A DNA stretch of 22,281 bases from a virus, in IMG/VR virus record IMGVR_UViG_3300030110_003523, positions 1 through 22,281 of that record; one strand, written 5' to 3'. The notes below the pieces were generated by a model, which was given only the letters and a program-made list of their open reading frames with translations, had not been told where the DNA came from and did no database searches. Within the stretch, counting starts at the first letter, position 1; the number at the start of each line of letters is the position of its first letter. A program made the translations under genes and the position numbers. This document shows, piece by piece, positions 1 to 22,281 of this stretch.

Positions 1-8
1 CTTGCCAT
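1..8 (-). CDS. Start of a truncated next gene
   Basis: An ATG on the minus strand at 8-6 opens a reading frame (ATG GCA AG) that runs off the window. It sits ten bases after the stop codon of the preceding gene. A partial Shine-Dalgarno sequence (TAGGT) lies about eight bases upstream and overlaps that stop. The spacing matches the rest of the operon, so this is probably the first codons of the next late gene, perhaps a tail gene. Nothing can be said about its product. Confidence 0.45.
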
Positions 9-18
9 AATTATTTAC

Positions 19-492
19 CTACGCTGCAATATCTACCCAATCAGGGGTTTGAGATGCTGTTATATTTGTCCAAGTTGTTCCCACAGTGGGGTTAATTTCA
101 TTCCAAACTAAAACACCACCTACTGCACCACTTGCAGATACCCCTGTGACAGATGCTTGAACTTGAGGTACAACACTAATTGTGCCCAAAGCGGTCGTAC
201 CCGCCAACCCTGTAACAGAAACATTAGCATCACCATCAATCGTAATACTACCAACACTTGCGGTTCCCGCTATACCTGTAACAGAAACAGATGCCGTGCC
301 GGTGGCGGTAACACTACCTACACCACCTGTGGCTGCAATACCAGTAACGGCAGCACTTACATCGCCTTCAAAACTAACACTACCTACCGCGCCTGTAGCA
401 CTTGTAATAGCTTGATCTACGTTCCAAGCGCCACCGTTCCAACTTTGACCAGAACTATTCCAGCCAATATATGTGACTAAAGCATCGGCCAT
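19..492 (-). CDS. Repeat-containing probable virion protein
   Basis: A 157-residue protein with no recognised catalytic motif. Residues 36-123 consist of four consecutive 22-residue units with the pattern VGSVT..G.A.VSVTGIAGT, then a partial fifth unit. The alternating small and beta-branched residues suggest a repetitive beta fold. The C-terminus is short and Trp-containing (TTWTNI, PDWVDIAA). The start shares one base with the stop of the preceding gene (TAATG), so translation is probably coupled. Its position after the neck genes and its repeat type suggest a tail, fibre or decoration component. That role is inferred from composition and place only. Confidence 0.75.
   Translation of the reverse strand: MADALVTYIGWNSSGQSWNGGAWNVDQAITSATGAVGSVSFEGDVSAAVTGIAATGGVGSVTATGTASVSVTGIAGTASVGSITIDGDANVSVTGLAGTTALGTISVVPQVQASVTGVSASGAVGGVLVWNEINPTVGTTWTNITASQTPDWVDIAA
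124..387 (-). repeat. Four 66-bp (22-residue) coding repeats
   Basis: Four in-frame tandem units of 66 bases encode residues 36-57, 58-79, 80-101 and 102-123 of the protein at 19-492. The units are diverged at DNA level, but at protein level they keep V/L-G at positions 1-2 and VTG at 14-16. Unit four has lost the internal glycine (SVVPQVQ). The equal unit length shows a duplicated structural module rather than random low complexity. Confidence 0.8.
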
Positions 493-926
493 TAGGCGAT
501 CCTGATAATAGCATTACTTGCATCGGCTGTTGGAAATACAATAGTAAAATCTCCACTTGTTGATGCCTTGTCCCCACCAAAATCTAAAACGCAGACCGTG
601 GGGTCCCCACTTGCGCTGTCATTAAAGATTAAAGCACCTCTAGCCGTAATGGATGATGAACCAAACGTTACGTCAGCAAAATCCGTAAAAGCTGTAGTGC
701 CACTTGTGGTTGGGTCTACCCTAGTCAAAGAAGCACCTTTTGCCGTATAACCTGTGCCGCTCACCTCATTACTGGTGGTATACGCCGTAGTAGCCGCAGT
801 AAAGCTGGCACTATTGGTATACAATGCAATGTTAAAGGTGTTGCCACCAGAGTTTTTAAAGTTATGCACAGCTTCCATAAGCTCTTTTTTAAAGCTGGTA
901 CACATAAAATTTCCACTGAATGCCAT
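492..926 (-). CDS. Probable virion structural protein
   Basis: A 144-residue protein starting MAFSGNFMCTSFKKELMEAVHNF. A short N-terminal helix is followed by Thr/Ser/Ala-rich, beta-type sequence. I recall proteins with this N-terminus from uncultured marine phages next to neck and tail genes, but know no assigned function. It has a strong Shine-Dalgarno (AGGAGA) about six bases before the ATG, located inside the end of the upstream gene, and a TAATG overlap with that gene. A tail or fibre-associated structural role is an inference from context. Confidence 0.75.
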   Translation of the reverse strand: MAFSGNFMCTSFKKELMEAVHNFKNSGGNTFNIALYTNSASFTAATTAYTTSNEVSGTGYTAKGASLTRVDPTTSGTTAFTDFADVTFGSSSITARGALIFNDSASGDPTVCVLDFGGDKASTSGDFTIVFPTADASNAIIRIA

Positions 927-1225
927 TACAATCTCCTAATTAAATCTGCTAATTCTGGTTGTCCCGCATTTAGTAACGTATTGTACACCGTCGTGCGATC
1001 ACTTTTAATAGCTTCTCGCATATATAGTGTTAACGTTTGCACTAAATACTTTCTAAAAGTATGCGCTTGCTCTCGTATTATGGGGTTGGCTTGGTCTGAA
1101 ATACTAATAATTTTATCAGCACACCGTTCAGCCACCTCTTCCGGGGTAAAACCCCGTTTTTCTGTTGTTTGAACAGAAACTTTAAATTCTGGTCCAAACC
1201 CTACCCCTAACGCCTCTGTGTTCAT
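926..1225 (-). CDS. Small helical protein of unknown function
   Basis: A 99-residue soluble, mainly helical protein. It contains an acidic stretch (TPEEVAERCADKI) and a basic C-terminus (LADLIRRL). No signal peptide, membrane segment or enzyme motif is visible. Its start overlaps the stop of the adaptor gene by four bases (ATGA), and its stop codon overlaps the next start (TAATG). The last codons also carry the Shine-Dalgarno of the following gene. It is probably co-translated with the neck genes. Function unknown. Confidence 0.75.
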   Translation of the reverse strand: MNTEALGVGFGPEFKVSVQTTEKRGFTPEEVAERCADKIISISDQANPIIREQAHTFRKYLVQTLTLYMREAIKSDRTTVYNTLLNAGQPELADLIRRL

Positions 1226-1872
1226 TGTTTTGGCCTAATTACTTGCCCTTTCATATATTCGTCGGTCACTTCTTTAGCTTCACCAAACTGTTTTAAAGTT
1301 GCAATTCCTTCCATAAAACGTTGTTGATAATTAGTTATTAAGTCTTGTTCCCCTTTCATGTACGTGTATGCCTCTATTAAAGAACCATACAACAAGGAAA
1401 TCGTTGCATTTTCACTAAGCCACGTAGTACCGCTGTCTGCCCCTGCCGTTAAACTGGTTGGACGATAAAAATAATGCACTTCAACATCAGAAGAAGCACT
1501 TGGTGTGGGACCAATAATAAAATTAGTTACATCAAACAAAGCATAAAAACGAGGATCGCCCGTAGTAGCCGGGTTGGGGTTAAATGTTTGAATAAAATTA
1601 ACATCTTTAAACTCTAAAAAAGTTTTTTCACTACTAGAATTTGTAAAAGATAACGAATAGGGGGCTAAAAAGTCCGTAGGAACGGTTAAAAATTGATTAG
1701 ATGCGGTCATGTTTCCAGACGCATTTTTACGAAATAAACTTAACTGTACCATTTTTAAAATACGTTCTTCAGCAGCGCGTATAAATACAGGAAGGTTGGT
1801 TACAAAAGACGTTTCATCGTTTTCTGCATAATCTTGAATGGCTGATTTTAATTGGGTGTATGTAAAACTCAT
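1222..1872 (-). CDS. SU10-like head-tail adaptor protein
   Basis: A 216-residue protein that resembles the adaptor family typified by phage SU10, in which copies dock under the portal to form the neck. Visible hallmarks are the N-terminus MSFTYTQLKSAIQDYAEN, the helical segment LPVFIRAAEERILK (about residues 27-40), the loop VPTDFLAPYSLSF, and the C-terminal helical pair with YGSLIEAYTYMKGEQDLITN. The length is typical as I recall it. It overlaps both neighbours by four bases (ATGA). No strong Shine-Dalgarno is visible, so translation probably depends on coupling. The family assignment is from memory of sequence pattern. Confidence 0.8.
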   Translation of the reverse strand: MSFTYTQLKSAIQDYAENDETSFVTNLPVFIRAAEERILKMVQLSLFRKNASGNMTASNQFLTVPTDFLAPYSLSFTNSSSEKTFLEFKDVNFIQTFNPNPATTGDPRFYALFDVTNFIIGPTPSASSDVEVHYFYRPTSLTAGADSGTTWLSENATISLLYGSLIEAYTYMKGEQDLITNYQQRFMEGIATLKQFGEAKEVTDEYMKGQVIRPKQ

Positions 1873-2171
1873 GTGGTTACCGTAACCTGTCCAATTTGTC
1901 CAAAACCTTTTATAGATTTAAACGTAGGTCCTTCTATAACAGGAACCCCCGCATAAACATCTAATACTTCGGTCCTGTCTGGTCTTGGGTTTTTTAACGC
2001 TTGTGCGTCAATAACATTACCTAAAGGCTCTAATTGTGGCTGTTTGGCTTCCCACTCATCAAAACCCACTAACATGCCGGTCCATTCTTTTTTCATATCG
2101 TGTAAACGATAACGAAAGCCGGAACGATCTGAAATCCCGTAAGCCTTGTTTCCTACAGCATATTTTGACAC
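1869..2171 (-). CDS. Small neck-region protein, unknown function
   Basis: A 100-residue protein starting with GTG that forms a TAGTG overlap with the upstream stop. GAGG lies about eight bases before the start. It contains the stretch YGISDRSGFRYRLHDMKKEW followed by a GFDEWEAKQPQLEP segment. I recall this pattern in small marine phage proteins encoded between the connector and adaptor genes. No catalytic motif or membrane segment is visible. The location argues for a structural or assembly role in the neck, but no biochemical function can be assigned. Confidence 0.75.
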   Translation of the reverse strand: MSKYAVGNKAYGISDRSGFRYRLHDMKKEWTGMLVGFDEWEAKQPQLEPLGNVIDAQALKNPRPDRTEVLDVYAGVPVIEGPTFKSIKGFGQIGQVTVTT

Positions 2172-3058
2172 TATCTAAGCCTCATATATGCTAAACTTGG
2201 TTGCACTTGCGAGGAAGCACGATCACGATCTTCTGCTGCCGCACGTTCAAATTCTTCTTCGTACACCGCTTTTAACAGTTGTATACGATCAGGGGCTTTT
2301 TTTATTGATAAATAATAAGCTAACCCTGCGGCTAAACACGGGTAAAAACGAAACGGTAAATCCATTGTATTAGTATAGGTGTCCGAATCGTCCATACGCA
2401 CTAACCTATCAAAAATAATACTGTCTGTACTGTTTTCTGGAATAGGCCACACTTTTAACACGGGCGTTATTTGACGATCTATAAAGAACTGCGACGCCCT
2501 TGCTTGCTGTGTTTTACTGGGAATATTAAGATAAGCATCCCGGCTTATCCGCGTAATTCCATAATCCGTCGTATCCCGGCGAATTACAGCCGATAAAATA
2601 TCAATGGTAGATTGAACCGGGGTTAAGTCTACCGCCGCAGACAACGTGGTTGTTGCTCCACTTGTACCTCCCGTTAACGTTTCACCACTACTAAACGTTC
2701 CCGTAGGTATAGTAATTGCCATACTTGTGGACGAAGGTAAATTAGTGATTTTTGCTGTTGCCGCACTCGTGCCCCCTGTGATTGTTTCCGCCACAGAAAA
2801 CGAACCACTTGCGCCTACCGTTATATTTAAGTTTCCTGCCGGATAATCACCTATGCCTTGCGCAGTTATAATGGTCGTTTGTTTAATCGTCCATTGATTT
2901 AAACCGCGATTAGCCCAATCCGCCAACATTAAATTTAAAGAACGTTTGGCTGTTTTTAAATCGTATCCCGTGCGAACTTCTAAGCCACAACGCTCATACG
3001 CTTCTTCTACATATTCCGCAACATCTAGTTCAAAGTTTTTTGAATCAGAAACTGCCAC
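2171..3058 (-). CDS. Head-tail connector / tubular-type neck protein
   Basis: A 295-residue protein with the layout of podovirus neck proteins. The N-terminal helical part (about residues 10-60) contains DVAEYVEEAYERCG and LNLMLADWANRGLNQWTI. A beta middle and a helical C-terminus (DLPFRFYPCLAAGLAYYLSIK) follow. An additional Gly/Thr-rich insert spans about residues 76-145 and carries two copies of FS..ET.TGGTS.AT. It starts with GTG, in a TAGTG overlap with the preceding gene and with GGGGAT upstream. It probably forms part of the ring between portal and tail. Assignment rests on pattern and gene order. Confidence 0.7.
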   Translation of the reverse strand: MAVSDSKNFELDVAEYVEEAYERCGLEVRTGYDLKTAKRSLNLMLADWANRGLNQWTIKQTTIITAQGIGDYPAGNLNITVGASGSFSVAETITGGTSAATAKITNLPSSTSMAITIPTGTFSSGETLTGGTSGATTTLSAAVDLTPVQSTIDILSAVIRRDTTDYGITRISRDAYLNIPSKTQQARASQFFIDRQITPVLKVWPIPENSTDSIIFDRLVRMDDSDTYTNTMDLPFRFYPCLAAGLAYYLSIKKAPDRIQLLKAVYEEEFERAAAEDRDRASSQVQPSLAYMRLR

Positions 3059-3285
3059 TACTTATATCCCCGCACTCTCGGCGAATCTATAACTGTGGTT
3101 GCTTCTTGTACGTGTAAACGAACTGGACCACCGTGTTTTTTCTTGGTCGCAGTTTTAGCGGATTCTTTAAAAGCATCTGCGGAAGGCGCACCTTTCGCAC
3201 CTTTTTTTCGCATCGTTTCGCCAGAGCCTTGGGCTATTCGTTTACGTTTTGCGTGTATGTTTGCATACAGTCCTTGTTTAGCCAT
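3058..3285 (-). CDS. Small basic phage protein
   Basis: A 75-residue, strongly basic protein with the stretch GLYANIHAKRKRIAQGSGE followed by a Lys/Ala/Gly-rich linker and KKKHGGPVRL. The pattern recurs in small marine phage proteins that I recall, with no established function. It could bind DNA or RNA or act as an assembly factor, but nothing proves this. The ATG overlaps the previous stop (TAATG). It is one of several tiny basic genes between the capsid and neck genes. Confidence 0.75.
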   Translation of the reverse strand: MAKQGLYANIHAKRKRIAQGSGETMRKKGAKGAPSADAFKESAKTATKKKHGGPVRLHVQEATTVIDSPRVRGYK

Positions 3286-3470
3286 TATTTTTTAACCTTT
3301 CCGCCACGTCTTCTTTTTATTGCCATTTTTGGTTTAGCCGCCATGCCGCCGCCACGCATTTTCTTCATAGCCATGCCGCCGCCACGCATTTTCTTAACCG
3401 CTACTTTTGGTTTAGCCGCCATGCCGCCGCCACGCATTTTCTTGACTTTCTTAACCGGTTTTTTAGCCAT
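3285..3470 (-). CDS. Lys/Met/Gly-rich repeat peptide (MRGGGMA repeats)
   Basis: A 61-residue, extremely basic peptide built from three copies of KKMRGGGMA spaced by AAKPK(V/M)A(V/I)-type linkers, ending RRRGGKVKK. It has almost no acidic residues, so it is likely disordered and able to bind nucleic acid, though this is inferred from composition only. It overlaps the previous gene by eight bases and has an AGGGG Shine-Dalgarno eight bases before the ATG. The correct start signal argues that it is a translated gene rather than simple-sequence noise. Confidence 0.75.
   Translation of the reverse strand: MAKKPVKKVKKMRGGGMAAKPKVAVKKMRGGGMAMKKMRGGGMAAKPKMAIKRRRGGKVKK
3341..3443. repeat. Three copies of a 25-bp coding repeat
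   Basis: Three identical 25-base copies lie at 3341-3365, 3371-3395 and 3419-3443. Each encodes KKMRGGGM on the minus strand. The first and third copies also share extra flanking sequence (GGTTTAGCCG) that the middle copy lacks. This suggests unequal duplication within the gene at 3285-3470. Confidence 0.85.
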
Positions 3471-4053
3471 GTTTTAAACCCCTATATAAGTTTTTTCGTT
3501 GAGAATAAAGCTCCATTACATCTTTATTGTCTGCATAAGACAAATAATAACCTTTTGCTCGTAAAGTTTCTGCTGATTCTTCCAATTTAGATAACCTTTG
3601 TACATAAGTTACCGCATACATGGCGTCGGTCAATCCGTCAAACTCTTGGTCAAATACCGCTTCACCATAACCTTGTTCCTCTGGTTCATCGTCTGGGTGA
3701 AACCCCATCAGCCATATATCTTTATCAATAAACATGCCGTTAGCTACGGCTTTGTTTAATTGCCCTAAATAATAATGAAACTCTTCTGGCTCTTTACAAT
3801 AATCAAAATCCACCAACAAACATACATCAAGCTCATTCGGATACTGTGAAATTAAAGTATACAACGATTGTTTACAAGAACCATAGTTAAAAGTTACGCC
3901 TACTTTATCCTGCGCCCACGCTGCTTTAGCAAAAGGACACGCCGGTAAATCGTTAAAAAATTCATTTGGTTTTTCTAATGCGTGCGCTGACCATGCACGT
4001 AATTCTTCACAAACTTGTTTTTCAACTCCGGTAAAGCAAGCTTGAATAGTCAT
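3463..4053 (-). CDS. Accessory protein with DUF1415-like CPFAK and FHPD motifs
   Basis: A 196-residue soluble protein that does not look structural. It has a CPFAK motif at residues 39-43, a segment EEFHYYLGQLNKAV near 90-104, and GFHPDDE at 117-123. This order of motifs recalls the bacterial DUF1415 family, whose biochemical role I do not know to be settled. Six cysteines (6, 15, 39, 60, 78, 86) are present. The start overlaps the preceding gene (ATGA) and lacks a clear Shine-Dalgarno. Lying among assembly genes, it looks like an accessory gene. The relationship to DUF1415 is tentative. Confidence 0.65.
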   Translation of the reverse strand: MTIQACFTGVEKQVCEELRAWSAHALEKPNEFFNDLPACPFAKAAWAQDKVGVTFNYGSCKQSLYTLISQYPNELDVCLLVDFDYCKEPEEFHYYLGQLNKAVANGMFIDKDIWLMGFHPDDEPEEQGYGEAVFDQEFDGLTDAMYAVTYVQRLSKLEESAETLRAKGYYLSYADNKDVMELYSQRKNLYRGLKHG

Positions 4054-4178
4054 ACAAAATAACGTGTTGCTTTTCTGCGGTTTGCCATGATTGCGCCACA
4101 GCCTTTGTTCTTTTTACGTTTCCCTTGTGCAAGTTTACGATTGCCGGTTAACTGTTTAGACGTTGATGATCTGTTCAT
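4050..4178 (-). CDS. Tiny basic protein with KGCGAIMANRRK motif
   Basis: A 42-residue basic peptide. The chosen ATG at 4178 forms an ATGA overlap with the stop of the XhlA-like gene and has a GGGGAA Shine-Dalgarno just upstream. An in-frame ATG farther upstream would run back through most of that gene and is less likely. The C-terminal half reads KNKGCGAIMANRRKATRYF. It resembles the C-terminus of another tiny gene next to the portal (11860-12063). Function unknown. Confidence 0.7.
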   Translation of the reverse strand: MNRSSTSKQLTGNRKLAQGKRKKNKGCGAIMANRRKATRYFV

Positions 4179-4387
4179 ACATTCCCCTGCGTAATAAAGT
4201 AATACACCACGGCAGCTAATTGCATTAACATACCACTTAAAACTGCCCAAAGTTTTACATCTAAGCCGTCTATGTCTTTTTGCATATGTGTTAAATGGTT
4301 GTTTTCAAGGCGATTTAATACCGCTTCAATAACAGAGACACGTTTATCTAAACTTTGTAAGGCTTCCTTTTCTTGCTTTGTTGCCAT
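4175..4387 (-). CDS. XhlA-like coiled-coil membrane protein
   Basis: A 70-residue protein with an N-terminal charged helical region (about residues 1-42, including SVIEAVLNRLENN and HMQKDIDGL) and one C-terminal membrane segment (about 46-66, WAVLSGMLMQLAAVVYYFI). This layout matches the hemolysin XhlA-type family of small phage membrane proteins, often associated with holins and endolysins. The start at 4387 is preferred over one four codons upstream because it gives a TAATG overlap and a GGAAG Shine-Dalgarno at good spacing. It is far from the main lysis set, so a role in lysis or at the membrane during infection is only inferred. Confidence 0.65.
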   Translation of the reverse strand: MATKQEKEALQSLDKRVSVIEAVLNRLENNHLTHMQKDIDGLDVKLWAVLSGMLMQLAAVVYYFITQGNV

Positions 4388-4683
4388 TAGCACTTCCACC
4401 TTTTTCTAGCTTGGCGCAAACGACTGTTGGGATTTTTAGCAGCTTTAGGAAACTTTTTCATTTGACCCGCAGAACGAGCGCAATACGACTTTCGTCGCTT
4501 CGCTGCTTTACTACCTTTTTTAACTTTTCCGGTAACTGCGGTTTGCAATTTACTGCCCGGATTAGCTTTTCGGTGCGCAGCTACGCCTTTTTTAGTCATG
4601 CCCGCCCCAGATTTAGTGGGGCGGTAGTTTGCGCCTTTACCTTTTGTAGTTCTTCTAATGGCAGTTTCTTTTTTACGAGCCAT
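4387..4683 (-). CDS. Basic phage protein, DUF6321-like
   Basis: A 98-residue, very basic protein. The C-terminal two thirds carry MTKKGVAAHRKANPGSKL, then a Lys-rich GKVKKGSKAAKRRKSYCARS segment, and end in NSRLRQARKRWKC. This pattern is shared by small proteins in many marine phages that I associate with DUF6321, although the family number is from memory. Two conserved Cys (SYCARS and the terminal RWKC) could bind metal or form a bond. It has an AGGGGG Shine-Dalgarno. Function is unknown; a nucleic-acid-binding structural role would fit the composition. Confidence 0.75.
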   Translation of the reverse strand: MARKKETAIRRTTKGKGANYRPTKSGAGMTKKGVAAHRKANPGSKLQTAVTGKVKKGSKAAKRRKSYCARSAGQMKKFPKAAKNPNSRLRQARKRWKC

Positions 4684-4703
4684 TAAAACCCCCTATTTAG
4701 GAG

Positions 4704-5312
4704 TTAAGCGAAGAATACAGTCATAGACGACATTGTTGTTTGTGTGTAAACAACGTATGCGCCTGCATTGCACCTAATACCGGAATCAGGGATGTCGGGA
4801 TACTCTGTCGTGTTTGCCGATGCCACCGTATTGTATTGCATACGAATAGACCCGGTCCCCGACGTTTCTCTAAATGTAATTGTTCCCGCTGTTCCTGTAT
4901 TGACCACGTAAAGACCACGTAATCGACAGCTACCTTGAAATACGGGAGCGGCTATAGACGTTCCCGACCCTGCTTCAACATTACCGGCAGTAGCGCCACT
5001 ACAAGCAATTTGCGTCACCGTAGCAAAAAATTTGCTTCCCGTGGCTACGTCTGTGTTTGCTCCCGTAATGGCTTCGGTCTGTGCTGCACCTGTTTCATCT
5101 GTACCCGTAACGGTAAACGTGTCGCCGCTATCATTCCCCGCAGACGTAATAATTACGTTACGAGGTTGATCGAAAGTAACACTCCCACCCGAAGCTAAAG
5201 CACCGTTTATCGTCAGATTTCCTGCCTCAGACAACGTTGCAGCGGTGGATATGCCATTATCGTCAGATGTTGCCGCCTCAATAAAGGTGGCTTGTACGTC
5301 TGATCCAGACAT
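4704..5312 (-). CDS. Beta-rich probable virion protein
   Basis: A 202-residue protein rich in Gly, Thr, Ser and Ala, with alternating polar and hydrophobic residues typical of phage beta-structured surface proteins. The C-terminal half (RLRGLYVVNTGTAGTITFRE) looks like a beta-sandwich. There is no signal peptide or catalytic motif. GGAGAG precedes the ATG, and one base separates it from the stop of the gene before it. Its place just after the capsid block suggests a head decoration, head-fibre or tail component. Specific function not recognised. Confidence 0.7.
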   Translation of the reverse strand: MSGSDVQATFIEAATSDDNGISTAATLSEAGNLTINGALASGGSVTFDQPRNVIITSAGNDSGDTFTVTGTDETGAAQTEAITGANTDVATGSKFFATVTQIACSGATAGNVEAGSGTSIAAPVFQGSCRLRGLYVVNTGTAGTITFRETSGTGSIRMQYNTVASANTTEYPDIPDSGIRCNAGAYVVYTQTTMSSMTVFFA

Positions 5313-5313
5313 A

Positions 5314-6030
5314 TTATCTCTCCACTAATACTGAGATGTAATCAACCGTCATAGTTTTAGCCGCTGCCGCACCGTTTTGAATACCAAACGAAACAGTCAA
5401 CTCTTCGTCATCTGGTAAGTTAGTGTTCACTACGGCTACAGGCTCCGCGTGGTTTATTGCGTAATAAACCGAAGAAGCGTTAGGATCAACATAAAAGGCA
5501 ACTGTTACAAACGTATCGTCTTCCATTGTATGAATAGCGGTTGTTAACGTTTCAGTGCTGTCTTTTTCAACAACAAAATCTAGGTTTGTATCACCATCAT
5601 CTTTTCTAAAGTTTATGCCGTCACTTGCTGCTAAAGGTGTAGTATCGGTAATTTGTAAACCCATAACAAAGTCAGATTGTGTAGCATCACTAACTTTAAA
5701 TCGAGCTTCAAAAAAAGCCCTTTTAGATCCTGTGATTAAAAAAGATTCGCCTTTTAAATTAAAAAAATCTGCATCATCATCAGCATCGTCGTTAGTTATT
5801 AAAAGCTGTCCACCGGCACCTGACGTTAAAGCTTCAGAAGCATTGCCAGAACCACCTTCTGTGGTTGTGATTGTCCACTCATCAGCGTGATAAGTCATAA
5901 AATCATTAAAATAACCATAAAAAGTTTGGTCGGAAGGACTAGGCATAAACATAGGCGTGTCTTTCTTTGATTTAGACGCAACCGTGTTTCCTGCCCAAAG
6001 AATTAAATTTTGAAAATGTGGATTAGCCAT
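5314..6030 (-). CDS. Probable lectin-like beta-sandwich virion protein
   Basis: A 238-residue protein. After a helical, basic N-terminus (residues 1-24), the body alternates beta strands with acidic loops (NDDADDDADFF, RKDDGDTNLDF). Strand patterns such as FFEARFKVSDATQSDFVMGL and FVTVAFYVDPNASSVYYAI resemble concanavalin/LamG-type jelly rolls, in which acidic loops can bind calcium. It is the first gene after the capsid terminator and has AAGGAG upstream. It may bind glycans on the virion surface, but no family can be assigned with certainty. Confidence 0.65.
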   Translation of the reverse strand: MANPHFQNLILWAGNTVASKSKKDTPMFMPSPSDQTFYGYFNDFMTYHADEWTITTTEGGSGNASEALTSGAGGQLLITNDDADDDADFFNLKGESFLITGSKRAFFEARFKVSDATQSDFVMGLQITDTTPLAASDGINFRKDDGDTNLDFVVEKDSTETLTTAIHTMEDDTFVTVAFYVDPNASSVYYAINHAEPVAVVNTNLPDDEELTVSFGIQNGAAAAKTMTVDYISVLVER

Positions 6031-6073
6031 CAGAACTCCTTTCAGAACCCGCTTGGGGCCTCGTTAAGCTATT

Positions 6074-6098
6074 AAAAAAAGGGGACCCGAGAGTCCCC
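6074..6098 (-). terminator. Rho-independent terminator after the capsid gene
   Basis: On the minus strand, a 6-bp G+C-rich stem (GGGGAC paired with GTCCCC, loop of six bases at 6087-6092) is followed directly by seven T residues (6080-6074). It lies eleven bases after the stop of the major capsid gene. No obvious promoter is visible between it and the next gene. It may be partly leaky and set the ratio of capsid transcript to downstream neck and tail transcript. Confidence 0.85.
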
Positions 6099-6108
6099 GT
6101 TGTTAGTA

Positions 6109-7014
6109 TTATGCTCCGGGCGTGCCGAAAACACAACGCCAATCTGATACACCAAACGAATAACGCTCACGAGCCTTAAACCGCATATTGCCAGTATCGA
6201 AGTCACCTTCCATAGCTGTCTTAATAGCGGAACGCTCAAACATCTTAAATCCATTAGGTGCGTCTGTCTTGATGAAAAACGCGTCAGTATCCGTCAAGAA
6301 GTGGTTTACAACCGCTCCGTCAGGAATCATACCCATAGATTTTGTAGCGTTTACGTCATTGTCTGAGGTGCCGGGACGCAAATTAGAGTTTAATACTCTT
6401 TCTGCGATAAATTGAAGTTCTTTTGGAATCATAAGTTTCATTCCACGAACAGCAATTTTAAGACCACGCTCATCGGTAAGACCCGCAATATCTATCAACA
6501 TTTGCTCTAACGAAGTTTCGTTAAGGTCAGCAGCAGTTGACAACAAATTACGTTGATTACCTGACAAAGACGGGTGTGCAGAAGAACAAAGTGCCGCTCC
6601 ATCACCTACCGGAAACGATGTGCTAAAAGCGTTGTTCAATATAGACGCAGCTTTAATTTGCTTAGTCTGTGACATTGAACGTGCCAAAGCACGGGTGTAC
6701 CGGGAAGCAAGACGGTCGTACAAATTGTCTTCAATTGCTTCTTCAGTAATGCTAAAAGCAAGAGCCACGGTTTCGTGCGTGTATCGAGCAGTGAAAGTTT
6801 CCTGCGCATCATCAAATGATATTGCAGTACCTTCGCTCTTAACAGGCGCGGTTCCAAAGCCCGAAAGCATTACTTCTTCTTCAAAAGCTCTGTCTGAAGA
6901 TTCTGTTTCAAAAATCTCCTCAGATTCTTTTTCGTAACGATCATACTCTAGCCCAAACAGTGCATTCAGTCCGGGTTCAAGCTCTTTCGCTAACTGTGCG
7001 CGAGAAATAGCCAT
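6109..7014 (-). CDS. Major capsid protein, HK97-fold type
   Basis: A 301-residue protein with the properties of an HK97-fold capsid subunit. It has an acidic N-terminal arm with helices (LNALFGLEYDRYEKESEEIF), a beta region with SFDDAQETFTARYTHETVAL, a long helix with QTKQIKAASILNNAF, and a loop GAALCSSAHPSLSG that resembles the HP-containing loop of Mu gpT-type head subunits. It ends in a strand that includes RYSFGVSDWRCVFG. The gene follows the scaffold and putative decoration genes, has AGGAGGG seven bases before the ATG, and ends at a strong terminator. Together these make the assignment firm without a search. Confidence 0.88.
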   Translation of the reverse strand: MAISRAQLAKELEPGLNALFGLEYDRYEKESEEIFETESSDRAFEEEVMLSGFGTAPVKSEGTAISFDDAQETFTARYTHETVALAFSITEEAIEDNLYDRLASRYTRALARSMSQTKQIKAASILNNAFSTSFPVGDGAALCSSAHPSLSGNQRNLLSTAADLNETSLEQMLIDIAGLTDERGLKIAVRGMKLMIPKELQFIAERVLNSNLRPGTSDNDVNATKSMGMIPDGAVVNHFLTDTDAFFIKTDAPNGFKMFERSAIKTAMEGDFDTGNMRFKARERYSFGVSDWRCVFGTPGA

Positions 7015-7026
7015 TAGTTAACCCTC

Positions 7027-7677
7027 CTAAATGCCCGTCGAATCCGCAGTAGTCTGCGAATCAAAACGGCGTGTGCCCGAATTAAAATGGGCGTTGAGTC
7101 GAACGATCATTGCTACTCCAGCAGCAGCATAATCATTATTTGCATCATCGTCTACAATGCCAACAATACGCAAAGGTAGTGTTGCTGTTGTAGCTATCGT
7201 TGATACCCCTAAAGCACTGGATGACTGTCCTGTATCAGTTGAACCACTTCTTGCAGAGGTGCCTAAAGAAGCATTCGCAAAAACCGCAGCCAAAGCTGTT
7301 GCACGGTTTGTTAGAGATGCGTCAGAAGCTACCTGAAACAACTGATTAGGGTTGTCAGCAACGAATGCTTTGACAGGATAATTCGTGTCAACGCCTACGC
7401 TACCTGATCCGGGCCAATAATTAAGCCATGTTGGCTTCTTCGTTGTACTGTCATGGTACATAACACCTGTCAAAACCCCAAGGGCTTGAGTAGTACCACC
7501 ATCAGTCGCTCCTGCTTGGTCAATAACGCCAGCCGCCAAGGGGACTACAATTTCCCCATTGTAAATAACGTTTGTGTTATCACTAGCGATTTCATACTGA
7601 GTTACCCCAGTAGAATTAGCACCGCTACCAGCTAGACCAATAGGACGAAGACCATAGGCTGTTTCTTGATTTGCCAT
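7027..7677 (-). CDS. Putative capsid decoration / auxiliary head protein
   Basis: A 216-residue protein starting MANQETAYGLRPIGLAGSG. I recall this N-terminal pattern from proteins encoded directly before the capsid gene in many marine phages. It is beta-rich, with a Ser/Thr/Gly-rich stretch around residues 137-162 and a C-terminal strand pattern (LPLRIVGIVDDDANNDY). Placed between scaffold and capsid, it may coat or stabilise the capsid surface. GGAGAA precedes the ATG at about nine bases. The assignment is contextual. Confidence 0.7.
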   Translation of the reverse strand: MANQETAYGLRPIGLAGSGANSTGVTQYEIASDNTNVIYNGEIVVPLAAGVIDQAGATDGGTTQALGVLTGVMYHDSTTKKPTWLNYWPGSGSVGVDTNYPVKAFVADNPNQLFQVASDASLTNRATALAAVFANASLGTSARSGSTDTGQSSSALGVSTIATTATLPLRIVGIVDDDANNDYAAAGVAMIVRLNAHFNSGTRRFDSQTTADSTGI

Positions 7678-7710
7678 GTTCTAAGTTCTCCAAATTACAG
7701 CGGTCAGCAA

Positions 7711-8202
7711 TTAATTCTTGCGTGAACCGCCGAAGGTTACACGAGATTGACGCTCGGATTTACCGATTGTCATGGTTGGATGTGCATTTTCTCGCAACAT
7801 ATCCTGTTCCACAGCTTCAATTTGGTCAGCACTTCGTTGTGCGAAGTATTCTGTCCGCTCTGCCACTGTTTCAAGCGGGATACGAGCGAGTACAAGTCCA
7901 CCAACTCCAAAAACACCTTCAAATTTACCTGATTCAACTATAGGAGCTTCAAACTCGGGATACTCATCGGCGCGAACAAGTTCATAACCCTCTCGCAACC
8001 GTGCTGAAATGTTCTTTCGGTCGTCAAAACCACGAACTTCAGCGCGTATCCAACGATGCTTAAAACCCTCTGGGGCAGGCGGTGCATCTAACATTGATGG
8101 GGGAGTCCAAGGCTTACGCCTAGTTTGCTTCTCCCGGCTTTCTTTACTACGTGAGGTTCGCTTAACGCCCTCAAAACCCTGTTTAGTTGCTTTTTCGGCC
8201 AT
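7711..8202 (-). CDS. Capsid-region protein of unknown function
   Basis: A 163-residue protein. The basic N-terminus (about residues 5-30) includes RSKESREKQTRRK and leads into a conserved-looking core, KPWTPPSMLDAPPAPEGFKH, then WIRAEVRGFDDRKNISARLR. I recall this core from marine phage proteins always encoded between scaffold and capsid. The C-terminal half is helical (QIEAVEQDML) and ends basic. It is probably a virion or assembly protein. AAGGAG lies before the ATG and four bases separate it from the scaffold stop. Confidence 0.72.
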   Translation of the reverse strand: MAEKATKQGFEGVKRTSRSKESREKQTRRKPWTPPSMLDAPPAPEGFKHRWIRAEVRGFDDRKNISARLREGYELVRADEYPEFEAPIVESGKFEGVFGVGGLVLARIPLETVAERTEYFAQRSADQIEAVEQDMLRENAHPTMTIGKSERQSRVTFGGSRKN

Positions 8203-8206
8203 TTTA

Positions 8207-9136
8207 TTACTCCTTCACGTATTTCGCGTATTCTTCTAGCGGCACACCCAATTTTTTAGCTATTGTAACTTGGGACGGGGTGAGTCGTACCTTTTTACTA
8301 CCACTGCGCCCTGTTGTACTTCCTGTACTGCGGGATACTCCAGCAACGTTCTGGGCGGGACGTTTAACGCTGGCACCGTTATCAAATTTGTTTGGGAACT
8401 CTTTTTGAAGAGTTCTATCAAGCTCATCATAATACTCATCGCTCTGCGGGTCAAACCCTTCTGATTCGACTAATCGCTTATGTATACCAAAAGCCGCAAA
8501 AGTCATTGCCTCATCTTGCCCAAACCATTGATTCCTAGACGCCCAATCTTGAGCTTTAGGATCTGGTTCAGGGGGAGGGGGTTCCGGCTGCGTTTGAGCT
8601 TGCGCTTGCCGCGCCGCTTCGGGATTAGCCGCATAGTAGTCCCTAGCAGCCTGCTCCTGTTGCACCCGTTGATCTTGCTGACGTCGGGCTGTTTTATACT
8701 GATTGTTAGCAATGCCTATTTCTGTTAGTTTTTGCTGGGCTTCTACCGTGGCAGCGGTGTCACCTAGCTCAAGCGCCCTGTTTAACTGGGCTTTTACTTG
8801 CTCCTCCTGCATTTCTAACCGGTTGCCATACTCCTGCATGTAACCTTGATCTAGACTTTGCATACGAGTTTTTAAATTATTTGACTCAGTTTGAACATTT
8901 TTAGCATAACCAATAGCTTCATCGCGTTGCCTTTCCGCTTCGCGCATCTTTTTGGTTAGCTTATCAATCCGCTTTTTTACAGAAGTGCTGTATTCTTCAT
9001 GTTGTTCGCCTTCTGCCGCTTGTTCTACTTCAACTTCATTAGAAACAACCGCTTCAACCGGGCTTTGCGGTACTTCAACCTCGGTATCCTGTTCTTCCTC
9101 AACATCTAATTCTATTTGTTTCTCTGCTTCAGCCAT
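8207..9136 (-). CDS. Capsid scaffolding protein
   Basis: A 309-residue protein with the usual scaffold composition. It has a very acidic N-terminus (residues 1-50), then a long charged coiled coil (about 52-170) and a Gln/Pro-rich hinge (about 175-195). The C-terminal basic helical region ends in LTPSQVTIAKKLGVPLEEY, which probably contacts the capsid subunit. No protease domain is fused to it and none is visible nearby. TAGGAGA precedes the ATG. Position between GroES and capsid genes supports the role. The scaffold is expected to direct procapsid assembly and then be released. Confidence 0.82.
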   Translation of the reverse strand: MAEAEKQIELDVEEEQDTEVEVPQSPVEAVVSNEVEVEQAAEGEQHEEYSTSVKKRIDKLTKKMREAERQRDEAIGYAKNVQTESNNLKTRMQSLDQGYMQEYGNRLEMQEEQVKAQLNRALELGDTAATVEAQQKLTEIGIANNQYKTARRQQDQRVQQEQAARDYYAANPEAARQAQAQTQPEPPPPEPDPKAQDWASRNQWFGQDEAMTFAAFGIHKRLVESEGFDPQSDEYYDELDRTLQKEFPNKFDNGASVKRPAQNVAGVSRSTGSTTGRSGSKKVRLTPSQVTIAKKLGVPLEEYAKYVKE

Positions 9137-9146
9137 TTTTTATCTC

Positions 9147-9593
9147 CTAAAGACTAAGAATATCGTCTGGGTCTGTGATAGTTGCAAGGATTTCGTCATC
9201 ATTTAAAATCCGAACCTCGCCACCCTCAATACGAAACCGAGAACCCGCATATCGGGCAAAAATTACCCAATCTTTTTCGCGGCACCACGGTCCTTCTGGA
9301 AATTTATCTAGGTCTTTGTAACAGAGAGAACCTTGTTTAACGACATAACCGACTACAGTCTGTATCTGGTCGTCATCCAAAAGTTTATTCGGAAGCACAA
9401 TACCGCCTTCCGTCATTTCTTTACCTCTATAGGGAAGAATTAACATGCGCCAGCCCGTAGGGTTTGGCATTCGTTCAAGAAGAGAACCTTCCATTGCTTC
9501 CGGGTCAAGGACCCGCTTTTCCGGCACCGTATATAAATCTTTAATGCCTTGTTCTGCCGCCTCTAAATCCAGCGACTCTGCTGCTTCAGTCAT
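9147..9593 (-). CDS. Phage GroES-like co-chaperonin
   Basis: A 148-residue protein that matches the GroES fold pattern after a 45-residue N-terminal extension. The core begins GWRMLILPYRGKE. It then shows the mobile loop TEGGIVLP (61-68), whose I-V-L tripeptide is the known GroEL contact in host GroES. The rest follows the GroES order: VVGYVVKQG, KDWVIFARYAG and EVRILNDDEILATI. It would replace or supplement host GroES so that GroEL can fold the capsid protein, as T4 gp31 does. It is encoded directly before the scaffold, has AGGAG upstream, and overlaps the preceding gene by eight bases. Confidence 0.85.
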   Translation of the reverse strand: MTEAAESLDLEAAEQGIKDLYTVPEKRVLDPEAMEGSLLERMPNPTGWRMLILPYRGKEMTEGGIVLPNKLLDDDQIQTVVGYVVKQGSLCYKDLDKFPEGPWCREKDWVIFARYAGSRFRIEGGEVRILNDDEILATITDPDDILSL

Positions 9594-9783
9594 TATCTTG
9601 CTCCTGTTGTTCTAGCAGGCCCGAGAGTTCCTGTGCTATGTGGTTAAGAGCGTCAAGGTTGCCCATAAGCTCCCTATAATGCTCCATGCTTTTTACATTA
9701 CCGTGTTCTAGTAAATCTAAAACCTGTCCGCGCCTGTCCTTAATAGCTCTTTGAACAAACTGGACGACTTGTAATGAATCCAA
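9586..9783 (-). CDS. Small helical protein before GroES
   Basis: A 65-residue soluble helical protein with the stretches VVQFVQRAIKDRRGQVLDLL and EHYRELMGNLDALNHIAQEL. I recall similar small proteins beside the scaffold or portal in marine phages, without known function. The start is TTG, supported by AGGA six bases upstream. The only alternative ATGs are internal and would remove the conserved-looking N-terminal helix. The stop overlaps the GroES start by eight bases, which suggests coupled translation. Confidence 0.7.
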   Translation of the reverse strand: MDSLQVVQFVQRAIKDRRGQVLDLLEHGNVKSMEHYRELMGNLDALNHIAQELSGLLEQQEQDND

Positions 9784-9836
9784 TTAACTTCCTACGTTAT
9801 CTGAGAAATTCGTATCTATATATACCACATCTTATA

Positions 9837-10184
9837 TCAATACGTCCAGATAACGGGGTCAGTTTCACGAATATCTACGTGAATAAAGCTTTTTGCCACC
9901 CCAATACCATAAAACTTCTGTTCTAAAGCCTTTTCTACAATAATTCTTCGCTGTTTACCATTAGCCACGGCAATATCAGCAGCAATGCCTCGGGTGTGTG
10001 TTCCCGGTACTTGTTTTTTAGCCTCGATAGAGTGCTTTACTGAACGGTAACCTGATGTAATGGCAAAAGGAAACCCGCAGGCTTCTCGCAAAACATCTAA
10101 TCTTTGAACAAATACGTCCCAAATTTCATTTTCACCGGTTTCAGAACATGCAAATTCTTCTCTGGTAAAGTATTCAAACTTCAT
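9837..10184 (-). CDS. M15-family peptidase endolysin
   Basis: A 115-residue protein that matches the peptidase M15 D-Ala-D-Ala carboxypeptidase/endopeptidase family. The signature SGYRS lies at 44-48. The zinc ligands are visible as His63 and Asp70 in GTHTRGIAAD and His102 in FIHVDI. No signal peptide is present, so a holin is needed for release to the cell wall, where it would cut peptide cross-links. It overlaps the upstream membrane protein by four bases (ATGA) and has a good AAGGAAAG site. The length is close to a bare M15_3-type catalytic domain, without a cell-wall-binding domain. Confidence 0.88.
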   Translation of the reverse strand: MKFEYFTREEFACSETGENEIWDVFVQRLDVLREACGFPFAITSGYRSVKHSIEAKKQVPGTHTRGIAADIAVANGKQRRIIVEKALEQKFYGIGVAKSFIHVDIRETDPVIWTY

Positions 10185-10381
10185 TCTTTCTTTCCTTGAC
10201 CTAAAAACAATCCAAAAACCGCAGTCATCGCGCCTGTAACAACGCTGACTAACCCGGCTTGTTCAAAAGTCGGTTCTTCTAGTGTTGTGAACCAGTGTAT
10301 TACGTCCCAACTGGCTAGTCCCATTAATAGCACTAACAATCTTGGCATAACACGCCACTTATCAAACTCTTCCGGCGTCAT
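10181..10381 (-). CDS. Two-helix membrane protein, holin-like
   Basis: A 66-residue protein with two predicted membrane segments, about residues 14-33 (RLLVLLMGLASWDVIHWF) and 43-61 (LVSVVTGAMTAVFGLFLG), and a charged C-terminus (GQGKKE). Length, hydrophobicity and four-base coupling to the endolysin are typical of a class II holin or antiholin. AGGAG lies seven bases before the ATG. With a separate 3TM holin just upstream, the two may act as a holin and partner pair. The holin role is inferred. Confidence 0.75.
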   Translation of the reverse strand: MTPEEFDKWRVMPRLLVLLMGLASWDVIHWFTTLEEPTFEQAGLVSVVTGAMTAVFGLFLGQGKKE

Positions 10382-10529
10382 TCTCTTGCTCCTTTTCTCC
10401 CCACCACACTACTACAAAAGCGTTACACTTAGGACAGGATAAATTAGTTTCAATTAAGTGTTCGTCATCACGCTCATTGTCGTGATCACCACCCCAGATT
10501 AACTTTGTATTACAGTGATAGCAGTTCAT
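10362..10529 (-). CDS. 55-residue zinc-ribbon peptide
   Basis: A short open frame of 55 residues between the 3TM holin and the two-helix membrane protein. It has two CxxC knuckles, CYHC at 3-6 and CPKC at 32-35, separated by an acidic linker (WGGDHDNERDDEH). This is the layout of a small zinc ribbon. The ATG at 10529 forms an ATGA overlap with the upstream stop, and the C-terminus overlaps the next gene by 20 bases. I recall similar tiny CxxC proteins near lysis genes in marine phages. The target, whether nucleic acid or protein, is unknown. Confidence 0.72.
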   Translation of the reverse strand: MNCYHCNTKLIWGGDHDNERDDEHLIETNLSCPKCNAFVVVWWGEKEQENDAGRV

Positions 10530-10903
10530 TTGCGTAACTTCATTAATTTGTCGGCGCCCCTTATCCCAAATGACGCGCTAACGGCGATGAAGAGTAGATA
10601 TTGATACCAATCAGGAAGGTTAGATAGAGCGTCAAAACCAGCATGAACCCTATCCATGACAGCAATATCATCAAAAGCCACAGCATACCCCACCATAAAG
10701 ATAGGGACAGCAAGTACAATTGTCCAGAACTCGTCTTTCCAGCTTGTACCAGACGCTGAAGCCATTTTGTCTTCCCAGTTTGCATCATTTTGAATTACCG
10801 TCATCTTTGCTTGATGTTTAGCCTGCGTTTGTTCGTGCTTATTCTTCATCCACGTTCCCGCAAGATTCGTTACAGGTCCGAGAACTGCGCTCAATATATT
10901 CAT
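10526..10903 (-). CDS. 3TM-type holin
   Basis: A 125-residue protein that matches the pattern of the 3TM holin family described for gene-transfer-agent release. An amphipathic N-terminus (NILSAVLGPVTNLAGTW) precedes a charged, Gln/His-rich helical segment (19-47). A Trp-rich entry, SGTSWKDEFWTIVL, leads into membrane helices at about 60-78 and 99-115. The final helix contains FGIRGADKLM. It would let the M15 endolysin reach the cell wall. A weak GGGAT site precedes the ATG. It is followed directly by the zinc-ribbon gene. Confidence 0.8.
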   Translation of the reverse strand: MNILSAVLGPVTNLAGTWMKNKHEQTQAKHQAKMTVIQNDANWEDKMASASGTSWKDEFWTIVLAVPIFMVGYAVAFDDIAVMDRVHAGFDALSNLPDWYQYLLFIAVSASFGIRGADKLMKLRK

Positions 10904-10906
10904 ATT

Positions 10907-11122
10907 TTAATCCCGAAAAGTTGTGTTTGCAGGAACCATTTTAGGCACGCAGTACGCGGTAATCTTTGTCTGCGATCTGACAAAAGTGTACCTAAAAGAC
11001 GTTTCCCCCGTTTCTAACGCTCTAGCAAACTGATTGCACCTGTACACGCTTTGAAATACAAATTGATTAGATTCAATCATTTCACCGTCTACTATCATAA
11101 TAAGAAGAAATGCCATCACCAT
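10907..11122 (-). CDS. Short secreted-type protein of unknown function
   Basis: A 71-residue protein with a short hydrophobic N-terminus (MVMAFLLIMIVDGEM) that could act as an uncleaved signal or anchor. It is followed by a polar domain with two Cys (29 and 58) in VYRCNQFA and ITAYCVP, which could form a disulfide in the periplasm. The ATG at 11122 is favoured because GGGGAG lies nine bases upstream. A second in-frame ATG at 11116 would form a TGATG overlap. Its place among lysis genes makes a spanin-like or envelope role possible, but no lipobox was seen. Confidence 0.65.
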   Translation of the reverse strand: MVMAFLLIMIVDGEMIESNQFVFQSVYRCNQFARALETGETSFRYTFVRSQTKITAYCVPKMVPANTTFRD

Positions 11123-11631
11123 AAAGGCACACTCCCCAATAACGTTAATATAATTGCCATTTCATCAGTAATCAATGGTTCTGCATAAGTCGATATGGCA
11201 TACAGCATAGCTAAAAATACCGCTAGAGCAACAATAAGTATAAACCCCGCCCATAACGTAATCCTGACGGCTCTCCTTCTAGCAGCTTCTTTTGCCCGCA
11301 TTTCTGCGATTCGACGTTTCCTAGCATTTGCCATTTCCATCTGTATTTCGTCCCACAAATGGGCGTTTCCAGAATATATAAATAATTCACGGATCTCGTT
11401 CATCCTGTCCTGATATTGCTTTTTTGCCAGCGTTATCTGGATAAGTTCTTCCTGAGAGAGGTTGTTACGGTTTTTATTTTGATAGGCTTGCAGATCAACT
11501 TGTGCTTGGCCAAGCTTTCCCACAAAAGAGCCGATAGTGTTAAGGTCGTTGCACGTCCCGGCGACCTTGTTTATCGCTCCTGCGGCGGCGTTTATCGTGC
11601 TGATAATCGCCATTATCTCTGCTACGGCCAC
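11116..11631 (-). CDS. Coiled-coil membrane protein in the lysis block
   Basis: A 171-residue protein. An N-terminal Ala-rich helix is followed by a long charged coiled coil (about residues 55-120, with LAKKQYQDRMNEIREL and an Arg-rich ARKRRIAEMRAKEAARRR stretch). Two membrane helices follow, about 124-146 and 155-170. GTG at 11631 is taken as start because AAGG lies upstream at acceptable spacing; an ATG six codons inside is an alternative. The layout, cytoplasmic coil then two helices, is compatible with a lysis regulator or membrane scaffold. Function not recognised. Confidence 0.68.
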   Translation of the reverse strand: MAVAEIMAIISTINAAAGAINKVAGTCNDLNTIGSFVGKLGQAQVDLQAYQNKNRNNLSQEELIQITLAKKQYQDRMNEIRELFIYSGNAHLWDEIQMEMANARKRRIAEMRAKEAARRRAVRITLWAGFILIVALAVFLAMLYAISTYAEPLITDEMAIILTLLGSVPLW

Positions 11632-11708
11632 CTTTCACACCTTTTCGACGTAGTTTTGGGTAGCCGATACTGACAAAATAAGAATTAATGTCACGCCCCG
11701 TTAATTAC

Positions 11709-11858
11709 TTACGCGGTACGACGTGACTTCCTCTTTTTACCGCGTTTTTTCTGACTAAGGGATATCGCTACCGCTTGTTTTTGAGAATAACCCTCTTTCA
11801 CCAATTTCTTGATGTTAGAGCTAACCGTTTTTTGGCTTGTCCCTTTCTTTAAGGGCAC
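11709..11858 (-). CDS. 49-residue basic peptide with KQAVAISL motif
   Basis: A 49-residue peptide starting with GTG at 11858, two bases after the stop of the preceding gene. An in-frame TGA just upstream rules out a longer form. The sequence has [19 protein letters not shown], then [19 protein letters not shown] and a very basic tail. This pattern is common in tiny phage proteins that I recall, with no known function. The weak start signal suggests dependence on translation of the gene before it. The 77 bases after it, up to the next gene, hold no clear feature. Confidence 0.65.
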
Positions 11859-11859
11859 C

Positions 11860-12063
11860 CTAACAACTCATATAGCGTGAGCCACGTAACGCGGCACCCA
11901 TGCCACGCTTCTTGCCACGGAATATCTTACCTTGTTCTGTGTTAGGTGTTTTCTCAGGAACCAACTTTGCAAAAGGTATGCTTCCCTGATCGCCAATAAC
12001 CGCCTTATTTACAGGCTTGGGGGGTGATGCGGCAGGACCGCTAATAATATGTACTTTACTCAT
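11860..12063 (-). CDS. Tiny basic portal-adjacent protein
   Basis: A 67-residue protein beginning [17 protein letters not shown] and ending in the basic motif [18 protein letters not shown]. The C-terminus resembles that of the 42-residue protein at 4050-4178 (pattern [KR]GxGA, a spacer, then basic residues before Tyr). GAGGA lies seven bases before the ATG, and one base separates it from the portal stop. It may be a minor virion protein or assembly factor, but this is speculative. Confidence 0.72.
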
Positions 12064-12064
12064 T

Positions 12065-14518
12065 TTAAAATCCTCGATTGGTTATGTCCTGCTGACGCAA
12101 TTTTTCACGTTCCATAGCAGAATCTATACGCGCCGCCGTCTGTTTTTCCTGACTAGCTAACCGTTGCTGAAATTCCTGTGATCTTTGGGCTGCTTTTTGT
12201 GTATCAAGCTGCAACTCTGCTTGTTCCTGTGCAATATCTGCTTGAACCTGTTGTTGCTTTAACGCAAGTTCCTGCTGCTTCAACTGCACCAACGGATCTG
12301 GACCTTGTTGACCACCACCCGCTATCTGTTCGCTGAGTTGTTTTAAATTCTGCATTTCCTGCGCAATCATCTGCGCGGTCACCGATTGTAACTCTATTAC
12401 TTGTTCATCCGTTAATTGCTGTCCCTGCGTCTGTTGCATAAACTGCACCACCGCCATTTCATTCGCTTTTATCTGCACATGTTCTAATACGTGCTTTTGT
12501 AGCGCTCCGGCCACTCCCGGCGACTGCATTACCATGCCAGAAGCCCCAAAGGTTAAATGCGCCATAATATGTGCGTCGTGGTTTTGACCTTCAAACGCCT
12601 TTAACTGCGTACCTTCCAAAGCATCTATGTTTTCCTGCGCAGGGTCTTTCGGCACGGGGTCTTCGGTAGATTGCGGACGTAATAGCTTATCAACATCCCT
12701 GACCCCGAGCGCATCATACATCCTGCGATATGCCTCGTAAATATCATGTATTTCGGGAGCTTGCATTGCCAGTTGCATCTGCGTCTGGGCCAGAGAAATA
12801 CGCTGTGCCTGTGAAAATATGTTCGGGTTAGATACAGGTACTACATCAACGCGATCATCAAAATCCTGTTGCATGACGGCTTGATCGCCGCCTTCTACAG
12901 AATATGGATATATAGGCGGTAACGATTCGGACATAACCCGAGCTAACAACTTAAATTCCATCTTCATGGCGTAATGCAGGCGTTTATGCACGGCACTCAT
13001 TACCCGCGATCCCTGTTCCAGCATAGCAACCGTAGTACCTACTGCCGCTTGCTGATTACCATCACCAACCTTTAAATCGGTAATGGTGGCAAACCGTTGA
13101 CCTGCTTCTACTACAAACCCTAACAACTGAAATAGGGTAGAATCTGGACCTTTAAAAGGCAAAGGCATCAGACTATCTCGTATAGCACCACCGGGAGCGT
13201 CTATATCCCGAAATTCTCCGGGCTGAATTGGCTCGGCATCGTCCCTAATCCGTAAGCCACGGGCTTTAAATCCGGCGGGGAGGTTACTGAGAGTGCCAGC
13301 ATCTATAAGCTGGCGAAGGGCCGCTGTAGCGGTACGTGAAAGGCCCCCAATGGTGTGAATAAGCCCAAGTCCGTAAAAACCAAACCCCGGCAAAAACTTA
13401 TAATGAACAAAATATTGAATCTTGCGTTGTAGTTCGTCGTCCGCGTTGTAATTACGGCGGATAGCTAACACCTGACCGTTATCCTCGGAAATGGTTACCA
13501 CATAAGGTACTTTGATACCTGTGGGTTCGCCTTCCCCGTCACTCTCTTCAAATCCGGCTAAATCAAGGTCAACATGACATTCCAGCAACGTACAGTCATA
13601 GTCTATGTTTGTAGATTGGACCCCTTCAATGCGATCCATCTCACTACCTATCGAAGTGTGGTCTTCTGCCTGCGACGGCAACACGTTTACATCAAGGTAA
13701 AATCCCGATAATTGCTTTTTACGCAACTCGTTTAAAGGCATTTTTAAAACTTGTGTTACGTTCGGACAACTTTCAATGTCATTTGCTTCGTAGGGAACCA
13801 CTAAATGTTCCGCAGGAACAAATTTACTGACGGCTCGATCCAAGGTGCCGTCGTAATATACTTTTTTAAAGGTGGAACCTGCCAAAGGCAAATAAAACAG
13901 CATCTGATCGAATTCCGGGGTGTATTCCTCCATCACATTCGTGATGTAGTAATTCATAAATTCCTTGACACGCTTTGCCTGATCTTCTTTTTCCTTGGAC
14001 TTTTCGCCCATGACCGCTGTTCTTACCGGTCCTCCCGCAGGCAAAAGTTCGTTAAATGCCTGTGCTTGAAACTGTGTAGCGGCTTCCGCCAGCAAGGGAT
14101 GGGTTACGCCCGTCGCACCCCTAAAAGGCTCCGTTCTTTCCTCGTAGGTAAAACCAAGCAGTTCAAGACCGTTCGCATACGCATCTTCCCAATCTTTGCG
14201 GGAAGACTTGTTGGCTTCAAAATCGCCTAGAAGTTCTGATGCAACCCTGCCTAATTCCCTGTCGTCCAGTTCCTCGGCTAGGTTTCTAAAAAAATCGCCT
14301 TCATCAGGCGCGTTTGAGGCTGTAGGGTCAAAATCAATAATAACCCCGCCGTCTTCGGAGGATTCAATCTCAATGCCTTCCGGTAATTCAGGTGTGCCAC
14401 CCACAAGTGTACCGGGAGCCGCGATCTCTATATCAAGCTCCAAATCCTCTGCTGAATCGTTCGTGCTTCCCTGACGTGCCATTAAGGAAGCTAACGTTGC
14501 TTTGTCTCCGTTTGCCAT
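12065..14518 (-). CDS. Portal protein, SU10-type
   Basis: An 817-residue protein matching the portal family of SU10-like podoviruses. The N-terminal 80 residues are acidic and probably disordered. The body contains PFRGATGVTHPLLAEAATQF (about 131-150), FNELLPAGGPVRTAV, LAGSTFKKVYYDGTLDR and PGFGFYGLGLIHTIGGLSR. The last 130 residues are Gln-rich with a coiled coil (LKQQELALKQQQVQADIAQE), which may form the barrel that projects into the head. Twelve subunits would form the DNA entry ring and bind the terminase. GGAGGA precedes the ATG. The assignment is supported by pattern and by its place between terminase and scaffold. Confidence 0.88.
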   Translation of the reverse strand: MANGDKATLASLMARQGSTNDSAEDLELDIEIAAPGTLVGGTPELPEGIEIESSEDGGVIIDFDPTASNAPDEGDFFRNLAEELDDRELGRVASELLGDFEANKSSRKDWEDAYANGLELLGFTYEERTEPFRGATGVTHPLLAEAATQFQAQAFNELLPAGGPVRTAVMGEKSKEKEDQAKRVKEFMNYYITNVMEEYTPEFDQMLFYLPLAGSTFKKVYYDGTLDRAVSKFVPAEHLVVPYEANDIESCPNVTQVLKMPLNELRKKQLSGFYLDVNVLPSQAEDHTSIGSEMDRIEGVQSTNIDYDCTLLECHVDLDLAGFEESDGEGEPTGIKVPYVVTISEDNGQVLAIRRNYNADDELQRKIQYFVHYKFLPGFGFYGLGLIHTIGGLSRTATAALRQLIDAGTLSNLPAGFKARGLRIRDDAEPIQPGEFRDIDAPGGAIRDSLMPLPFKGPDSTLFQLLGFVVEAGQRFATITDLKVGDGNQQAAVGTTVAMLEQGSRVMSAVHKRLHYAMKMEFKLLARVMSESLPPIYPYSVEGGDQAVMQQDFDDRVDVVPVSNPNIFSQAQRISLAQTQMQLAMQAPEIHDIYEAYRRMYDALGVRDVDKLLRPQSTEDPVPKDPAQENIDALEGTQLKAFEGQNHDAHIMAHLTFGASGMVMQSPGVAGALQKHVLEHVQIKANEMAVVQFMQQTQGQQLTDEQVIELQSVTAQMIAQEMQNLKQLSEQIAGGGQQGPDPLVQLKQQELALKQQQVQADIAQEQAELQLDTQKAAQRSQEFQQRLASQEKQTAARIDSAMEREKLRQQDITNRGF

Positions 14519-14537
14519 TTAAGTTCCTCCGACCCTC

Positions 14538-17252
14538 CTATGCTACAGCACCGGAGTGCATATTCCTAGCTATTTGAGCCAGTGACGCCATGCCCCGTGG
14601 GCGGTGGTTCATGTCCCGCGCCACAGAAGCAAGAGAAGACACGCCGCCACCCGATTGAAACTTAGATAACGGTTTTTGAGTAAACGCTTCTTTCATTTTT
14701 TCTGTAAGCGGTAAATACCAAACCATGTGTCCTCGGGTCGGTTCCTTCGTGGCCGTGTTTCGCTGGGGTATTTCCAGTTTTTTAAGCTCCACGCCGTATT
14801 TTTTTGCAATTTCTTTTGCGTGGTTTTTAATAATACCATCGTAAGCTGTAAAGTCTGTACCGGGGTAACGCAAATTTTGAATAGCATCGGGGGTAAAGGC
14901 TAACCCGTCTTTATTATTTACCGACGCTTCCTGAACCATTCTGTCAAAAGAAAGTTGCATCCAGTTATTTTTAAAAGGGGCGTCTGGCACTGCAAAACTA
15001 CCTTGATCTTCTCTAAAATATTTACCTACCCACCCCCGTGGATTAAACCACCTGTCGTTTTCTATTCGATACGCCGACTCTTTAAACAATTTAGTCAGTT
15101 CCGGGGCTTCTTTACGAAATATACTAACCTTTTCGTTATCTACTGCTTTATCGTAAGCGTCAGTTCCTATGCTTAACGTGGGCTTTTTTTCAGCAACGTT
15201 TTTTAGTGCTTTTCGCTGAAACTGTTCACGGCTCATTGGAAGCCGGTCGGCTGATCTAGGTTCGTTTATAAAATCTAAAATCAAAGATTTTTCAAAATTA
15301 CGCGCTTTTTGGTGCCAATCTGACTGAATCTCTTCTATATACAAAGCGTCAAACAATTTATCCTTTTTACCTTTAACTTCTTCCAATAATACGCGGTCGT
15401 TATAGCGTATGTGCGAAAAAGTATTGTCCGCAATATGATAATGATCTTCTTTAAAAGGTATGCCACTTAACGGGTCTGTTTCCGTGGACAACGCTAATAA
15501 TTTTAAGTTTTTAGGGGGTTCCACTAATTCACTATAATGTTCGATACCAAGCGTATCTCGTATATCGTAAAGTTGCCGAGCTTGCGTTACATACTCACTG
15601 TCCTCCATGTTGTAGTCCACATCTTCCTTATTACTAGAAAGAAATTTTTCTCTAATTGGAACCGAGTTTTTTTCTATGTAACGAGCAACCTCGCTGGGTG
15701 TTACCCTAGTTTTTTCATCAAAGGCTTCTTTTAACACCTCTATTAACTCTTCTTCCGGCAAATCACGGGCAAGCTCATAAGCGTCGTCGCTTACCCCAAT
15801 CCGAGAAAGAGGTTTTAAGGCTTCCGAAGTCACGCCTTTTATCCCTTTTTTCGTCGCAGTGCTTTTTATTTTGTTTAGTAACTGATCCAAAGGCTGCTTT
15901 TGATCTTTCATTCCACGTAATACCATTAACACAGGTGATTCATACGCCCCTATGTTTTCATTAACTGGAACATCGCCAAGTAATTGACCAAAATTTAGTG
16001 GAAAACGATTAAAAACGTCAGGTTGTGTGTAAGCGTCTATTAATTTTTTTAAATAATTGTCCTTGGCTTCTTTAAATTTTTCTGGACTACCACCTAAAAT
16101 GGTTGAAAATTCGTCATCTTGAGCTTCTTGCATCTGACTTATGTGATAACCTAAACCTAAACTGTTCGCAGGGTCACGTCGAGTTCCAATATCCGGTGTG
16201 CCTGCTATCAACGCTTTTTCTCTTGCTTGCATTTCAGCAAGGTCTTTAAAATCGTCTACGTTTATCTTCGGGCTTTCTATGCCTTGCCGTTCAACCGCAG
16301 CCCGAGAGGAGAAACGTCCGGGTTCGTATTGTTCTTTTAAAAATTTTTCTTGGTTTCGTATGGCTTCTTTTATGTTGGCTAAACCGGTGTCAGGGGCTTG
16401 CGTCGAAACAGGCGGTACAAAGCCCTCTTTTGCACTAATATGCGATTGAAGTGCAGATAATATATCCCTAGTAAGCACTTTTTTTGATACGTCACTACTG
16501 TACGGGCTGCGCTTTAAAAAAATTGTGCCGCCTTCTAAAAAAACGTCGGATTTTGGAGCAAATTTTTTGGAATCGTCAGTGTAGGTTATTTTAAGGTTTT
16601 TTAATTCGGGATACGCCGCAAACCCTTCAGGCCAATCTATAAAATCCTTAACTTTACCTGCCCGGACTTTTTGAGGAAGATCGCTTTCAAAATCTTCTCT
16701 CATTTTTACTTTAGCGTTAAGCGCTTTATCGTCTATTTTAAAATTGTCTAGCGGTATAATTGTTCCCAACTTATCTTCAAGCAAACGCAATTGGCCTGTT
16801 TGTTCAAACACTTCTTCATCAGGTACGCCTCGTCTTATTTTTGTTGCGGCTTCGGCAATTTTTTCTTTAGGCGCGTTTTTTGCTTTTATTCCTGCCATCA
16901 TCGCCAACGTAGGTGCGACTACATCCGCGCCTATGCCCGCTACATCCCCAACCCCACCAACTACGTCCAGTGCCGCAAACGTGGATTCTAAAGGCGTGGA
17001 CTTTTGTCCATAACCCAACCGAGTCAGGTACGGGCCAATGCCCGCTACCGGGTCTACCAAAGACAATAAAGGTTTTTCTTGTTCCAGATAACGCGAAAAA
17101 CTTTCCAATCCTTGTCCTATTTTAGCTACCGTCGGATAACGGGGAGCCTCTATACGGCTTGTTTCTTCGGGGAAAATCTGACTGTAATAATCCGTCGGAT
17201 CGTCAATGCGGGATTGTAGTTCTTGCTCCAAGTTTGTACGGGTATCAGCCAT
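14538..17252 (-). CDS. Large polyvalent-type protein with degenerate peptidase-like domain
   Basis: A 904-residue protein. A Gly/Ala-rich hydrophobic stretch lies at about 90-122. Residues 137-280 resemble a phage polyvalent domain (I believe LPD23): GVPDEEVFEQTG, EGFAAYPELKNL, then a helix where relatives have an HExxH-like site. Here it reads ILSALQSHISAKEGF (264-278), so zinc binding looks lost. Residues 603-860 match another phage-associated region with HIRYNDR, IEEIQSDWHQKARNF, VPDAPFKNNW and AKKYGVELKKLEI. The tail carries FQSGGGVSSLASVARDM. Polyvalent proteins are thought to enter the host with phage DNA and counter defences. The start overlaps the previous gene by eight bases. Confidence 0.7.
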   Translation of the reverse strand: MADTRTNLEQELQSRIDDPTDYYSQIFPEETSRIEAPRYPTVAKIGQGLESFSRYLEQEKPLLSLVDPVAGIGPYLTRLGYGQKSTPLESTFAALDVVGGVGDVAGIGADVVAPTLAMMAGIKAKNAPKEKIAEAATKIRRGVPDEEVFEQTGQLRLLEDKLGTIIPLDNFKIDDKALNAKVKMREDFESDLPQKVRAGKVKDFIDWPEGFAAYPELKNLKITYTDDSKKFAPKSDVFLEGGTIFLKRSPYSSDVSKKVLTRDILSALQSHISAKEGFVPPVSTQAPDTGLANIKEAIRNQEKFLKEQYEPGRFSSRAAVERQGIESPKINVDDFKDLAEMQAREKALIAGTPDIGTRRDPANSLGLGYHISQMQEAQDDEFSTILGGSPEKFKEAKDNYLKKLIDAYTQPDVFNRFPLNFGQLLGDVPVNENIGAYESPVLMVLRGMKDQKQPLDQLLNKIKSTATKKGIKGVTSEALKPLSRIGVSDDAYELARDLPEEELIEVLKEAFDEKTRVTPSEVARYIEKNSVPIREKFLSSNKEDVDYNMEDSEYVTQARQLYDIRDTLGIEHYSELVEPPKNLKLLALSTETDPLSGIPFKEDHYHIADNTFSHIRYNDRVLLEEVKGKKDKLFDALYIEEIQSDWHQKARNFEKSLILDFINEPRSADRLPMSREQFQRKALKNVAEKKPTLSIGTDAYDKAVDNEKVSIFRKEAPELTKLFKESAYRIENDRWFNPRGWVGKYFREDQGSFAVPDAPFKNNWMQLSFDRMVQEASVNNKDGLAFTPDAIQNLRYPGTDFTAYDGIIKNHAKEIAKKYGVELKKLEIPQRNTATKEPTRGHMVWYLPLTEKMKEAFTQKPLSKFQSGGGVSSLASVARDMNHRPRGMASLAQIARNMHSGAVA

Positions 17253-19212
17253 AAAGCGTAGACATCACACCTGTCTGCATATCTGGATCAATCGCCATCT
17301 GCTTGCGAACGACACGCTCCTCCATGACATACTGGTTGTCCCGTGGGTCGCGTACCGTGCGCTCTGTTACGGTGACATCTCCGCCATGACCTAAACTAGC
17401 AACAAAATTAGGGCTTGCTGAAATCATAGCGTCTTGTTTTTCACGTAACTTTCTATTCATACCAAGAAACCCGTCACTTTGCGGTAAAGAATATCCGTAC
17501 ATAGCCGCTAGTTCTTCTACCGTAATTCCTTGCTCTGCCGCCATTTTTTCCCGCATCTTTTTATTTATTCCGAGAAAGCCATCGCTTTCAAAAAGTTTTG
17601 CGATGCTTCCTTGCTTTGGCATTTTTGCTTGAGTATCAATCTCGACTCTCGGGGCTATTGGGTCACCACCTTGGTTCATAGGCACGGGCATTGTTCCACG
17701 TGGAACAGCCATCGCCCGTTGTGCCAGCATTTTATTCACTGTGTCAGAACGTCGTTGCAAAAAAGATTCTATGCCTTGCCCCGTGACTTCTGAATCCACA
17801 TCGTTGTACATAGACGCTACACCACCGCCCCCGGCAAACAAGCCTTGTGCTTTTAACGCATCTCGCTGTGCTAATACCGAATCATCATACCGACGGCGGT
17901 CAAAAGAATTTAAAAACGCGGCTTGCTCCTCGGTCAGGTTTCCTGCGTCAGCTTGCTGCAACAAAAAGTCCATGTTTGCCGCTTGTTGTGCGCTAACCGC
18001 TGGAACTTGTTGCGCATCGAAAGACGACTGATATCCTCCTAACGCTTCAGCACCTGCGTCTCTGTTAAGTGCTGCGACATCAACCGTATTGCCAATACCA
18101 CTAACACCAATTCCACCTGTTTGACCTTGCGATGCCTGATACGCCATCAAAGCGTTGTACTGTTCTTCTGTTAACGTGGATTTATCGGGATTTGCCTGTT
18201 GCAAAAATTGCACACGACCGGGGTTGACTTGACCTAAAACACCTTCCTGCGCCCTGTTTAATAAAAAATCTAGGTTTTTGTTGCGTTCTGTAGCAAATTC
18301 TGAAACAGGTGGGGGCGGTTCGCCGCCACCGCCTTGATAACTTCCTACGTCAATATCACCGCTACTTCCCTGCGGGGTAAGATCCCCGCCGGCGGGAGCC
18401 ACCGGTGTTTCTGGACGAACGATAGAAGGTGTCGGCTCGGTCGGAGGTGTGTACGGATAACGGGTATTTAACAAGGTTCCTACGTTTTCATAAGGGTCTG
18501 TGCGTTCAAACGGCGCGTAGGGGTCGTATGTGTCATACACCGACGCCGGGTCGGCACGGTAAATAACATCCTCTGCTGTGTATTCCGGCTGACCGTAATA
18601 CGCACGAATAGTTTTTGGGGAGGCATCAAAAAGGGTTGTTTCGGGATTGTAAAATAAACCTACCCCCGGACTCTCCGACTCGCCACTATACCGGCTAGAG
18701 TTCTGGTTAAGAATATTTTCCGGTAGCTGCGACATTTGTTCGGGACTTAACCTTTGCCACATGCGCGTGTTGGGATCATAGTAAATAAACCGCGTATCTG
18801 CGCTGTTTGCGTCAAAAGCCGTGTTTTTATTGGGTCCACTATTTGTTAAGGGGGCGTCAACCCCATACCTATTTTTCGCCCACTCCCCTGTGTATTGATA
18901 TATATTACGTCCCGTGGAGTCTACCAAGCCTTCGCCTTGGTCCGAAAACCCCCAGAGGTCTATAATTTGATAATTGGTTTGTATGGTGTTTGGTGCTGCT
19001 CCAAACCTAGAGCCGGGTTGAGCTAATGTTTTATCTCCTGCGCCGCCCGAAGGGTTTTGCAAAGACAAGGAACTTCCCATAGGTCCCGTCATTCCCGATA
19101 AATTAAGTGGAATATCGTATTGCTGGGTGTCTGGGTTGTAATAATACACTTGCCCGTTAATAACTCTCGTTCCGCTGTCTCCCGTAATATTTGCTGTTCC
19201 CGGTCCTGCCAT
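17245..19212 (-). CDS. Low-complexity probable virion protein with internal repeats
   Basis: A 655-residue Gly/Pro/Gln/Tyr/Ser-rich protein, probably extended for most of its length. It has three repeats of the form (Y/F)Y(N/D)P(D/N/E)T followed by an aromatic residue (near 24, 144 and 187), two copies of N(L/M)DFLLx(R/Q)A (313 and 413), and two of SDGFLG(I/M)N(K/R)K(M/L)REK (543 and 579). GLFAGGGGVASMYNDV (458-472) resembles the C-terminus of the next gene product. No enzyme or membrane domain was recognised. Encoded between terminase and polyvalent protein, it may be an internal or ejected virion protein. Confidence 0.7.
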   Translation of the reverse strand: MAGPGTANITGDSGTRVINGQVYYYNPDTQQYDIPLNLSGMTGPMGSSLSLQNPSGGAGDKTLAQPGSRFGAAPNTIQTNYQIIDLWGFSDQGEGLVDSTGRNIYQYTGEWAKNRYGVDAPLTNSGPNKNTAFDANSADTRFIYYDPNTRMWQRLSPEQMSQLPENILNQNSSRYSGESESPGVGLFYNPETTLFDASPKTIRAYYGQPEYTAEDVIYRADPASVYDTYDPYAPFERTDPYENVGTLLNTRYPYTPPTEPTPSIVRPETPVAPAGGDLTPQGSSGDIDVGSYQGGGGEPPPPVSEFATERNKNLDFLLNRAQEGVLGQVNPGRVQFLQQANPDKSTLTEEQYNALMAYQASQGQTGGIGVSGIGNTVDVAALNRDAGAEALGGYQSSFDAQQVPAVSAQQAANMDFLLQQADAGNLTEEQAAFLNSFDRRRYDDSVLAQRDALKAQGLFAGGGGVASMYNDVDSEVTGQGIESFLQRRSDTVNKMLAQRAMAVPRGTMPVPMNQGGDPIAPRVEIDTQAKMPKQGSIAKLFESDGFLGINKKMREKMAAEQGITVEELAAMYGYSLPQSDGFLGMNRKLREKQDAMISASPNFVASLGHGGDVTVTERTVRDPRDNQYVMEERVVRKQMAIDPDMQTGVMSTLYG

Positions 19213-19217
19213 AATTT

Positions 19218-20681
19218 TTACCCGTAATAGACTCGTGGTGTTAGTGACATATCTTTATCTTCCCAATCGTCCGAAGGTAACTGTACAAAATTACCCTGAC
19301 GATATCTCATCAAAGCTTGGGTCGTGCTGTCCACCAAGTCGTCATGTTCCCCGTTAGGGAATGCAGCACATTCTTCTATGACCTCGTCCGCCCATGTTTC
19401 ATCGGGTGCCCAGATCATTCCGCTTTCAAAAAGCGGGGATACACTATGTACCCTTGACAACTTATCATTTCCTCGGCTCGGCGTAAAGTTTACCACAGGA
19501 ATTCCCATGTTGCGTAATTCGTGTGTCAAGGGCATTCCACTCGCCTTCGCTTCAATAATTACCGTTTCCGGTTCCCAAAAGTTATATTCTTCCAGCGCGA
19601 TGGTTTTTAATTCAGGAAATTCCCACCGACCTTTGCTCGATGCCAGCAAAATTAAATGCGCAACCGTACCTTCTTCCGGGTAAAACACACCCCACGTTGT
19701 GATCGCACTGTAGTCCGCTGTCTCCCGTTTTGAAAACGCCGTGTCATAACTTTGTATTACATACTCCAGTTGCGGGATTTCTGAGTGTTCCCACCGGTTC
19801 CACCACTCCCTTTTCAAAATACTGGCTTCTTCACTCGTGGGATTCTGCTGATACTGCGCATTCCATTTACTTAGTGGAATCGACGCTTTTACCGCCGTTA
19901 AGTCCTTTTTTGACCAGAATTCAGGCCAACAGGGGTCCCCAGACGGCATTTCCATAGGAAATTCGATCAATTCCCACTGGTCTGCCAAGGGATCTTTCAT
20001 CTGCGCACGCATCAATTGACCCGTTAAATCCTTCTCGGACCACCTTGTCATCACCAGAATAATGGTTCCACCGGGCTGTAGCCGCTGACGAGGACCACCT
20101 GTGTACCAATCCCATGCGTCATCAAAGCCTGCGTTGGACATTGCGGTCTGTTCCGAGTGCGGATCGTCAATAATAATCAAATCACCACCACGACCAGCGA
20201 GGTTTGAGCCAACGCCCACGGCATAATACATACCGCCCCTGCTGGTATCCCACCGCCCGGATGCCTTGGAATCCGCTGCAAGGCGCGTATTATCAAAAAT
20301 TTCCTGATATTCCTCGCGTTCCAACAGGTTTTTAACCTTTCTACCAAAGTTAACCGCAAGTTCCGTGGTGTGTGTCGCCTGAATTATCTTCATTGCGGGG
20401 TTTTTCCCTATCAACCATGCAGGGAACAGGAAGCTTGCAAACTCTGACTTGGTGTGTCGAGGCGGCATATTGACGATTAAACGCTTTACTTCGCCCTTGG
20501 CTACCCGTTCAAGCTTGTCTGCAATAACCTTATGGTGGTGCCCTGCAATGAACTCGGGCCACATGGCTCTGACAAAGGTCAAAAAACTATCTTGGCACGC
20601 TTCGAGGCGGCTTAACTGCGCCAAACGAAGCTCTAATTTGAGTCTTTTGTCTTCAATTTCTGGTGTTTCTACACGGCTCAT
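19218..20681 (-). CDS. terL: Terminase large subunit
   Basis: A 487-residue DNA packaging motor protein. The ATPase shows the Walker A-type loop MPPRHTKSE (72-80), Walker B LIIIDDP (168-174) and a coupling-type motif MTRW (211-214). The C-terminal nuclease shows acidic residues Asp313 in SYDTAF, Glu377 in VIIEAKASG and Asp447-Asp448 in EHDDLVD, as in the RNase H-like terminase nuclease. It docks on the portal, pumps DNA and cuts concatemers. It is the first gene of the late operon. AGGG lies seven bases before the ATG. No small terminase subunit gene was found in the window. Confidence 0.93.
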   Translation of the reverse strand: MSRVETPEIEDKRLKLELRLAQLSRLEACQDSFLTFVRAMWPEFIAGHHHKVIADKLERVAKGEVKRLIVNMPPRHTKSEFASFLFPAWLIGKNPAMKIIQATHTTELAVNFGRKVKNLLEREEYQEIFDNTRLAADSKASGRWDTSRGGMYYAVGVGSNLAGRGGDLIIIDDPHSEQTAMSNAGFDDAWDWYTGGPRQRLQPGGTIILVMTRWSEKDLTGQLMRAQMKDPLADQWELIEFPMEMPSGDPCWPEFWSKKDLTAVKASIPLSKWNAQYQQNPTSEEASILKREWWNRWEHSEIPQLEYVIQSYDTAFSKRETADYSAITTWGVFYPEEGTVAHLILLASSKGRWEFPELKTIALEEYNFWEPETVIIEAKASGMPLTHELRNMGIPVVNFTPSRGNDKLSRVHSVSPLFESGMIWAPDETWADEVIEECAAFPNGEHDDLVDSTTQALMRYRQGNFVQLPSDDWEDKDMSLTPRVYYG

Positions 20682-20773
20682 TAGGGGACCCTAGCGTTTC
20701 TCTAATTATGCGATTTTATCAGACGGTACGATTAACTCAACTATAAAATTTTTTACCCTAAAAGGGGACCCTA
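20682..20773. repeat. Two copies of AGGGGACCCTA, 80 bases apart
   Basis: Identical 11-base copies lie at 20683-20693 and 20763-20773. The first is extended to a near-palindrome (TAGGGGACCCTA) that abuts the terL start codon, and on the minus strand it supplies the AGGG Shine-Dalgarno. The pair brackets the predicted late promoter. A role as terminase recognition site or regulator site is possible but only inferred. Confidence 0.7.
20713..20740 (-). promoter_or_regulatory. Predicted sigma70-type promoter for the late operon
   Basis: On the minus strand, a -35 hexamer TTGAGT (20740-20735, four of six matches) is separated by 16 bases from a -10 hexamer TAAAAT (20718-20713, five of six). The inferred start would lie about 20 to 30 bases before the terL ATG. 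No phage RNA polymerase gene or repeated phage-type promoter was seen. Confidence 0.45.
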
Positions 20774-20793
20774 ACATCTTTTTGTGTTTGTTT

Positions 20794-20838
20794 AGTTAGT
20801 AAGCACTAACAAACCTTTATAAGTTAGTAAGCACTAAC
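20794..20838. promoter_or_regulatory. Tandem palindromic operator-like sites
   Basis: A 17-base sequence, AGTTAGTAAGCACTAAC, is present twice (20794-20810 and 20822-20838) with a 28-base repeat distance. Each contains inverted arms GTTAGT and ACTAAC around a 4-base centre. A TATAAA hexamer on the minus strand (20821-20816) lies between them. The spacing is a little under three helical turns. Such paired dyads are typical binding sites for dimeric repressors; TetR-type operators often have this form. No regulator gene is in the window. Confidence 0.6.
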
Positions 20839-21016
20839 TAACTTAATAAACCCCCTTTTTTGGAGCGGTACGAATTTACTGGTAATTATTTGCGAGAAAC
20901 ATGCCTCAAGCCCCCGTCCGCCACGCGGCGCGGCGCGTGCGGCGCGGATCGCCTCGAAACCCGCGTAAATGCTAGGTTTTAGCCTCAATTCCGGAATCCT
21001 AAAAGCCCGGAGGCGC

Positions 21017-21121
21017 GGTTCACGGCACGCGGTCCACGAACCACGGCACGCGGCGCGGATCTCGACGCGCTCGGGTCTCGGACCTCGGACCACGAACCAC
21101 GGTTCGCGCTGTACGTTTCAC
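21017..21121. repeat. Degenerate 7-base tandem repeat array
   Basis: From 21017 the sequence can be cut into 7-base units that stay in register for about 13 to 15 units: GGTTCAC, GGCACGC, GGTCCAC, GAACCAC, GGCACGC, and after two weak units GGGTCTC, GGACCTC, GGACCAC, GAACCAC, GGTTCGC, with GTTTCAC at 21115. The loose consensus is GGNCCAC. A period of seven does not fit codon triplets, so this is unlikely to be coding. It is much richer in G+C than the phage genes. Confidence 0.75.
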
Positions 21122-21160
21122 GTAGAAAAGGGCGGGCGGGGCGGCGCATGATTTACTCGC

Positions 21161-21185
21161 AAAAAAAACCCGCCACGAAGGCGGG
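21161..21185 (-). terminator. Rho-independent terminator of the early-type genes
   Basis: On the minus strand, a 6-bp stem of CCCGCC and GGCGGG (21185-21180 pairing with 21174-21169, loop of five bases) is followed by eight T residues (21168-21161). It lies about 20 bases after the stop of the gene at 21204-21461. It nearly duplicates the terminator at 21820-21844. Confidence 0.88.
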
Positions 21186-21203
21186 CTAGGTGGGTGGGTT
21201 GGG

Positions 21204-21461
21204 TTATCCCTTGAGCGACTCGCCCTTAGTGACAACGGCGCGGCGCAATATCGAATCTAACCGCGTGACCTCGGTATGTAACCGGTGAACCTCGGCGGTC
21301 AGTTTATCGATATCGTCGGCGGCACTGTCGTAATCGTCGGCGGTAAATTCTAAGCCCGCCGTGCGCTGATCCGCACCGATCCGGCGCAATTCTGGCGCAC
21401 CGATTTTTAAGGTGATATCAAAGTGCATACCCTCGACCGCTTGGTTGATACTAAGAGTCAT
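21204..21461 (-). CDS. Small early-region protein with C-terminal coiled coil
   Basis: An 85-residue protein starting MTLSINQAVEGM. The first half looks beta-type (HFDITLKIGAPELRRIG). The C-terminal half is a charged heptad-like helix (DDIDKLTAEVHRLHTEVTRL). The ATG at 21461 is chosen because it overlaps the upstream gene by only 11 bases and has GGGG before it. A longer form from farther upstream would overlap extensively. It ends just before a strong terminator. Codon use is G+C-richer than in the late genes. Function unknown. Confidence 0.65.
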   Translation of the reverse strand: MTLSINQAVEGMHFDITLKIGAPELRRIGADQRTAGLEFTADDYDSAADDIDKLTAEVHRLHTEVTRLDSILRRAVVTKGESLKG

Positions 21462-21744
21462 TAGTAGCACCCCGCAACCGGCGACCCAGTTCGTTAATAA
21501 GATCGTCGTCGGTGAAGTTCTTAATGTCGGCGGCAACCGGCAACCGGTGCGTTATGCCTTCGCGCTTGGCAGTCTCAACAACCGCGCTAAAAATGTCGGG
21601 CAGTTCAATATCGCTTTCATCGGCGAGAGCCAACAACATATCCGCATCTTCGACGACAATAGATAGATCGTTAAGATCGCCTTCCTCACAGTTTTCAACT
21701 TGCACTTGCGGGTACAGTGTCCCACTAATTGTAACTCCTCTCAT
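21451..21744 (-). CDS. Small acidic early-region protein
   Basis: A 97-residue acidic protein starting MRGVTISGTLYPQVQVENCE. A beta-like N-terminus is followed by a helical acidic domain (VVEDADMLLALADESDIELP) and a C-terminal helical segment with TDDDLINELGRRLRG. The ATG at 21744 has AAGGA at about eight bases. Candidate starts farther upstream lie inside the promoter region and lack a ribosome site. It is expressed with the next gene from the promoter at 21787-21816. No family was recognised. Confidence 0.68.
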   Translation of the reverse strand: MRGVTISGTLYPQVQVENCEEGDLNDLSIVVEDADMLLALADESDIELPDIFSAVVETAKREGITHRLPVAADIKNFTDDDLINELGRRLRGATNDS

Positions 21745-21786
21745 AATCATTTCCTTTTTTGTCGCGGCAAAATTGCCACCGGTGAA

Positions 21787-21816
21787 AGTATAAGACTGAT
21801 CGCATAAAGAAATCAA
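21787..21816 (-). promoter_or_regulatory. Predicted sigma70-type promoter for the two small genes
   Basis: On the minus strand, TTGATT (21816-21811, four of six) and TATACT (21792-21787, five of six) are separated by 18 bases. The site sits directly after the terminator at 21820-21844 and about 40 bases before the ATG at 21744, which is where a promoter for a separate transcription unit would be expected. Confidence 0.55.
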
Positions 21817-21819
21817 ATT

Positions 21820-21844
21820 AAAAAAAACCCGCCGAGGTGGCGGG
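21820..21844 (-). terminator. Rho-independent terminator after the Cys-rich gene
   Basis: On the minus strand, stem CCCGCC/GGCGGG (21844-21839 pairing with 21833-21828, loop of five bases) is followed by seven T residues and more A+T-rich sequence. It lies 23 bases after the stop at 21868 and isolates this gene from the next promoter. The stem and the flanking GCTAxGTGG sequence match the terminator at 21161-21185. Confidence 0.88.
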
Positions 21845-21867
21845 CTAAGTGGTGGGTATATAGTGCG

Positions 21868-22281
21868 TTACAGTTCGCGCCCGATGTCACCGGCGACGTG
21901 ATGACGCAATACTGTGAAAGGTGGACACTCTTTTGCGAACTGCGTTACCCGCTCGGCGTCACTGGTAACATCGCCGACAGTATCCCGCCAATGCAAAGCA
22001 ACCCGCCCGCCCTCGGCATAACATCCGCCCGAGTCGCTCGACTCGGCACGCGTCGCGGCATTGCCGTGCGCAGTGAATGCAATAATGAAAGAGCGGTCCT
22101 CGCGTGCGCACAATGGGCGACCGTTGCCACAGTTGCGACAGTTCACGCCCAGTTCATATTCGGCGGGGCATCGATAGATCGACTTGCCGCGGATGTATGC
22201 CGTGCGATCAGTCCACGCGGTACGCGGTAACACCACGACCGAGGGAATGCCCTTCGCGTGTTGATTGCGGGCAACGTGCAA
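21868..22281 (-). CDS. Cys-rich phage protein (DUF7227-like), truncated by window edge
   Basis: At least 137 residues; the 5' end runs off the window, though the edge TTG could also be read as a start. The first half has GIPSVVVLPRTAW, then CPAEYELGVNCRNCGNGRP with CARED, then FIIAFTAHG. The second half has GGCYAEGGRVALHWRD and LRHHVAGDIG, and ends at once with GREL. Both halves resemble a phage family I recall as DUF7227, but there the GCYAE region comes first and the CxxC region last. The order here looks reversed or partly duplicated. Its composition is G+C-rich. A terminator follows. Function unknown. Confidence 0.55.
   Translation of the reverse strand: MHVARNQHAKGIPSVVVLPRTAWTDRTAYIRGKSIYRCPAEYELGVNCRNCGNGRPLCAREDRSFIIAFTAHGNAATRAESSDSGGCYAEGGRVALHWRDTVGDVTSDAERVTQFAKECPPFTVLRHHVAGDIGREL

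Follow-up and report, generated by a model that had tools for sequence, protein, structure and literature searches.

The window, i.e., the entire 22,281-base virus record, comes from a marine-type phage and is probably a fragment. Its portal protein shares 54-59% identity with the portals of Phage DSL-LC04 and the Pelagibacter phages HTVC027P and HTVC023P. The gene studied here, P0001, occupies exactly positions 14538-17252 on the minus strand as an open frame with an ATG start. A first-pass annotation of this DNA had described a portal-adjacent gene at this place, which is real, and the peptides quoted in it are located in the product: GVPDEEVFEQTG at residues 142-153, EGFAAYPELKNL at 209-220, ILSALQSHISAKEGF at 264-278, IEEIQSDWHQ at 639-648, and VPDAPFKNNW at 755-764. 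The features of the locus are as follows.

14538..17252, minus strand: P0001 gene, 904-aa polyvalent-type protein (open frame, ATG; relative L001 93-94% identical)
16923..17252, minus strand: N-terminal region of P0001, residues 1-110 (from comparison with L001)
16773..16901, minus strand: LPD23-like segment, residues 118-160, containing GVPDEEVFEQTG (Pfam LPD23 score under the curated cutoff; the match to the HMM of intact relatives begins at residue 117)
16398..16772, minus strand: putative degenerate zincin-like domain, residues 161-285 (HMM of intact relatives, alignments, weak zincin matches of the model)
16419..16463, minus strand: former HExxHxxxxxE helix ILSALQSHISAKEGF, residues 264-278 (H, E, and H replaced; E of EGF retained)
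14670..15665, minus strand: predicted GNAT-fold domain, residues ~530-861, IEEIQSDWHQ to VPDAPFKNNW (family HMM, model, fold comparison, invariant residues)
14541..14651, minus strand: movable C-terminal tag, residues 868-904 (tag HMM, protein-level conservation)
17245..19212, minus strand: 655-aa ORF in the same slot, upstream of P0001 (no family match)
12065..14518, minus strand: portal gene, one border of the slot (phrog_1216 portal, 3.5e-57)
19218..20681, minus strand: terminase large subunit gene (terL), the other border (Terminase_6C and phrog_38)

P0001 is thus preceded by terL and the 655-aa ORF and followed by the genes for the portal, a GroES-like co-chaperonin, and the major head protein. 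The co-chaperonin gene (9147-9593, minus strand) lies within the head region, as it does in HTVC027P and DSL-LC04, and a 98-aa ORF of the structural region (4387-4683, minus strand) is very basic and rich in Lys and Arg, possibly DNA-binding. The 655-aa ORF is of low complexity and contains an internal FAGGGGVASMYND motif resembling the start of the tag; possibly it is another protein of the slot type represented by P0001. Full-length relatives of P0001 were not found among INPHARED phages or PLSDB plasmids, the protein has no match in PHROGs, and scans for promoters and terminators gave signals at or below chance. The description of the product as a polyvalent-type phage protein is borne out, as several unrelated domains are combined in one polypeptide encoded together with the portal and terminase genes.

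Judging from sequence comparisons, the portal-adjacent slot is hypervariable and exchangeable. Body homology of any kind between the proteins in the slot is found for 65 of 102 pairs of loci with portals at least 95% identical and for 111 of 1,314 pairs at 70-80% identity, counts made noisy by partial ORFs and small intervening genes. In the locus with the most similar portal (L082, 95.6% identical), the upstream gene is unrelated to P0001 and yet ends in YGGGVESLAHIARNMY. The relative L001 is 94% identical to P0001 over residues 111-904, while its N-terminal region is wholly different before residue ~117. In this locus (L001:3-2450, plus strand), the exchange point relative to the window is sharp and lies before MMAGIKAKN, at about residue 117.

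Residues 118-285 of P0001 are classified as an LPD23-associated zincin-like domain, an assignment that is mainly sequence-based because the structural matches of the model are weak. Intact relatives were retrieved by a DNA pattern for HEIQHAIQ, and the HMM built from 105 such domains matches P0001 over residues 117-234 with an i-Evalue of 5.5e-12; the profile of the intact family in turn reaches the solved zincin IrrE (E 1.1e-3). Members of this family match LPD23 (61 of 74), the putative metallopeptidase DUF6782 (41), Peptidase_M78 (14), and SprT-like (12). The LPD assignment suggested in the first-pass annotation is supported in part: despite the family matches, P0001 itself scores only 16.6-19.6 bits against LPD23 (PF18838), under the curated cutoff of 27. 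A predicted model of residues 85-305 (pLDDT 75) yielded no significant match with Foldseek, and VIA retrieved mainly zincins (6mdw, 4qhh, 2ejq, IrrE, YbeY, jannalysin, and others), weakly, at Z 2-4.

The homology between P0001 and the zincins of the LPD23 and DUF6782 type covers residues 117-234 and the following helix; what distinguishes P0001 is the replacement of H, E, and H of the HExxH motif throughout its clade, no member of which has the motif. Intact homologs read LLHEIQHAIQxxEGF at this place, matching the HE..HA..E pattern that the first-pass annotation gave for relatives, whereas in the aligned ILSALQSHISAKEGF of P0001 both histidines and the catalytic glutamate are lost, and the glutamine and the glutamate of EGF stay. 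The position of HExxH is taken by SALQS (residues 266-270), so the suspected loss of the metal site is confirmed. The same kind of replacement occurs in L084, L087, L100, L285, L286, L294, and others, with portals ~73-75% identical. All 12 distinct degenerate sequences contain A[LI]Q[SD][YH]xxxKEG[FL], and a scan of 3.1 million translated residues located this motif in 18 ORFs, every one of them within the zincin family of P0001.

The altered site goes together with a particular domain composition. When distinct zincin-containing ORFs are counted, 12 of 12 degenerate ones also carry a GNAT-like domain and the tag, while the site is intact in 24 tagged ORFs lacking the GNAT-like domain, in 115 ORFs with neither feature, and in two with the GNAT-like domain and no tag, the untagged intact set having been largely retrieved by its own motif. 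The tagged set was retrieved by portal and tag searches, so within it the comparison of intact and degenerate sites is not biased towards intact ones. In a maximum-likelihood tree, the degenerate sequences form one clade (100/97) nested in the clade of tagged zincins (98/90); details of the tree are rough, as the branches are long and the bootstrap had not settled. The alignment of homologs, which the first-pass annotation had proposed as a check on clade-wide loss, and the tree show a single loss of HExxH in the ancestor of the clade, among intact tagged relatives, and its fixation throughout the clade.

The putative zincin domain of P0001 looks maintained rather than decaying. P0001 and L001, a single pair with few changes, share 94% of residues 111-904 and give dN/dS values of 0.06 for the LPD23 segment, 0.26 for the zincin segment, 0.30 for the GNAT-like domain, 0.22 for the tag, and 0.93 for the linker. 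The zincin segment is thus under constraint, as would be expected of a maintained pseudo-peptidase. It is very unlikely that the domain is simply decaying and useless within an otherwise functional protein: although all three catalytic positions are substituted and the degenerate members share only ~25% identity, every member retains the new clade-specific motif, the frame is open in all of them, and dN/dS of the segment stays below 0.3 next to a near-neutral linker. The conservation of A[LI]Q[SD][YH]xxxKEG could also mean that the altered site has stayed functional by means of a different metal or reaction chemistry, using the Gln and Glu that remain together with the new Asp or Ser, His or Tyr, and Lys. 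This is highly improbable, since the putative new ligands vary within the clade (S or D, H or Y) and, to our knowledge, no zincin is functional without both histidines. The maintained but inactive domain would rather serve as a binding or folding module.

The second region, described in the first-pass annotation as recurring in phages, is indeed widespread: at least 502 IMG/VR viral stretches contain it, as do 47 loci from assemblies of bacteria and archaea. Homology detected by the family HMM spans residues 507-883 of P0001, and 90 ORFs of the loci retrieved first contain the region. No family in Pfam or NCBIfam covers it, and no Pfam GNAT family is among the member matches shown. The region falls inside phrog_7348, labelled endolysin, at positions ~1750-2070; proteins that match this group only there may be mis-named lysins.

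The AlphaFold2 model of the domain was built from 61 sequences and reaches a mean pLDDT of 69, with values above 90 in the best core blocks. Its secondary-structure elements follow the GNAT order, and a long insert of helices comes after strand 4. In the Foldseek check proposed earlier for both regions, no E-value was significant, but the top matches of this model were mostly GNATs (best E 0.11). The best 50 entries retrieved by VIA were all GNAT or GNAT-like, at Z 7.5-8.9 over ~118-145 residues. The order of strands and helices is that of known GNAT acyltransferases, such as the tRNA-acetylating toxins AtaT and TacT, NatD, and GCN5 (Z up to 8.9), from which P0001 differs in the long insert, in lacking a Pfam GNAT match, and in having no recognizable R/QxxGxG/A, the acetyl-CoA loop that inspection did not reveal between strand 4 and helix 3. 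As this canonical loop is not visible, the region is named a GNAT-fold domain, an assignment of residues ~530-865 made with moderate confidence from the model. The family keeps strictly conserved polar residues, and all nine family-invariant residues are present in P0001; acyltransferase activity is inferred from the predicted fold.

The last ~37 residues of P0001, GGGVxSLxxxARNM..RGxxSLxxxARNM, consist of two GG/RG-x-x-SL-x-x-x-AR[ND]M repeats. This tag was recognized when the gene upstream of the portal was read at 80 loci, where proteins with different bodies proved to have similar ends, and the HMM built from these ends matches P0001 at 2.3e-14. In the retrieved set, it identifies 119 tagged ORFs, whereas reversed or shuffled copies give none above 15 bits. 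In 96 of them, the tag is no more than nine residues away from the C-terminus, and in the others it is internal or near the N-terminus; six ORFs have two copies. The collection was scanned for the tag by a DNA pattern favoring the subtype ARNMxRGPRG[VI], and the counts of tagged ORFs therefore do not represent a complete survey. A tblastn search of INPHARED with the tag consensus gave nothing convincing. Both this movable tag, which is new beyond the finding of the first-pass annotation, and the GNAT-fold modelling were absent from it.

Many of the 119 tagged proteins have unrelated bodies. Single-linkage clustering merged most of the bodies into one component because domains are shared pairwise, and the claim is therefore confined to pairs without detectable body homology (n = 2,619), for which the median pS of the tag is 0.64 and the median pN 0.36. 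With silent sites near saturation and fewer amino acid changes, it is the peptide of the tag that is conserved. These values also bear on the view that the tag is a leftover of recombination, in which exchange points just before the conserved portal gene leave unrelated genes with a shared 3' end. Some pairs do share recent tag DNA (e.g., L087 and L097, pS 0.18), and the nucleotide identity of L082 to the window starts inside the tag. Such a leftover is nevertheless unlikely: most pairs are near silent saturation with the peptide retained, internal, N-terminus-proximal, and duplicated tags exist as well, and some of the genes that carry the tag (L086, L089, and L090) are not neighbors of the portal gene.

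Other features of the tagged proteins were noted. L160:595-3600 and L098:3-4994 (both plus strand) have one tag mid-protein and one at the end, like two fused units of tagged cargo. Peptides of the form [FYK]AxGGx[VE] recur between the domains of tagged proteins (L098:3-4994, plus strand; L343:9560-11797 and L359:4744-7782, minus strand); their density outside the tag exceeds that in shuffled versions of these proteins by a factor of ~7, and they could be linkers or processing sites. A hydrophobic segment as membrane-translocation element was considered and rejected, as strongly hydrophobic windows are rarer in the tagged proteins (15%) than in shuffles (34%).

Domains identified in 69 tagged proteins include ART-PolyVal (10), transglycosylase SLT (8), DUF6782 (5), DUF6884 (3), and ParB_N (1), as is typical of polyvalent proteins and of internal virion proteins. 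Matches to phrog_342, an internal virion protein with an endolysin domain, occur in some tagged relatives. In HTVC028P, a gene with the GNAT-like domain lies between genes named 'internal protein A' and 'internal virion protein', names that come from the depositors' annotation only. In the literature on HTVC023P-type phages and HTVC027P, neither virion proteomics for any member nor mention of a P0001-type gene was found. The tag common to unrelated proteins of the same slot is the best, albeit indirect, pointer to a role in delivery.

With somewhat better than even confidence, P0001 is interpreted as a modular, exchangeable polyvalent cargo that probably enters the virion close to the portal and accompanies the DNA on delivery, with a tag for loading, a dead zincin, and a GNAT-fold effector. 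The tag would act as an address directing cargo to the head interior or to the portal, and the GNAT-fold domain would be the active effector that modifies some macromolecule of the host early in infection. The tag could also have a role other than loading. The broader proposal, that a short movable tag loads many unrelated effectors from a portal-side cassette and that one clade keeps an inactivated zincin as a module without metal next to a GNAT-fold effector lacking annotation, is tentative, its chances being put slightly below even. A position in the head and packaging gene block next to the portal, and two domains without canonical catalytic or cofactor motifs, would also suit a protein that never enters the cell and takes part in head structure or assembly, as a scaffold, connector, or chaperone-like factor whose GNAT-like and zincin-like folds are inert. 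Such a role is quite unlikely in view of the unrelated bodies that the hypervariable slot holds in near-identical phages, the ART, SLT, and intact zincin domains of tagged relatives, and the strictly conserved polar residues retained in the GNAT-like domain.

The delivered-cargo reading has parallels in known systems. In the available text of Iyer et al. (2017, PMC5512222), polyvalent proteins resemble P0001 as large multidomain proteins of the portal and terminase region that combine zincin-type, LPD23-like, and protein-modifying folds; P0001 differs in a zincin that is inactive by sequence and in a GNAT-like domain outside the two RimI-like GNAT families described there, and that text makes no mention of a movable C-terminal tag linking unrelated cargo. 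The ejection proteins gp14-16 of T7 (reviewed in PMC8954989) are likewise large, fast-varying, and encoded in the head and portal module, and their transglycosylase domains are paralleled in some tagged relatives, but no sequence relation to P0001 was found. In the broader proposal, the tag would be the counterpart of the constant part that polymorphic toxins use for trafficking.

Fixation of the HExxH loss shows that polyvalent zincin-type domains can persist without proteolysis. This bears on the self-processing hypothesis, set out in the available text of Iyer et al. (PMC5512222), that active zincins may process the polyvalent polypeptide: with a dead zincin, the clade of P0001 could not process its polypeptide by means of that domain. 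The EIQSDW GNAT-fold domain is widespread in viral and cellular sequences and yet without a family in the domain databases. Should the tag prove to be a loading signal, it would provide a handle for testing how the heads of short-tailed phages choose their cargo, and for many uncultured marine phages the candidates for delivered effectors could be listed from sequence alone.
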